A stretch of DNA of 64,000 bases from an uncultured Clostridia bacterium (GCA_945873695.1 CAMCDX010000001.1:1-64000), one strand, 5' to 3'. Positions 1 through 64,000 are shown, counted from the first letter of the stretch. Notes: generated from the sequence alone by a model not told the origin. Numbers and translations: made by a program.

Positions 1-138
1 CTTGCGAGCGTCACGGCAGGCCTTGCAGCGCTGGGGCTCGTTCTGGAAGCCGCGCTCCGCGTAGAACTCCTGCTCACCGGCGGTGAACACGAATTCCTGA
101 CCGCACTCTTTGCACACTAAAGTCTTGTCTTCGTACAT
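1..138 (-). CDS. zinc-ribbon domain protein (partial, runs off window edge)
   Basis: Reverse translation MYEDKTLVCKECGQEFVFTAGEQEFYAERGFQNEPQRCKACR with CxxC...CxxC. Confidence 0.75.
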   Translation of the reverse strand, partial: MYEDKTLVCKECGQEFVFTAGEQEFYAERGFQNEPQRCKACRDARK

Positions 139-176
139 GATTTTACCCTCTCTTTGAAAAGAAAAATATATTGCGT

Positions 177-818
177 TCAGCGTTTGCTGAGTTCGCCGGA
201 AAGTAACTGCTGCGCGACCTTGCGCCGGATGCGCTGCACAGCGTTGTCCACGGACTTTGGGGGCTTGCCTACCGTCTCGGCAATTTCCCTGCATGAAAGA
301 CCGTCTAAATAGTACCCCAAAATCTTCGCTTCAAATTCGGACAACTGTTTCCGGACACCGGATAAGAGGGCCGCTGTGTGCTCCCTGTCGATCAGGAACT
401 CCTCAGGGTTGCGCTGGGCCAGATTATTCGTGCCAGAGGTGTAGGAATTGCTGTCAAAGAATGGCGTATCCAAAGGGACCGACTGATTAAGGGGGGCGTG
501 CTTATCCCGCGCCGCGGCGCGGAGGACGGAATACAGCCGGTTTCGTATGCAGATCTCCGCGAAAGTCCGAAAAGACGCCTCCTTGGCGCTGTCATATTCC
601 CGGACCGCGTGGATGAGGCCCACCATGCCTTCCTGGGTCAGGTCCTCACTGTCGCCCCCCGCCAGAAAGAAGGGACGGGCGCAGGTGCGGACCATCCGGT
701 TATACCGGGTGACCAGGACCTCCTCCGCCTGCCGGACGCCGCCGGCGGCCAAGGCGCAGAGCGCTTCATCGCTCTGGGTATCCAGGTCGGTCATCGTGTG
801 CTCATAGGAATTGTACAT
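177..818 (-). CDS. sigH: RNA polymerase sporulation sigma factor SigH-like
   Basis: GGDSEDLTQEGMVGLIHAVREYD, region 2/4 sigma-70 motifs, C-terminal HTH. Confidence 0.85.
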   Translation of the reverse strand: MYNSYEHTMTDLDTQSDEALCALAAGGVRQAEEVLVTRYNRMVRTCARPFFLAGGDSEDLTQEGMVGLIHAVREYDSAKEASFRTFAEICIRNRLYSVLRAAARDKHAPLNQSVPLDTPFFDSNSYTSGTNNLAQRNPEEFLIDREHTAALLSGVRKQLSEFEAKILGYYLDGLSCREIAETVGKPPKSVDNAVQRIRRKVAQQLLSGELSKR

Positions 819-883
819 AGGCTATTATACCTGTCTTGTCTGTGAAATGTCAAGCAAATTATCAAAAATTCCTTCGGTCTGGC

Positions 884-2239
884 TTAAAATTTTAGTGATT
901 TTATAAAATTCACCAGCCGTTGGGCCACGTCGGAAGCGGTCTCGGTGGTCTTGGCCTCCACCATGACCCGGATCAGGGCCTCGGTCCCGGAGGCACGGAC
1001 CAGAACCCGGCCGGCGCCCGCCAGGGCGTCCTCCTCCCTCTTCACGGCCTCCGCCAGCTCCGGCGAGGCCATGATTTTCTCCTTCACGCCGCCGCTGTGG
1101 GGCACCTCCACGTTGATGAGGACCTGGGGATAGGAGGCGCAGACGGAGGCCAGCTCGCTGGCCTTCTTCCCGGACCGGGCCAGCACCTGGAGGAACTGGA
1201 GGGCCGTCACCTCGCCGTCGCCGGTGGTCTCCAGGGCGGTGAAGATGGTGTGGCCGGACTGTTCACCGCCGATGCGGTAATCGTGGCGGAGCATCTCCTC
1301 CAGCACATTCCGGTCGCCCACGGCGGTGCACACCAGGTCGATGCCGTTGTTGCGGCAGAACTCGTGGAGGCCCAGATTGCTCATGACCGTGGCCACGATG
1401 GTGTTGCCGTTCAGCTCACCCCGGCGCTTCATATCCGTGGCGCAGACGGCCATCACCTTGTCGCCGTCGATGGTGTTTCCCGTCTCGTCCACCAGCAGGC
1501 ACCGGTCCGCGTCGCCGTCAAAGGCCACACCGATATCGTAGCCGCCCCGTACCACCGCGTCCGCCAGACTTTCCAGATGGGTGGAACCGCAGCGGTTATT
1601 GATGTTGACGCCGTCGGGGTCCTTGTGGATGAAGTCGGTATGGGCCTTGAACCGGCCGAACAGCTCCGGCGCGGTGGCGCTGGCGGCGCCGTTGGCGCAG
1701 TCCACCAGAATGTGGAGCCCCGCCAGGTCGCTCTCGATGGTGGAGGCCACGAAGTCAATATAGTCCCGCTTCAGCTGGCGCATGCCGTGGTGGCGGCAGC
1801 CGATCTCCCCCCGGGTGCGGAGCTTCATAGGGGTGTCAGAGAGGATCTTCTCCTCGATGCGCTCCTCCACCTCGTCGCTGAGCTTGTAGCCCTGGCCGCT
1901 GAAGACCTTGATGCCGTTGTGCTCGTAGGGGTTGTGGCTGGCGGAGAGGACGATGCCCGCGTCCGCCTTCTCCTGGCGGCTGAGATACGCCACGGCGGGG
2001 GTCGGGATGGTGCCCACCGGCTTCACATCGCCGCCCACGGAGCAGATGCCCGCCATGATGGCGGACTCCAGCATGTCGGAGGAAATGCGGGTGTCCTTGC
2101 CGATGACCACGGTGGGACGGCTTCCCTTCTCCTCCATCAGCACGGTGGCCACGGCCTGGCCCACGCGGAAGGCCATATCGGCGGTGAGGTTTTCGCCGAC
2201 GACGCCGCGAATGCCGTCGGTACCGAACAATTTACCCAT
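884..2239 (-). CDS. glmM: phosphoglucosamine mutase
   Basis: MGKLFGTDGIRGVVGE; SASHNP active-site motif; DGDADR. Confidence 0.97.
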   Translation of the reverse strand: MGKLFGTDGIRGVVGENLTADMAFRVGQAVATVLMEEKGSRPTVVIGKDTRISSDMLESAIMAGICSVGGDVKPVGTIPTPAVAYLSRQEKADAGIVLSASHNPYEHNGIKVFSGQGYKLSDEVEERIEEKILSDTPMKLRTRGEIGCRHHGMRQLKRDYIDFVASTIESDLAGLHILVDCANGAASATAPELFGRFKAHTDFIHKDPDGVNINNRCGSTHLESLADAVVRGGYDIGVAFDGDADRCLLVDETGNTIDGDKVMAVCATDMKRRGELNGNTIVATVMSNLGLHEFCRNNGIDLVCTAVGDRNVLEEMLRHDYRIGGEQSGHTIFTALETTGDGEVTALQFLQVLARSGKKASELASVCASYPQVLINVEVPHSGGVKEKIMASPELAEAVKREEDALAGAGRVLVRASGTEALIRVMVEAKTTETASDVAQRLVNFIKSLKF

Positions 2240-2299
2240 AGTACTGGTTCCCTTCTTGATTGTTGATTCAACGCGCCGTGAAAGGGCGCTGGCGGTAAT

Positions 2300-3361
2300 T
2301 TAAAGTGTCAGCTGCTCCATGGCGTTCTCCGGCATGGCGCCGCCGGGGATGGCCCGGTGGAGATGCTGGTAGGCCTTCTGGGTGACGCACCGGCCCCGGG
2401 GCGTCCGGGTCAGGAAGCCCAGCTGCATCAGGTAGGGCTCGTAGACGTCCTCCAGAGTCACCGCTTCCTCGCCGATGGTGGCCGCCAGGGTTTCCAGGCC
2501 CACGGGACCGCCGTTGTAGTTGTCGATGATGGCTCCCAGCATCCGCAGGTCCACCGGGTCCAGCCCTAAGTAGTCGATCTCCAGGGCGCACAACGCCTGG
2601 TCCGCCACCTCTTTCGTGATAACGCCGTCGGCCTTCACCTGGGCGAAGTCCCGGACACGGCGCAGCATCCGGTTGGCGATTCTCGGCGTGCCCCGGCTGC
2701 GGCGGGCGATCTCGTAGGCGCCCTCTGGGACGATGTCCACGTTCAGGATGCCGGCGCTTCTCGTCACGATCTTCGCCAGCTCCTCCGGGGTGTAGAGCTC
2801 CAGCCGCAGGGTGACACCGAAGCGGTCCCGGAGGGGTGCGGACAGCTGGCCCGCCCGGGTGGTGGCGCCGATGAGGGTGAATTTGGGCAGGTCCAGCCGG
2901 ATGGAGTTGGCGCTGGGGCCCTTGCCCACGATGATGTCCAGGGCGTAGTCCTCCATGGCGGGATACAAAATCTCCTCCACGGAGCGGTTCAGCCGGTGGA
3001 TCTCATCCACGAACAGGATGTCCCCCTCGTTCAGGTTGGTCAGCAGCGCCGCCAGGTCGCCGGGCTTCTCAATGGCGGGGCCGGAGGTGATGCGGATGCC
3101 CGCCCCCATCTCCTGGGCGATGATGCCCGCCAGGGTGGTTTTGCCCAGGCCCGGAGGGCCGTGGAGCAGCACGTGGTCCAGGGCTTCCTCCCGCTTGCGG
3201 GCGGCCTGGATGAAGATGGCCAGGTTGTCCTTGGCCTTTTCCTGGCCGATGTACTCCGTCAGGGTCTTGGGCCGCAAAGAGCTCTCCTGGGCGTCCTCCG
3301 CCAGGAAGGTCTTGGCCACAATGGGCTCCTCATAAATATCGTTTCCAAAGTCGATGCTCAA
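2300..3361 (-). CDS. ruvB: Holliday junction DNA helicase RuvB
   Basis: [24 protein letters not shown] Walker A, RuvBL C-terminal domain. Confidence 0.97.
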
Positions 3362-3403
3362 AATGTCACTTCCCTTTTGGGGTGTATTCGGCCGGCGGCG
3401 TTG

Positions 3404-4009
3404 TTACTTCACCATTTTCTTCAAGCTCTGGCGGATGATCTCCTCCAGGGGCAGGGTCTCCACGTCCACGCCCTTGAGGGCCATCTGGACCTCCTGGCTG
3501 GAGTAGCCCAGCACCGCCAGAGCCTGGGCAGCTTCTGTTGCCTTGCTGGCGAACAGCGGCGCCGCCGGGACGCCCTTGCCGCCGGAGAAGTCCAGTCCTC
3601 CCGCGGTTTCCCGGGCCATTTTGTCCTTCAGCTCCAGAATGATGCGCTGGGCGATCTTCTTGCCGATGCCCGGCGCCGCCGTCAGGGCCTTGGCGTCCTC
3701 CGTGACCACGGCCATGGCCAGGGCCTCCGGGGTGGCGGCGGACAGAATGGCCAGAGCCGCCTTGGGTCCCACGCCGCTGACGCCAATCAGCATCCGAAAG
3801 CTGTTCAGCTCGTTTTGAGTAGCAAAGCCGTATAGCTCGAAGATGCCCTCCCCTACGTTCAGATGGGTATACAACTTCCCCCGCTGGCCCTTTTTCAGGG
3901 CCGCCAGGGTGTTGTTGGTGGTTTTGCAGGCGTAGCCCACCCCGCCGCAGTCGATGACCGCCAGACCGGGTAAAATCTCCGCCACGGTGCCGTCCAGATA
4001 GTAAAACAT
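3404..4009 (-). CDS. ruvA: Holliday junction DNA helicase RuvA
   Basis: MFYYLDGTVAEI, HhH motifs GVSGVGPKAALAIL and APGIGKKIAQRI. Confidence 0.96.
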   Translation of the reverse strand: MFYYLDGTVAEILPGLAVIDCGGVGYACKTTNNTLAALKKGQRGKLYTHLNVGEGIFELYGFATQNELNSFRMLIGVSGVGPKAALAILSAATPEALAMAVVTEDAKALTAAPGIGKKIAQRIILELKDKMARETAGGLDFSGGKGVPAAPLFASKATEAAQALAVLGYSSQEVQMALKGVDVETLPLEEIIRQSLKKMVK

Positions 4010-4019
4010 CTCTTTCTCC

Positions 4020-4529
4020 TTAAACCGTCTCTTTCACGTCTCCCGCCTGGGGCAGCCGTGAAGTAAAACTCCTTGCATGGCACAAGGCCAGCGCCAGCGC
4101 GTCCGCCGCGTCGTCCGGCCGGGGGACGCTTTTCAGCTTTAAAAGCCGCTTCGTCATGTCCATGACCTGACGCTTCTCCGCCTTGCCGTAGCCCGTCACC
4201 GCCAGCTTCACCTGGGAGGGCGTGTACTCGTACAAAGGGATTCCGCACTTCTCGGCGGCGTACAGGATGACGCCCCGGCCATGGGCCACGGCAATGCCGG
4301 TGGTGATGTTGGTGTTGAAGAACAGCTCCTCAATGGAGATGACATCCGGCTTCAGCTGGCCGATCAGGTCCTCCATGTCCGTACCGATCTGATACAGCCG
4401 CCGGCTCAGGGGCAGCCCCGCCGGAGTGGTGATGGCTCCGTAGGTCACCATATGGACTTGTGCCCGCTCCGCCTCCACCAGGCCGAAGCCGATGGTGGCG
4501 AAGCCCGGGTCGATGCCTAAGATGCGCAT
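4020..4529 (-). CDS. ruvC: crossover junction endodeoxyribonuclease RuvC
   Basis: MRILGIDPGFATIGFG; start trimmed from ORF track start 4589. Confidence 0.95.
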   Translation of the reverse strand: MRILGIDPGFATIGFGLVEAERAQVHMVTYGAITTPAGLPLSRRLYQIGTDMEDLIGQLKPDVISIEELFFNTNITTGIAVAHGRGVILYAAEKCGIPLYEYTPSQVKLAVTGYGKAEKRQVMDMTKRLLKLKSVPRPDDAADALALALCHARSFTSRLPQAGDVKETV

Positions 4530-4625
4530 GGGCCTCTCCTTCCAGCTTACATTCTGTAATAGTATAGCAAATCCGGCGGCGATGCGCAACCAGAAAAAAG
4601 AGCGCCCGCCGGGCGCTCTCCTCGC

Positions 4626-5993
4626 TTATTTGATGGGAATGGTGATGGGAGTGATCTCGGTGGTGGTACGGGAATAGGTAGGCTGCAGCCAGACCACGTC
4701 CTCCTGATAGTCCGGCAGGGGCAGCATCTCCTCAAAGTACCCACTGCCGTCGGTGGTGGTGCCCCGGCGGTTGGCTTCGTACTGGTTCCCCTCCTCGTCA
4801 TAGAAGGTGGAGTACCAGACCTGGTGGGTGTGATTCTCCTTCCGCTGCTTCACCCGGAAGGTCAGAACCCAGCCGCCGTCTCGCTTTTCGGCGCTTTGGA
4901 AGATGACGCCCTCCGGCAGCCGCTCCGCCGTCCGGTGCGCCAAGTCCACCCGGACCCGCTCCAAGTCCTTGTCCAGCCACTCCGCCCCGGTGACGTGGAG
5001 GGTCAGGTGCTGGCTGTCCGCAAAATAGGGGCTTTCCAGCCGGAAGGAAACATTGGCCGGGGAGTCCGGGTCACCGCTGGCGGAGACGCCGTTGGAGATG
5101 GGCTTGAACCGCTCTCCGTCCTCGTTCTCCAGATAGAACTCCAGCCCCTTCAGCCAGGCGGTATTTGCCGGATCGTCGGACACGTTCACCCGCACGTGGG
5201 TGGGATAGACCTCCACCTCCGTCACCGTCAGGGACTGGCCGTCCAGCGTAAAGGTCTGGTTCACCGGGACGATCTCGCCCTTGGCAGTGAACTGGGGATC
5301 AAACTCCAAGGTAAAGGTGAATTCCGCCAGATAGTCCGGCTTCTCCTCTTCCACCGGCTCCAGCATCTCGTCCTCATAGGATGTGGTGGATGCTTCGGGA
5401 GCCGCCGACCGGTCCGGCTCCACATAGGTGGTGACGCCGAAGGTCATGGTGAAGCTGTCGGGAACATTGCCCTCGCCGTAGTCCAGGGTAACGTTCAGCA
5501 GGGTCCCCGGAGGCTGATTCCAGTCACAGCCAATGGTGGAGCAGACCTGTTCCGGCTCGTAACGGGGCATCTCGGCTGTCAGGTTGTCGTAGCCGTCGGC
5601 GCTCAGGGTGAAGAAGATGTTCAGCTGCTTCTGGTCCACAATGACGTATTCGATGGTGGCGGTAATGCCGTTCACCGTCTGGCTCTGTCCCATAGGCTGG
5701 ACATACTCGTTTTCCACAGCGGCGGACAGGCTGGGGGACCAGGCCACGGCCTTGGCCAGCTCTCGCAGCACCGGGATATTCCCGCAGGCCCTGGCGAAGG
5801 GCACAGACAGGTTCACCAGCAGGACGAAACCGGCGAAGCAGGCCGCCAGCCCGGTGGCGGAGAGGCCGAAAGCACGTCGTTTCCTCCGTGAAGCTCTTTC
5901 CCTTGCCAGTGCTTTTTGCACAGTTCCTTCCAGTTCCACCGGGGTATGCTCCAGCTCTGTCAGCAGAGCCTGGTATTCCTCGTTCCGGGTCAT
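4626..5993 (-). CDS. DUF4179-like membrane protein, probable anti-sigma partner
   Basis: Single N-terminal TM after a charged cytoplasmic segment; start overlaps the stop of the upstream sigma gene. Confidence 0.65.
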   Translation of the reverse strand: MTRNEEYQALLTELEHTPVELEGTVQKALARERASRRKRRAFGLSATGLAACFAGFVLLVNLSVPFARACGNIPVLRELAKAVAWSPSLSAAVENEYVQPMGQSQTVNGITATIEYVIVDQKQLNIFFTLSADGYDNLTAEMPRYEPEQVCSTIGCDWNQPPGTLLNVTLDYGEGNVPDSFTMTFGVTTYVEPDRSAAPEASTTSYEDEMLEPVEEEKPDYLAEFTFTLEFDPQFTAKGEIVPVNQTFTLDGQSLTVTEVEVYPTHVRVNVSDDPANTAWLKGLEFYLENEDGERFKPISNGVSASGDPDSPANVSFRLESPYFADSQHLTLHVTGAEWLDKDLERVRVDLAHRTAERLPEGVIFQSAEKRDGGWVLTFRVKQRKENHTHQVWYSTFYDEEGNQYEANRRGTTTDGSGYFEEMLPLPDYQEDVVWLQPTYSRTTTEITPITIPIK

Positions 5994-6463
5994 GCGTCTC
6001 CCTCCTCTCCCAATTCCAGCCTCAGCAGGGCCAGGGCCTTTCTCTGCCGGGTGGCCACGGTGCCCTGGGGGATCCCCAGGGCCTGGGCGGTCTCCGCTTG
6101 GGTGTACCCGGCGAAGAACCGCAGGATGATGACTGTCCTCAGGTCCTCCGGCAAACGGCGGATGGCCTCCTTCAGCGGCAGCTGGTCATAAGTATCCGGC
6201 CCGGCGGTATCGGGAAGGGCCTCCTCCCCGGCGAACCGCTTCCGGCGGCGGAGCTCCCTGTGGCAGGTATTGATGAGGATGCGGGTGAGCCACGTCTCAA
6301 AAAACTCCGGCTGGCGCAGCTTCCTCAGCGCCCGCAGGGCCTGGTACACCGCCTCGTCCACCGCCTCCAGGGCATCGGCCTCACTGCCCAGGTACAGCCA
6401 GGCGGTGCGGTACAGCCGATCCCGGAGAGCCTCCGTCCGGGCGGCGAATTCCGTTTTGTCCAT
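5990..6463 (-). CDS. sigma-70 family (ECF-type) RNA polymerase sigma factor
   Basis: LPEDLRTVIILRFFAGYTQAETAQALGIPQGTVATRQRKAL region 4. Confidence 0.88.
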   Translation of the reverse strand: MDKTEFAARTEALRDRLYRTAWLYLGSEADALEAVDEAVYQALRALRKLRQPEFFETWLTRILINTCHRELRRRKRFAGEEALPDTAGPDTYDQLPLKEAIRRLPEDLRTVIILRFFAGYTQAETAQALGIPQGTVATRQRKALALLRLELGEEGDA

Positions 6464-6572
6464 CGGGTCACCCCCTCTTTCTGCCTGTTAGAGTTTCCGG
6501 CATCCGTTTTTGTTTTTGAAAGGGAACACTTTTTTACAAAAAATCAGCACGGCTCTCGCCGTGCTGACCGAT

Positions 6573-7457
6573 TCACGCTCTTGGGTGGGCCTTCTGATAC
6601 ACGTCCTTCAGCTGCCGCTTCACCACATGGGTGTAGATCTGGGTGGAGGAGATATCCGCGTGACCCAGCATCTCCTGGATGGAGCGGAGGTCCGCGCCGT
6701 TTTCCAGCAGGTGGACGGCGAAGGAGTGGCGCAGGGTGTGAGGGGTGATGTCCTTCTCAATGCCCGCCTTCTCCTGGTAGTACTTGATGATCTTCCAGAA
6801 GCCCTGACGGCTCATCCGCTCACCGTTCATGTTGACGAACAGGGCCGTCTCCTCGCTGTCGGCAATGAGCTGGGGGCGGATATCCCGGACATAGTCCTGC
6901 AGCGCCTTGACAGCGGTGTGGTACAGGGGGATGATCCGCTCCTTGCCCTTGCTCTCGCATCGGATGAAGCCGGCGGCCAGGTTCAGATCGTCCAGGTCCA
7001 GGGAGATCAGCTCGCTGACCCGGATGCCGGTGGCGTACAGCAGTTCCAGCATGGCGTGGTCCCGGAAGCCCTTGGCGTCCACGCACTGGGGCTGGTCCAG
7101 AAACAGCTCCACTTCCTTGCTGGTCAAGATCTCCGGGTACTTCCGCTCCGCCTTGGCGGCGGTGATGCCCTTGGCGGGATTGACCTTCACCACGTCCCGG
7201 GAGAGCAGATAGTTATAAAAGGACTTCACCGAGGCCAGGAACCGGGTGACGGAGGCGGCGGACTTGCCGTGGCCCTGCATCCAGGCCATGTAGTCCCGCA
7301 CCATCTCCGGCTTGGCCCGTTTCAGGTCGCAGCCCTGGTGTTCCCGCAGGTAGTCGGAAAACTGGGTCACGTCCCGCAGGTAGGAGCTGATGGTATTCTG
7401 GGAGGCGTGCTTCTCCCCGGCAAGATAGGCGCCGTATTCCGCGATATAGTCGACCAG
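6573..7457 (-). CDS. xerD: tyrosine recombinase XerD (start codon uncertain, possibly CTG at 7457)
   Basis: HTLRHSFAVHLLENGADLRSIQEMLGHADISSTQIYTHV; N-terminal reading frame continues upstream of the first Met at 7370 (LVDYIAEYGAYLAGEKHASQNTISSYLRDV). Confidence 0.9.
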   Translation of the reverse strand: MVDYIAEYGAYLAGEKHASQNTISSYLRDVTQFSDYLREHQGCDLKRAKPEMVRDYMAWMQGHGKSAASVTRFLASVKSFYNYLLSRDVVKVNPAKGITAAKAERKYPEILTSKEVELFLDQPQCVDAKGFRDHAMLELLYATGIRVSELISLDLDDLNLAAGFIRCESKGKERIIPLYHTAVKALQDYVRDIRPQLIADSEETALFVNMNGERMSRQGFWKIIKYYQEKAGIEKDITPHTLRHSFAVHLLENGADLRSIQEMLGHADISSTQIYTHVVKRQLKDVYQKAHPRA

Positions 7458-7481
7458 GGAAAGTCCCCCCCCTTCTGAAAA

Positions 7482-8108
7482 TCACAAGGTCAAATGCCCC
7501 AGCGCCAGGCGCAGCAACGCCGGCGGCAGAGCCAATTCCACACACACACCCGCCAGCAGCACGGCCCCGCACAAAGCGGCGCGGCGCCACCAGGCCCGGC
7601 CCGCCGGCGGAGGGCGCTGCCCTCTCCCAAAGGACACCGCCGCAAGGCCCGCGGCGAGCCCCCACCCGGGGACCGCCAGCAGGAAATAACATGGCAGCGT
7701 CACCAGACACCGCCAGCCAAGGACCGCCAGCGCCACCAGCAGCCCGTCCGCCCCGAAGGCCGCCGTGAAGCAGCAGACGGAGAAGGACAGGAAAAAGCCA
7801 AAGACCACCGTCAGGCAGGGCAGCAGCACCACCCCCACCGCCGAGAAACCCAGCAGAAACGCCAGCAGCGGATACCGGAAGTACAGCGCCAGCGCCGGAA
7901 GCACCGCGTCAGGGGAAGCCGTCCGCTCCAGCCGGACGTAATCCCGCAGATAAGCGCCCAACTGCTCCCCTACGTCCTCCGGCACCCGGCCCGCCAGGAC
8001 CTGTCCCAAAAAAACGCCGCCGGCGAAGCAGAGCGCCAGCAGCACCAGCCGCGGCAGGGACCCGGTCCCCGGCGCAGTCAGCGCGAACCCCTTCCGTCTC
8101 ATCAGCAT
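7482..8108 (-). CDS. spoIIM: stage II sporulation protein M-like membrane protein
   Basis: Multi-TM protein MLMRRKGFALTAPGT...; adjacent to xerD as in other Clostridia. Confidence 0.7.
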   Translation of the reverse strand: MLMRRKGFALTAPGTGSLPRLVLLALCFAGGVFLGQVLAGRVPEDVGEQLGAYLRDYVRLERTASPDAVLPALALYFRYPLLAFLLGFSAVGVVLLPCLTVVFGFFLSFSVCCFTAAFGADGLLVALAVLGWRCLVTLPCYFLLAVPGWGLAAGLAAVSFGRGQRPPPAGRAWWRRAALCGAVLLAGVCVELALPPALLRLALGHLTL

Positions 8109-8457
8109 CCTCACCTCGCCACAGCCTATGCGGCGGTGGGAGAGATTATGAGGAAAGAGGTAACGTAAACCTTGTACTTTTTTAATATAGTGCAAATTTC
8201 CTGATTTTTCAAGGAATTTACCGCAACTTCTCTTTTTTTGTAATTTATGACAAAATCTTATGTAAACCATATTATGTAAACTAATGAAACAAAGTTGCCG
8301 AAGGCCCTCAGCAACTTTTCCAAAAGGCCCACATCTGGTGGCCTTTCGCCGGGCGGCGCCCCACATCTGCCGCCGGGGCCTCCCTCCCCCATCGGCTCCG
8401 GCGGCGGAAGAACGGAGGCGGGAGAACCATGGAGACAGTACAATTTTTTGTGGATTT

Positions 8458-8889
8458 TCACGACTGGAGCCGTGCCCCCTTCCGGGGCCGCTTCCGCTTT
8501 CCACGCCGGCCCCTGCCGCCGGTCAGGCCAGCCAGCAGACCACCCGCCAGGGCGCACAGCAGCAGCACGCCGCCCCGGCCAGTCCAGGCCACCCCCTCCC
8601 AGCACAGCAGTCCCACCGCCGCCAGCACGGCGGCGAAGACGGCGGCGCAGGCGCAGGCCGCCGCCATCCGGCCCCAGGGCGATACGGCGGCACACCGCAG
8701 CGCTCCGGCCAGAGACGCGCACAGGCAGGCGGCTCCCAGCAGCGGGAAGGCCCCCGACTCCGGCATCGCCCCCTTCACCAGCAGCAGCGATTCCAGCAGC
8801 GCCCACAGCAGATACAGCCCCAGGGACAGTGCGGCGCCTCCCGTCAAAGCTCCCCAGGGCGACACCGCCCGCCTCTTTCCTTTTTCCAT
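8458..8889 (-). CDS. TIGR04086-like membrane protein
   Basis: ~143 aa, four hydrophobic segments, next to yajC. Confidence 0.55.
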   Translation of the reverse strand: MEKGKRRAVSPWGALTGGAALSLGLYLLWALLESLLLVKGAMPESGAFPLLGAACLCASLAGALRCAAVSPWGRMAAACACAAVFAAVLAAVGLLCWEGVAWTGRGGVLLLCALAGGLLAGLTGGRGRRGKRKRPRKGARLQS

Positions 8890-8936
8890 AAAAAAACCTC
8901 CCCCGTCACATGCTCTTGTGAGAGCATATGACCGGG
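8889..8936 (-). terminator. Rho-independent terminator downstream of yajC
   Basis: acctcccccgtcacatgctct/agagcatatgaccggggaggt inverted repeat, T-run on minus strand. Confidence 0.8.
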
Positions 8937-8957
8937 GAGGTCATGATTATGCGGAGA

Positions 8958-9353
8958 TCAGTCCTTCTTCTCCTCTTCGGGAGCGGGGATCTCGTCCACA
9001 GGCTCCTCAGGGGCAGTAGGCTCCTCGGGAACATCAGAGGACTCGGCATCCTTCTTCTTACCCTTCTTGCCCTTCTCCTCAGCGGGCTGCTCGCCGGTCT
9101 GGACGCCCACAGTGGACACAGCCCACTTGGTCAGCTCCATCCGAACACGGTCCTCGCTGGTCTCGATGATGATGGTGTCGCTGTTGACCATCACGATCTT
9201 ACCCACGATACCGCCGATGCTGGTGATGACATCGCCCTTCTTCAGACCGTCGCGCATCTCCTGAGCCTTCTTCTTCCGCTTGTTCTCGGGGCGGATCATC
9301 AAGAAGTACAGGATGACGAACATTAAGACGAGCATGAGAATGGAAGATTCCAT
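8958..9353 (-). CDS. yajC: preprotein translocase subunit YajC
   Basis: FLMIRPENKRKKKAQEMRDGLKKGDVITSIGGIVGKI. Confidence 0.95.
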   Translation of the reverse strand: MESSILMLVLMFVILYFLMIRPENKRKKKAQEMRDGLKKGDVITSIGGIVGKIVMVNSDTIIIETSEDRVRMELTKWAVSTVGVQTGEQPAEEKGKKGKKKDAESSDVPEEPTAPEEPVDEIPAPEEEKKD

Positions 9354-9442
9354 AAACGCTATTCTCCTTTTCTTCCGTAAAATCAGAATGTAACTATTAT
9401 ACCAAATACCACCGGTTTTGCAAGCCTTTTTTCCAGAGGCCG

Positions 9443-10582
9443 TCAGGTATCCGCCCGTTTCTCAAGATTCCCGCTGTACCGGGCCCGGAACTGGACAAAA
9501 GTACCCTCGTCGATAGCGGCCCGGATCTTCGCCATCAGATCGTTGTAGAACCACAGGTTGTGGAGCACGGCGAACCGCAGGGCCAGCACCTCGTCTGCCT
9601 TGAACAGGTGCCGCAGATAGGCCCGGGAGAAGCTCCGGCACACGGGACAGCCGCAGCTGGGGCTGATGGGACGGTCATCGGTCTGGTACTTCTCGTTCAG
9701 GATGTTCACCGTTCCCTCCCAGGTGAAGAGCTTGCCGTGGCGGCCGTTGCGGGAGGGCATCACGCAGTCGAAGAAGTCCACGCCCCGGCTGACGGCCTCG
9801 ATGATGTTGCTGGGGGTACCCACGCCCATGAGATACCGGGGTTTTTCCGGGGGCATATGAGGCTCCACCACGTCGATCATCTCGTACATCACCTCGGCGG
9901 GTTCCCCCACTGCCAGGCCGCCGATGGCGAAGCCGTCGCAGTCGATCTTGGCGATCTGCTGCATATGCCAGGCCCGCAGATCAGCGTAAGTGGCGCCCTG
10001 GTTGATGCCGAAGAGCATCTGCTTGGGGTTCACGGTGTCCGGCAGGCTGTTGAGCCGGTCGTGCTCGAGCTTGCACCGCTCCAGCCACCGCAGGGTCCGT
10101 TCACAGCTGGCCTTGGCGTACTCATAGGGAGCGGGGTTCTCCACGCACTCGTCAAAGGCCATGGCAATGTCGCTGCCCAGGTCGGACTGGACCTGCATGG
10201 ACTCCTCGGGACCCATGAAGATCTTGCGGCCGTCGATGTGGGAGGCGAAGGTGACGCCCTCCTCCTTGATCTTCCGCAGGGACGCCAGGGAGAACACCTG
10301 GAACCCGCCGGAGTCCGTCAGGATGGGGCCGTCCCAGTTCATGAACTTGTGGAGGCCGCCCATCTGCCGCACGATCTTGTCGCCGGGCCGCAGGTGCAGG
10401 TGGTAGGTGTTGCTCAGCTCGATCTGGCAGCCCACCTCCTTCAGGTCGTGGGCGGAGACGCCGCCCTTGATGGCGGCCTGGGTGCCCACGTTCATAAAGA
10501 CGGGGGTCTGCACCACGCCGCCGTGGGCGCAGGTAAACTCGCCGCGCCGGGCGCGGCCTTCGGTTTTGATGACTTTGAACAT
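9443..10582 (-). CDS. tgt: queuine tRNA-ribosyltransferase
   Basis: MFKVIKTEGRARRGEF; LTDSGGFQVFSL; GVGTPSNIIEAVSRGVDFFDCVMPSRNGRHG; start trimmed. Confidence 0.97.
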   Translation of the reverse strand: MFKVIKTEGRARRGEFTCAHGGVVQTPVFMNVGTQAAIKGGVSAHDLKEVGCQIELSNTYHLHLRPGDKIVRQMGGLHKFMNWDGPILTDSGGFQVFSLASLRKIKEEGVTFASHIDGRKIFMGPEESMQVQSDLGSDIAMAFDECVENPAPYEYAKASCERTLRWLERCKLEHDRLNSLPDTVNPKQMLFGINQGATYADLRAWHMQQIAKIDCDGFAIGGLAVGEPAEVMYEMIDVVEPHMPPEKPRYLMGVGTPSNIIEAVSRGVDFFDCVMPSRNGRHGKLFTWEGTVNILNEKYQTDDRPISPSCGCPVCRSFSRAYLRHLFKADEVLALRFAVLHNLWFYNDLMAKIRAAIDEGTFVQFRARYSGNLEKRADT

Positions 10583-10592
10583 ATGGTTACTC

Positions 10593-11342
10593 CTAATCAT
10601 AGTTGTCTCGTTGACCAACGCGGGGAGATACAGCCTCGCCGGACCCAGTAAACGCATTCAGTCCCAGCAGGCGATTCAGAATCTCCGCCCGCTCCGGCGT
10701 CCGGCTCAGCGGCTCTCGCCCAGTCCGTAACACACCGTCCCGCCAGCTGGTCTCTGGCACTGCGCCGCAGGCCCGGCGGATGCGCAGCGGCCCTACCCGA
10801 AGGGCCATCGCCGCATCCCAGTAATTGAGCCAGCAAATGCTCCGGGGCCGCTTTCTGTCCCCGGTCAGATACCCGCCCTCCAGAGGCCCACGGTCGTCCA
10901 CACAGCCCCAGAAAGGGCGGAACACCGCGATGCAGCGGCGGAAGGTATCCTCCACAGTTTCCGGCGAAAACAGCCGGGAAGACCCGGCAGCCTCCGGGAT
11001 ATCCACCACAAAGGTGTCCACGAATTTGGGATCGCAGTTCCCGGTGTGCAGGCGATATCCCACGCTCCCCTTCTCCTCCAGCGAGGAGAAAAAAGAAATG
11101 GAATACCCCAGCTCCCCCAGTTGAGCGTTCCCCTGGTTCACAGGTCGGCCCAGCAGAGCCTTTCGGAACGACTCCCCGTCCCAGGCGAAAGGCTTTGCGT
11201 CTCGCCTCCGGCGGACGGCTCGGTAGTTGGGACAGAAATCCGATTCCGCCTCCCGAAAGATGGAGAACAGGGCGAAAGCTTCCTCCGCCAGGGCCTGCGG
11301 CGTCTTTTTTACCGGCTTTCGCCATAAAATAAGATGCGTCAT
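10593..11342 (-). CDS. hypothetical protein, weak Imm52-like character
   Basis: 249-aa ORF with protein-like composition (VEDTFRRCIAVFRPFWGCVDDRG...WLNYW); preferred over overlapping ORF 10597..11361. Confidence 0.5.
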   Translation of the reverse strand: MTHLILWRKPVKKTPQALAEEAFALFSIFREAESDFCPNYRAVRRRRDAKPFAWDGESFRKALLGRPVNQGNAQLGELGYSISFFSSLEEKGSVGYRLHTGNCDPKFVDTFVVDIPEAAGSSRLFSPETVEDTFRRCIAVFRPFWGCVDDRGPLEGGYLTGDRKRPRSICWLNYWDAAMALRVGPLRIRRACGAVPETSWRDGVLRTGREPLSRTPERAEILNRLLGLNAFTGSGEAVSPRVGQRDNYD

Positions 11343-12367
11343 CAGGAGAGGAACATCGCATCGCCGAAGCTGAAGAAGCGGTACCGTTCCTTCACCGCTT
11401 CTTCATACGCTGCCAGCACGTGTTCCCGGCCAGCGAAGGCGGACACCAGCATGATAAGAGTGCTCTCCGGCAGATGGAAGTTGGTCACCAGGCCGTCCAT
11501 CACCTTGAACCGGTAGCCGGGGTAGATATAGATGTTCGTCCATCCCGCCTTGGCCTCCATGTGGCCGTCGTCAGCGGCCCAGGATTCCAGCGTCCGGCAG
11601 GAGGTGGTCCCCACGCAGATGACCCGGCCGCCGTTGGCCTTGGTTTTGTTGATGAGGTCCGCCGTCTCCTGGGGAATGACGCAGTACTCGCTGTGCATCT
11701 CGTGGTCGGTGATCTCCTCCTCCTTCACGGGTCGGAAGGTGCCCAGGCCTACGTGAAGGGTCACATAGCCGATGCCGACCCCCTTGGCGGCGATCTTCTC
11801 CAGCAGCTCCGGCGTGAAGTGAAGTCCCGCCGTAGGGGCCGCCGCGCTGCCCACCACTTTGGAGTAGACTGTCTGGTACCGCTCCTGATCCTGAAGCTCC
11901 TCCTTGATATAGGGCGGCAGGGGCATCTTGCCCAGGCGCTCCAGCACCTCCAGGAAAATGCCCTCGTAGTCGAAGCGGACCATGCGGTTGCCGTCAGGCA
12001 GCTCCTCCACCACCTCGGCGGTCAGCTCCCCGTTGCCGAAGCTGAGCTTGGCGCCGATCCGCATCTTTCTTCCCGGCCGCACCAGGCACTCCCAGGTCTT
12101 CTCCCCCCGGTCGATGAGCAGCAGCACCTCGCAGGCCCCGCCGCCGGGCAGCCGCTGGCCCAGGAGGCGGGCGGGCAGTACCCGGGAGTTATTCAAAATC
12201 AAGCAGTCGCCGGGGTTCAAAAAGTCCGGCAGCTCATAGAAATGGTGGTGCCCCACGGCGCCGGTGGCCCGGTCCAGGGTCATCAGCCGGGAGGTGTCCC
12301 GCTTGTCCAGAGGCGTCTGGGCGATCAGCTCCTGGGGCAGATCATAGTAAAAATCACTGGTCTTCAT
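11342..12367 (-). CDS. queA: S-adenosylmethionine:tRNA ribosyltransferase-isomerase
   Basis: [29 protein letters not shown]; start trimmed. Confidence 0.97.
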
Positions 12368-12380
12368 GGTTCTCCTGTCC

Positions 12381-13796
12381 TCACCGAATGGTGATATCTG
12401 TGTAATAAAATTCAAGGATCTCGTCATAGGTATAGCCTTGCTCGGCCATGGCCTTGGCGCCGTACTGGCTCATACCCACATTGTGGCCGCTGCCGGTGCC
12501 GGTGATGACAAAGATGCCGGAGGCTTTCGAGGACGTGACCTTGCTGGATTTGCCACCGATGACGGCTTTGCCGGAGCTGGTCAGCACGTACAGCTCTCCC
12601 GCCGGCAGCGTGGTGACAGTACCGCCGCCGGAGATGACGGAGACCCCCGCCAAGGTGGAGAGCTTGGTGCCGGCGCCGTTGACATAGTATGCCCCGCCGG
12701 CGGAAGTCTGCTCCCCGCTGCCGCCAGTGATCTCAAAGCGCATGCTGCGGACGTTTTTGCCGTAAGTGCTGCTGTAAAAGGCCATGCGGCAGGCCTCCCC
12801 CCGCACCGTCAGCTCCTTTCCCGCGGTGTCCACAAAGGTGACCCGGGAGACGTTCCCCTGGTCGGTCCGTCCGGAGATATACACATCCTGGACGGTACCG
12901 ATGTTGTAGCCGCTGTTTTGCAGCACCCAGGTCAGCTCCTCGGCGGTGTAAGTAACGGTCCAGCTGTAATTTGGGATATTCGTCTCCGCCTCGAAGGGGT
13001 CCTCCTTCCCCTTCAGATAGGGGACCTCGGTACCCCAGACGTTGACGGCGTCCTCAGTGGCGCCGCCGTCGGAGCTATGGTACACCGCGTTCATCACCAG
13101 CTCCCCGTCGTAGTAAAGACACTCCCCCGCTGTGGCGTCCACCGCGTCGTCGGTGACGGCGGTAGCGCCGTTAGTGCCGTTGTACACCTGGCAGCAGGTG
13201 GCGGCGCAGACATCGAAGCCACAGTCCTTCAAATGCTTGCTGTGGCCCTGGACGTAGGTCCGGGCGCAGACCGCCTGGGCCTCCAGGGCGGCGCTGGGCC
13301 AGCCGGGGCCCATCTCATAGGGAAGAACACCCTTCACGTAGTCCTCCAAATCTACCACATTCACCACCTGGAGGCCGCTGCCGCTGCGGGTATATTCAAA
13401 GCCGCCGCAGTACTTGTAGCCCTTGAACCAAGTGATGGGGGACCGGTCCTGGGGCAGGACGCCCAGGGTGTCCTCCTCCGTCTCGAACAGGACCTCATCT
13501 GTTCCGGTGACCGTTACCTGGATGCCGCCGCCCTCCCTGGGAGACATGGTGATGGCCGTCTCCTCCGTCCAGTCCAGGGCCTCAAAACACCGGTCCTCGT
13601 CGAAGTAGCCGAACTCGTAGCCCTCGCCTACGGCGTTCTCCAGATTGGCGGAGGACAGGACCGAGGAGCCGTACCGCAGGCCCACCTTCACCGTGCCGTT
13701 CACCACGGCGGAGGCGGAAACCGCCGTCAATGCGAAAAATGTCACAACAAGCAGCGTCGTCAGAAGCAGTTTTTTCATGGAACCTCCCAATATCAC
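12381..13796 (-). CDS. SpoIID/LytB domain protein
   Basis: [73 protein letters not shown]. Confidence 0.9.
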
Positions 13797-13975
13797 CGGC
13801 CTTGACCAGATAGAAAAAGTATGCTAATATACATACAAATGTCCGCTCTGGAAATACATATCTGAAATCTCATCAATATCTTGTATTATAGTACAAAGCG
13901 GAGCCACATTCAACCAAAAATCGACGGGAGCCTGAAAGCCCTCCGCCGTATCAAGTGAGCAGGAGGAAACGTATC

Positions 13976-15067
13976 ATGAAACAGTACAAAGTCGGCATCA
14001 TCGGCTGCACCGGCATGGTGGGCCAGCGGTTCATCACCCTGATGGAGAACCATCCCTGGTTCCAGCTCACCGCCCTGGCGGCTAGCGCCCGCAGTGCCGG
14101 CAAAACCTATGAGGAGGCCGTGGAGGGCCGCTGGGCCCTGGACATTCCCTGTCCCGAAGAGGCTAAGAAGCTGGTGGTCCTGGACGCGGAGGCCGACGCC
14201 GAAAAGCTGGCGGACCTGGTGGACTTCTGCTTCTGCGCCGTGGATATGAAGAAGGAAGAGATCCGGGCCCTGGAAGAGAAGTACGCCAAGCTGGAGTGCC
14301 CCGTCGTCTCCAACAACTCCGCCCACCGCTGGACCGACGACGTGCCCATGGTGGTGCCGGAGATCAACGCCCAGCACCTGGAGGTCATCGACGCCCAGCG
14401 CAAGCGCCTGGGCACCAAGCGGGGCTTCATCGCCGTGAAGAGCAACTGCTCTCTCCAGAGCTACGTCCCCGCCCTGCATCCCCTGCGGAAGTACGGTCTG
14501 GAAAACGTCCTGGTCTGCACCTACCAGGCCATCTCCGGCGCCGGCAAGACCTTCCAGCGCTGGCCCGAGATGGTGGACAACTGCATCCCCTTCATCGGCG
14601 GCGAGGAGGAAAAGAGCGAGCAGGAGCCTCTGAAGCTGTGGGGCCACATCGAGGACGGCAAAATCGTCAAGGCCGAGGGTCCCGCCATCACCGCCCAGTG
14701 CTTCCGGGTGGCCTGCCAGGACGGTCATATGGCCGCCGTGTTCATGAAGTTCGCTGACGGCAAGGCCCCCTCCATCGACCAGATCAAGGCTAACTGGGCC
14801 GCCTTCCGGGGCCCCGCCCAGGAACTGGACCTGCCCTCCGCCCCCAAGCAGTTCCTCCACTACTTTGAGGAGGAGAACCGCCCCCAGACCCGTCTGGACC
14901 GGAATTTGGAGCACGGCATGGCGGTGTCCATCGGCCGTCTGCGGCCCGACACCCAGTACGACTACAAGTTCGTCTGCCTGAGCCACAACACCCTCCGGGG
15001 CGCCGCCGGCGGCGCCGTCCTGCTGGCGGAACTGCTGTGCAAGAAGGGCTACATCGAGGCGAAGTAA
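13976..15067 (+). CDS. asd: aspartate-semialdehyde dehydrogenase
   Basis: [35 protein letters not shown]; start trimmed. Confidence 0.95.
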
Positions 15068-15090
15068 TCGCTCACAAATCCATACCAAAG

Positions 15091-15123
15091 AAAGCGGATG
15101 CCCGATCCGGGCATCCGCTTTTC
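15091..15123 (+). terminator. Rho-independent terminator after asd
   Basis: aaagcggatgcccgatccgggcatccgcttttct. Confidence 0.85.
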
Positions 15124-15256
15124 TCACCTCTTCCCCCCAAATAAAAAGCAGGTTTTGCATGGTTTTCCGCACATTTTAGAATGATATTGCATAATGTAGT
15201 TCTGTACAATGAACAGCGAAGCGAAAACCCTTTCGGATCGTATAGGAGGTACGGAT

Positions 15257-16147
15257 ATGCGCAAGCCCCTTTTCACCGGCTCCGGCGTGGCCATCGTCAC
15301 GCCCTTCACCACAGATACCGTGGACTTACATACCCTGGGCAAACTGCTGGACTTCCAGCTGGAAAACGGCACCGACGCCGTTATCGTCTGCGGCACCACC
15401 GGCGAGGCCAGCACCATGACCTACGGCGAGCGGATGCGGACCATCGAATACTGCGTGGACCATGTGAACGGCCGGGTGCCGGTGATCGCCGGCAGCGGCT
15501 CCAATTCCACGGAGGTGGCCATCGCCCTCAGCCGGGACGCCCAGCGGGCCGGAGCCGACGGTCTGCTGGTGGTAACGCCCTACTACAACAAGGCCACCCA
15601 GACCGGGCTCGTCCGGCACTACACCGCCATTGCCGATGCGGTGGAAAAGCCCGTCATCCTCTACGACGTGCCTTCCCGCACCGGCGTCACCATCGCGCCG
15701 GAGACCTACGCTGAGCTGGCAAAGCACCCCAACATCAACGGCGTCAAAGAGGCTGGAAGCAACTTCAGCAATATCCAGAAGACCCGGAACCTCTGCCCCA
15801 CCGACTTCTCCATCTGGTCCGGCAACGACGACGAGACGGCTCCCATCTGCCTGCTGGGAGGTGTGGGAGTCATCTCCGTGGCGGCCAACGTGGTGCCGGA
15901 GCAGATGCACCGGCTGACAGAGCTGTGTCTGGCGGGAGACTTTGCCGCCGCCGGTAAGCTGCAATTGCACTTGAAGGCTCTGTGCGACGCCCTGTTCTGC
16001 GAGGTGAACCCCATCCCGGTGAAGACAGCTCTGGACCTGCTGGGCTGGAACGCAGGCCCCCTGCGGCTGCCCCTGTGCGAGCCCAGTGAGGCCAACCGGG
16101 AGCGGATACGGAAAACACTGGTAAAGTACGGACTGCTGACGGAATGA
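15257..16147 (+). CDS. dapA: 4-hydroxy-tetrahydrodipicolinate synthase
   Basis: GSGVAIVTPFTTDTVD; GTTGEASTM; VILYDVPSRTGV; SD aggaggt; start trimmed. Confidence 0.97.
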   Translation: MRKPLFTGSGVAIVTPFTTDTVDLHTLGKLLDFQLENGTDAVIVCGTTGEASTMTYGERMRTIEYCVDHVNGRVPVIAGSGSNSTEVAIALSRDAQRAGADGLLVVTPYYNKATQTGLVRHYTAIADAVEKPVILYDVPSRTGVTIAPETYAELAKHPNINGVKEAGSNFSNIQKTRNLCPTDFSIWSGNDDETAPICLLGGVGVISVAANVVPEQMHRLTELCLAGDFAAAGKLQLHLKALCDALFCEVNPIPVKTALDLLGWNAGPLRLPLCEPSEANRERIRKTLVKYGLLTE

Positions 16148-16178
16148 GGAAAGGGATGGCCGCTGCCGTCCCTTCTGA

Positions 16179-17057
16179 TCATCTGGTGGTCTCCGCCGAG
16201 ATCAGGACCTTGGTGATGGCGCCGTCTTTCATAGTGCGGAGCCCCACCGCCAGTGTCTGCTGGAACTCACCGGCGCCGGGAGAGCAGTAAAACGCCCGTT
16301 CCAGCGTCTGCCCTACTGGGATACGTACCCGGGTGAACTCCTGGCCGCCGCTCCCCACGGTATAGGGCCGCATGACCTGGCACTCGATCTCGCAGGAACT
16401 CTCGTTTTTGATGGTCAGCAGCGCGTACTTTCCGGCAGGACAGAAAAAGGTCTCTGAAACGCCGGTGTCCGACTCGAACCGGGCGTTTTTCAGGCTGTAT
16501 CCCAGGTTTGTCTTGTCCACCTGAGACACGTTGACCTCCCGGATAGACCCGGCGCTGATGCCCAGCTTCGGCGCGGTAGGCAGGGACATGAACTCCTTTT
16601 CCCGGATAGCTTCCAGCTCAGAGGTCTTTCCATGGGTGACCGTCACCGTCCCCTCCGGCAGATTCGCGGGAGCTTTTTCTCCTGGCTTCAGCTCGATAAC
16701 GCCAGTGGTCTTGACCACCGGGAAAAAGTTGACACAGTTTTTCTCCCCGTCCCACTTGGGGGACTGGCTCATATCGAAGAGCTCCGCCACTTTTTTGACG
16801 GCGATGTAATTGGTGGTGCCGCCCTTGGCGTCGGTATAGGTGATGGTGACGGGCACCTTCTCCCCGTTGGCGGCGGTCATGGAGGCGCCGGGGGCCGCCT
16901 TCACCTGGTCATAGACCTCCACGCCCACCTTGCCGAAGCCGGCTGTGCCGTTGAAGATGCCCGCCGCCCCCGCTGGCACGATCAGGGTAACCAGCATCGC
17001 CATGGTCATCATCCCGCTTAAAAAGGATATCCAGTTCTTCTTCATACTTTTCCTCAC
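16179..17057 (-). CDS. secreted/stalk-domain-like hypothetical protein
   Basis: Signal-peptide-like N-terminus; NYIAVKKVAELFD stalk (copper amine oxidase-N)-like motif. Confidence 0.5.
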   Translation of the reverse strand: MRKSMKKNWISFLSGMMTMAMLVTLIVPAGAAGIFNGTAGFGKVGVEVYDQVKAAPGASMTAANGEKVPVTITYTDAKGGTTNYIAVKKVAELFDMSQSPKWDGEKNCVNFFPVVKTTGVIELKPGEKAPANLPEGTVTVTHGKTSELEAIREKEFMSLPTAPKLGISAGSIREVNVSQVDKTNLGYSLKNARFESDTGVSETFFCPAGKYALLTIKNESSCEIECQVMRPYTVGSGGQEFTRVRIPVGQTLERAFYCSPGAGEFQQTLAVGLRTMKDGAITKVLISAETTR

Positions 17058-17716
17058 TTTCCGCAGTCGATCTGTTCCGCGATCTTGATGATCTCCTCTT
17101 TTTCCGGCGTGCCCGCCACCTCCAGAACATAGGGGCCGTCCGTCCAGAGAAGCAGAGTCTCCTCCCCGGTCTCACGGACGTAAAGCTCCGCTTCCGTGCC
17201 GTTGATGACCGGATGCCCCTCCAGGGTATACTCCGGTCCCAGATCTATGGTCAGGGTATCCGTCATGTGCTGAACCACCCGGAAGCTGCCTCCCTCGCCG
17301 TCCTGGTAGGTCCATACGTACCGGGTCCAGGTCTCGGATTCTTTCCGATAGGTATCCGTTTCCGCATAACCCTTTGGCACATAGCCCAGGACGGCAGGCT
17401 GGAAGCCCTCCGGCTTTTCCCCCGCCCGGTATGCGTACCGGGTGCCCTCCGCTGTTTCTGCGCGAAAGATTCGGAACACGCTCCCCCGAAGAGCTGCCGC
17501 GCCGGCAGCCAGCAGGGCCGCGACCAGGGCGGCGATGAGCAGTGTTCGTTTCCAGCGCCAGGCCGGTGCCTTCACGCCTGTCAGCAAGGATCTCATCTTC
17601 CTCTCAAATCCCTGGGAAAAGGCGTGAGCGCAGTCCTCCCGGCCGGGCAGTGTGTTCAGGAACAGCTCCGCCGCTTTCGGTGCCGATTCGTACAGCATCT
17701 CATCTGTGATTGTCAT
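17054..17716 (-). CDS. DUF4367-like membrane protein, probable anti-sigma partner
   Basis: Central TM, EYTLEGHPVINGTEAELYVRETGEETLLLWTDGPYVLEVAGT. Confidence 0.55.
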   Translation of the reverse strand: MTITDEMLYESAPKAAELFLNTLPGREDCAHAFSQGFERKMRSLLTGVKAPAWRWKRTLLIAALVAALLAAGAAALRGSVFRIFRAETAEGTRYAYRAGEKPEGFQPAVLGYVPKGYAETDTYRKESETWTRYVWTYQDGEGGSFRVVQHMTDTLTIDLGPEYTLEGHPVINGTEAELYVRETGEETLLLWTDGPYVLEVAGTPEKEEIIKIAEQIDCGK

Positions 17717-18238
17717 ACTGGTTCCCCCCTTTCCGCCAGCTCCGCGGCCAGCTTTTTCTTAGCCCGGGCCACGATCTGCCGCAGGTTCCCCGGCGTGGTG
17801 CCCAGCAGCGCCGCGGTCTCCTCCCCCCGAGAAGCCCAGATAAAACCGCAGCAGCAGTGCCTGCCGGTATCGGGGCGGCAGGGCAGCCATGGCGGCGGCC
17901 AGGGTGCCGGTCTCCTCCGGCGGCCCTTCACGATACAGGAAGGGCACCTCATCAATGTCCACCGTCTGGTGACGCCGCCTTACCCGGTAGAGGTCGATGG
18001 CCTTCCGTTCCGCCACTGTCACCGCCAGCACCCTGGCCCGGGGGCCCAGCTCCGTCGGCACCATCTCCACGTGCTCCGCCAGGCTGATGAAGGCCAGATG
18101 CACTGCGTCCTCCGTGTCCTGCCGGTTCTCCAGCACCTGATAAGCCACGTGGTACATCAGGCCCCGGTAGGCCAGGTACAGCGCTTCGAAACGGTCCCGG
18201 TCCTCCGGCGTCCCGATGGCTTGCAAGTAGGCCAGCAA
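17713..18238 (-). pseudogene. sigma-70 family sigma factor, frameshifted at a G6 tract (17823..17828)
   Basis: Frame 1 (17759..18238) ends ...LLLRFYLGFS; frame 2 (17713..17955) continues GEETAALLGTTPGNLRQIVARAKKKLAAELAERGEPV; deleting one G joins them. Confidence 0.8.
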
Positions 18239-18324
18239 ACTTCATCCCTCCCCTCTGTTCTCTGTAACGCTGTTGATAATGCAAATGTGACGGCAGCCGC
18301 CCGAAATTTTTCAGGCGGCGCCGT

Positions 18325-19455
18325 TTATTGCTCTTCCATGGCCCGAAGAGACAACTCTATGGCGCCCAGGTCCTGATAATCCACATCTCCAATATACACT
18401 TCGCCAAAAGTGGTATCTATCAGCATTTCGGCGTTGTCCAGCCAGCCGTGGACTTCTTACAGGAACGCAGCCACGGCTTCTGTGTCAAAGCTATGGTACG
18501 GAGAACCCCAATTGATATCAAACTCCACACGGTCCTCCCGGAGCACCGCTGGCTGCATCGTTTCCTCCAAAGAAAACAGTTGATAAAAATACGTACAGTA
18601 CCCTTGCCCCATAAAAGGCACATAACGCAATAGGTAATCCTGTTCATCCACTTTCAGGGCGTATACGGCGTTCCCTCCGGCATGGGAAACCTCCGCTTCC
18701 TCTTTCCAGCACAGATTTCCGACTGTATCCCAGATGCGCAGCTCATAGAGCTCCGCCCTTCCTCCCGAGGGGTATTCATAGGTCCAACGCTCCACGGTCT
18801 CCGGCGCTCCGTTTTGGTCAAAATCGTATGTCCCCGGCAGGGGCTCCCGGACCATTTCCCTGGAAGCGCCGGTCAGGCGGCCCTGGTCCATGACCAGCGC
18901 GCAGGTGTATGTGTGCTGCTCCTCCCCGTCTCCGCCCCGGCCCACGGTCAGCAGCAGGGTCTCCGCGGCCAGCCACGTTCCCCAGTCCTCTGGCAGGAAT
19001 GTGTACTCCGGGATAGGACTGCCGTCCGGCAGGGTGAAGTCCCATCTGGTCCAGTAGTCTGTGGAGATGACCTTCACCGCCGTCCATGTCCGTCCGCCGT
19101 AGGCCAACGCCACCAGATCGTTTCCCGGGGACCAGGAAACGGACTGCCAAAGATACCCTTTGTCCTCCCATTTGACCTCCCCGGTCTTTCGGTCCACGAT
19201 CTGGATCGTTTCCGGCACAACCACGCCGCTGACATAGAGGTCACTTTTTCCTGTTGTCAGTACCTCCAACCGACCATCGAGAGAGACCGTCTCCCCTTCC
19301 AGCTCCGCTACCGGCGTGTTCGCCAGCAGTTCCTCATAAGCCGCCTTTGCCGCCAGTGCGTCCGCCCGTTCTGTCAGCCACGGCCGTGCTCCACAGGCCA
19401 CCGCAGCCGTCACCGCCAGCAGGGCAAACAAGGCCAATGTCTGCTGTTTCTGCAT
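18325..19455 (-). pseudogene. hypothetical secreted protein interrupted by an in-frame TAA (18457..18459)
   Basis: Frame continues past the TAA for 43 codons: EVHGWLDNAEMLIDTTFGEVYIGDVDYQDLGAIELSLRAMEEQ-stop. Confidence 0.65.
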
Positions 19456-19462
19456 AAAAATA

Positions 19463-19512
19463 CCACTCCATCACCGTTATACGAACAGTATATGGAGTGG
19501 TATTTTTTATGT
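19463..19512 (-). terminator. inverted repeat downstream of the ABC-F gene, probable terminator
   Basis: ataccactccat...atggagtggtat flanked by A/T runs on both sides. Confidence 0.6.
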
Positions 19513-19541
19513 CAACTACAATTCGATTGCAAAGCAGGCCG

Positions 19542-21155
19542 TCAACCTGCGTTTTGTGCCCGGCGGAATTCGATATAGTCCTCGTAGGTGCCCATCTTGT
19601 CGATGAGCTTGCCGTTCTCGAACTCCATGATGCGGTTGGCCACGGTCTGGACAAACTCGTGGTCGTGGCTGGAGAACAGGACGACCCCCTTGAAGTCGAT
19701 GAGGCCGTTGTTGACGGCAGTGATGGACTCCAGGTCCAGGTGGTTGGTGGGCTGGTCCAGCACCAGCACGTTGGAGCCGAACAGCATCATCCGGGACAGC
19801 ATGCACCGCACCTTCTCGCCGCCGGAGAGGACCTTCACGGGCTTGAACACATCGTCACCGGAGAACAGCATCCGGCCCAGGAAGGCCCGCTTGAAGGACT
19901 CTGTCCCCTCCTCCGCGTTATCCGCCGTATACTGGGCCAGCCAGTCCAGCAGGTTCAGGTCGCAGTCGTTGAAGAAGGCGGAGTTGTCCAGGGGGAAGTA
20001 GCTGGTGGTGATGGTGGTGCCCCACTTATAGCTGCCCTCGTCGGGCTCCAACTCGCCCATCAGAATTTTGAACAGGGTGGTCTTGGCGATCTCGTCCTCG
20101 CCCACGAAGGCCACCTTCTCGTCCCGGTTGATGCGGAAGCTGACGTTGTCCAGCACCTTGCGGCCGTCCACGGTCTTGGAGAGGTTCTCAACGGTCAGGA
20201 TCTCCTTGCCGCACTCCCGGTCCATCTTGAAGCCCACGAAGGGATACCGGCGGGAGGAAGCGGGCATCTCCTCCACGCTCAGCTTGTCCAGGAGCTTCCG
20301 GCGGGCAGTGGCCTGCTTGCTCTTGGACTTGTTGGCGGAGAAGCGCTGGATAAACAGCTGCAGCTCCTTGATCTTCTCCTCGTTCTTTCGGTTCTGGTCC
20401 CGGATCATCCGCTGGACCAGCTGGCTGGACTCGTACCAGAACTCGTAGTTGCCCACGTACATTTTGATGCCGCCGTAGTCCACATCCACGATGTTGGTAC
20501 AGACGGTATTCAGGAAGTGGCGGTCATGGCTGACCACCAGCGTGAGGGCCTCGCAGTCCATCAGGAAATCCTCCAGCCACTCGATGGCCTGGATGTCCAG
20601 GTGGTTGGTGGGCTCGTCCAGCAGGATGATGTCCGGTTTCCCGAACAGTGCCTGAGCCAGCAGCACCTTCACCTTTTCCTTGGCGGTGAGGGTACTCATT
20701 TCGCTGTACAGAATATCGTTGGAGAGGCCCAGGCCCTGAATCAGGCGGCTCACATCGGATTCAGCCTCCCAGCCGTTCATCTCCGCGAACTCCGCCTCCA
20801 GCTCACTGGCCTTCACGCCGTCTTCGTCGGTGAAGTCCTCCTTCTCGTAGAGAGCGTCCTTCTCCTTCATGATGTCGTAGAGACGCTGGTTGCCCATGAT
20901 GACGGTGTCCAGGACCGTGTAGGCGTCGTACTGGAAGTGGTCCTGCTTCAGGATGGACATGCGCTGGTCCTTGGAGATGACCACCTCGCCGCTGGTGGGC
21001 TCCAGGTCGCCGGAGAGGATGCGGAGGAAGGTGGACTTGCCGGCGCCGTTGGCGCCGATGATGCCGTAGCAGTTGCCGGGGACGAACTTCAGGTCCACGT
21101 GCTTGAACAGTGTCTGGCCGCTGAAATTCATGCTGACGTCGTTGACTGTGATCAT
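19542..21155 (-). CDS. ABC-F family ATP-binding protein
   Basis: Two Walker A-type regions, LSGGEKVRCMLSRMMLFGSNVLVLDQPTNHLDLESI; no TM. Confidence 0.92.
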   Translation of the reverse strand: MITVNDVSMNFSGQTLFKHVDLKFVPGNCYGIIGANGAGKSTFLRILSGDLEPTSGEVVISKDQRMSILKQDHFQYDAYTVLDTVIMGNQRLYDIMKEKDALYEKEDFTDEDGVKASELEAEFAEMNGWEAESDVSRLIQGLGLSNDILYSEMSTLTAKEKVKVLLAQALFGKPDIILLDEPTNHLDIQAIEWLEDFLMDCEALTLVVSHDRHFLNTVCTNIVDVDYGGIKMYVGNYEFWYESSQLVQRMIRDQNRKNEEKIKELQLFIQRFSANKSKSKQATARRKLLDKLSVEEMPASSRRYPFVGFKMDRECGKEILTVENLSKTVDGRKVLDNVSFRINRDEKVAFVGEDEIAKTTLFKILMGELEPDEGSYKWGTTITTSYFPLDNSAFFNDCDLNLLDWLAQYTADNAEEGTESFKRAFLGRMLFSGDDVFKPVKVLSGGEKVRCMLSRMMLFGSNVLVLDQPTNHLDLESITAVNNGLIDFKGVVLFSSHDHEFVQTVANRIMEFENGKLIDKMGTYEDYIEFRRAQNAG

Positions 21156-21223
21156 GTCATTTCCTTTCTATACGCACAACAGGCGCGGAGCGAGCGCTCC
21201 GCGTCTGCTGTCATGTTGTTTTG

Positions 21224-22450
21224 TTATTTCACATAGGCCCGGTGGAAGACCTTCTTGCCCTTCTTGATGACCACGCCGTCGCCCTCGAAGTCGCTCTGGT
21301 CGAAGGCCACGTCGATGGAGGCCACCTTCTGGTCATTAACCGCCACGCCGCCCTGCTGGATGAGGCGCCGGGCCTCGCCGTTGGAGGCGCACAGGCCGCA
21401 GGCTACCAGAAGATTGATGGCGCCGATCTTGCCGTTCTCAAACTTGTCGGCGGTGAGCTGAGAGAAAGGCATATTTTCCAGAGAACCCTTGCCGGAGAAC
21501 AGGCCCCGGGCGGTCTCCTGGGCCTTGTTGGCCTCCTCCTCACCGTGGACCAGCTTGGTCAGCTCATAGGCCAAAATCTCCTTGGCGGTGTTCAGCTGGC
21601 TGCCCTCCCACTTGTCCATCTCGTCGATCTGCTCCAGGGGCAGGAAGGTCAGCATGCGGATGCACTTGAGGACATCGGCATCCTCAATGTTCCGCCAGTA
21701 CTGGTAGAAATCATAGGGAGAGGTCTTGTTGGGGTCCAGCCACACAGCGCCGGAAGCGGTCTTGCCCATCTTCTTGCCCTCGGAAGTCAGCAGCAGGGTG
21801 ATGGTCATGGCGTGGGCGTCCTTTCCAAGCTTGCGGCGGATCAGCTCGGTGCCGCCCAGCATGTTGCTCCACTGGTCGTTGCCGCCGAACTGCATGTTGC
21901 AGCCGTAGTGCTGGAACAGGTAGTAGAAGTCGTAGGACTGCATGGGCATGTAGTTGAACTCCAGGAAGCTCAGGCCCTTCTCCATCCGCTGCTTGAAGCA
22001 CTCGGCCCGCAGCATGTTGTTCACGGAGAAGCAGGCGCCGATGTCCCGGATGAAGTCCACGTAATTGAGGTTCAACAGCCAGTCGGCGTTGTTGACCATC
22101 TGGGCCTTGCCCTCGCCGAAGTCGATGAACCGGGACATCTGCTTCTTGAAGCAGTCGCAGTTGTGCTGGATGGTCTCCTTGGTCATCATGGAGCGCATGT
22201 CGGTGCGGCCGGAGGGGTCGCCGATCATGGCGGTGCCGCCGCCGATCAGGGCGATGGGCTTGTTGCCGGCCATCTGCAGCCGCTTCATCAGGCACAGGGC
22301 CATGAAGTGGCCCACGTGGAGGCTGTCGGCAGTGGGGTCAAAGCCGATATAGAAGGTGGCCTTGCCGTTGTTCACCAGTTCCCGGATCTCGTTCTCGTCG
22401 GTCACCTGGGCAATCAGGCCCCGGGCAACCAGTTCTTCATAAATCTGCAT
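21224..22450 (-). CDS. tyrS: tyrosyl-tRNA synthetase
   Basis: FDPTADSLHVGHFMALCLMKRLQMAG; QFGGNDQWSNM; GKKMGKTASGAVWLD; start trimmed. Confidence 0.96.
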   Translation of the reverse strand: MQIYEELVARGLIAQVTDENEIRELVNNGKATFYIGFDPTADSLHVGHFMALCLMKRLQMAGNKPIALIGGGTAMIGDPSGRTDMRSMMTKETIQHNCDCFKKQMSRFIDFGEGKAQMVNNADWLLNLNYVDFIRDIGACFSVNNMLRAECFKQRMEKGLSFLEFNYMPMQSYDFYYLFQHYGCNMQFGGNDQWSNMLGGTELIRRKLGKDAHAMTITLLLTSEGKKMGKTASGAVWLDPNKTSPYDFYQYWRNIEDADVLKCIRMLTFLPLEQIDEMDKWEGSQLNTAKEILAYELTKLVHGEEEANKAQETARGLFSGKGSLENMPFSQLTADKFENGKIGAINLLVACGLCASNGEARRLIQQGGVAVNDQKVASIDVAFDQSDFEGDGVVIKKGKKVFHRAYVK

Positions 22451-22486
22451 GGTTTTCTCTCCTGTTCTGCAACTTTCGTATTTGCC

Positions 22487-22772
22487 GGAACGGGCAAAAT
22501 AGAAGCCCCCGTCCCGTAAAAGGACAGAGGGCGAAATGCTTTCGCGGTACCACCTCTGGTTCGCCGCTCCCTCACGGAAAACGGCCTCGTGGAGTGCCAA
22601 CACACTCCCGCGCGGTAACGGGCGCGACCGGGACACGCCTACTGGGTTCCGAAAAACTGTTGGGGTGCCGGCTCCGCGGTGTATTCGGCGGGCGTCCCTC
22701 TCCCCTTTCCACCGTCCAGGGGCTCTCTAGGCAGGGCGTTCCGCGTACTTCTCCGCATCAATGCCATATACG
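22487..22772 (-). promoter_or_regulatory. T-box riboswitch leader of tyrS (Tyr specifier)
   Basis: Minus strand contains ggTGGTACCGCG T-box sequence, downstream hairpin with T-rich end, and candidate specifier TAC at 22681..22683. Confidence 0.9.
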
Positions 22773-22778
22773 TAGGGT

Positions 22779-22807
22779 ATTTTATCTGATTTGAACGGGA
22801 TTGTCAA
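22779..22807 (-). promoter_or_regulatory. sigma-A-type promoter for the tyrS leader
   Basis: TTGACA-N17-TAAAAT on the minus strand. Confidence 0.8.
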
Positions 22808-22878
22808 TGGAAAATAGCAAATATGTTTCGGGACCGGGAAACGAAGGGTGTCTCCTCCATTCCCCGATCCGGGAAAAC

Positions 22879-24561
22879 TCATATGGACTTCCGATAGGCC
22901 TCCGCCGCGTCCAGCAACTCCCCGGCGCTGGCCAAGAGGGCCTCCGTGATCTTGCTGCCGCCGGTGATCCGGGCCAGCTCCGCCTTCCGGGCCTCCCGGT
23001 TCAGCAGGACAACGTGTGTAAAGGTCCTTCCCTTTTCTTCTCCCTTCTCCACGGAGAAATGGGTGTCAGCCATGGCCGCCAACTGGGGCAGATGAGTGAC
23101 GCAGAGCACCTGCTTGCGGCGGCTGACCTGGGCCAGCTTTTCCGCCACCTTCTGGGCCGCCCGGCCGGAGACGCCGGTGTCCACTTCGTCGAACACCAGG
23201 GTCCCGATGGCCTCCTGCTCCGCCAGCACGTTTTTCAGCGCCAGCATGATACGGGCCAGCTCGCCGCCGGAGGCGATCTTGGCGATGGGCCGCAGGTCCT
23301 CTCCCACATTGGCAGACATCAGGAACCGGATACCGTCACAGCCATCGGGGGCCGGCGCCTTTTCCTCAAACTGGATGTGGAACCGGACTTTGTGCATATC
23401 CAGGTCCCCCAGTTCCTTCTGGATACGGTCCTCCAGGAGTTTGGCCGCCGCCTTCCGGGCCTTTGTCAGCTCCTCGCCTGCCGCACGGACCGCCGTCTCC
23501 GCCTTTTTCAGCTGCTTTTCCAGCCGGACCAGGGTGTCGTCCGCTGTCTCAATGGCGTCCAGCTCCGCCCGGCATTTGTCCAGGTATGCCAGGCAGTCCT
23601 CCACTGTGGCGCCGTACTTCTTTTTCAGCCGGTACAGCTGATCCGACCGGCTCTCCACTGCGTCCAGCTCCTCCGGGGAAAAGTCAAATTCCGCCCGCTT
23701 ATCCCGGATGATCTCGGCAAGGTCATATGCTTCACAGCGCAGTTCTTCCAGGCGCTTGTACAGTTCCGCCAGGTCGTCGCCCAGGGTGCGGATGGTGCCC
23801 ATGGCGTCTTCCGCCTCCCGCAGCCGGTCCACCGCGCCGGCAGCGCCGTCATCGCCGGAGAGGCAGTAGTCCGCCCCGGACAGGGCACCCATGTATTTCT
23901 CACCGTTCCGCAGCAGGTTCCGGCGGGCCGCCAGTTCCTCCTCCTCTCCGGGCACCAGCTCCGCCCGCTCCAGCTCATTGATCTGGAACCGCAGGCTGTC
24001 CACCCGGCGGGCCTTCTCCGCCTCGTCCATTCGCAGGGCCCGTATGTTGGCCTGGAGCTCCGCCATGGCGTCGTATTCCCTTCGATAGGCCGCCAGCAGC
24101 GCCTCCGTCCGGCCAAAGCGGTCCAGGTAGGCGCCGTGCTGCTCCTCATCCAGCAGCTGCTGGCCGTCGTGCTGGCCGTGGATGTTCAGCAGGTCGGCGC
24201 CGATGCGCCGCAGCTGGCTGACGGTGATGGGCCGGCCGTTGGCCCGGCAGAGGTTCTTGCCGTCCCCGGTCATCTCCCGCTGGAGCAGCAGATTTCCGTC
24301 CTCATCAGGAGTCACGCCAGTCTCCGCCAATCCCGGCAGGTCCGCCGGGACATGGGAGAACTCGGCGCTGACGAAGGCCTTCTCCGCTCCGGTACGGATC
24401 AGCTCCCGGGAGGTCCGGCCCCCCAGCACCGCGCCCATGGCATCGATGACGATAGACTTGCCGGCGCCGGTTTCGCCGGTGAGGGCGTTGAACCCGGGCC
24501 GGAACTGGATGTCCGCCGACTCAATCACCGCGATATTCTCAATATGAAGCAATTCCAGCAT
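22879..24561 (-). CDS. recN: DNA repair protein RecN
   Basis: MLELLHIENIAVIESADIQFRPGFNALTGETGAGKSIVIDAMG; LVFDEVDTGVSGRAAQKV. Confidence 0.96.
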   Translation of the reverse strand: MLELLHIENIAVIESADIQFRPGFNALTGETGAGKSIVIDAMGAVLGGRTSRELIRTGAEKAFVSAEFSHVPADLPGLAETGVTPDEDGNLLLQREMTGDGKNLCRANGRPITVSQLRRIGADLLNIHGQHDGQQLLDEEQHGAYLDRFGRTEALLAAYRREYDAMAELQANIRALRMDEAEKARRVDSLRFQINELERAELVPGEEEELAARRNLLRNGEKYMGALSGADYCLSGDDGAAGAVDRLREAEDAMGTIRTLGDDLAELYKRLEELRCEAYDLAEIIRDKRAEFDFSPEELDAVESRSDQLYRLKKKYGATVEDCLAYLDKCRAELDAIETADDTLVRLEKQLKKAETAVRAAGEELTKARKAAAKLLEDRIQKELGDLDMHKVRFHIQFEEKAPAPDGCDGIRFLMSANVGEDLRPIAKIASGGELARIMLALKNVLAEQEAIGTLVFDEVDTGVSGRAAQKVAEKLAQVSRRKQVLCVTHLPQLAAMADTHFSVEKGEEKGRTFTHVVLLNREARKAELARITGGSKITEALLASAGELLDAAEAYRKSI

Positions 24562-24740
24562 AGTCTGGCCCTCCCTTCCTCAACTCGGAAACTCCGATTC
24601 CGTCCCGGCAGAATTCACTTCTGCCGGGACACCTCTGCCCGCCGCAGCGACCGCCTGCATCGTATGTGGGCGAGGGGATTCAGCGGAGCCGGGCAGCGCC
24701 CGGCGCAGCGTCTAAGGGGACGCCGGTCCCCCTTGGATGT

Positions 24741-25193
24741 TTATAGCATTTCCTTGATCTCTTCGCAGAAGATGGCCGCCGATTCGGCGTCCTTCATCAC
24801 CAGGAACCCCGTGTCGTCTCCCGCCAGGGAGCCCACCATATAGCTGATATCCATATTGTCCAGGGCGGAGCAGGCGGCGCTGGCCAGACCCGGCATGGTC
24901 TTCAGGACCACGATGTTCTGGGCGCTTTCGATGCTGGTGATGCTCTCCCGGAAGATGGTGCGCAGCTTCTCGGCGATATTCAACTTCGTCCGATTGCCGG
25001 AGACAGCGTATTTGTATACGCCGTGGCCAATCGGCTCCTTAATGAGGTGCATCTGCTTGATATCCCGGGAGATGGTGGCCTGGGTGCTGGTCACCCCCCG
25101 CTCCTGAAGCCGGGCAAGCATCTGCTCCTGGGTCTCGATATTTTCCTGGGAAATGATCTCCAGGATCAAGGCCTGACGGTCATTTTTCATCAT
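24741..25193 (-). CDS. argR: arginine repressor
   Basis: KNDRQALILEIISQENIETQEQMLARLQERGVTSTQATISRDIKQ; start trimmed. Confidence 0.95.
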   Translation of the reverse strand: MMKNDRQALILEIISQENIETQEQMLARLQERGVTSTQATISRDIKQMHLIKEPIGHGVYKYAVSGNRTKLNIAEKLRTIFRESITSIESAQNIVVLKTMPGLASAACSALDNMDISYMVGSLAGDDTGFLVMKDAESAAIFCEEIKEML

Positions 25194-26064
25194 TAAATCC
25201 TCCCGGCAGCATTTTTTGGGCAAAAATCTCGCAGAAGCTCCGCTCTGACAGCCGCGCCAGCTTGGTGACATACTTGCTCCGGCGGACCAGCACCTGGTCG
25301 TCGGACCGCAGGGCGAAGGCCCGGCTCTCATCCACGAACAGGTACACCGGCTTCCGGCCGTTCCGCTCCAGCTCGATGGTCAGCGTGTGCTCCGGCGACA
25401 GGACGTAGGAAGAAAAGCGCATGTTGTGGATGCAGATAGGACAGACCACCATGGTCTGGGCCACCGGCTCCACCACCGGGCCGCCGGCGGACAGAGAGTA
25501 CGCCGTGGAGCCCGTGGGGGTGGCCACGATGACGCCATCTCCGGCGATGTCCGCCAGATGGCGGCCGTCGGAGGATATCTTCAGGTGGATCACGTGGGAG
25601 ATGGGGCCCTCCCGGATGACAGCGTCGTTGAGGCCCAAGTTGGTGTAAACCTGTTTTCCTTCACGGATCACGGACACATCCAGCATCATCCGTTCCTCGG
25701 TTACAAAGTCCCAGTCCTTCAGCCGCCGCAGAGCCTCCAGCTCGCCGGCCTCCAGCTCGGCAATGAAGCCCAGGCCACCCATATTGATGCCCAGCACCGG
25801 GATCTTGTGGAGGGCTACCAGCTTGGCAAGATGGAGGATGGTGCCGTCTCCGCCGAAGGTGATCAGCAGGTCGGCGGACCGCAGCTCCTGGGGCAGCGGC
25901 CGCACGTCATAGTCACCAAAAGCCCCCTCCTTTTGGTCCCGGAAGGGAGAGCAGACCACCGTTCGGAAGCCCAGCTCCCGCAGAATGGCCTCCGCTCTCC
26001 GGGTGGTCTCCATGCCCCGGTCCCGGCTGGGGTTGGGACAGAGGATGATCTTCTTTTGGTTCAT
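25180..26064 (-). CDS. nadK: NAD kinase
   Basis: LLITFGGDGTILHLAK; ATPTGSTAYSLSAGGPVV; start trimmed. Confidence 0.95.
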   Translation of the reverse strand: MNQKKIILCPNPSRDRGMETTRRAEAILRELGFRTVVCSPFRDQKEGAFGDYDVRPLPQELRSADLLITFGGDGTILHLAKLVALHKIPVLGINMGGLGFIAELEAGELEALRRLKDWDFVTEERMMLDVSVIREGKQVYTNLGLNDAVIREGPISHVIHLKISSDGRHLADIAGDGVIVATPTGSTAYSLSAGGPVVEPVAQTMVVCPICIHNMRFSSYVLSPEHTLTIELERNGRKPVYLFVDESRAFALRSDDQVLVRRSKYVTKLARLSERSFCEIFAQKMLPGGFNDEK

Positions 26065-26882
26065 ACGGCGCCCTCCCCGTGCTCCTTCAGCGTCTCGTGG
26101 GACTCCGCCACCAACGCCTTCAAATCGAATTCCTTCGGCTGCCACTCACCCTTTTCCAGATACCCCAGGTACTCGATGTTCCCCTCGGGGCCACGAATAG
26201 GAGAATAAGTCAAACCTAGGACTGTAAAGCCGGATTCCTTCACATAATCCAAGAAGTGCTCCAGCACCTCCAGATGGACCGCCGGGTCCCGGACCACGCC
26301 TTTTTTGCCCACCTTTTCCTTCCCCGCCTCGAACTGGGGCTTCACCAGGCAGGCCACGTGGCCCCCGTCCTTCAAGACGTTGTGAACCGCAGGCAAAATC
26401 AGCTTCAGGGAGATGAAACTGACGTCGATGGAGGCAAAGTCCAGCTCGTCGGGGATCTGCTCATGGTCCAGATACCGGGCGTTAGTCCGCTCCATGCAGA
26501 CCACACGGGAGTCCTCCCGCAGCTTCCAGGCCAGCTGGCCATAGCCCACGTCCACGGCGTAGACCTTGGCGGCGCCGTTTTGCAGCATACAGTCGGTAAA
26601 GCCGCCGGTGGAGGCGCCGATATCACCGCAGACAGCGTCCTTCAGCGCCACTGGGAAGGTGGCCATGGCCTTTTCCAGCTTCAGGCCGCCCCGGCTGACG
26701 TATTTCAGGGCATTGCCCCGGACCTCGATCTCCGCGTCGTTGGGGACAGCGGTGCCGGGCTTGTCCACCCGCTGGCCCTTCACAAACACCAGGCCGCTCA
26801 TAATAGTGGTCTGGGCCTTCTGGCGGCTCTCCTGGAGCCCCCGCTCCACCAACAGCACGTCCAGTCTCGTTTTATTGCTCAT
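26061..26882 (-). CDS. tlyA: TlyA family rRNA methyltransferase/hemolysin
   Basis: S4 domain KTRLDVLLVERGL; CGDIGASTGGFTDCMLQNGA; start trimmed. Confidence 0.93.
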   Translation of the reverse strand: MSNKTRLDVLLVERGLQESRQKAQTTIMSGLVFVKGQRVDKPGTAVPNDAEIEVRGNALKYVSRGGLKLEKAMATFPVALKDAVCGDIGASTGGFTDCMLQNGAAKVYAVDVGYGQLAWKLREDSRVVCMERTNARYLDHEQIPDELDFASIDVSFISLKLILPAVHNVLKDGGHVACLVKPQFEAGKEKVGKKGVVRDPAVHLEVLEHFLDYVKESGFTVLGLTYSPIRGPEGNIEYLGYLEKGEWQPKEFDLKALVAESHETLKEHGEGAV

Positions 26883-28728
26883 GTTTTCTCCCTTTCTCAA
26901 CAGCCTCGGCAATGCCGGCGGCGTCCAGACCGAAGCTGTGCTCCAGCTCCGCCACACTGCCCGCCGGGGCAAAGGTCTTGCCCAGATTTTGCAGAATCAG
27001 ATGCCTGGGGGCCCGACCTGCCGCCGCCAGGATGGCGGCCACCCGCTGGCCCACGCAGCCGGCGCCGAAGACGTCCTCCGCCACCAGCAGAGTATCCGTG
27101 CGGCCCACCGCCGCCAGGGTCTCCCCGTCCAGCGGGGAGATGCGGTTCAGCTTCAGCACCTCGGCGCTGATGCCCTTTTCCGCCAGCAGCTCTGCCGCCG
27201 CCAGCAGAGGGTCCACGCCCATGCCGTAGCCCAGCAGCGTCACATCGCTTCCCTGCCGGAGGCAGGCCATCGGCTGGTCCGCCGTGTCACCCCGGAAGGT
27301 CCCCTCTCCGCCCCGGGGATAGCGGACCGCCACCGGGCCGTCCAGCTCAAAGAGGGCCTGGCGCAGCATGTGCCGCAGTTCGGCGAAACTGGAGGGGCAC
27401 AGCACCGTGAATCCCGGGATGGTGGACAGGAACAGGGCGTCGAAACAGCCGTGGTGGGTCTCGCCGTCGGCGCCCACCAGGCCCGCCCGGTCCACGCCCA
27501 GCACTACGTGGAGGTGCTCCAGCGCCACGTCGTGGATCAACTGGTCGTAGCCCCGCTGCAAAAAGGTGGAGTACACGGCGAACACCGGCAGCATCCCCTG
27601 GGATGCCAGGCCGGCAGCCATGGAGACGCCGTGTCCCTCAGCGATGGCCACGTCGAAGAACCGGTCCGGGAACTCCCTGGCAAAGCCGGAGAGGCCGGTG
27701 CCGTCCGCCATGGCGGCGGTGATGGCGCAGACCCGGGGGTCCTCTGCCGCGCAGTCCGCCAGGGCCTTGCCGAAGACGGAGGAAAAGCTCTCCCCCGACG
27801 GCTTTTTCAGGAGACCTGTGACCGGGTCGAAGGGATTGACGCCATGGAACTTGCCGGGGTCCTTCTCAGCGAAGGAGTACCCCTTGCCCTTGACGGTGTT
27901 CACATGGACCACCACCGGGCAGTTCAGGTCTCTGGCCCACTGGAGCATATCGCACAGCCGGGGCAGGTCGTGGCCGTCGATGGGGCCCAAATAGGTGAAG
28001 CCCATGTCCTCGAACAGGGTACTCCCCGGCCACAGCGTCTTTTTCAGCGAGGTCTTCACCTTGTGATTGAAGCGGTACAGCCTGTTTTTCTCCGGCTGCT
28101 TGCCGAAAAGGCTTCGGTACCACTTTTTGAAATGGTAGTAGGCGGGCTTGGACCGCAGCCGGGCCAGGTGGCCGGGCATGGCTCCCACGTTGGGATTGAT
28201 GGACATGCCGTTGTCGTTGAGGATGACCACCAGGGGCTCCCCGGAGGCGCCGGCATTGTTCAGTCCCTCGTAGGCCAGGCCGCCGGTGAGGGCGCCGTCG
28301 CCGATGAGGGCCAGGACGCTGTAATCCTCGTGCCGCAGCGTTCTGGCTCTTGCCATGCCCAGGGCAACAGACACGGAGTTGGAGGCATGCCCCGCAATGA
28401 AGGCGTCGTGGACACTCTCATAGGGCTTTGGAAAGCCGGAAAGCCCCCCGAACTGGCGGAGGGTGGCAAACAGCTCCCGACGGCCTGTCAGGGCCTTGTG
28501 GACGTAGCACTGGTGGCCTACGTCGAACACCAGCCGGTCCCGGGAGGTGTCGAACACCCGGTGGATGGCCACTGTCAGCTCTACAGCTCCCAGGTTGGAG
28601 GCCAGGTGGCCGCCGGTCCGGGACACATTTTCGATCAAAAACTCCCGCAGCTCCTGACACAGCCGGGGCAGTTGTTCTTTCTCCAGCCCCTTCACGTCGG
28701 CGGGAGAGTGGATGGTTTCCAATATCAT
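26872..28728 (-). CDS. dxs: 1-deoxy-D-xylulose-5-phosphate synthase
   Basis: GHQCYVHKALTGR; GDGALTGGLAYEGLNN; FAEKDPGKFHG. Confidence 0.97.
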   Translation of the reverse strand: MILETIHSPADVKGLEKEQLPRLCQELREFLIENVSRTGGHLASNLGAVELTVAIHRVFDTSRDRLVFDVGHQCYVHKALTGRRELFATLRQFGGLSGFPKPYESVHDAFIAGHASNSVSVALGMARARTLRHEDYSVLALIGDGALTGGLAYEGLNNAGASGEPLVVILNDNGMSINPNVGAMPGHLARLRSKPAYYHFKKWYRSLFGKQPEKNRLYRFNHKVKTSLKKTLWPGSTLFEDMGFTYLGPIDGHDLPRLCDMLQWARDLNCPVVVHVNTVKGKGYSFAEKDPGKFHGVNPFDPVTGLLKKPSGESFSSVFGKALADCAAEDPRVCAITAAMADGTGLSGFAREFPDRFFDVAIAEGHGVSMAAGLASQGMLPVFAVYSTFLQRGYDQLIHDVALEHLHVVLGVDRAGLVGADGETHHGCFDALFLSTIPGFTVLCPSSFAELRHMLRQALFELDGPVAVRYPRGGEGTFRGDTADQPMACLRQGSDVTLLGYGMGVDPLLAAAELLAEKGISAEVLKLNRISPLDGETLAAVGRTDTLLVAEDVFGAGCVGQRVAAILAAAGRAPRHLILQNLGKTFAPAGSVAELEHSFGLDAAGIAEAVEKGRKHEQ

Positions 28729-28744
28729 ACTTGTCGCCTTTCTC

Positions 28745-29302
28745 TCAGCGATGGAACAGGTGTAAAAAACGGCCGGTCCAGTAGACCACCTTGGTGCTCT
28801 GCTTCATGGCGAAGGTCTTGCCCAGTGCCTTGCCGCCGATGGTCAGGCCGGAAATCAAGGCGGTGACCGCCACGGAGATCAGCACGGACTTCACGCTCAG
28901 GGCATTTTGAAGCCGAACCACGATGATGGCGCCGGTGGTGCCGCTGACGATGCCGCAGATGTCCCCCACCACATCGTTGCAGACGCTGGAGACGTGGCTG
29001 GCGTTCCGCAGCAGGCGCAGCGCCTCCCTGGCCCCCGGCTCCTTGTGGGCCGCCATGGAGTGAAAGGGACGGGCGTCCGCCGCCGTGACCGCAACACCGA
29101 GGATATCGAACAGGATGCCCAGGCCAATGAACAGCGCCAAAATCAAAAGGGCGACCGCCACACCCGCGCCGTCCAGCATCGATTCCGACGCCAGGCTCAG
29201 CGCCGCGGACAGGGCGACCGCCAGCAGAAAGACCGTAATGGCCCAACGGTATTGGGAGGGGCTTTTTTTCTTCTCCTCCCCAGGATGCTTTGTTTTTTTC
29301 AA
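28745..29302 (-). CDS. oapA: OLE-associated membrane protein OapA-like
   Basis: Four-TM-type ~185-aa protein immediately downstream of the OLE candidate and upstream of dxs; TTG start preferred after GGAGG (track ORF starts at 29326). Confidence 0.75.
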   Translation of the reverse strand: MKKTKHPGEEKKKSPSQYRWAITVFLLAVALSAALSLASESMLDGAGVAVALLILALFIGLGILFDILGVAVTAADARPFHSMAAHKEPGAREALRLLRNASHVSSVCNDVVGDICGIVSGTTGAIIVVRLQNALSVKSVLISVAVTALISGLTIGGKALGKTFAMKQSTKVVYWTGRFLHLFHR

Positions 29303-29334
29303 ACAGGATGACCTCCGTTGTATCAAAAACGCTA

Positions 29335-29987
29335 AGCCGGCGGCAGCGGAAAAAGTAAATCTTACGGCTTAGGTACGGGTCGGATTTCCCCGCGGCGCAC
29401 CTCTCGTTGCCGATGGAGGCGGTTCCCCTTTCAGTGCCGCAGCGTGTCGTCGCCAGTTCACGCTACCCGATTGCCACTTAGTCCGCACTGCAATCCTTTT
29501 TTCGCCCGGAAAGACAGCCTAGGTGATTTCCACCCCAGTCCGTCCGTCTCTTTAGCCTCTTTTGCAGCCAGGGTTTCAGAGAGCAGGGGGCCGCCGGCTG
29601 CTCCGGCCGGGAGCGAAGGCGGCCTGGCCTCTCATTCGCCATACCCACGCAAGGCAGGCTACGTCTGCACACAGCGTTACGGCCCCGCAGGGCCGATGCA
29701 CCGCATTGCAGGTTCATCATCTGCTTCGTACACAGCTCGGAAATACCGCGATGGGAGTACGGCTGTGCACAAGAGCAGGTCTCCACGGAAACAGGGTCGG
29801 GATAACCATGCCATTGGAAAGCGCCCTGAGTCCGCAAGCGCGCGCCGCGCGCTTCCCCCCAGCACCCACCCAAAACTGGGCGTATCAAGCAGGCACCAGA
29901 GGTTTCATCGGTGTGCCCTTCAGAGGATTTTTAGGCCCTCCCTAGGAGACGGCAGATCTGACTAGAATACTGCGCCGCCGCTTAGCG
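29335..29987 (-). ncRNA. ole: candidate OLE (ornate, large, extremophilic) RNA
   Basis: ~650-nt structured, non-coding interval between ispA and oapA in the ispA-OLE-oapA-dxs arrangement; own promoter; only spurious overlapping ORFs. Confidence 0.8.
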
Positions 29988-29993
29988 AGATTC

Positions 29994-30022
29994 AGTATAA
30001 CACGATTCTCATAAATATACAA
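29994..30022 (-). promoter_or_regulatory. sigma-A-type promoter for the OLE candidate
   Basis: TTGTAT-N17-TATACT on the minus strand. Confidence 0.8.
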
Positions 30023-30103
30023 CATATTCTGTATATACAAATTATGAATTTTTTGATAGCGGGCAGGCAAATGCCGGGGAGAAAATCCTCCCCGGCGCCG
30101 GTC

Positions 30104-30979
30104 TTATTTTTTTCGCTCCGCTAAACTGTCCGCCAGGGCAGCCAGGAATCCGTCCTCGTCCCAGGGCGCCACCGCGTCCCTGGCGGCCCGGGTGCAGGCC
30201 AGCACCTTTTTTCCGCAGCCCTCCAGGCCCAGCAGGTCCACGAAGGTCACCTTGCCCTCCTCCTTGTCGGAGCCAATGGGCTTGCCGAAGTCGGCGTCAC
30301 CGATGACATCCAGCATATCGTCCCGGATCTGGAAGGCCAGTCCCAGCTGGTAGCCGTACTCCTCCGCGGCGGACAGCAGCGATTCCCGTCCGCCGGCGGC
30401 CGCCACGCCCAGCTTGCAGGCCCCAGCGATCATGGCGCCGGTCTTCAACCGGTGGACCTCCGTCAGTTCCTCCTCCGTTTTAGGGGCGTGGAGGGTGTCG
30501 ATCACCTGGCCAGCCACCATGCCGTCGGCCCCCGCGGCGCCCGCCAGGATCAGGGCGCAATTTGCCCGCCGCTCCGGCGTCAGGCCTGGGGCGGTCAGGA
30601 TCAGGCGGAAGGCCTCGGGCTGGAGGGCGTCCCCCGCCAGTACCGCCAAGGTCTCGCCGTAGACCTTGTGGTTGGTGGGCTTTCCCCGGCGGAGGTCATC
30701 GTCATCCATGCAGGGCAGGTCGTCGTGGATCAGCGAATAGGTATGCACCAGCTCCAGGGCGCAGGCCACCGGCAGGGTATCACGCCAGTCCATCCCCGCC
30801 AGCCGGGCGAACTCCAGCGTCAGCACCGGCCGGATGCGCTTGCCACCCGCCAGCAGGGAGTACCGCATGGCTTCGTACAGGTCGGCCCAGTGGGTGGTCT
30901 CCTCGAACTGGGTGCGGAGAAAATGCTCGATCTCCTGGCGGTACGTCTCGTACCGCTGGTCAAACGCCGCTTTTTCCAT
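30104..30979 (-). CDS. ispA: polyprenyl synthetase / farnesyl diphosphate synthase
   Basis: GGKRIRPVLTLE; LIHDDLPCMDDDDLRRGKPTNH; QIRDDMLD. Confidence 0.95.
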   Translation of the reverse strand: MEKAAFDQRYETYRQEIEHFLRTQFEETTHWADLYEAMRYSLLAGGKRIRPVLTLEFARLAGMDWRDTLPVACALELVHTYSLIHDDLPCMDDDDLRRGKPTNHKVYGETLAVLAGDALQPEAFRLILTAPGLTPERRANCALILAGAAGADGMVAGQVIDTLHAPKTEEELTEVHRLKTGAMIAGACKLGVAAAGGRESLLSAAEEYGYQLGLAFQIRDDMLDVIGDADFGKPIGSDKEEGKVTFVDLLGLEGCGKKVLACTRAARDAVAPWDEDGFLAALADSLAERKK

Positions 30980-30981
30980 GG

Positions 30982-31218
30982 TCAGTCCTCCTGTTCCGCA
31001 AAGGGCAGCTCCACGGGGGCGCCGTCGGCGCCCTTCATCAGCTTCACCACCTGCTGCTCCGCCTGGTCCAGCTGTTTGGAGCAGGACGCGATCAGCTTCG
31101 TGCCCTCCTCAAAGAGGGCCAGGGAATCCGCCAGGGGCGCGTCGCCCTTCTCCAGGGCTGCCACGATCTCCTCCAGCCGTTGGAGCTGCTGCTCGAATGC
31201 CGCTTTCTTTCCACTCAT
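30982..31218 (-). CDS. xseB: exodeoxyribonuclease VII small subunit
   Basis: FEQQLQRLEEIVAALEKGDAPLADSLALFEEGTKL. Confidence 0.95.
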   Translation of the reverse strand: MSGKKAAFEQQLQRLEEIVAALEKGDAPLADSLALFEEGTKLIASCSKQLDQAEQQVVKLMKGADGAPVELPFAEQED

Positions 31219-32417
31219 GGATGTACCTCCTCAACTTTGGCGGTGAAGCCGCCCTCTCCCAGTGTAACGGAGACCCGGTCCCCGGGCGACGCGTCACGAT
31301 AGCTTTTCATGATCTGTCCTTGTTCATTCTGGGCCATGGCGTAGCCCCGGCCCAGGACCTTCAGGGGGCTCATGGCGTCCAGGGACGCCGCCAGGGCGGC
31401 GAAGCTCTGCCGCTTCCGGGCCATCTGGCCGGAGGCCAGGTCCCCCAGCCGCTGCTGGACGTGGACCAGCTCCATCCGCTTGTCCTGCACATAGGCCAGC
31501 TGGTCCGTCATCACCCGCTTTTGGGCCAGGGAGTCCAGCTTCTCCCGCAGGGCCTCCAGCCGGGCCGTTTCGCTCTGCTCCATCCGCTCCCCGGCGCCCC
31601 GGAGCCACCGCAGCAGCTCCACCTGATCCGGTACGGCGATCTCGGCGGCGTTGGAGGGCGTGCTGGCCCGTGCGTCCGCCACGAAGTCGGAGATGGTCAC
31701 ATCCGGCTCATGGCCCACGGCGGAAATCACCGGCGTCTTGCAGTCGTAGATGGCCCGGGCCACCCGCTCGTCGTTGAAGGCCCACAGATCCTCCATGGAG
31801 CCGCCGCCCCGGCCGGTGATGATGACGTCGCCGGTCTTCCACTTATCCGCGTATCGGATGGCCCCGGCGATCTCCGGCGGTGCCTCGGCGCCCTGGACCC
31901 GCACCGGCAGCAAAATCACCTTGGCAATCGGGTAGCGGCGGCGCAGGATGCGGATCATATCGTGGACCGCGGCGCCGGCAGAGGAAGTGACGATGGCGAT
32001 CTTCTCCGGGTAGGCGGGCAGGGGCTTCTTGTGGGCGGGGTCGAACAGGCCCTCGGCGTACAGCTTGGCCTTCAGCTGCTCGAAGGCAGCCGCCAGGTCC
32101 CCCACGCCCTCGGGGGTCATGGTGTTGCAGTACAGCTGGTAGGCCCCGTCCCGGGGGAACACCGTCACCCGGCCCGTCACCAGCACCTTCATGCCGTTCT
32201 CCGGCCGGAACCGAAGTTTCATAGCGGCGCTCTTGAACATGACGCAGCGGATGGCGCCCTCCGGGTCCTTCAGGGAGAAATAATGGTGGCCGGATGGGTA
32301 CATCTTGTAGTTGGACAGCTCGCCCCGGACGCAGATGTTTTGCAGCATGGGCTCGCCGTCCAACAGGAGCTTGACCAGATTGTTGACTTCGGTAACGCCG
32401 AAGATGTGTTGTTCCAT
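31215..32417 (-). CDS. xseA: exodeoxyribonuclease VII large subunit
   Basis: VTEVNNLVKLLLDGEPMLQNICVRGELSNYK; TSSAGAAVHDM; GRGGGSMEDLWAFNDE. Confidence 0.96.
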   Translation of the reverse strand: MEQHIFGVTEVNNLVKLLLDGEPMLQNICVRGELSNYKMYPSGHHYFSLKDPEGAIRCVMFKSAAMKLRFRPENGMKVLVTGRVTVFPRDGAYQLYCNTMTPEGVGDLAAAFEQLKAKLYAEGLFDPAHKKPLPAYPEKIAIVTSSAGAAVHDMIRILRRRYPIAKVILLPVRVQGAEAPPEIAGAIRYADKWKTGDVIITGRGGGSMEDLWAFNDERVARAIYDCKTPVISAVGHEPDVTISDFVADARASTPSNAAEIAVPDQVELLRWLRGAGERMEQSETARLEALREKLDSLAQKRVMTDQLAYVQDKRMELVHVQQRLGDLASGQMARKRQSFAALAASLDAMSPLKVLGRGYAMAQNEQGQIMKSYRDASPGDRVSVTLGEGGFTAKVEEVHP

Positions 32418-32510
32418 GGGCTGCCTCCTAACAGGTTGTCCCTTGACGGGAAAACAAAGAAAAGCAGAGCCGGACGGGGAACTTTCCCCCTGCCCCGCTC
32501 TGCCGTTTGC

Positions 32511-32960
32511 TTATTCGCCGGTCTCCTGCCGCACGAAGCTGCCCAGGATGCCGTTGATGAACTTCACCGTCTCCGGCGTCTCATACTTCTTGGCGATCTC
32601 CACCGCCTCGTTGATGGAGACGCTGTTGGGGATATCCGGCATGTACAGGATCTCGTACATAGCCACCCGCATGATGGCGGAGGCCACCAGGGGGATGCGG
32701 GCAAAGTTCCAGCCCTTGGCGTACTTGGCGATGTAGCCGTCCAGTTCCGCCCCGTGTTCGTCCACGCCCTTCACCAGACGGCGGATGTACTCCGCCTGCT
32801 TGGCGTTGGGAGACTCCTGGTAGATCTCGTCCTCCGCCGCCAGGGTGGCAAAGGTCTCCGCCGTCAGGCGGTCATCCAGCAGGGCATCCACATCCTTGTC
32901 CGTGAAGCTCAACTCATAGGAGAGATGGATCGCAATCTCCCGCGCAGTGTTCCGTACCAT
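32511..32960 (-). CDS. nusB: transcription antitermination factor NusB
   Basis: RIPLVASAIMRVAMYEILYMPDIPNSVSINEAVEIAKKYETPETVKFINGIL. Confidence 0.94.
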   Translation of the reverse strand: MVRNTAREIAIHLSYELSFTDKDVDALLDDRLTAETFATLAAEDEIYQESPNAKQAEYIRRLVKGVDEHGAELDGYIAKYAKGWNFARIPLVASAIMRVAMYEILYMPDIPNSVSINEAVEIAKKYETPETVKFINGILGSFVRQETGE

Positions 32961-32985
32961 AAACTTTCTCGTCCTTTTCTCTCTT

Positions 32986-33363
32986 TTACGCCAGGGTCAC
33001 GCCGCCCACGTGGATGTTCACGGCGCTCACAGAACAGCCGGTCATGGCCTCCACCGCGGAGATAACCGCCTTCTGGGCGTTCTCCGCCACCTCGGGGATG
33101 GGGGTGCCGTACTGCACCGTCAGGTACAGGTCCAGCACCAGGGCCGCGCCGGTCATATCGATCTTGACGCCCTTGGCGCCCTTCTGCGCGTTCTTCTTAT
33201 TGCTCACCAGGTCCGTGACGCTGCCGCCCAGAGGGGTCATCATGCCGGAGACGCCTTCCACGTCCCGCACGGCCCCCACGGCGATGGCGGCGATGACCTC
33301 CTCGGAGATGTTGATGCTGCCATTTTCCTCCGGCAGGGTCATATAATCCTTGCTCTCGCCCAT
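32986..33363 (-). CDS. Asp23/Gls24 family protein
   Basis: GSINISEEVIAAIAVGAVRDVEGVSGM. Confidence 0.93.
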   Translation of the reverse strand: MGESKDYMTLPEENGSINISEEVIAAIAVGAVRDVEGVSGMMTPLGGSVTDLVSNKKNAQKGAKGVKIDMTGAALVLDLYLTVQYGTPIPEVAENAQKAVISAVEAMTGCSVSAVNIHVGGVTLA

Positions 33364-33452
33364 TCTATCGAATCTCCTTACTCATTTATCCTTGGTAAAA
33401 GGTCATATTCTTAGGTTGTTATTGTACCATGTCCCGCCGTAAATTACAACTG

Positions 33453-34034
33453 CTAATTTGCGGCCATGATCTTGATTCCGCTGGCGGGGTAGCCAGTCTC
33501 CGTCATGGTGATGTCGGTGATTTTGGCCACATCCTCTTTCGTCAGCTCCCCGGTGCCGGTAGACACCACCACACTGATGCTGTCCTCTCCCATGAAGGCC
33601 ACGCAGTCGGCGTAGCCCTTGGCGGTAACCAGGTTCTCAATCTGGGCCTCCTTCATGGTGTAGGACGCCAGGACGGCGATGCCCTCGCTGGCCTCGTTGG
33701 CCACGGTCTGGTCCGCGCCCTCCTGCTCCGCCGCCTCCTGAAGGAGGCTGACGGCGCTGTCCCGGGCCTGCTGCCGGGTCAGCCGGGCAGAGGCAAAGTA
33801 GTCGGAGCCGGTATAGACCTCCGTCTCATCCACCTGGCCCGGCTCCTCTTCCCCGCCGTCCTCCCGGCCGGAAACCAGGGCGGCCTCGCCCAGGATCTTG
33901 GTGCCGGTCTCCTGGGTTTCCTTGGCCTCTTCCGTCGCCCGGTCCCCGGAGAACTTCCAGTTCAGCGCCGCAGCGCCGCATACCAGCAGCGCCATGGCCA
34001 CTACCACCGCGTTTCGTCTCAGTCTGCTGCTCAT
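33453..34034 (-). CDS. spoIIIAH: stage III sporulation protein AH
   Basis: DYFASARLTRQQARDSAVSLLQE; last gene of spoIIIA operon; start trimmed. Confidence 0.92.
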   Translation of the reverse strand: MSSRLRRNAVVVAMALLVCGAAALNWKFSGDRATEEAKETQETGTKILGEAALVSGREDGGEEEPGQVDETEVYTGSDYFASARLTRQQARDSAVSLLQEAAEQEGADQTVANEASEGIAVLASYTMKEAQIENLVTAKGYADCVAFMGEDSISVVVSTGTGELTKEDVAKITDITMTETGYPASGIKIMAAN

Positions 34035-34057
34035 AGGTCCTTTCCTCCTCCAAACGA

Positions 34058-34573
34058 TCACTGCCATTTTGCCACGGTGACCCGATCGGCGGAAAGGCCG
34101 GTCAGAGCCGTCACCGCCTCGGTCACCGCCAGCTTCACCTCCGCCCGGTCGCCTCCCTGGCACACCACCAGAGCTCCCCGGTACGTGGGCCGCCGAGTCT
34201 GGGTCACCACCGGCTCCTCGCCGTCGTCTCCATCCGTCAGCACCGTCTCGGACCGCCGCTCGTAGTCCTCCGGCGCCTCCACGGAGCCTTTGTAAGAGAG
34301 TTCCGTGTCCTGGGCCAGCTGGCGAATGTCCTCGGTATCCACCGTCAGCATCACCTGGACCTGGCCCACGCCGCTGATCTTGGAGAGGATATCCTCCATC
34401 TCCCCTTCCACATCCCGCTCCGTCCGGGTCTCCGGCACGCCGCCGGAGATTGCCGTCTCCCGCCGCCCACTGGGCCATAACAGCAGCACGACGCCGATCA
34501 GCACCACCAGCGCCACGAATTTGTATTTCTCCCATAGTATCCGTACTCCTTCAGTTTTCTTCTTCCTGTCCAT
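34058..34573 (-). CDS. spoIIIAG: stage III sporulation protein AG
   Basis: One TM; LSKISGVGQVQVMLTVDT; RGALVVCQGGDRAEVKLAVTEAV; start trimmed. Confidence 0.88.
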   Translation of the reverse strand: MDRKKKTEGVRILWEKYKFVALVVLIGVVLLLWPSGRRETAISGGVPETRTERDVEGEMEDILSKISGVGQVQVMLTVDTEDIRQLAQDTELSYKGSVEAPEDYERRSETVLTDGDDGEEPVVTQTRRPTYRGALVVCQGGDRAEVKLAVTEAVTALTGLSADRVTVAKWQ

Positions 34574-35036
34574 GCCAAACCTGCCTCTCCCGGGAGATTC
34601 CCAGTGTTTCCGCCATGTAGGACGACAGCTCTTCGGACCAAGGGCCGTGGATCTCCGTCCGGACAGGCACCGGCACACCGTCGCCGCCGGTCTCCGTCTC
34701 CACCCGGACCCGGACCTCCAGACCCAGCTCCTCCGCTTTGTCCGATATATATGACGCTGTCCGCTCCGCTATGCCTGACGCCAGGGCCTCCTCCTGGTCA
34801 GCGGACAGCTCCTCCTGCCGCTTCTCGATGGCCCTGGCCCAGTCCTCCATCCCCGTGTCCAGGCCGGAGAGGTCGATCTCCGCCGCCGGCCGCAGCAGCA
34901 CCGCCAGCAGCAAAAGGCCCCCGCTAAAGCCGGCGATCTTCCGCAGGCTCCCCTCCGGCACCAGGGTCTGCACCACCGACAGCAGCAGCGTCACCGTCAC
35001 CACCGCCGTCAGCCACTCCCGCGCCGCCGCCATCAT
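34551..35036 (-). CDS. spoIIIAF: stage III sporulation protein AF
   Basis: MMAAAREWLTAVVTVTLLLSVVQTLVPEGSLRKIAGFSGGLLLL; start trimmed. Confidence 0.88.
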   Translation of the reverse strand: MMAAAREWLTAVVTVTLLLSVVQTLVPEGSLRKIAGFSGGLLLLAVLLRPAAEIDLSGLDTGMEDWARAIEKRQEELSADQEEALASGIAERTASYISDKAEELGLEVRVRVETETGGDGVPVPVRTEIHGPWSEELSSYMAETLGISRERQVWHGQEEEN

Positions 35037-36109
35037 ACCGTCACCGCCGATACCGACGCCAGGATGGACACCAGCAGCAGCAGGGCGCAGGCACCGGTCA
35101 TGCCCAGCACCAGCCCAAAGGCTCCCCCCAGGCCGTCGATGAGCTTGCACAGTCCCGGAGCGCCCACGGCGGAGGCCAGGAAGGCGGTGAGCTTGTACAG
35201 CAAATACTGGATGCCCAGCTGCAAAAAGGGGTAGGCGCAGGCCGCCAGCACCGCCAGCATCCCGAAAACGCCGATGGTGCCCCGAAGCAGTCCCGCTCCC
35301 GCCAGCACCGTCTCCGACACCTCGGAGATGATCCCCCCCACCACCGGCACCACGCCGGAGATGGCAGCTTTCGCCACCTTCACCCGGGCGCTGTCCGCCG
35401 TGCCGGACACCACCCGGACCACGGAGAGGTATACCGTGAAGGCGATGAGAGGCGTGGTCAGCAGCCATGTGGTCACCTTCTTCACCCCCGCTGCGATGGC
35501 CCCCAGCGGCCCCTCCGGCAGGCAGGCGGAGGCGGTGAGGACGCCGATGTACAGGTACACCAGCGGCAGCAGCACTCCCTTGGCCAGCCGTAAAAACAGG
35601 TCCACCAGGAACACCGTGGCCACCTGCTGGAAGGTGGCGGTGGTGATGGCGCCGGAGGCGGCGGTTGCCGCCGCCAGGGTGGGCAGCAGCGCCTGGGAGA
35701 AGGCGGACAGGTCCTCCATGGTCCGGGCCCCCAGGCCGATGAGATTGTCCAGGCTCCCCGCCGCCGCCAGGGTTACGGATAGTGCCCCCGCCATGGGCAG
35801 GAAGGGTGATGACCGTCCTCCCGCTCCCTGGTGGAAGCCCTCCACCGCACCGCACAGCACCACGATCAACAAAATGGACGCCGCGCCCCGGACACGCTGT
35901 GTCAGCACTTCCTTTGCCTGGTCCCCGGTCCAGGCCAGCACCTTCGCCACACCGCCGGTGAAGTCCTCCGGCTCGGTATCTTCCAGATCCTCCAGTACCT
36001 CCTCCGCCCCGGGGGGCAGGGCATCGGTCACGTCTTCGGGGATGTCCGCCCCCCGGGCGGGCACCGTCAGCGCCGCCGTCAGCGCCAGCGCCAGGATCAT
36101 CATTCTCAT
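35033..36109 (-). CDS. spoIIIAE: stage III sporulation protein AE
   Basis: Multi-TM protein in operon position; start trimmed from track ORF 36529. Confidence 0.9.
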   Translation of the reverse strand: MRMMILALALTAALTVPARGADIPEDVTDALPPGAEEVLEDLEDTEPEDFTGGVAKVLAWTGDQAKEVLTQRVRGAASILLIVVLCGAVEGFHQGAGGRSSPFLPMAGALSVTLAAAGSLDNLIGLGARTMEDLSAFSQALLPTLAAATAASGAITTATFQQVATVFLVDLFLRLAKGVLLPLVYLYIGVLTASACLPEGPLGAIAAGVKKVTTWLLTTPLIAFTVYLSVVRVVSGTADSARVKVAKAAISGVVPVVGGIISEVSETVLAGAGLLRGTIGVFGMLAVLAACAYPFLQLGIQYLLYKLTAFLASAVGAPGLCKLIDGLGGAFGLVLGMTGACALLLLVSILASVSAVTV

Positions 36110-36495
36110 CCCATCAGCTCCATCAGCAGTTCCAGCACCGCCCGTAGCAGCGGCAGGGACACCAGCAGGGCGCAGACCGCTCCCGCCGTCTCCACCACCG
36201 ACGCCAGGGCGGATTCCCCGGCATCCCGGCAGAGGCCGGCCCCCACCTTCACTACCAGGGCAATGGCTACCGTTTTGTACAGCGGCCCGAACAGGGCCAG
36301 AGACACGCCGCTGTTCTCCGCCAGTTCCTTGAGGAAGGCGGTCAGCTCCTCCAGGGCGGAGGAGAGGAACAGCAGCACCGCCACGGCGGCGGCCAGGGTG
36401 ACCAGCAGGGCCGTCTCCGGGCTGCCCCGCTTCACCACCACCGCCAGCAGCGCCCCGATAACGCACAGGGCCGCCGCCTGCATGGCCTGTTCCAC
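36106..36495 (-). CDS. spoIIIAD: stage III sporulation protein AD
   Basis: AALCVIGALLAVVVKRGSPETALLVTLAAAVAVL; operon position. Confidence 0.9.
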   Translation of the reverse strand: MEQAMQAAALCVIGALLAVVVKRGSPETALLVTLAAAVAVLLFLSSALEELTAFLKELAENSGVSLALFGPLYKTVAIALVVKVGAGLCRDAGESALASVVETAGAVCALLVSLPLLRAVLELLMELMG

Positions 36496-36497
36496 GG

Positions 36498-36692
36498 CTA
36501 GAGATCAAACAGCGTCTTGATGAGGTCAAAGAGGTCGCTGATCTCCCGGACCATCATCATCAGCACCACCACAAGGCCCGCCAGGGTGGTCATCATGGCC
36601 TGCTCCTCCCGGCCGGAGCGGACCAGCAGTTGGTTCAGCACCGCCACCAGGATGCCGATGGCGGCAATCTTAAAAATCAAATCCACATCCAT
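36498..36692 (-). CDS. spoIIIAC: stage III sporulation protein AC
   Basis: MDVDLIFKIAAIGILVAVLNQLLVRSGREEQAMMTTLAGLVVVL. Confidence 0.93.
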   Translation of the reverse strand: MDVDLIFKIAAIGILVAVLNQLLVRSGREEQAMMTTLAGLVVVLMMMVREISDLFDLIKTLFDL

Positions 36693-36702
36693 ACGCTCGT
36701 CC

Positions 36703-37200
36703 TCATATCAGCAAGATCACCACCAGCGCGGCGGCGGAGAAGCACAGGGCGGTGGTCCGCTTCTCCCGCTCCGCCCGGGTCCGCCGCCGCTCTGCCAGGC
36801 TGTCTCCCAGCCGGGCGGAGGCCAGGGCCAGTCCCCGGCAGAGCTGCTCCTCGTCTCCCTGGAGGCTGGCCGCCGCCTCTTCCACGGCGGCCCGGTCCTC
36901 CCGGCACAGGGGCAGGTCCTCCGCAACCCGCCGCCAGGCCGCCGCCGGGGACTCTCCCCGGTTCGCTGCCGCTGAGACGGCAGCGAAGAAGGCGGTGGTG
37001 TCCCCCGCCTGTTCCCGCCCCAGGTCCGCCAGCAGCCGGGGCAGGGGCGCTCTTGTGAGCCGCACCGCCTGGGCCAGCCGGTCCAGGGCCGCGGCCAGGT
37101 CGAACAGCGTCTCCAGTTCCCGGCGGCCCTCCCGGAGCCGGCACTGCCGGAGCCAGGCCCCGCCGCCCAGAACACACAGCGCTCCCATCAGCTTCATCAT
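36703..37200 (-). CDS. spoIIIAB: stage III sporulation protein AB
   Basis: MMKLMGALCVLGGGAWLRQCRLREGRRELETLFDLAAALDRL; start trimmed. Confidence 0.85.
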   Translation of the reverse strand: MMKLMGALCVLGGGAWLRQCRLREGRRELETLFDLAAALDRLAQAVRLTRAPLPRLLADLGREQAGDTTAFFAAVSAAANRGESPAAAWRRVAEDLPLCREDRAAVEEAAASLQGDEEQLCRGLALASARLGDSLAERRRTRAEREKRTTALCFSAAALVVILLI

Positions 37201-38108
37201 GGCAGCTCCTCCACCTGATAGGCCCGTCCCGCTTCCGTCCGCAGGATACGGACGGCCAGATGGAACACCCGGTCCGCCAGCAGCTGGCGGTACAAGGGCT
37301 TCTCCTCCAGTTCCTCCACCCCGGCGGCGTGGATGGTGGCCAGCAGCCCCACGCCGCAGCCGCAGGCCAGGGACATGGCCGCCAGGTCCTCCCGCTGGGT
37401 GATCTCGTCCACGGCGATGATCTGGGGATTCATGGCCCGGAGCACCATGGGGATGCCCAGGGCCTTGGGACAGCCGTCCAGCACATCGGTCCGGGGACCC
37501 ACATCCATCTGGGGTTCTCCCCGGTAGACCACCGCTACCTCCCCCCGCTCGTCCAGGAGGGCGATCCGCTGGGGCGCCGTGCCGCCGCTGCCGGAGGACA
37601 GACACCGCACCAGGTCCCGCAGCAACGTGGTCTTTCCGCCCCCTGGGGGAGATAAGATCAAGGTATTGCGGAACCGGCCCTCCCGGAACAGCTCCGGCGC
37701 CAGGCCGTCGGCGATGCCCTTCCGCTCCCGGGCAATGCGGACCACCGCCGAGCTCAGGTCCCGCAGGTTTGTATTTGCGCCGTTTTTCATCACCGCCGTG
37801 CCGCACAGCCCCACCCGGAAGCCGCCCCGCACCGGCAGGAACCCCTCCCGCAGCGTCTCCGCCGCGGCATAGCGGGAAAAGTCAGTGGCCAGGTCGCAGA
37901 GGGTCTCCAGCTCCTCCGGCTCCACCTCCGCCTCCAGCGGCATCTCTCCCGACGGCAGCAGCACCGTCATGGTCCGTCCCGCCCGCAGGCGGAACTCCTC
38001 CGCCAGGGCCTGCTGGTCTGCCGGCAGGGTCAGAGCCAGCTTCCGCAGCCGGGCGGGCAGGATGGCGGCGGCTTCTTCATAGCGCAGGATGTTCTTGTCC
38101 TTCTCCAA
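37197..38108 (-). CDS. spoIIIAA: stage III sporulation protein AA
   Basis: LILSPPGGGKTTLLRDLVRCLS Walker A; VDEITQREDLAAM; TTG start. Confidence 0.93.
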   Translation of the reverse strand: MEKDKNILRYEEAAAILPARLRKLALTLPADQQALAEEFRLRAGRTMTVLLPSGEMPLEAEVEPEELETLCDLATDFSRYAAAETLREGFLPVRGGFRVGLCGTAVMKNGANTNLRDLSSAVVRIARERKGIADGLAPELFREGRFRNTLILSPPGGGKTTLLRDLVRCLSSGSGGTAPQRIALLDERGEVAVVYRGEPQMDVGPRTDVLDGCPKALGIPMVLRAMNPQIIAVDEITQREDLAAMSLACGCGVGLLATIHAAGVEELEEKPLYRQLLADRVFHLAVRILRTEAGRAYQVEELP

Positions 38109-38197
38109 GGGCGCAGCCCCCCTTTCTTTGGTTGGTCTACTGTATGAGAGCTCGTCCGGGGATATGACTGAATTTTGTTCCCCTGACCAGGGGATGC

Positions 38198-38231
38198 AAA
38201 AAGGACCAGCCCTTTCGGACTGGCCCTTTTC
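38198..38231 (-). terminator. Rho-independent terminator
   Basis: gccagtccgaaagggctggtccttttt on minus strand. Confidence 0.8.
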
Positions 38232-38232
38232 A

Positions 38233-38994
38233 TTATTTCCCGAAGCCGCAGAAGTTCTTGGTCTCCTCGTAGTTTTCCGGCATCCGCACTGTGTTGGGCG
38301 GGAAGAACTCCCCCACCGGGAAGGAGATGTTCCGGAAGATGCCGCAGGGGTCCTCTCCGCCGCCGCTGCCGCAGGAGCACTCCTTGTCAGGCATACAGTA
38401 ATCGTACACCGGCACCAGCAGCTGGGAGTCCCGCTCCAGCCGCACGATGGAGAACTGGCCCAGGGTGACGTAGATGCGGCGGCTGTCATCGCCGCTGGAC
38501 AGCTCGCCGTCGAAGCAGCTGTTGACGAAGGAGGGCACCTCACACAGATCGCAGTCGCAGTCCCGCTTGCCGCAGCAGTCCAGGATACGGGCGTCCAGCA
38601 CGATGGGGTCCACCGCCTCCACCACGGCGATGGGGGCGTTGGCCCGGCGCATCATCGGGATGTCCGGCTCCCCGGTCCGCATCTCGCTGGAGAAGATCTT
38701 GGCGTTGCCCTCGCTGCCGAACAGGATGACCCGCTTGTCGAACACGCACAGCCCCTCCACGGTGACCGGCGCAGGGCAGCTCAGGTAGGCCTGGAGGGTC
38801 ACGGAGTAGAAGAACCGCATATCCACGGTATAGAAGCCACGGTTGAAGCTGACAGGCTCCACGTCCACGTATACGTACAGCAGTCTGGCGGTGCCGCCCT
38901 TCACGGACAGCGCCCGGTTGATGACATCCACATACTGCAGTTTGGGATAGAACCGCAGATCCTCGATACAGTCTTTATCACAGCAAAGAGCAGT
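38233..38994 (-). pseudogene. conserved Firmicutes hypothetical protein, apparently 5'-truncated at the prophage junction
   Basis: Frame reads stop-TALCCDKDCIEDLRFYPKLQYVDVINRALSVKGGTARLLYVYVDVEPVSFNRG... with no ATG; first possible start is GTG at 38931. Confidence 0.6.
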
Positions 38995-38999
38995 TTAAA

Positions 39000-39033
39000 G
39001 AAAAAGGCCGCTCGAAAGCGGCCTTTTTCTCAT
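39000..39033. terminator. bidirectional terminator at the prophage edge
   Basis: aaaaaggccgctcgaaagcggccttttt. Confidence 0.85.
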
Positions 39034-42000
39034 TTTACCAGCCTCGGCATGGTAATGTCACTACTTTTCTTCTCAAACGGGTTCCAAACTTCCCCGTTCT
39101 CATCCGTCAACCTCGGCATAGTGATATCCTGCGGCTGAGCATTTGCTCCCCGCAGCAGCTTTAATGCCTCTTCCCTGCTCCGTCCCACGCTCTTCCCGGA
39201 GATCCACGGTGCATCGCTCAGCGTGCTCTCCTTGTACCCGGCGGCATAATAGAGGGCCGTTTTCTGGCTGTCGGTGATCTCCATGGCGTCTATGGCCGCC
39301 AGGACTTTTGCCTTCTTGCTCCCGGAAACAGTCTTTCCGTTGACCTTGTCCGCATACAGTCCGTCTGTGGCTCTCTTGAACTCCAGGAACTTCTCCGGAG
39401 AGATACCGGCAGCATAGGCCGTCTCCAGCTTCTCGAACTCGTAGTCCTCCATCATGCTCTCCAGGGCGGTCAGCTGCTCTTCCTCTGTCAGCCCTCCATA
39501 CTGGACCACGGTCTCATACCGCTGCTGATTGCTGACGGTCTGCTTGCCGGCTTCCGGCTTCAGCTCGCTGATCCGCAGCGCCAGCCCTTCTGCTGTGTCG
39601 GACGCCACGCCCGCTTCAGTCATTGCGGTATAGCGCCCGGCCTCTGCCTTCGCCTGGCTGTAAAAGGCCATGCTGTCCTTCAGCGCTGCCCTCTGGTCCG
39701 ATGTCAGGCCCTGCCCGTCTGCCCAGCTGGCAAACCTGGTGGCTTTCTCGCCCGCCGCCATGTTATCATTCCCGTTCAGGTCCAGATACATGGTGTAGGC
39801 CTCGGAAACCTGTGCCCAGCTCATCCCCATGTCCATCAGCTGGCGGAAAGTCTCCGGCCGCTTGCTCTCGCTGGTGGCGATGGTTTCCTGGTAGATCCGC
39901 AGCTTCTCCCGGTCGGACAGATCCGCCTCATTCAGCCGCACCATCTTTTCCCTGGTATCCGGTGCGGCCCCTGTCTCCGGGTCCTTCCTCCGCAGGATCT
40001 GGATGGTCTCATAGACCTTGGTCCGGTCGGAGCCCTCCGCCGCCATCTGCTGCACGGTCCTGGTCTGCTTCGCCGTCAGGCCCGTATCCCCGGAAGCGTA
40101 GAAGTCCCTTGTCTCAGACAGTCCTGAATTCCCGAACAGTACCGCCTGCGCCCATTTCCCCGGCGTCTGCTCCACCGGATACTGCATCCGCTGTTTGCCC
40201 CCGTATCCGTAGGTCCTGCCGCCCTGCAGCATAGTGCTGACGCCCTGGGCTGTCTTCTGGAGCTGCCGTCCGCCCGGCAGCAGTGTGCTGCCCAGCTCCA
40301 GCAGACTCCCGCCGATCTCTCCGGCGGACTTCTCCTCCGCCGTCAGCGCCTTTCCGACGCCCTGTACCGCCTCTGCCATGTTGGCGAACGGCATGGTCTG
40401 GTCGCCCAGGCCCAGCAGGCCCGCCGCATTCCTGATGAACGGGATATCGTTGGAGACGTTGTATGCAGCATCGGACGCTGCCGCGCCCCAGTCGAAGGGC
40501 CGCAGCTCCTTCTCATCGTCGTCTCCCAGCAGCCCTTCCCCGAACATGGCCTTCCACCCGGCATTCACAAGCTGCTTCAATCCCTCGTTGGTGGTCATGC
40601 CAAAGCCGGAAGACACGAAGTTAGCGATGTAGCCCAGCACATCAAACGGCGCCGGCGTGCCGCCGTAAACGGCCTCCGCCGCCCGGTTCAGCAGGAAGGC
40701 GGACACCAGTCCCCTGGTCACCACCGTGGCCACCGCCCGGGTGGCTGCCTTCTTTCCGTGTGTCTTCTCGATGTTCCGATACTTATAGGGCAAATCCTGG
40801 CTCAGATGCTCCCAGCTGTTCATGGCCTCCACCTGGAACATGTGCAGCATCTGGTTGACCACGTTCTTGCTCTCGAAGGCCATGGGGCGGCTGCCCTTCA
40901 TCCGGGAGGCCATGATCTGCGTGGCCCAGCGGTCTGCCTCCAGCATTGCCGCCTCGGATGGTTTCCCCTCCGCCACCAGCTGGTTGTACTTGCTCTGGAC
41001 CGCCAGGGCGGAGACCATGCTGTCCATGATGTCCGCCGGTTTGAACATAGCGGATACCATCCGGTCGAACTTGCTGTCGTTGGCCGTCAGGTACTCAATG
41101 CCCTTTTTCCCCGTCAGCAGGTCGCTCTGGTCGAAGAGCTGCGTCTCCTTGATGTTCCACAGCTTTCCCCGGGTGCTCTTAGCAAGGTCTGCCGCTGCCT
41201 TGGCGATGTACTTCCCATCTACCTCCGCAGCGATCTGCGCCAGCTGGGAGCTCTGGTTCAGCACGGAAGACACGTTCCCGGCCACCTGGGCCCGCCCGAA
41301 GGCAGCCACCAGCTTGTTGCCGGCGTTGAGACTGGTGCGGCCCGCCATGTACTCCATACCGCGGTCCGCCATGCTTTGCTTACCCGCCAGGAGGTTGGCA
41401 TAGTTGTCGATGTACTTCACGAACTCGCCGTACTTGCTTACCTTGGTCACGTTGTCGTACAGCTCGTCGATGTACTCGTCCATCATGGCCTTGGCATCCT
41501 CATAGGTGAGCTTCGTCCCCTCCGAGATCTTCCCTGCGTCCTTCAGCACCTCGGTCTGGGTGTGGAGATCCGCATAGCGCAGGCTCTCCGCGTGGTCGAT
41601 GGCGTTGTTGATCTCCTCTGGTCCGTAGGTCTTCCGCAGGTACCTGGAGACGCCCCGCAGGCGGGCGATATCGTCCGTGTGATAGAAGATATCGCCCAGA
41701 TAGCTCACATAGGACTCATAGCCCTTCGCCACATCGTAGTCGGTGTTCTTCCCTACACGCTGCTGGAAGAAGGGATTCCACCGTTTCCCTGGCTTGTAGT
41801 CCGCCGTCAAGCCGGAAATGGACGTTGGCAGGCTGGAGGCGTCGGTATTGACTCCCATGGACCGCAGGGCGCTCAGCAGCTTGTTCTGGGTGTCCACGCC
41901 CTGCATGTGGGGCGCGTAGCCCTTGATGAAACCGATGGTTCCGTACCCGTGTGCCGTCAGGAAGTCGTTCACCGCGTCGTAGAACAGGTCGTACTGCTCC

Positions 42001-45000
42001 GCATATTTCTGTACGGCGTTGTTGATCTTCACGCCGTCCAGCTCCCCGGACTGCAGCCGCTCCTGGTTCTGCGTCCAGCGGGCCAGCTGCTGGGCAAGGC
42101 CCCGCTCCTCGGCGTCCAGGCTGAATTCCCTGGCGGCGTCCGCCGGGTCCCATCCCTTTCGGATATTCTCCGCCGCGTTCTGGATGCCCTCTGCCATTTC
42201 CATGGAGGCCACGGTCTCACCCACGAAGCGGTCCTCCATGATCTGCTGCACGATGGCCCGCTCCGCTTTGGTCAGCTCGCTCCGCTGCCCCTGGCTGTCC
42301 TCAAAGGTCCGCACAGCGTCCAGCTGCCGCTGGATGAAGCGCATTTTCCCGGCCTCATTCTGCTGCACCGGGTAGATGTACTTCTCGTTGATGATCTCAC
42401 CCTGCCGGTCTCCGAAGATGTTCCGCATGACCCGCTCCGGCGTCCGCTCATTCATCTTCAGCATGGATATGGGCTTGAAGCCTCCCTCGTCCTTGAACAG
42501 CTCCGCCGCCATCCGCTCATTCTGCTCCCGGATCTGACGGCCCCGCTCCCGGACGCCGTCCACTGCCTTGTAGCTGTTCTCCACCGTGTAGTAGTCCGCC
42601 AGCTCCGTCACGGTGGCCCGTCTCATGGAAGCCGGGATATCCTCCACGGTGTAGTCCCCGTTGGCGATTCCCTTGGCAAATTTCTTTTCGCCTCTTGTAG
42701 GCTGCAACCTGGCTTCTGCCTGCCGGCGTGCCCGGACGGTGTCCTTCTTGCCCTGGTCCGCTCCCCGCCGGAAGTCCGTGTTGGTGTAGTCTCCCTGGTC
42801 TCCCACGACCTTCGGTCCTCCCAGCCTCTCAGTGGGGGTCTGCTGCGCTGTTTGCTTCGGCTCCCGGACCGTTTCCGTAAATTCCCCGTTGTTTCTTTCC
42901 TGATCCTGTGGTATACTGTTATCAGAAAGCTCGGAACCAGCCACGGTGTCCTGCGGTTTGACCGCGGGCCCGTCAGAGGCGGTATCCGGGCTTTTGTTTT
43001 GCCCAAAGATCATATTTCCGTTCTGGTCCACAGCCTCATGCAGGTAATATCGGTTTGCGCTGTCCTTGATCACGATGGCCGTCACGTAAACAGGCTCCCC
43101 CCGATACTGCACAGGAGCGGCAAACACATAGGAATCGTACCCGCGCCCCTTCCAGTTTTCTGTAAAGCCGATCTGCTTTCCGTACTGGATCACTCCAGGT
43201 ACTCCGGCCATCAGCTCTACCTTGGCCTCTCCAAAGCCATGACCCAGCAGACTGTTTTTGACCTTCGACTTGGAAAAAAGGACCTCGCCGAAGCCCGGCC
43301 GATTCACCTTCCCCCCGATGTTTTTGAGGAACGCCATCGCCCGTTCCGTTGCGATTCCTGTTTTTGGGACTTCCTGTCCTGTCACCACGGCCACAGGCTG
43401 CATACCGCTGATCTCTCCCAGGTTTTTCTGCAGCAGCGCAACAGCTCCCAGATGATCCGGTACGGTTTTGCTCTCGAATGCCGCATCTTCCATGCTTGTT
43501 TCCTGTCCCATGGACGTGCCGGCCTGTCCATTCTGCTCACCAGCAGAATGCTTTCTGCCACCTGCATCATACCAGTTTCCGTTTTCATCCGTGAGCCTCG
43601 GACGGATGCTGTCCAGTTCCGTTTCTGTCACGCCCTGATACAGCTTCGGCATGATGTCCTCCGCATCCCTGACCGCCTGCCGCGCCTCCTGGGAGAACAT
43701 GCCCTTTTCCCGCATCGTGTCATAGGCGTTGTCAATGGCCGCGTCCTGCACCTCGGTCTGGTACCCCCGGTACTTTCCCCTGGCGCCCGTCACGCCTTCT
43801 ACAGCGCCTCCAAGGCCGCCCAGCGCGCCGCCGATGATGCCGTCATACAGCATCTCACCGAAGTCAAAGTTTTCTCCGTATGTCCGTTTGATGTTCTCCC
43901 AAGCGCCTTCTTCGCTGTCGCTCTGATAAATCAGCTTTAAAAGCGGATTCACCAGGTCTTCAAGCATTTCTTCTGCGCCCTCGCTCACCGTCGATGCTCC
44001 AGTCTTCAGGATCGCGTTCAGCGCGGTCTTTCCCATTGGCGTTTTAGCCGCGGACTCAACCAGCTTTCCAATGACTCTCTCAGCCGCATCATCACCAAGT
44101 CCCTTACCAAAGGCTTTTGAGAATGGCGCTGCCAGATTCCCAAGCTTCTCCGTTAAAATGGACGTCAGCGCACTTGCCGATCCGTATGCCACCTGCTGTC
44201 CAAGGGTCGCTCCGTCCTGCTTTGCCTCCCTTGCGCCGCCGCCGAAGCCTCTCACCGCCATGGGCACCAGCGCCCCGGTCCCCATCGCTGCTCCCGCCGC
44301 GATGTCTCCGCCCATTTGGAGCCCCGCCACGCCGGCGTCCACGACGCCTCTTCCCAGCGTTCCAAGCCCCTCTTTGGCGTTCTCCACATCCGCCGCCGAG
44401 GACTCTCCCAGCTTCCCCGTGATCTCATGGGAAGCCTCCGTGGCTCTCTCCTGGGCATTCCCGGCTTTCTTCATGGCGTCCACCTTTCTCTGGGCGTCCT
44501 CCACGATATAGAGTTGGGACTGGATGTCCGCGTCCTTCCAAGTCCCCGGGGCTTTCAGGTTGTCTGCCCGCATGGCTTCCAGATCCCTCTGGGCCCTGGC
44601 AAGGGCTGTCTGGTATTGCTCCAGGCTTTCCTGGTTCTGACTGGTTCTGGTTTTCTGCCCCGTCTCGTAGAGCGTGGTCATCGTGCTGCTCAGATCCGAC
44701 GCGATCCCCTTTGCAGCGCCGGATCCTATCTTCACAAGCCTCCCGGCCAGCGTCGGCATCTCCACATCCCGGTAAGAGACCTTTCCTCCCCGGCCCGCGC
44801 CCGCCTGCTGTTGGACGGTCTTGGTCAGGAGAGGTGCTTTTTTCTCCGTGCTCAAATCTGATTCCATTTGCTCAACAGCCGGGGACGCATTTCGCGTCCC
44901 CGGCTGATAAGCTGTGTTTCCGACAGGTGCTTTTACCCGCTTATTCTCCAGTGCCTTCACCGGGTCAATCATCCGTACTGAAGTTTGTTTTCCGCCCTTT

Positions 45001-45041
45001 TTGTCCTTCAGTTCAACGGGATCTAGCATCTTAATACTCAT
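39030..45041 (-). CDS. 2003-aa phage large polyvalent/internal virion protein with LPD3-like domain
   Basis: ENWKGRGYDSYVFAAPVQYRGEPVYVTAIVIKDSANRYYLHEAV (LPD3-like); long helical regions with hydrophobic segments; C-terminal position in virion operon. Confidence 0.8.
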   Translation of the reverse strand: MSIKMLDPVELKDKKGGKQTSVRMIDPVKALENKRVKAPVGNTAYQPGTRNASPAVEQMESDLSTEKKAPLLTKTVQQQAGAGRGGKVSYRDVEMPTLAGRLVKIGSGAAKGIASDLSSTMTTLYETGQKTRTSQNQESLEQYQTALARAQRDLEAMRADNLKAPGTWKDADIQSQLYIVEDAQRKVDAMKKAGNAQERATEASHEITGKLGESSAADVENAKEGLGTLGRGVVDAGVAGLQMGGDIAAGAAMGTGALVPMAVRGFGGGAREAKQDGATLGQQVAYGSASALTSILTEKLGNLAAPFSKAFGKGLGDDAAERVIGKLVESAAKTPMGKTALNAILKTGASTVSEGAEEMLEDLVNPLLKLIYQSDSEEGAWENIKRTYGENFDFGEMLYDGIIGGALGGLGGAVEGVTGARGKYRGYQTEVQDAAIDNAYDTMREKGMFSQEARQAVRDAEDIMPKLYQGVTETELDSIRPRLTDENGNWYDAGGRKHSAGEQNGQAGTSMGQETSMEDAAFESKTVPDHLGAVALLQKNLGEISGMQPVAVVTGQEVPKTGIATERAMAFLKNIGGKVNRPGFGEVLFSKSKVKNSLLGHGFGEAKVELMAGVPGVIQYGKQIGFTENWKGRGYDSYVFAAPVQYRGEPVYVTAIVIKDSANRYYLHEAVDQNGNMIFGQNKSPDTASDGPAVKPQDTVAGSELSDNSIPQDQERNNGEFTETVREPKQTAQQTPTERLGGPKVVGDQGDYTNTDFRRGADQGKKDTVRARRQAEARLQPTRGEKKFAKGIANGDYTVEDIPASMRRATVTELADYYTVENSYKAVDGVRERGRQIREQNERMAAELFKDEGGFKPISMLKMNERTPERVMRNIFGDRQGEIINEKYIYPVQQNEAGKMRFIQRQLDAVRTFEDSQGQRSELTKAERAIVQQIMEDRFVGETVASMEMAEGIQNAAENIRKGWDPADAAREFSLDAEERGLAQQLARWTQNQERLQSGELDGVKINNAVQKYAEQYDLFYDAVNDFLTAHGYGTIGFIKGYAPHMQGVDTQNKLLSALRSMGVNTDASSLPTSISGLTADYKPGKRWNPFFQQRVGKNTDYDVAKGYESYVSYLGDIFYHTDDIARLRGVSRYLRKTYGPEEINNAIDHAESLRYADLHTQTEVLKDAGKISEGTKLTYEDAKAMMDEYIDELYDNVTKVSKYGEFVKYIDNYANLLAGKQSMADRGMEYMAGRTSLNAGNKLVAAFGRAQVAGNVSSVLNQSSQLAQIAAEVDGKYIAKAAADLAKSTRGKLWNIKETQLFDQSDLLTGKKGIEYLTANDSKFDRMVSAMFKPADIMDSMVSALAVQSKYNQLVAEGKPSEAAMLEADRWATQIMASRMKGSRPMAFESKNVVNQMLHMFQVEAMNSWEHLSQDLPYKYRNIEKTHGKKAATRAVATVVTRGLVSAFLLNRAAEAVYGGTPAPFDVLGYIANFVSSGFGMTTNEGLKQLVNAGWKAMFGEGLLGDDDEKELRPFDWGAAASDAAYNVSNDIPFIRNAAGLLGLGDQTMPFANMAEAVQGVGKALTAEEKSAGEIGGSLLELGSTLLPGGRQLQKTAQGVSTMLQGGRTYGYGGKQRMQYPVEQTPGKWAQAVLFGNSGLSETRDFYASGDTGLTAKQTRTVQQMAAEGSDRTKVYETIQILRRKDPETGAAPDTREKMVRLNEADLSDREKLRIYQETIATSESKRPETFRQLMDMGMSWAQVSEAYTMYLDLNGNDNMAAGEKATRFASWADGQGLTSDQRAALKDSMAFYSQAKAEAGRYTAMTEAGVASDTAEGLALRISELKPEAGKQTVSNQQRYETVVQYGGLTEEEQLTALESMMEDYEFEKLETAYAAGISPEKFLEFKRATDGLYADKVNGKTVSGSKKAKVLAAIDAMEITDSQKTALYYAAGYKESTLSDAPWISGKSVGRSREEALKLLRGANAQPQDITMPRLTDENGEVWNPFEKKSSDITMPRLVK

Positions 45042-45057
45042 AAGTTCCTCCTTTGCT

Positions 45058-46500
45058 TCATCCGTAATACTTTTGAGTCAGTGCGTTCAGTTCATTTCTC
45101 TGTTCATCGGAAAGGCTTTCCCAATATTGCGTTGCCATATTCTTCGCGTCATCGGCCCTTCCCTGGATCAAAGCGTTTCGGAATCGGTTCCTCAAGGTGT
45201 TGTAATCCATAGTCCCCTGCCCCTGGTATGCCGCCCAGGCCTGATCCGCCGTCATGCCCCCGGCCGCCGCCTGTGAATTTCTGCCCCACATGCCGTCCGC
45301 CGTGACGCCCAGGGCCTTCTGGAGCTGCATGACCTGGCTGGAAGTCAGACTGCCGTTGTTATACCCGCCTCCTGACGCTTTTTTCACTGCCTGCTGCGTC
45401 ATCTGCTGTATCGCCTGCTGCACGCTCCCTCCGCCATTCTCCCCCAGCGCCAGAGCCACCTGCTGCTGCGCTGCCTGCTTGCTGATGCCCGCCGCCGTCA
45501 GGGTCTCGTCGTCCGGCAGGATGCCCTTTGCCATCTGCTGCATGGCCCAGCTCCGGGCGCTCTCCTGATTCTGCATCGCCAGGTCCTGCTCGTTCCAGTA
45601 GTTCTGGTTGTCCAGCTGTTTCTGGTTCCAGTAGTTCTGCTGCGCCATCTGCTGCCGGCTCTGCACGTAGCTCGCCCACTGGCTCTGGATGTTCTGCAGG
45701 TAGCTGGCCAGTTCCTGTGCCGTCTGCATGTCTCCTGTGAGCTGGGCGTTGGTGATGGCGCTCTCCAGCTCCTTCACGGTGGCCAGCCGCTGCTTCTCAA
45801 TCTCACTGAGCTGGTTCTGGTAGTCCGTCTCCGTGGCGATGCGCTGGCTGTCCGCCATGCCTCCGGCGTATCCGTTGACCGCCATCTGCTGCCCCAGGTT
45901 CTTCTGCCCCAGCATCTTGGCGATGTAGGCCTGCCGTGCCAGCTTGTCGCTGTCCTGGTTGGTGGTGTCGATCTGACCCCGGTACCCGTTGACGGCATTC
46001 TGCACCGCCGCCTTGATGGCCGCCTGGGTCTGCTCCGCGTACTGGTCATACCCGGTCCCGGCCAGAAAGTCCTCAAAGGACCCGTACTGTGCCGCCTGTT
46101 CCTCCTGCCGCTTCTGGTCGATGTACTGCTGCGCCGCCTGGGAGATGCTGTCGTTCCCGGAGATGCCCAGGGCGTCATAGTGCGCCTGATTGGCCGCGAT
46201 CTTGTTGTTCCGCTGATTCATCAGGTATTCCACAACGTCAGCGGAAGCTCCGCGGTCCATGGCGCTCTGCATCTGGCTGGACCAGTCCGTTCCGCCGCCT
46301 GCGGCTGCTCCTCCGGGCGGTGTGCTGGTCAGGTTCTTGTTCGTTCCTCCGATCACCGTTCTGGATCCGCCGATCACAGTTCCGGATCCGCTGGTGCCTC
46401 CTGTGCTCGTCTTTCTTCTGACCGTTCCGGTCGCCACCTTGGATGCGTCATTGACAGACTTCGCCACAATGGCTTTTACCATGTCCGTTACACTTGCCAT
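45058..46500 (-). CDS. phage structural protein with Gln-rich coiled coil and peptidoglycan-binding-like C-terminus
   Basis: Q-rich repeats; SSQVMQLQKALGVTADGMWGRNSQAA resembles PG_binding_1. Confidence 0.6.
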   Translation of the reverse strand: MASVTDMVKAIVAKSVNDASKVATGTVRRKTSTGGTSGSGTVIGGSRTVIGGTNKNLTSTPPGGAAAGGGTDWSSQMQSAMDRGASADVVEYLMNQRNNKIAANQAHYDALGISGNDSISQAAQQYIDQKRQEEQAAQYGSFEDFLAGTGYDQYAEQTQAAIKAAVQNAVNGYRGQIDTTNQDSDKLARQAYIAKMLGQKNLGQQMAVNGYAGGMADSQRIATETDYQNQLSEIEKQRLATVKELESAITNAQLTGDMQTAQELASYLQNIQSQWASYVQSRQQMAQQNYWNQKQLDNQNYWNEQDLAMQNQESARSWAMQQMAKGILPDDETLTAAGISKQAAQQQVALALGENGGGSVQQAIQQMTQQAVKKASGGGYNNGSLTSSQVMQLQKALGVTADGMWGRNSQAAAGGMTADQAWAAYQGQGTMDYNTLRNRFRNALIQGRADDAKNMATQYWESLSDEQRNELNALTQKYYG

Positions 46501-46503
46501 GGC

Positions 46504-46983
46504 TTACTCCTCCTTCCCTCCGCTGGCTGTTTCCCCGGCACTGTCCACCGTCGCCTTCAGCACCGCGATCATCTTTTTCAAAAATTCCGGCAGCGGAGCG
46601 CCCATCTTGCCCACATTTTCCAGAATGCTGCCCAGCTCCATGAGTAAGTACCACGTCACGACCAGAGGGCAGATAATGACCGTATACTCAAAGGGGAGCG
46701 CCAGTCCCTGAATATCCCCCAGCAGATAGCCCACAACGGCGTCCAGAATGCCGGCCACCAGCACGGCGAAGATGCACCCCGCCTTGTGCCACAAGCCCTC
46801 CCTGGCGATCTGCGAGGACCATTCCCCGTTCTTCATGGCGGCCCCGTAGCCTGTGATATAGTCCACCGCCATGCAGGCCACCCAGGCCAGCACCAGCCAG
46901 CCGAACCAGCCCCACAGGGCCGTCATAGCCGCCAGGACTGCGGCCAGCGCCGCCTTGAATCTCGTCACATTCTCCATCATCAT
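46504..46983 (-). CDS. phage holin family protein
   Basis: ALWGWFGWLVLAWVACMAVDYITGYGAAMKNGEWSSQIAREGLWHKAG. Confidence 0.88.
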   Translation of the reverse strand: MMMENVTRFKAALAAVLAAMTALWGWFGWLVLAWVACMAVDYITGYGAAMKNGEWSSQIAREGLWHKAGCIFAVLVAGILDAVVGYLLGDIQGLALPFEYTVIICPLVVTWYLLMELGSILENVGKMGAPLPEFLKKMIAVLKATVDSAGETASGGKEE

Positions 46984-46998
46984 TCTTTCCTCCTCTGT

Positions 46999-47982
46999 TC
47001 ACTCTGTCCAGTCCGCCCGGGTCTCCCGGACGTCCACATGCACGAATCCCTTCTTGCTGTAAATGCCCACGCCACCCCAGTCCGGCATGATGCTGCGGGC
47101 ATAGGCGGCCACGTCGGCCACGGACACACCCTTGACGGAGATGTCCGCCGCCGTGCCGTAGGTGTGCTGGCTGTTCGAAACGCCGCCCACCTTGGTGTTG
47201 TATGGCGGTGTGCGGTAGCCGCTGTGGATGGTGACCGCCTTGCCGAAATGGCTGCGGATGCTCTGCAGCACCATCACCAGCCGGGGCGCTACAAACACGG
47301 TGTCCGTTCCGTCGCCGCAGGCGAACTCCTTCACCGCAAAATTGGATGACAGCTTCTTTCCGCCGTCCTTTTTCTTGGAATACGCGTTGATCTCAACCAT
47401 GGGTCTCTCTCCTTCTCTCTCATTTGGCTCCAGTGCTTCCCAGAAGCACAGGAGCGTCGCCACCTTGCGGATGCTGGTCACCTTCCCGCCCGGGAAGATA
47501 CCCTGGGTGCTGCCGCCGCCGTCGAACATCAGTCCGTCCACGCACCCGATGTCCAACAGCTTGTCCTGCAGCTGCTCCCTGGTGAGGATGGCCCTGTCGC
47601 ACCACAGCAGCACCCGGCCGTTCTTCATCCAGCCCACCGCCGTCCGCTCCGCCGGGCGGGCCACATCCGGCGTCAGATCCCGCGCCAGCTTCTTCCCGTC
47701 CTTCAAGATGGGCACCGCTGACGTGAACCAGGTCAGCGTTCTGTCCGTGGACATGATCGGAGGCCCGTCCAGATCGCAGCCAAGGCCCCAGTCCTTGTAC
47801 TTGCTCTTGCTCAGGACCTTTCCTGCCACAATGCAGTCGTCACAGGGCTGGAACTTCTTGTTGAACACCCACCCGTTCATGATGTGGGTGCAGCCGGTCC
47901 TGGCCTGTACCTGCGCCGGCGTCAGCCGCAGCGCCCGGTTGTCAAACACCTCCATCCTGGAGGCTTTCATGATCGTGTACAT
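46999..47982 (-). CDS. probable endolysin: phosphodiester glycosidase-like (NAGPA) N-terminus plus peptidase M15 C-terminus
   Basis: GLMFDGGGSTQGIF (NAGPA-like); IHSGYRTPPYN...SQHTYGTAADIS...HVDV (M15 metallopeptidase motif). Confidence 0.82.
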   Translation of the reverse strand: MYTIMKASRMEVFDNRALRLTPAQVQARTGCTHIMNGWVFNKKFQPCDDCIVAGKVLSKSKYKDWGLGCDLDGPPIMSTDRTLTWFTSAVPILKDGKKLARDLTPDVARPAERTAVGWMKNGRVLLWCDRAILTREQLQDKLLDIGCVDGLMFDGGGSTQGIFPGGKVTSIRKVATLLCFWEALEPNEREGERPMVEINAYSKKKDGGKKLSSNFAVKEFACGDGTDTVFVAPRLVMVLQSIRSHFGKAVTIHSGYRTPPYNTKVGGVSNSQHTYGTAADISVKGVSVADVAAYARSIMPDWGGVGIYSKKGFVHVDVRETRADWTE

Positions 47983-47985
47983 TCG

Positions 47986-48426
47986 TCAACCCCCGGTATA
48001 TGCCGTCCAACCCGCCGGATAGGCGTCCGGCGCCCAGACGTTGCCGTCGATGGTGGACTGGTACAGATTGCCGTTATAGCTCACGATGTCGCCGGTGTTG
48101 TAGGCGTCGCTGGCCCCCAGTGGCTGCACCCACTCAGGGTATCCGCTCTCCGTCACGCCGATGGCCTTATAGAGGGAGGTGGCCGTGTCCGGCGTCCACT
48201 CCGCGGCAGAGGTGTGGTCCTGGAGAACCTGGTAAAGCTGCGGGTCTCCCACGCTGTTCTCGCCATAGCGGAACACGTCCTTGGCCTTGTACGCCTTCCC
48301 CGTCTCATATGCCGGGAACACGCTGGCAACGGCCAGCATGTCCTCCGCCTGTGTGTCAGCGTCCATCGTGGACAGAAACAGCTGCAAGGCTTTCCGCAGC
48401 TCCAGAGCTGCCTGTACTTTGTTCAT
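47986..48426 (-). CDS. carbohydrate-binding (CBM5/12-like) phage protein
   Basis: YNTGDIVSYNGNLYQSTIDGNVWAPDAYPAGWTAY; second WxP-type repeat upstream. Confidence 0.65.
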   Translation of the reverse strand: MNKVQAALELRKALQLFLSTMDADTQAEDMLAVASVFPAYETGKAYKAKDVFRYGENSVGDPQLYQVLQDHTSAAEWTPDTATSLYKAIGVTESGYPEWVQPLGASDAYNTGDIVSYNGNLYQSTIDGNVWAPDAYPAGWTAYTGG

Positions 48427-48429
48427 ACC

Positions 48430-48666
48430 TTAACCCTCCCCTGTCAGCAGGACATCCAAATATCCCTGCGTCTCCTCAATAACGTTTCCTCCATCCACCT
48501 CACAGCACATAGCACCATCCTTGAACAGATACGGTGTGCCGTGATAAGCCACGCCCTCTGCGTGGTTAGCATCCGTCAGCAGATACACGCCGTTCTTGTG
48601 AACACGGATGTAGTTGGCCTTTTCGGTCAGGAAGGATTCTCCTGTCGCAGTCGTGATTCTGTACAT
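48430..48666 (-). CDS. hypothetical phage protein
   Basis: ORF in tight operon. Confidence 0.55.
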   Translation of the reverse strand: MYRITTATGESFLTEKANYIRVHKNGVYLLTDANHAEGVAYHGTPYLFKDGAMCCEVDGGNVIEETQGYLDVLLTGEG

Positions 48667-48668
48667 TC

Positions 48669-49061
48669 TTACACCTCCAAAAGTAAACGGATACGCCGAA
48701 GCTCATTCACATCCGCATTGTAAAAATCTTGATTCCAAACCCAAAAATCCTTGTGGTCCGTTCTCCGAAGGCGGTTCGATCCGGCATCCGCCCACAGCTT
48801 GTCCCACCGTGCCTGGTGCTTTGCATCCCGCCGCTCCAATGTGCCCCGGATGTCCTGCACCAGCTTTCCACGCTCCATTCCGAGGCCGTCATCGTCCCGT
48901 GAGAAGTGGTCGTAGGCGTTCTGGCTGGTGACCGCGCACAGGCGTCTCCCGTCCTCCAGAATCAGGTAGCCGTCCTGCGTCTCACAGGCTGTCCCGTACG
49001 GCAAGTTTACCGCGCCGCAAATGGCTTTCCCGCGAAACCGCCGTATTACGATATAGCGCAT
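48669..49061 (-). CDS. hypothetical phage protein
   Basis: ORF in tight operon. Confidence 0.6.
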   Translation of the reverse strand: MRYIVIRRFRGKAICGAVNLPYGTACETQDGYLILEDGRRLCAVTSQNAYDHFSRDDDGLGMERGKLVQDIRGTLERRDAKHQARWDKLWADAGSNRLRRTDHKDFWVWNQDFYNADVNELRRIRLLLEV

Positions 49062-49089
49062 AGATGATCCTCCTCATACAGTGCGATGA

Positions 49090-49929
49090 TTAGACACAAA
49101 AGCCGGGGGCCACGCCGCGCGAAAAGTCCGCGGAGTTATAGTTGGCGCTGCCGCCGGTGCCGACAAGGCAGAAAATGGTGGAGTTGCCGGAATAGACGGA
49201 CCGGCACCACGCATAGGCCGCCGTGCCGGTGGCGTTGTGCTTGTAATGGATCTTGCTGTTGCCCGCCTTGTAATAGTCATACTGGGCCTGGTAATTCTGC
49301 TCCGCGCTTTTGGCGTAGGTCCTGGCGCCGTGGTATTCAAACTCCGAAAGCAGGAACAGGTAATCGGTGGTACTGGTGACATAACTGGCGGTGTTGGATC
49401 CGCCGCCGGTGTTGTCGCTGTACTTGGTCACCGCTTTCATCACAGCCCGCAGGTCAGCCGGCAAGGCTGCCAACAGACTGCCGGAGGGCGGGCTGGTGGG
49501 GGTGCCGCTGTTGCCCAGCAGGGTCTTTCTCATACTGGAACCGTTCCACCCGCCGCTGTTTGTGTTGCTGGCGTTCATCTGGAAATAAGACGCGGAGGAT
49601 CCGCTGCTGCCGTAATTGCTATCGCAGAGGGCAATATGTACGCCGCTGATCTTTCCGATCTTGAAATGGATCCGGTTGGCGCCCTCTCTTCTGCTGTTGT
49701 GGTTAAAGCCCAAAACAAAGGCGTCCACGGACAGGTTGGAGAAAGTGGTGTTTCCCACCGCGCCGTTGATGGTGATGGTTTTGGTATCGCCCACAGCCCA
49801 ATACTTCTCAGCAAGTCCCATTTGGCTGACCTTGCTGATCGTCTCCCAGCTGTTGTTGTTCAGCACCGGGTCGACCAACATTGGAGCCTCATGGGTTTCT
49901 CCCTTACGCATGAATAAACAGTTACCCAT
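49090..49929 (-). CDS. tail-associated DUF6273-like protein
   Basis: WAVGDTKTITINGAVGNTTFSNLSVDAFVLGFNHN...; start trimmed. Confidence 0.6.
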   Translation of the reverse strand: MGNCLFMRKGETHEAPMLVDPVLNNNSWETISKVSQMGLAEKYWAVGDTKTITINGAVGNTTFSNLSVDAFVLGFNHNSRREGANRIHFKIGKISGVHIALCDSNYGSSGSSASYFQMNASNTNSGGWNGSSMRKTLLGNSGTPTSPPSGSLLAALPADLRAVMKAVTKYSDNTGGGSNTASYVTSTTDYLFLLSEFEYHGARTYAKSAEQNYQAQYDYYKAGNSKIHYKHNATGTAAYAWCRSVYSGNSTIFCLVGTGGSANYNSADFSRGVAPGFCV

Positions 49930-50657
49930 CACGCAACCCCCTTGAGAATGAGTGTGGTTTTGTCGAACAGTGCGTTGCTTGGAAGTACCAAAGCGGGGCG
50001 GATGCCATACGAGTTGGAGCAGCCGCTGCCGCCGCAACTGCCGTCGGTGCTGACGCACCAGGCGCTGCCGGTGCCGTTGGCGTACGGGGAGCGGAGCCAC
50101 CAGCTGGCGGCCGCCCCGTTGAGGTAGCCGATACGCTTACTGTCGGTTGCTGCGGTCCCGCTGAAGTATGACAGGCAGGCACCGTCAATGGGGAAATACC
50201 TGTTGGTGCTCTGCGTCCAGCCTACCTCATAACCAGACAGCAGGAAGATCTTCGCAGCCAAACCGTTTGCTCCAGAAGCAACGGCAGAGTTGGCGGTTCC
50301 GTTTACATACGGAATCTTCACTTCTTTGATTGCAGCCTGGATGTCGGAATCAAACAGGCCAAGGAACGTGCTGTTGAGATACGAATGGATGGTGGAAGCC
50401 TTGTAGCTGTTTCTGTTGGAGCTGTGCCACGCGCGAGAATCGAAGATATCTTTCCTAAGTAACCACGTTCCATCACAGCTTGCATCATACAGACTGGAAC
50501 CACTGGGAGCCCCCTGATTTACTACCAGATACTCCACAGCACTCCCGTTCTCCATCAGGTACACGGAAGAACCAACAGAAAGTGTGCTTGCAAGAATACC
50601 CGTCATAGGAGCGGTTAGATTTTGGACCTCTTTGCTCAACAGGACATGCCCCATCAC
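49929..50657 (-). CDS. tail-associated DUF6273/C-type-lectin-like protein
   Basis: AASWWLRSPYANGTGSAWCVSTDGSCGGSGCSNSYGIRPALVLP. Confidence 0.65.
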   Translation of the reverse strand: MMGHVLLSKEVQNLTAPMTGILASTLSVGSSVYLMENGSAVEYLVVNQGAPSGSSLYDASCDGTWLLRKDIFDSRAWHSSNRNSYKASTIHSYLNSTFLGLFDSDIQAAIKEVKIPYVNGTANSAVASGANGLAAKIFLLSGYEVGWTQSTNRYFPIDGACLSYFSGTAATDSKRIGYLNGAAASWWLRSPYANGTGSAWCVSTDGSCGGSGCSNSYGIRPALVLPSNALFDKTTLILKGVA

Positions 50658-51583
50658 GCTACCTCCACAACGATGGGTATACTTACAGTCGGTGCATCCC
50701 CGAAGATATAGAACGTGATACCGCCGTCATAGGTCTCCGCATACCCGTTGGTGATGTAGGTCAGGTACTGATTCTCCGCTTCCACAAAGGCCGCATAGCC
50801 ATCGGAAGTGCCGTCCCCGGTGTAGGCGTGGTCTACCTTGGCGGTGTGCTTTGCCAGAACGCCGGTGATGGGAACGGACTGGGACTTCACGCCAGTGTCC
50901 TCGTTCTCCGTCCATGTGGTGCCGATGGTGGCGGTGTAGGTCTTGACAGAACTGATTTCAGGAAGCTGCCCCGTCGGCACCTTTCCGTCTGTCCCCAGCG
51001 TTGCCACGCCGGATGCCGCGCCTTTTTCAGAGGAAGGGATGGCGCCCACCTGTTTCGCGTTATAGTCGCCTGCCTGCGGTACCACAGCTCCGTTTCTGCC
51101 GTTAAAGGACATGACGCCCCCTCCTGCTGCCGCTGCTGCCTGCTCCGACCAGTATTTCGCGTTGTTGGTGTCCTCCCCTTCCCGGGTCCCGGTACCGCCG
51201 ACCGCCCAGCTCTCGGACGCCTTGGCGCCGTTCTCGGACCTTGCCACGTACCCGGTCTCCAGGTCCTGCCGCTGCGTTTCCGCTTCCTGTCTCTGCTGCT
51301 CTGCCTCGGCACGTCCGCTCTCCGCCTGTGCTCTGGCTGTCTCCGCCTCCACACGCAGGTTTTCAGCGGCCACCCGCAGTGCCTCCGCAGCCTCGATGCC
51401 GCTCTCCGTCTGCTCCATGGCGGTGATGGCTTCCACCGCCTCGTTGTAGGCCGGAGCGATAAGCTCCCGCACCATGCGGTCAAAGACGGCCTTGTTCTGC
51501 GCCGGTGTTCCGCTCAGTACGTCAGGCGCCGCGCAAACGCCCTTTGTGTCCATCTGCTGTGTCGTGATCTTCTCCAGCGCCAT
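50654..51583 (-). CDS. phage tail fibre-like protein
   Basis: Coiled coil (EAAEALRVAAENLRVEAETARAQAESGRAEAEQQ), collagen/fibre-like FNGRNGAVVPQAGDY. Confidence 0.75.
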   Translation of the reverse strand: MALEKITTQQMDTKGVCAAPDVLSGTPAQNKAVFDRMVRELIAPAYNEAVEAITAMEQTESGIEAAEALRVAAENLRVEAETARAQAESGRAEAEQQRQEAETQRQDLETGYVARSENGAKASESWAVGGTGTREGEDTNNAKYWSEQAAAAAGGGVMSFNGRNGAVVPQAGDYNAKQVGAIPSSEKGAASGVATLGTDGKVPTGQLPEISSVKTYTATIGTTWTENEDTGVKSQSVPITGVLAKHTAKVDHAYTGDGTSDGYAAFVEAENQYLTYITNGYAETYDGGITFYIFGDAPTVSIPIVVEVA

Positions 51584-51595
51584 ACGCTATCACTC

Positions 51596-53461
51596 CTATC
51601 TCTTGTAATTCCCGCCCGGTTCCCGCCACTCCAGGCCGAATAGATACAGGCCAAATGGCTCGTTCAGCTCCTTGTTCTGGAGGCGGAACCGAACCTTGTC
51701 CACCTTCTTGATCTTGATCTTCCCGAAAAGGGTCCGTGGCGTCTGATCCGCGCTGAAGACGAACTTGGCGAAGTCGATGTAGCTCCAGTCGAAGTACCTG
51801 GCCCGCTCCTTGGCGTCAAATACCTGGCTCCAGATGCCCCGCTTCTGGGCGAAGATCTTCACGCCGGTGAGCACCGCCGCCGCCAGGCGGCAGCTGACGG
51901 AGGTGAAGGTCTTGCTGTGGAAGAAGGCCTTCCCGTCAAAGTCGCTGGTCTCCCAGTAGGCGTCGATGGCCTCTCCGTCGTCGTTGTAGCTCTCCGGGTC
52001 GTCCACGTTGGTGCCGAACCGCCGCAGCTTTCCGTCCGCCGTGCCGAAACACAGGGCGTCTCCGTCCACCCACAGCACCCGGGCCTGGATGCCCGGCCAG
52101 TAATAACATTCGTACTGGTAGCTGCTGTACGGGCTGTTTTTCTCATAAGTCCGCTGCTGCAGGTCCAGGAGATACAGGTCTCCCGCCAGACTCAGCACGT
52201 AAAAGTCCCGGTAGACCACCCCAAAGGCATCCTCCTTCCCGTCGGCCTCCTGGAGGGCGCTTCCGATGTAATAGCTCCGCTCCTGGCTGTACTTCTCCCC
52301 GGTCAGCTCTTCCGCCGTGATGGCGTATACCCCCTGGTTTGTCAGGAACAGGGGTTCCTTTCCGCAGAAGGCGAAGCTGTCCGTGGCCACAGCGTTCTCT
52401 CCAATGAGGGTGTTTGTGATGCGGAAGATGGCCTCTCCGCTATTGTCCAGGCTGCCGGTGCGGATCACCACGTTCCGCCCGTCCGCTGCGCCGTCCAGAA
52501 AGGCCGCCAGGGCATTGTTCAGTACGGCGTAGCCCACCACCCGGCTGCCGTCACGGCTGAGCTTGGTGTAGCTGGTGTCCGGGATGAAGGTAGGGTCCTC
52601 GTAGGCGCTGTAATAGTCCATGCCCGCCTGCTCTGGATTCCCGGAGAGGAATACCCGATCCGCCGCACCTCCCACGCCGTATACGGCAAACATCGTGCAG
52701 TGGTTCACCCGGTCCAGATATCCCTCCCTAGTCTTTGCCGCCGTGATCTTCACGTTGTCCTGGCCGGTCACAGGCGGTTTTCCCGGTGCCGTGGAGAATG
52801 TGACAGTCCCCTTGGCCCGATCCACGGTGAAGTCTGTCCCCTCTGTCTTTTCCACCCATTCTCCATCGGTGTTCATGACTTCCGCCGTCACCGGGTCGCT
52901 GTCCAGCTCCTCTGTGGTCAGCTGATAGGTCTTGTCCGTTTCCGTGCCCAGAAAGGACTCCGTCCACTTTCTGCTCAGCAGGTTCAGGGCCTCGTAGGTC
53001 GTTCCTCCACCGCTTGGATTCCTGCTGATGATAATGGTGGGCACCTTGGCGTTCTCGGACACCGCCGCCAGGGTGGTCCCGTCGTACACCTGATAGGTGG
53101 TCCCGTCCAGCAGATACAGCTTCTGGTCGAAGACGAAGCCCCGGCTCCTGGCATCCGCCATGGCGCCCAATTCCGTGAAGGCGGTCTCCCCATCCCAGCG
53201 GTACAGCTTGTCCCCGGCGTGGACCAGGGCCTCCTCCCCCAGGCGGTAAACGCCGTTGACGCGGCCGCCGTTTGGCGCCGTGGCCACGGTCTTATAGCCC
53301 ATGCGCTTTCGCACCTTGCCCACCTGGTCCCGGATCATGTTTGGCGCCGCCGGCGACCGTGACGGATCCACGTTGGTAGGCGAGTTGTTCATGTCCACAC
53401 CCCGGAAATAGTCAATGACGGTGGTGTACTTGGGAGATTCGCTGGGAATATCAAACGCCAT
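51596..53461 (-). CDS. phage tail/stabilisation structural protein
   Basis: RGVDMNNSPTNVDPSRSPAAPNMIRDQVGKVRKRMGYK; podovirus-like operon position; start trimmed. Confidence 0.65.
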   Translation of the reverse strand: MAFDIPSESPKYTTVIDYFRGVDMNNSPTNVDPSRSPAAPNMIRDQVGKVRKRMGYKTVATAPNGGRVNGVYRLGEEALVHAGDKLYRWDGETAFTELGAMADARSRGFVFDQKLYLLDGTTYQVYDGTTLAAVSENAKVPTIIISRNPSGGGTTYEALNLLSRKWTESFLGTETDKTYQLTTEELDSDPVTAEVMNTDGEWVEKTEGTDFTVDRAKGTVTFSTAPGKPPVTGQDNVKITAAKTREGYLDRVNHCTMFAVYGVGGAADRVFLSGNPEQAGMDYYSAYEDPTFIPDTSYTKLSRDGSRVVGYAVLNNALAAFLDGAADGRNVVIRTGSLDNSGEAIFRITNTLIGENAVATDSFAFCGKEPLFLTNQGVYAITAEELTGEKYSQERSYYIGSALQEADGKEDAFGVVYRDFYVLSLAGDLYLLDLQQRTYEKNSPYSSYQYECYYWPGIQARVLWVDGDALCFGTADGKLRRFGTNVDDPESYNDDGEAIDAYWETSDFDGKAFFHSKTFTSVSCRLAAAVLTGVKIFAQKRGIWSQVFDAKERARYFDWSYIDFAKFVFSADQTPRTLFGKIKIKKVDKVRFRLQNKELNEPFGLYLFGLEWREPGGNYKR

Positions 53462-53485
53462 TTTCTTCTCGCTCCTTTCCAATCA

Positions 53486-53605
53486 TTTTTGCCGCGGCGT
53501 GTACGTGGCAAAAATACATTGACCCAGCCGCCTTGGGCGGCGTTCACCAGTCCGCAGACTGGTGGTGGGGAATCCTCAAGGGGGAGCCTGCTCCCTCTTG
53601 ACGTT
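53486..53605. repeat. repeat D: array of short hairpins
   Basis: atttttgcc...ggcaaaaat; cgccttgggcgg; caccagtccgcagactggtg; caagggggagcctgctccctcttg. Confidence 0.75.
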
Positions 53606-53606
53606 T

Positions 53607-54266
53607 TTACCACCACCCCGTTGTGTTTTTTACCCTGCTGACTGTCCCGCCCTTCGGCTGCTCCCGGTAGCTCATCTGCAGCTTCAGCAGCCCGTCCTCG
53701 AACTCATTGCGGAACATGGTAGCCATGGCTAGTTCGTCCTCCTTGTAGAGCTCCGCCGCCATGTACAGCGGCACCAGGGCAGCCGCCTCCTCCGCCAGCT
53801 CCAGTTCCGTCTCCTCCGGCGTTGCCGCCGTGATCTTCACCGGATAGGCGTCGTACCAGACGGTGTAGGTGCCCGCCATGTCTCCCGGCAGGATCAGCAC
53901 GTCGTCCCCCTCCAGGTCCCAGTCCTGGGCCCTGCCGTAGCCGTCCTCCGTCTCCAGCATCAGCTGGTTTCGCTCGATGCACCGGAATCTGGGACAGTAT
54001 TCCGTCAGCGTGATGCGGTAGTTTTTTTCCACAGTGGGCAGCACCAGCTCCTCCCCACTCTCCGCCGCCGTCACGCCCGGCTGCAGCCGGATGCGGAAGG
54101 TCTTCAGAATGGGCCTGCCCACTGTGGTGATCTGGAGCATGGCCTCGTTGGCCTTCCCCGGCATGGCGTCAATGTAGTCCTGGTTCACATCGTCCACGTT
54201 GATGGATGCGCCCTCGTTGGAGAACATGGTCTGCAGCGCAATGAGCTTGCATTCTCCCCAATTCAC
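53607..54266 (-). CDS. phage head-tail adaptor-like protein
   Basis: ~220-aa protein between capsid and tail genes. Confidence 0.6.
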   Translation of the reverse strand: MNWGECKLIALQTMFSNEGASINVDDVNQDYIDAMPGKANEAMLQITTVGRPILKTFRIRLQPGVTAAESGEELVLPTVEKNYRITLTEYCPRFRCIERNQLMLETEDGYGRAQDWDLEGDDVLILPGDMAGTYTVWYDAYPVKITAATPEETELELAEEAAALVPLYMAAELYKEDELAMATMFRNEFEDGLLKLQMSYREQPKGGTVSRVKNTTGWW

Positions 54267-54285
54267 AAATGAATTCCTCCTTCAA

Positions 54286-54315
54286 AGAAAGGCCTGGGAA
54301 CCCCCAGGCCTTTCT
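54286..54315 (-). terminator. terminator after capsid gene
   Basis: agaaaggcctggg aacc cccaggcctttct, 13-bp perfect stem. Confidence 0.8.
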
Positions 54316-54331
54316 ATTCTTTGTTGCTCTA

Positions 54332-55339
54332 TCAGAGCGCAGAACCGCCGGTCATGCCGCCAACCGCGACGAACCGCCAGTCGGCAAAGCCGGCCGCGAA
54401 GCGGCCGCGGCCCTTCCACAGGTTGTTGTCGTTGTTGTCATCCAGCACGGAGCGGACGATCAGCTTCACACGGTCCTGGAAAATGGAGCCGTCCATATCC
54501 GCCAGGATCTTGCTGTCCAGCAGGAACCAGGGCTTGTCCGTGATACCGGCCTTCTCCAGCGCCTCGGTCAGATAGGGGTCCACCAGGATGTTCCAGCGGC
54601 CGTACTGCTGGTTGTAGGCGTTGGTGCTGTCGGTGGGGTTCTTGTCAGAGCCCACTGCCGCGAAGGCCTTGTCCTTCAGGACGCCGTCATTGGGGATCCA
54701 GATGGTGTCCGGGGCGATGTTCAGCAGCTCGCCGTTGTCGCCCACGGTGTTCTGCATCCGGGTCTCCAGCAGGCTCAGGTTGGCCGCCGTCAGGTCGCCG
54801 GTGAACAGGTTGGACTGGGCCTTGCCCTTCACCTTGGCGGGGTGGTCCTTGGCGAACAGGGCCTTGTGGTCCGCCGCTGCGCAGTCGAAGGTCTTGGCGC
54901 CGAACTGCACGGTGGTGCCGGTCAGGCCGCCCACATACATGGCCCGGCCATAGCGCTCCCGGGTACGGGCATAAGCGGTGATCAGCTTGTTGGCCCGCTT
55001 CTTCATGGTGCTCAGGCGGTTGTCCTCCACCAGCTCCTGGGTCACGGCGAACTGGTTCTTCCAGGTCTCGTTGACGATGTCCTTGGGGAAGCCCTCCTCA
55101 AAGCCGGTGTTGGGGTACTGGCCGCCTTCACCCACGGGCTCGAAGTCGTCCATGGCGGTCTCGCCGGTGTAGCGCTCCGCCCAGTGCTTGCTGTTCTCCA
55201 TGCGGAACAGGTTGGGCAGCAGGCTGGCCTGCTCCAGGGCCTCACCGCGCTTTTCCAGATAGCTCTTGATGGGGAACTGGCTCTTGCCGAACATGGAATC
55301 CACCACGCCGGAGCCAATGCTTACAGTTACGAAACTCAT
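54332..55339 (-). CDS. major capsid protein
   Basis: 335 aa, follows scaffold and decoration genes; ENRLSTMKKRANKLITAYARTRERYGRAMYVGG, DTIWIPNDGVLKDKAF. Confidence 0.75.
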   Translation of the reverse strand: MSFVTVSIGSGVVDSMFGKSQFPIKSYLEKRGEALEQASLLPNLFRMENSKHWAERYTGETAMDDFEPVGEGGQYPNTGFEEGFPKDIVNETWKNQFAVTQELVEDNRLSTMKKRANKLITAYARTRERYGRAMYVGGLTGTTVQFGAKTFDCAAADHKALFAKDHPAKVKGKAQSNLFTGDLTAANLSLLETRMQNTVGDNGELLNIAPDTIWIPNDGVLKDKAFAAVGSDKNPTDSTNAYNQQYGRWNILVDPYLTEALEKAGITDKPWFLLDSKILADMDGSIFQDRVKLIVRSVLDDNNDNNLWKGRGRFAAGFADWRFVAVGGMTGGSAL

Positions 55340-55357
55340 CGTTCTCTCTCCTCTCTC

Positions 55358-55741
55358 TTAGAACTTCACCAGCACGCCGGAACCGACGGCGGTGCCGTCC
55401 ATGCGGACGATCTCCGCCACGCCGGAGGCGGTGGTGGCCGTCACCTGCAGACCGTCGGTGTGCAGGGTCACCTTGCTGCCGATCTTCAGGTCGGTACCTA
55501 CGGCCTGCAGGGTGGTCTCAAAGGTCATGTAGTCCTGCACGGCGATGACCGGAGCCTCGCCGGCAGCGTTCTTGGGGCCAACCGCCACAAAGGCGGGCTT
55601 TGCGGCGGCTCCGCACTTGGTCAGCTTCCCGGCGCTGAGCACCAGCGCCTCGCCCAGCACGATGTCCTCACTGGCCGTCACGGGCAGATACTTGATGGGC
55701 GGGGTGTGACCCACGTCCATGCGAGAAAGCATAAAGCTCAT
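55358..55741 (-). CDS. head decoration-like (DUF2190-like) protein
   Basis: ~127 aa between scaffold and capsid; start trimmed to MSFMLSRMDVGH. Confidence 0.6.
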   Translation of the reverse strand: MSFMLSRMDVGHTPPIKYLPVTASEDIVLGEALVLSAGKLTKCGAAAKPAFVAVGPKNAAGEAPVIAVQDYMTFETTLQAVGTDLKIGSKVTLHTDGLQVTATTASGVAEIVRMDGTAVGSGVLVKF

Positions 55742-55773
55742 ATCGTCCTCTCTTTCTTCATATCCTTCGCTTT

Positions 55774-55875
55774 CGTCGTCACAAAGTCCGCTCCGCTTCG
55801 TTTCCACCTATGGTGAAAACTTCACGTGCTCCCTTGTTCCTCCTCTCCCCACCGCACATGTGCGGCGGGGTCCCC
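55774..55875. repeat. repeat A, copy A1
   Basis: cgtcgtcacaaagtccgct...gctcccttgttcctcctctccccaccgcacatgtgcggcgggg. Confidence 0.85.
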
Positions 55876-56012
55876 GGAAACGGCGAAAGCTCACTCATTT
55901 CGAAGCTCGTCCTCTCCCCACCGAACCCGCTCACCCGCAAGGGGTGCGCCGCATCCGTAAGCGGCAAAGCCGCCAACGGCTGCGCAGGCGCTGGGCTTCG
56001 GCGGGGGACCCC
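55876..56012. repeat. repeat A partial copy A1' with repeat B nested in its loop
   Basis: gctcgtcctctccccaccgaacccgct[..B..]cgctgggcttcggcgggggacccc. Confidence 0.75.
55933..55982. repeat. repeat B, copy B1
   Basis: acccgcaaggggtgcgccgcatccgtaagcggcaaagccgccaacggctg. Confidence 0.85.
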
Positions 56013-56015
56013 GCT

Positions 56016-56954
56016 TCATCCTTTCTTGATATCCTTCAGATACTTGGTGTACGCGGCCTTGATCTCCGCATCGGTAGCGTCCGGCATCATCTCCCGGTAG
56101 GCGTCCCGCATGTCCGCGGGCACCTCCACCGGCTCGCTTCCGCCGCCGGCAGGCACCGGGTTCAGGTGCTGCTTCCCGGCAACGCCGTGGACCGCCGCCG
56201 TCTTGGCCGCCGCGATCTTCCTGGCCTCGATCTCCTTCCGGTTGGCCAGATAGAAGGCGTCCTCAATGGTATTGCCCATCTGCACCAGCCGGTTGAAATC
56301 GTCTCGCGTGGGCAGGGCGATGATATCGTCCATGCTCTTGATCTCCGGCCAGGTGGCGGAGATGTTCTTGATAGCCGCGCCGATGGCCTCCTGGGCCTGC
56401 TGGTTGACAGCCCGGGCCCTCTCCTGCGCCGCCTGCATCTGGGCCCGCATCAGCTGCTCCCGGACGGGTCCCAGCTGCTGGTCCACGATGCCCCGGATGG
56501 TCTCCGGCTGGATGCCGGCCTGCTGCAGCTGCTCTGCCTGCCTGCGCCGCTCCTTCTCCGCCTGATAGGTCCGGAACTCCGCCTCGGTGGTGATGGGCTT
56601 CCCGGTGTAGGGGTTCGTCTGACCTGCGAACATCTCGGCAAAGATCTGATCCCTCCGCAGCTGTTCCTCCGCCTGACGCTCCTGCGCCTCCCTGGCCCGT
56701 CTGGCCTCCGCCTGGCGGTGCCGCTCCTCCGGGCTCATTTCCCGGCGTGCAGGATGCTCTGTGCCGCCTTCCGCCGCTCCCGGCTCCTGGGCCCCGCCGT
56801 CGCTTCCATCTTCGCTCTCAGCGGCCGTCTGGCTGCCTTCCGGCGGGTTTTCTGCGCCGCCTTCCGCTTCCGCGCCTTCCTGTTCCTCCGCCTGGGTCGC
56901 TTCCAGGCCGAAAGCCTCGGCATATTCCGGGCTGATATTCTCGGTGATCTCCAT
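56016..56954 (-). CDS. phage scaffolding protein
   Basis: Acidic N-terminus, long EA/QR-rich helix, position upstream of capsid; start trimmed. Confidence 0.7.
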   Translation of the reverse strand: MEITENISPEYAEAFGLEATQAEEQEGAEAEGGAENPPEGSQTAAESEDGSDGGAQEPGAAEGGTEHPARREMSPEERHRQAEARRAREAQERQAEEQLRRDQIFAEMFAGQTNPYTGKPITTEAEFRTYQAEKERRRQAEQLQQAGIQPETIRGIVDQQLGPVREQLMRAQMQAAQERARAVNQQAQEAIGAAIKNISATWPEIKSMDDIIALPTRDDFNRLVQMGNTIEDAFYLANRKEIEARKIAAAKTAAVHGVAGKQHLNPVPAGGGSEPVEVPADMRDAYREMMPDATDAEIKAAYTKYLKDIKKG

Positions 56955-56992
56955 TTTTGTATCCTCCTGTTCGATTTTTTCGCTATTCGATG

Positions 56993-57110
56993 CGTCGTCT
57001 GAGCAAAGTCCGCTCATCTCCGTTTCCGCCGATCGGCGAAAACTGCGCTCGCTCCCTTGCTCCTCCTCTCCCCACTGGAACCGCTCCGCTGGGTTCCAGC
57101 GGGGGCCCCG
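56993..57110. repeat. repeat A, copy A2
   Basis: cgtcgtctgagcaaagtccgct...gctcccttgctcctcctctccccactggaaccgctccgctgggttccagcgggg. Confidence 0.88.
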
Positions 57111-57138
57111 TGAGCAAATTTCCTAATCGGCGTCCGTT

Positions 57139-57282
57139 TTACTTGCCGCTCTTGTTGCCGGTCCGAAGGTCGCTGCCCGTGATGCGGGTGCTGCCCTTGG
57201 GAGCGGGCCGGCTGCCGTTGGGCGCCTTGATGTTCTGGGTGCCGCTGTTCTGGATGCGGCCGGTGTAGCCCTTGTTCTTCAT
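57139..57282 (-). CDS. small phage protein (47 aa)
   Basis: MKNKGYTGRIQNSGTQNIKAPNGSRPAPKGSTRITGSDLRTGNKSGK; below track length cutoff. Confidence 0.6.
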   Translation of the reverse strand: MKNKGYTGRIQNSGTQNIKAPNGSRPAPKGSTRITGSDLRTGNKSGK

Positions 57283-57301
57283 CTGCCTCTCTCCTTTCTC
57301 T

Positions 57302-57416
57302 CGTCGTCACAAAGTCCGCTCTGCTCATTCCCGCCTGCGGCAAGAATTCGCCACGCTACCTTGCTCCTCCTCTCCCCACCGAAACCGCTATGCTGGGTTT
57401 CGGCGGGGTGGCCCCT
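57302..57416. repeat. repeat A, copy A3
   Basis: cgtcgtcacaaagtccgct...ctaccttgctcctcctctccccaccgaaaccgctatgctgggtttcggcgggg. Confidence 0.88.
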
Positions 57417-57457
57417 TTTGGATGTTTCCGCTGTCCATGCGTAAATCAATGTTCAAG

Positions 57458-57593
57458 ATGGCTGGCTTCCCCGGGTGCGCCACTTGCGCAGCGCACCGGG
57501 GGAGGTACTTCGGGGTGAAAATCCGATGCCTCGCACCGGCAAAAGCCCCTCGGGTGCCGTGATGGCGGTCACGCACCCGGGGAAGCCAGCCAT
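57458..57593. repeat. repeat E: 136-bp element with 22-bp perfect terminal inverted repeats
   Basis: atggctggcttccccgggtgcg (57458..57479) / cgcacccggggaagccagccat (57572..57593). Confidence 0.9.
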
Positions 57594-57597
57594 ATCC

Positions 57598-57756
57598 TTA
57601 CAGGCGCTCTGTCTCTTTCTCCTGCTCCTTCCGAAGCCGCTTGTCAAACCGGGCACACTTGGGATTCCGGCAGACGTACACCGTCTCTCTGGTTCCGTCC
57701 TCTTTCTCCTCTACCCGGTAGATCACCATCTCAAGCCCGCACTGTTTACAAACCAC
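57598..57756 (-). CDS. small zinc-ribbon-like phage protein
   Basis: GTG start; VVCKQCGLEMVIYRVEEKEDGTRETVYVCRNPKCARFDKRL. Confidence 0.6.
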   Translation of the reverse strand: MVCKQCGLEMVIYRVEEKEDGTRETVYVCRNPKCARFDKRLRKEQEKETERL

Positions 57757-59818
57757 TTTGCTGCCCTCCCTGCATGGGCGTCTCCGCCGCCGTCTGCACA
57801 CCCGGTGAGCCGCCCATATCTCCGACTGCACCGCCGGCCATAGCCGCCTGTACCGCCTGCTGCTCCCGCTGCTGTTCCAGCTCCTTCTGCAGGTCCTTCT
57901 TCATCTGGGCCGCCGTTGGATAGTGCAGCTGCTCCATGATGGTCCAGAACCGCACCAGGGTGGCCAGCTCCGTGGGCACCCCGAAGGCGCCCTGCTGGAA
58001 GTTCATCCGGGTCTCCTGCCACATGGCCTCCCGGTTGGATGCCAGGGGCGCCGACGTGTCGCAGGAGAACAGGAAATCGGTGTTGTAAAGCCAGTTCCCC
58101 GCCTCGTCCTGATACAGGAAGTCGTGGCGGTCAAACAGCTTGTACTCCTTCTGGCCCTGCTCGTTGTAGGCCACCACCGGCCTGGGCTCGTCGCAGTAGG
58201 CCAGCAGGAACTTGAACATCAGCTCGAACAGGTCCTGATACTGTGCGTTCTTCATGGTCCGCTTGGACTCCAGACGGCCCGCCGCCTGTGCCGCCGCGAA
58301 CTCCTTAGCCTTGCCGCTGGTGGCGGTGGGGTCCTTCCGGCCCTGGAAGCTGTCGGTGATGCCGATGGTCTCCTTGGCCTCCTCGTAGATCATGGCCCGC
58401 AGCGCCAGGTCGCTGTTCACATCCACCTGGGTGTTCCGCACCTGGAAGCACTCGATGTCCGCCGGGCCGTCCACTTCCACCACCACGTTGTCCTCGTCGG
58501 TCACCGTCAGGTTCATGGACTTCTTCTTGGTGATGATGCTGCCTCCGCCCAGCACCTTCCGGTTGATCTTGGTAGACAGCTTGTTCAGGGTGTTCTGCTG
58601 GTCCTCGATGGCGTCAATGTCGCTGCCGCCCAGGAACCGCCCGCTCTTGCTGACGTTCTTCCGCAGCACCACCGGGAACACGTCCGGCTTGTAGTAGGGG
58701 ATCTTCGTCGGCTCCATCACAGGCTCCTGCCTCGTCAGAGCAAAGTCCGCTACATTCGCCCCGGCCATCCGGCCAGGTCTCATGCCGCTCCCTTGCTCCT
58801 CCTCTCCCTCCGCAAACGCTCCGCTGGTTTGCGTCGGGGTTGGAAACGGTGTCAGCAGTTCCGAGTTCTCAGCGTTCCAATAAAGCTGATTTCCAGGCAT
58901 ATCCCGGAACACCGGCTGGCCGTTCTCGTCCCTGGCCTGGCTCATAGCCGGGATCTTTGTGCCCATGGCGGTGGTCAGGTCCTCCGCCAGCTCTTCGTAC
59001 TCCTGCAGCTCTTCGGTAAACCGCTTGCTGCCGCAGTACGGGCACTGGACGCCGTCGCCCACGGCCCCGCACTTGGCGCAGACCTGCACCCGCCGGGTCT
59101 GGTAGTCCTCCAGATCCTCACACACCACATCGTTGACCCACCGGAACCGGCCCACGCCGCCCTTGTCGTTGCGATAGTATGCCGTGTGCAGCGTCACCAG
59201 CTCGTCGGAGGTGCTGTTGGCCCCGGCGCCGCGGAGCTCCGGGTCCTCCTCGTTCTCGTTGGACACGTCCACGCCGAACCGCCGCTTCACCTGCTTCTTG
59301 GTGACGTACTCGTCCACAAACAGGTAATCCATGTCCGCCACCTGGTCTATGCCGTCCTGGGGCACGACCTTCCGGGGATGCAGCAGCGTCAGCTTCAGGT
59401 CGCCCATCCAGCCCCGGCCCCGGGCCTGGGTAAACCACTCCAGCAGCAGCGCCATGCCGCCCTGGGTGGGGGTGATCCGCTCCGCCTCGTCGTTGATCCG
59501 CTCCATGGGCAGCCGGTCCAGCAGGTTCCGCAGCATGTCCTCCGCGATCTTGGCCAGAGGCTCGTCTTCCTCCCGCACCGCCGTCACCTTTGGCTGGGGG
59601 ATGTTGCTGTCCACCTGGCTCTCCACCACCTCGAAGGCCACGTTCCTCACGTGTGTAGCGCTCTTTTTGGATGCGGTACCGTCCGGCGTCATAATGACAT
59701 GACTTCCGTCCACGATGTCCTCCCGCCGCTGCATCCGCTCCTTCTCGTCCGCGTAGGCCGCCGCCGACAGCCTGTATCTCTCCTGCCAGTGGTCCAGTCG
59801 ATTGTTTTTCTTCTCCAT
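57746..59818 (-). CDS. phage portal protein (podovirus-like) with internal zinc ribbon and an embedded repeat A
   Basis: KIPYYKPDVFPVVLRKNVSKSGRFLGGSDIDAIEDQQNTLNKLSTKI; CAKCGAVGDGVQCPYCG. Confidence 0.8.
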   Translation of the reverse strand: MEKKNNRLDHWQERYRLSAAAYADEKERMQRREDIVDGSHVIMTPDGTASKKSATHVRNVAFEVVESQVDSNIPQPKVTAVREEDEPLAKIAEDMLRNLLDRLPMERINDEAERITPTQGGMALLLEWFTQARGRGWMGDLKLTLLHPRKVVPQDGIDQVADMDYLFVDEYVTKKQVKRRFGVDVSNENEEDPELRGAGANSTSDELVTLHTAYYRNDKGGVGRFRWVNDVVCEDLEDYQTRRVQVCAKCGAVGDGVQCPYCGSKRFTEELQEYEELAEDLTTAMGTKIPAMSQARDENGQPVFRDMPGNQLYWNAENSELLTPFPTPTQTSGAFAEGEEEQGSGMRPGRMAGANVADFALTRQEPVMEPTKIPYYKPDVFPVVLRKNVSKSGRFLGGSDIDAIEDQQNTLNKLSTKINRKVLGGGSIITKKKSMNLTVTDEDNVVVEVDGPADIECFQVRNTQVDVNSDLALRAMIYEEAKETIGITDSFQGRKDPTATSGKAKEFAAAQAAGRLESKRTMKNAQYQDLFELMFKFLLAYCDEPRPVVAYNEQGQKEYKLFDRHDFLYQDEAGNWLYNTDFLFSCDTSAPLASNREAMWQETRMNFQQGAFGVPTELATLVRFWTIMEQLHYPTAAQMKKDLQKELEQQREQQAVQAAMAGGAVGDMGGSPGVQTAAETPMQGGQQSGL
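58732..58842. repeat. repeat A, copy A4, in frame inside the portal gene
   Basis: cgtcagagcaaagtccgct...gctcccttgctcctcctctccctccgcaaacgctccgctggtttgcgtcgggg; 111 bp = 37 codons. Confidence 0.85.
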
Positions 59819-59828
59819 CGTTTATCCT

Positions 59829-59858
59829 CCCGTAGGGCGGGGCGCCCCGCCCCGCCGC
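59829..59858. repeat. repeat C, copy C1
   Basis: cccgtagggcggggcgccccgccccgccgc. Confidence 0.85.
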
Positions 59859-59889
59859 GTCGTCCTCGCACTCTCCTGTCGTCGCATAT

Positions 59890-59920
59890 CCCGTAGGGCG
59901 GGGCGCCCCCGCCCCGCCGC
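59890..59920. repeat. repeat C, copy C2
   Basis: cccgtagggcggggcgcccccgccccgccgc. Confidence 0.85.
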
Positions 59921-59935
59921 TCGTCCTCTCAATCG

Positions 59936-60424
59936 CTAAAACTCCCGTCCTCCGGCGTTTCCGCCCATCAGCATGTCCTCCAAGCTATTCCCAGCTTCTG
60001 TCTCTTCGTGTTTCATCTCCGGCAGCATCTGCCGCAGCATGTCCAGAGCCTTCAGAGCGCCCTTGACGTTGAACGCCCATTCTCCGCTTGGCACCCATTC
60101 CCGGTTGACGCTGTCCCATTCCATGACAGGCTCTTTCTGACAGCATTTCTGGTAGATGCCCCAGACCTCCGCCGCAATGGAGTGCTTCGTCACGCCAATG
60201 GCGTCGAATTGCTCCTGGAGCAGCGCATCCCGGTAGGCCTGTACATCGGGCTTGCGCAGCAGGCGGCTGGCCTGGCTGGCGGCTGTCTTCTCGGAGTAGC
60301 CGACCCGGATGGCCGCCTGTGTTCCGTTCAGGTCCACCAGATACTGCCGGACGAAGGCCCGTTCCCGTTCTGTCAGCTTTTTCCCCAGCTCCACCACCGT
60401 GGTCCCGCTCTTTTCGCCTTCCAA
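59936..60424 (-). CDS. terminase small subunit-like protein
   Basis: LTERERAFVRQYLVDLNGTQAAIRVGYSEKTAASQASRLLRKPDVQAYR. Confidence 0.85.
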   Translation of the reverse strand: MEGEKSGTTVVELGKKLTERERAFVRQYLVDLNGTQAAIRVGYSEKTAASQASRLLRKPDVQAYRDALLQEQFDAIGVTKHSIAAEVWGIYQKCCQKEPVMEWDSVNREWVPSGEWAFNVKGALKALDMLRQMLPEMKHEETEAGNSLEDMLMGGNAGGREF

Positions 60425-60558
60425 GGTCCCGCTCCTTTCGCGCCGTCATAAGTTGTCCTGATAATAGCCTAGCACGCCTTGACCTCTCGTTATCACACAC
60501 TTTTCAGGCTGTGAAAAAGCACCGGAAGCCCATGGCCTCCAGTGCTTTGACGGTGATT

Positions 60559-60828
60559 TTATTCGAACCATTTCTCATAGAAAACTTTTCGCATAGCATA
60601 CAGTTTGGTTTCCGACACGTAATGCTCCCTGGATATGGCTGTGATGCTCTTCCGGCTGCACATGACCTCCCGCAGGGCAGCACCATAAGCGCCTCCCACA
60701 TCGTCGCAGAGGCGCTGGATCTTGTCCTGTATTCGTTTTGGCTGGCTGTCGCAGTTGAGGCAGATGTACCGCACCAGCCCCTGCTTCTCCTCCGGCAGGT
60801 CAACGCCTCTGAGCTTCTTAAACCCCAT
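60559..60828 (-). CDS. small phage regulator (late transcription activator/sigma-like)
   Basis: RIQRLCDDVGGAYGAALREVMCSRKSITAISREHYVSETKLYAMRKVFYEKWF; start trimmed. Confidence 0.5.
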   Translation of the reverse strand: MGFKKLRGVDLPEEKQGLVRYICLNCDSQPKRIQDKIQRLCDDVGGAYGAALREVMCSRKSITAISREHYVSETKLYAMRKVFYEKWFE

Positions 60829-61624
60829 AGTCGCCCCCTCCATCATCGTCTGACAGAGCCATGGCCATCTCCTTGTGGCCGCCCACCTTCCGCCGCGGGT
60901 CTTTGCGCTTTGGTATGTACCGCACGAAGTTCTGGCCCTTCTCCGGGTCGTACCGGGTGCCCGGCAGCTCCACGGCCCCGGCCGGGACACGCAGCTGGCC
61001 TCCGCTGGTGACGATCTCCCGGGTGACCTTTGGCTTTGCCAGGTTCCTGGAGCATGTCCACTTCTTCTCGTCCGGCACGCCCCTGGCCTGTTTGACCAGA
61101 TACACCGCCAGGTCGTAGTAGTCCTTCTGGTGCCGCAGGAACTTGACATCCACGCTGCCAAGACCCCAGATGCTGTCCACAGTCTCACTGCCCAGCCAGA
61201 GCTGCCGGTCCCTCCAAGCGAACGCGGCGCCGCCGATAATGATATGCACATGTGGCCGCACCAGCTCTCCAGTGTCGCCATCGATCTCTGAAGCTGCCAG
61301 GACCCACTTGCACACCAGTCCCATCTTCCGCAGCCGGTATGCCAGGCGGTCGATAAACTTCCGCCCTGCTTTTCTGGCTCCTTCGAAGGTTCCTCCGATA
61401 GACTCCAGCCCTTCCTGGTCAAATTTCGCCGTCAACCACAGGTCACCAGGCACAAAATTGCAGTTGAGTGTCCTTGTCAGCTTGAGCTTCGCATGTTCCG
61501 TGTTCCCCACGATCTTCTTCTCGCTGCTATTCCCCCGGACGCGCCCGCCCCGCTTCGCCGGCCACCGTGCGATCTTCGTTTTCCTCCGTTCGATCACGTT
61601 CCCGCTGACGATCTTGGTTATCAT
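60818..61624 (-). CDS. HUH-type rolling-circle replication-associated protein
   Basis: LTLTRTLNCNFVPGDLWLTAKFD-type N-terminus; RPHVHIIIGG HUH motif; DYYDLAVYLVKQ; start trimmed. Confidence 0.75.
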   Translation of the reverse strand: MITKIVSGNVIERRKTKIARWPAKRGGRVRGNSSEKKIVGNTEHAKLKLTRTLNCNFVPGDLWLTAKFDQEGLESIGGTFEGARKAGRKFIDRLAYRLRKMGLVCKWVLAASEIDGDTGELVRPHVHIIIGGAAFAWRDRQLWLGSETVDSIWGLGSVDVKFLRHQKDYYDLAVYLVKQARGVPDEKKWTCSRNLAKPKVTREIVTSGGQLRVPAGAVELPGTRYDPEKGQNFVRYIPKRKDPRRKVGGHKEMAMALSDDDGGGDYGV

Positions 61625-61732
61625 GTATAAACCCTCCTGTCCCGTTTTGGCCATGGTTGGTCCATCCTTTCCTGCGTGATAAAAGCATAGGTACCCGCGC
61701 ACCTGCCCGGGAGCCGCCTTAACATTTCTCAA

Positions 61733-62002
61733 CTACCCGCAAGGGGTATGCGACATCCGTAAGCGGCATAGCCGCCAACGGCTGTCCAAAGGCTCTTTTC
61801 CAATTCCCAGCCGGGAGGCGGACCGCTGTTCCGTCTCCCTGGGAAAAGAGCCTTCCGCCCAAACATAGGCGTTTAAGAGCCCCTCAAAGAACGCACGCGC
61901 GTCCTTTGAATTGATATAGGTGTGTTCACTTCTCAAATCCGCCCCGGCCCAGCCGGAGTAGATTTCAAAGGTGATCTTTCCTACGGTATTCGCTCTTGAC
62001 AT
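61733..62002 (-). CDS. hypothetical phage protein with repeat-derived C-terminus
   Basis: MSRANTVGKITFEIYSGWAGADLRSEHTYINSKDARAFFEGLLNAYVW followed by palindrome/repeat-B-encoded tail. Confidence 0.5.
   Translation of the reverse strand: MSRANTVGKITFEIYSGWAGADLRSEHTYINSKDARAFFEGLLNAYVWAEGSFPRETEQRSASRLGIGKEPLDSRWRLCRLRMSHTPCG
61735..61784. repeat. repeat B, copy B2
   Basis: acccgcaaggggtatgcgacatccgtaagcggcatagccgccaacggctg; about 45/50 identical to B1. Confidence 0.85.
61789..61854. repeat. 66-bp palindrome
   Basis: aaggctcttttcc...ggaaaagagcctt with inner gggaggcgga/tccgtctccc stem. Confidence 0.85.
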
Positions 62003-62024
62003 TACGTCCAATTGGTCATAGACT
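61996..62024 (+). promoter_or_regulatory. sigma-A-type promoter for XRE gene
   Basis: TTGACA-N17-TAGACT. Confidence 0.55.
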
Positions 62025-62055
62025 AGATTTTACTATGGATAAAGGAGAATCAGAC

Positions 62056-62343
62056 ATGGAGTATAAGGATGATTTTACGTTTCCGCCCTCTGTTTCAAAT
62101 TTGAATGGTTTAGAATTATCAACTATATACCCCTCTCATCTCGCCTTAAAACTTCGCCGTGAACAGATCAACCTCACTCAACAAGAAGTTGCGTATAAGG
62201 CTAAGATTGCGCTTCGTCAGTATCAGCGGTTTGAATCCGGAGAGCGCAGCATGAGTTCCGCATCTTTAAGAATAGGGCTTTCTATCTGTCATGTTCTCAA
62301 ATTGGACCCTTTACGTTTTGTGACGCTTCCTGATTCCGAATAA
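62056..62343 (+). CDS. XRE-family HTH regulator
   Basis: LALKLRREQINLTQQEVAYKAKIALRQYQRFESGERSM; SD aaaggag. Confidence 0.85.
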   Translation: MEYKDDFTFPPSVSNLNGLELSTIYPSHLALKLRREQINLTQQEVAYKAKIALRQYQRFESGERSMSSASLRIGLSICHVLKLDPLRFVTLPDSE

Positions 62344-62354
62344 TAGGCGTTATT

Positions 62355-62384
62355 GCCAGCCGGGTTGCCCCGGCTGGCTTTTTT
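62355..62384 (+). terminator. Rho-independent terminator after XRE gene
   Basis: gccagccgggttgccccggctggctttttt. Confidence 0.9.
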
Positions 62385-62409
62385 AGCGCTCACATACCCA
62401 AATACTTTT

Positions 62410-62547
62410 TCATTTTCTCTTCCCCTCCTTCCCATTGATCACCTGTACCACCCGGACATGCCCAAACTGTTCCAACGCCATGGCGACAGCCTCCTTCGTG
62501 GCAAGTTTTTCACCGTAGTCCTCAATGTCGATCACGATGCGGACCAT
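62410..62547 (-). CDS. small phage protein (45 aa)
   Basis: MVRIVIDIEDYGEKLATKEAVAMALEQFGHVRVVQVINGKEGKRK; start overlaps upstream stop. Confidence 0.55.
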   Translation of the reverse strand: MVRIVIDIEDYGEKLATKEAVAMALEQFGHVRVVQVINGKEGKRK

Positions 62548-63347
62548 CACCCAACGACCATCCAATCCTCCGCCAGCATGTCCGCCTGGCTGGCCAGCCA
62601 GCCCATCTGGACGCCGGAGGTCCCGCAGAAAGCAATGGCCTTATTTCCGATAGCCTCATGCTCGACATTCACGAAAACGCCCTCGGCGGTCATATAGCTG
62701 ATACGGTTCGCCAACTCAATGTGCTGGTTCTTCCCGTTCCACCCAGCCCGGGCCACCTTCTTCCCCGCCTTCATTTCCTCGATGGCCCTGCCGAAGCTCA
62801 TGTAGTTCCATCCCGGATCACCGCATGTCTCACCCAGGTCTGCCGAAACCTCTTTGGTGTCCATTTTCGGCACTGCGTCGCCATCCACACCATGTACCGC
62901 CGTCTGGAGCAGGAAGCCCAGCAGGAACCACACCTTGTCCTTGATCTTCTTCATGCAGATGTCCGCGCCCAGCTTTTCGTCGTAGTTCTCGGCGCTGACG
63001 CAAGCGGAGCTCTCCACGATCTCGAAGCCGTTCCGCAGGACGGCCCGGACCACGGTGCACTTGTCGCCCATGGTGGTGACATCGGCGGCCACGATGAAGT
63101 CATCCACCATCTCCTGGCTGATGGAGGGCTTGTCCGTCTTCAGATGGGGATTGACCGTCATCTTCAGATAGGCCCGCTCAAATACGTACTTTGGGCTCCA
63201 GCTCTCGTAGCCGTCCGCATACCGGACCTTGTAGCCGGATTCCACAACTGCGCCCGTTGGGCACATTTCGTGAAGCGTGAAAACCTTACCGTCAATACGG
63301 TTCGCAGGCTCCGCCTCAATCAGCTTCGTTCCGATGTACTTGTCCAT
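62547..63347 (-). CDS. three-part phage protein: KYIGTK/SWSP domain + Gp49-like domain + DUF2829 (Tad2-like) domain
   Basis: MDKYIGTKLIEAEPA...YESWSPKYVFERAY; VRAVLRNGFEIVESSACVSAENYDEKLG; YMSFGRAIEEMKAGKKVARAGWNGKNQHI...GWLASQADMLAEDW. Confidence 0.78.
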   Translation of the reverse strand: MDKYIGTKLIEAEPANRIDGKVFTLHEMCPTGAVVESGYKVRYADGYESWSPKYVFERAYLKMTVNPHLKTDKPSISQEMVDDFIVAADVTTMGDKCTVVRAVLRNGFEIVESSACVSAENYDEKLGADICMKKIKDKVWFLLGFLLQTAVHGVDGDAVPKMDTKEVSADLGETCGDPGWNYMSFGRAIEEMKAGKKVARAGWNGKNQHIELANRISYMTAEGVFVNVEHEAIGNKAIAFCGTSGVQMGWLASQADMLAEDWMVVG

Positions 63348-63362
63348 AAAAAATCCTCCTTT

Positions 63363-63563
63363 TTATTTGAAAACGGCTCTGCCGCTTCCTTCTTTCACGT
63401 TCCGGACTTCCTCCACCAATTCGGCCACACATTCATCGCAGAGGTCCAATTCTCCATCAGGCAGCCCTTGCCCAGTCATATGGTTGATTCCCTTTGGTGA
63501 AAGAGCCAGTCCATCTTCCAGCAAAATGACTTTCCCTCATTTATCGCATACAAACGCTCTCAT
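63363..63563 (-). pseudogene. small zinc-ribbon phage protein with in-frame TGA at a Cys position (63537..63539)
   Basis: MRAFVCDK-TGA-GKVILLEDGLALSPKGINHMTGQGLPDGELDLCDECVAELVEEVRNVKEGSGRAVFK; ATGA overlap with upstream gene. Confidence 0.65.
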
Positions 63564-63724
63564 GTCCCTCTCCCTCCCAGAAATGTCCGCAGCATCCTCT
63601 GCTTCCACTCCGGCTCCTCCTTTTTTTCGAATTTACAGCGAACTAATCCGCACCCGGCAATATCTGACCATGCAGTACATACCTCTCCGGTGATCCTGCA
63701 CTTGCTGTTTGCATAATTAAACAT
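63560..63724 (-). CDS. small phage protein (54 aa)
   Basis: MFNYANSKCRITGEVCTAWSDIAGCGLVRCKFEKKEEPEWKQRMLRTFLGGRGT; stop/start overlaps both sides. Confidence 0.55.
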   Translation of the reverse strand: MFNYANSKCRITGEVCTAWSDIAGCGLVRCKFEKKEEPEWKQRMLRTFLGGRGT

Positions 63725-64000
63725 CAGCCCTCACCGCCTTTCAGCGCCGCCTCTTTACGGGCCTTTACTACTTCCCTCCTGGAAGAGCGCCACATCATCA
63801 TGAGCATTTCGCTTACAGACCTGTCCCGATCTTTCCTATGTGGCTTTTTAACAACCTGCAAACCATACTTCCCCGGCACAAGCACGCCGACATTGTAAGG
63901 TATGATGGATTTCACAGCCTCAAAGACATCTTCCTGCATGACATAGTAGTTATAGTCGCCGATGAAGTTGTGTCCGTTCTTGGAGCGGAAGTCCTCAATG
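63724..64000 (-). CDS. phage protein, partial; possible MmcB-like nuclease fold
   Basis: Frame open to window edge: IEDFRSKNGHNFIGDYNYYVMQEDVFEAVKSIIPYNVGVLVPGKYGLQVVKKPHRKDRDRS. Confidence 0.5.
   Translation of the reverse strand, partial: IEDFRSKNGHNFIGDYNYYVMQEDVFEAVKSIIPYNVGVLVPGKYGLQVVKKPHRKDRDRSVSEMLMMMWRSSRREVVKARKEAALKGGEG

Follow-up and report, generated by a model that had tools for sequence, protein, structure and literature searches.

In-frame insertion of palindromic sequences is best known from Rickettsia. The elements found there, the RPE, are 105–146 bp long (PMC2229807), fold into stable hairpins in the form of a long stem-loop with terminal inverted repeats, and occur both between genes and, in frame, within conserved protein genes; the enzyme that mobilises them is not known. 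A review lists them together with ERIC, NEMIS, YPAL, RUP, CIR and RU-3 (PMC2229807). ERIC (or IRU) and YPAL are dispersed non-autonomous repeats of ~127 and ~168 bp, some of which are fused in frame to genes; the former has terminal inverted repeats, TA ends and target duplications, while the latter, which contains inverted repeats internally and is not rich in A+T, duplicates 3–26 bp. The CIR of Caulobacter and Brucella, about 110 bp in size, consist of two hairpin arms and a linker, carry GANTC motifs and stops in all frames, and are reported as intergenic only (PMC2229807). CGTC-tagged REPs are units of 20–40 bp with one 8–9 bp stem, an unpaired CGTC at the hairpin end and usually a CCA tail, for which no dedicated transposase is known (Di Nocera et al., 2013; PMC3733652). 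The main text of a 2024 review of prokaryotic MITEs contains none of the terms 'Firmicutes', 'Clostrid' and 'phage' (PMC10969869), and no description of the element family reported here was found in open PMC papers.

This family is present in a prophage on a 64,000-nucleotide stretch of DNA from an uncultured Clostridia bacterium, called, as a whole, the window below. The element is very probably mobile, palindromic and non-autonomous, resembles RPE and ERIC in how it works, and belongs to gut Oscillospirales and their phages: it has filled and empty orthologous sites and many dispersed copies, and no transposase of its own. It resembles RPE in size, in its stable hairpins, in having intergenic copies beside in-frame copies in conserved genes (here portal, terminase, FliB-like and ferredoxin-like genes) and in that no mobilising enzyme is known. 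However, instead of one long stem-loop closed by terminal inverted repeats it has two separate hairpins, a purine linker and fixed, unlike ends; its genic copies use at least two reading frames, and it resides in gut Clostridia and phages. Like ERIC and YPAL it is a dispersed repeat with some gene-fused copies, and like YPAL it has inverted repeats in its interior without being A+T-rich, but it shows neither the terminal inverted repeats and TA ends of ERIC nor any evident target duplication, and its hosts are different. An unpaired CGTC end is shared with the CGTC-tagged REPs, as is the lack of a known dedicated transposase, whereas the unit itself measures 103–115 bp in the window, with two hairpins and a basal stem, and the Y1 transposase that is linked to or co-resident with RAYT/IS200-type REPs is missing from several copy-rich genomes. 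CIR comes close in length and two-armed plan, but not in its motifs, its stops or its intergenic confinement. Because the terminal-repeat or end features of RPE and ERIC are missing, we file the element as a new family of the RPE/ERIC kind, member of none of those described, and set apart from RPE by comparison with their described features. An earlier reading of the sequence alone (the sequence-only reading) had suggested a mobile palindromic element of the REP/RPE sort; RPE-like mobility is supported by the empty sites and the in-frame copies, while membership of REP or RPE is not supported, given the ends, the architecture, the size and the absence of copies beside Y1 genes.

Architecture and location of the element

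All four window copies (A1–A4, Table 1) lie on the minus strand, the strand on which the head genes also run. Read 5' to 3' on that strand, the unit has the form GGGGYCCCCGC–hairpin 1–GTGGGGAGAGGAGGAGCAAGG–hairpin 2–CTTTGC–GACGACGA. A few A/T-rich bases precede GGGGYCCCCGC; hairpin 1, the upper stem of which has a different sequence in each copy, is followed by GTGGGGAGAGGAGGAGCAAGGGAGCG, by hairpin 2 with its variable 9-bp stem, by GGAGCGGACTTTGC and by the terminal GACGACGA. The two hairpins are joined by an invariant purine-rich linker, and a basal stem is formed by GCAAGG and CTTTGC. GGGGYCCCC at one end does not pair with GACGACGA at the other, leaving two independent hairpins and no single long stem-loop; on the opposite strand, the unpaired CGTC motif at one end reads TCGTCGTC. 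When many copies are compared, the 3' end is sharp, conservation stopping abruptly past GACGACGA, and on the 5' side the A/T content is 66–76% in the last four bases preceding GGGG versus ~40% further out. Rfam 15, at the gathering score, has no family matching over A1–A4.

The sequence-only reading had placed four copies here and quoted their terminal stems, and it was right on both counts. In folding stability each of A1–A4 surpasses its dinucleotide shuffles by 5–6 SD (z between −5.1 and −5.8, with 0 of 200 shuffles as good), and the family was also recovered by an unguided repeat search (families D1, D2, D5, D6 and D13). Its further claim of insertions at nearly every head-gene junction is not borne out, since the window holds three intergenic copies (A1–A3) and one in-frame copy within the portal gene (A4). 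The degenerate second unit adjoining A1 is missing as an entire stretch from a related prophage, G029. The different short repeat that it encloses has a second copy at 61735–61784 (90% identity between the two), and several phage records from human faeces contain 90–95% matches to it that span about 55 bases.

Three more copies are found past the end of the window on the same contig (G000:C1 65807, 66841 and 67711), one in frame in the terminase gene and the other two (65807 and 67711) flanking that gene, so that the window prophage carries 7 copies within 12 kb. For six prophage copies, a closer relative is found in another genome than anywhere inside the prophage; these copies therefore arrived separately, and local duplication inside the prophage is ruled out.

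Table 1. Positions of the element, its parts and its carrier gene, counted from the first letter of the window
Feature	Position	Strand	Location or remark
A1, two-hairpin element	55773..55875	-	between scaffold-like gene and gene starting at 55741
A1 parts	hairpin 1 55847-55870; hairpin 2 55800-55820; 3' tag 55773-55780	-	within A1
Degenerate second unit adjoining A1	55876..56013	-	its hairpin encloses a different short repeat (55933-55982)
A2, two-hairpin element	56995..57109	-	upstream of scaffold-like gene
A2 parts	hairpin 1 57070-57104; hairpin 2 57022-57043; basal stem 57055-57060 with 57003-57008	-	within A2
A3, two-hairpin element	57301..57415	-	just upstream of small basic ORF
A3 parts	hairpin 1 57375-57408; hairpin 2 57327-57347	-	within A3
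Portal gene carrying A4	57746..59818	-	PHROG 156, Pfam P22_portal
A4, two-hairpin element	58732..58843	-	portal gene interior, in frame, about residues 326-362
A4 part	hairpin 2 58758-58779	-	within A4

Filled and empty sites

Prophage G029 aligns with window positions 54332–59818 at 76–85% identity and is devoid of A1, A2 and A3; at its A3 site the flanks join within a few bases. No copy was detectable at the A1, A3 or A4 site in another eleven related phages, comprising four viral contigs and the prophages found in seven genomes, in which more diverged copies could go undetected, and the A2 site is occupied in G073 only, by a diverged copy. Related phages thus differ in the placement of their copies, some of which lie elsewhere, e.g. 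at the portal start. Portal relatives are shorter, in frame, at the position of A4, and near-identical loci were found both with and without copies. The comparison with homologous phages, proposed earlier as a check, shows that the copies are not fixed. Terminators or ordinary conserved operon sequence are ruled out by the absence of the copies from sister phages. The site is uninterrupted in related phages and in orthologous genes, so the units are insertions, which, as far as sequence comparison goes, is shown by empty sites at nucleotide resolution together with the in-frame genic copies. At an individual site, exact loss could look the same as gain, but a single copy facing many empty orthologues points to gain.

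Copies inside genes

Besides the portal gene, the large terminase gene of the window prophage (G000:C1 65919–67706; L152:1919–3706, minus strand) holds an in-frame copy, where the insert MGPPPEPSEAGPVGRGEARERFEPWTKGRGEYSGLC sits between TEAEKAM and LDEEQLSWRRW and is missing from all 11 aligned homologues. A FliB-like lysine methylase gene (NF038110) carries a single insert in G007, is occupied at two sites in the genome to which the window belongs, and is uninterrupted in G028, G092, G029 and G107. In a ferredoxin-like gene, which likewise has uninterrupted orthologues, two species carry inserts, each at a site of its own; a sortase-domain gene contains two copies within a single open frame, and a gene common to L204, L211, L217 and L261 harbours an antisense copy, again in frame. 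The verified genic copies all keep the reading frame and contain no stop codon. A flank search allowing any frame, on what is a small set, found no clean frame-breaking genic copy, the one apparent case (L047:7980) lying in fact after the portal stop codon. In AlphaFold2 models, pLDDT falls below 50 over the terminase insert (residues 254–284), which is modelled as a loop, and over residues 319–361 of the portal protein, compared with means of 79 and 74, respectively. The simplest reading of the open frames is that genic copies would be translated as a flexible loop of about 35–40 residues.

In-frame palindromic insertion is now found in common gut Clostridia and their phages, including the essential portal and terminase genes, and these culturable organisms offer a system for studying both the movement of the element and the gain of protein loops. 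For annotation, this means that part of these proteins is element-derived, as are many small ORFs with sequences of the type RGGARERAQFSP..ETE.SGLCDD.

Family size, orientation and covariation

Copies were counted per genome as matches to a covariance model. Its 12 founding copies include four from the window, whose own matches are thus partly by construction and were not used as proof. The assembly to which the window belongs, a MAG, has about 20 copies (19–22 by threshold), and up to 34 per genome are found in the genus. Across the order, 31 of 197 genomes contain copies at E <= 1e-5, representing 26 of the 111 genera sampled; the genomes compared are mostly MAGs, with organism names as given in their GTDB records. 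The carriers include gut Oscillospiraceae and their phages, many copies being held by phage-derived contigs, and the majority of copies are intergenic. Among unique contexts, copies between tandem genes run in the sense of their neighbours in 30 cases versus 12 against (p 0.008), and all 13 classified copies from viral contigs or the window prophage follow the sense of their genes; these orientation counts are approximate, the gene calls coming from a simple purpose-built hexamer scorer.

The compensatory stem changes suspected from the window copies are amply confirmed in an alignment of 119 copies (108 distinct) from GTDB genomes, made with the covariance model. Across both helices, 98.1% of cells are paired, and the 108 distinct copies show 229 double changes versus 42.9 in shuffles. 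Sliding the partner column by one lowers pairing to about 50% (at most 54% in the slid controls), and although an alignment fitted to the structure favours pairing, the gap to the controls is large. Hairpin 1 was detected in 80 of 161 copies versus 12 in the shuffled control, and its upper stem retains pairing through many pair types. Such covariation means that pairing has been retained; alone it is no proof of RNA function.

Possible mode of movement and alternative explanations

The proposed course of events is that an enzyme supplied in trans would move the unit, the 3' tag tending to be placed against a GACGA/GAAGA-like target sequence, after which selection would retain those copies that lie between genes or in surface loops where the frame is preserved, mostly running in the direction of transcription. 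The dense pattern in the window prophage would then result from several separate insertions, in portal, terminase and intergenic sites. Sequence resembling the 3' end of the element indeed pre-exists at several targets: it is GAYGAYGAG-like in terminase homologues, GACGAG at the ferredoxin gene target in relatives of G013 and GARGARGAR-like at FliB site 1. The match fails, however, at FliB site 2 and in the ferredoxin gene of G007, and short target stretches have been replaced at some sites. Comparison of filled/empty pairs by eye revealed no consistent target-site duplication, although a short one could be masked by divergence.

Two known types of machinery might be responsible. A Y1 (IS200/RAYT-type) HUH transposase could move a REP-like element by recognising the hairpin and CGTC tag, which would fit the lack of visible target duplication and the likeness to tagged REPs of the opposite-strand hairpin beside its unpaired TCGTCGTC end (PMC3733652). 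We nevertheless regard this as unlikely since Y1_Tnp (PF01797) has no match in G014, G061 and G244 (96–100% completeness) or in several other copy-rich genomes, and the flanks of 20 Y1 loci are free of copies, ruling out linkage. Alternatively, an RNA copy might anneal to a nicked target through its GACGACGA end and be reverse transcribed. Such target-primed movement would account for a fixed, target-matching 3' end with a looser 5' junction, and it suits the pre-existing tag-like targets, the lack of target duplication, the RNA-like covariation and the sense-strand bias. Yet no reverse transcriptase (PF00078) was found in three genomes of 95% completeness or more, G014 (14 copies), G018 (34) and G121 (21), which makes this route improbable too, even if the enzyme may have been phage-supplied or lost. 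The complete genome of G014 thus has neither enzyme, and no mobilising enzyme was identified in the Y1 transposase and reverse transcriptase searches of copy-rich genomes. It is conceivable, if rather doubtful, that the element represents a new mobility type: a hairpin element needing neither enzyme, which would set its 3' tag GACGACGA against pre-existing GACGA-type sequence, enter genes where these encode Asp/Glu-rich surface stretches, in a frame that is tolerated, and spread through phage structural operons.

One rival explanation does without transposition of single units. Recombination and horizontal exchange of repeat-bearing phage modules would be in line with the tandem copy-number differences, the mosaics with other repeats and the abundance of copies on phage-derived contigs, but it is very unlikely, because single units interrupt unrelated cellular genes with flanks matching empty orthologues, and the prophage copies are not most closely related to one another. 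The sequence-only reading had also raised a processing or regulatory RNA motif, that is, hairpins dedicated to the head operon which, as RNase sites or stabilisers, would fix the relative amounts of portal, scaffold and capsid. Strong sense-strand hairpins, covarying stems and the sense bias (without exception among the classified phage and prophage copies) all speak for it, as does the effect of ERIC and NEMIS copies on mRNA stability (PMC2229807). However, the same junctions are empty in related phages, and copies also reside within the coding sequences of portal and terminase, as well as in FliB-like and ferredoxin genes, which are cellular. As the sites are not conserved among related phages, such a primary role is unsupported and, in our estimate, highly improbable, while a side effect of the mobile element on mRNA decay is possible.

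Blocks of 750–890 bp bounded by inverted copies of the element, with ~155-bp matching ends, are repeated at several sites in G018 (L144:805–1635, L145:18–817, L146:700–1448 and L147:916–1802), with copies at contig ends. They could be recent mosaics or a larger mobile form; since their outer flanks are further repeat modules and no convincing transposase ORF was found, a transposon was rejected and they are read as mosaics.

Other features of the window

Between A3 and a zinc-finger-like ORF lies a structured stretch (57456–57595, minus strand) with a 22-bp perfect inverted repeat. It has a z of −7.0 versus shuffles and 85% identity over 136 bases in prophage G029, where the corresponding stretch alone gives −1.9; it is possibly a conserved phage RNA, distinct from the repeats. 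Two copies of CCCGTAGGGCGGGGCGCCCCGCCCCGCCG, like GTAG-tagged REPs, are located between the portal and small terminase genes (59828–59934). Further along, an ORF at 62547–63347 (minus strand) fuses a Phage_gp49_66 domain to a Tad2-like (Thoeris anti-defence 2) domain. The window also contains an OLE RNA (29324–29994, minus strand; 367 bits) and a T-box leader (22524–22770, minus strand).
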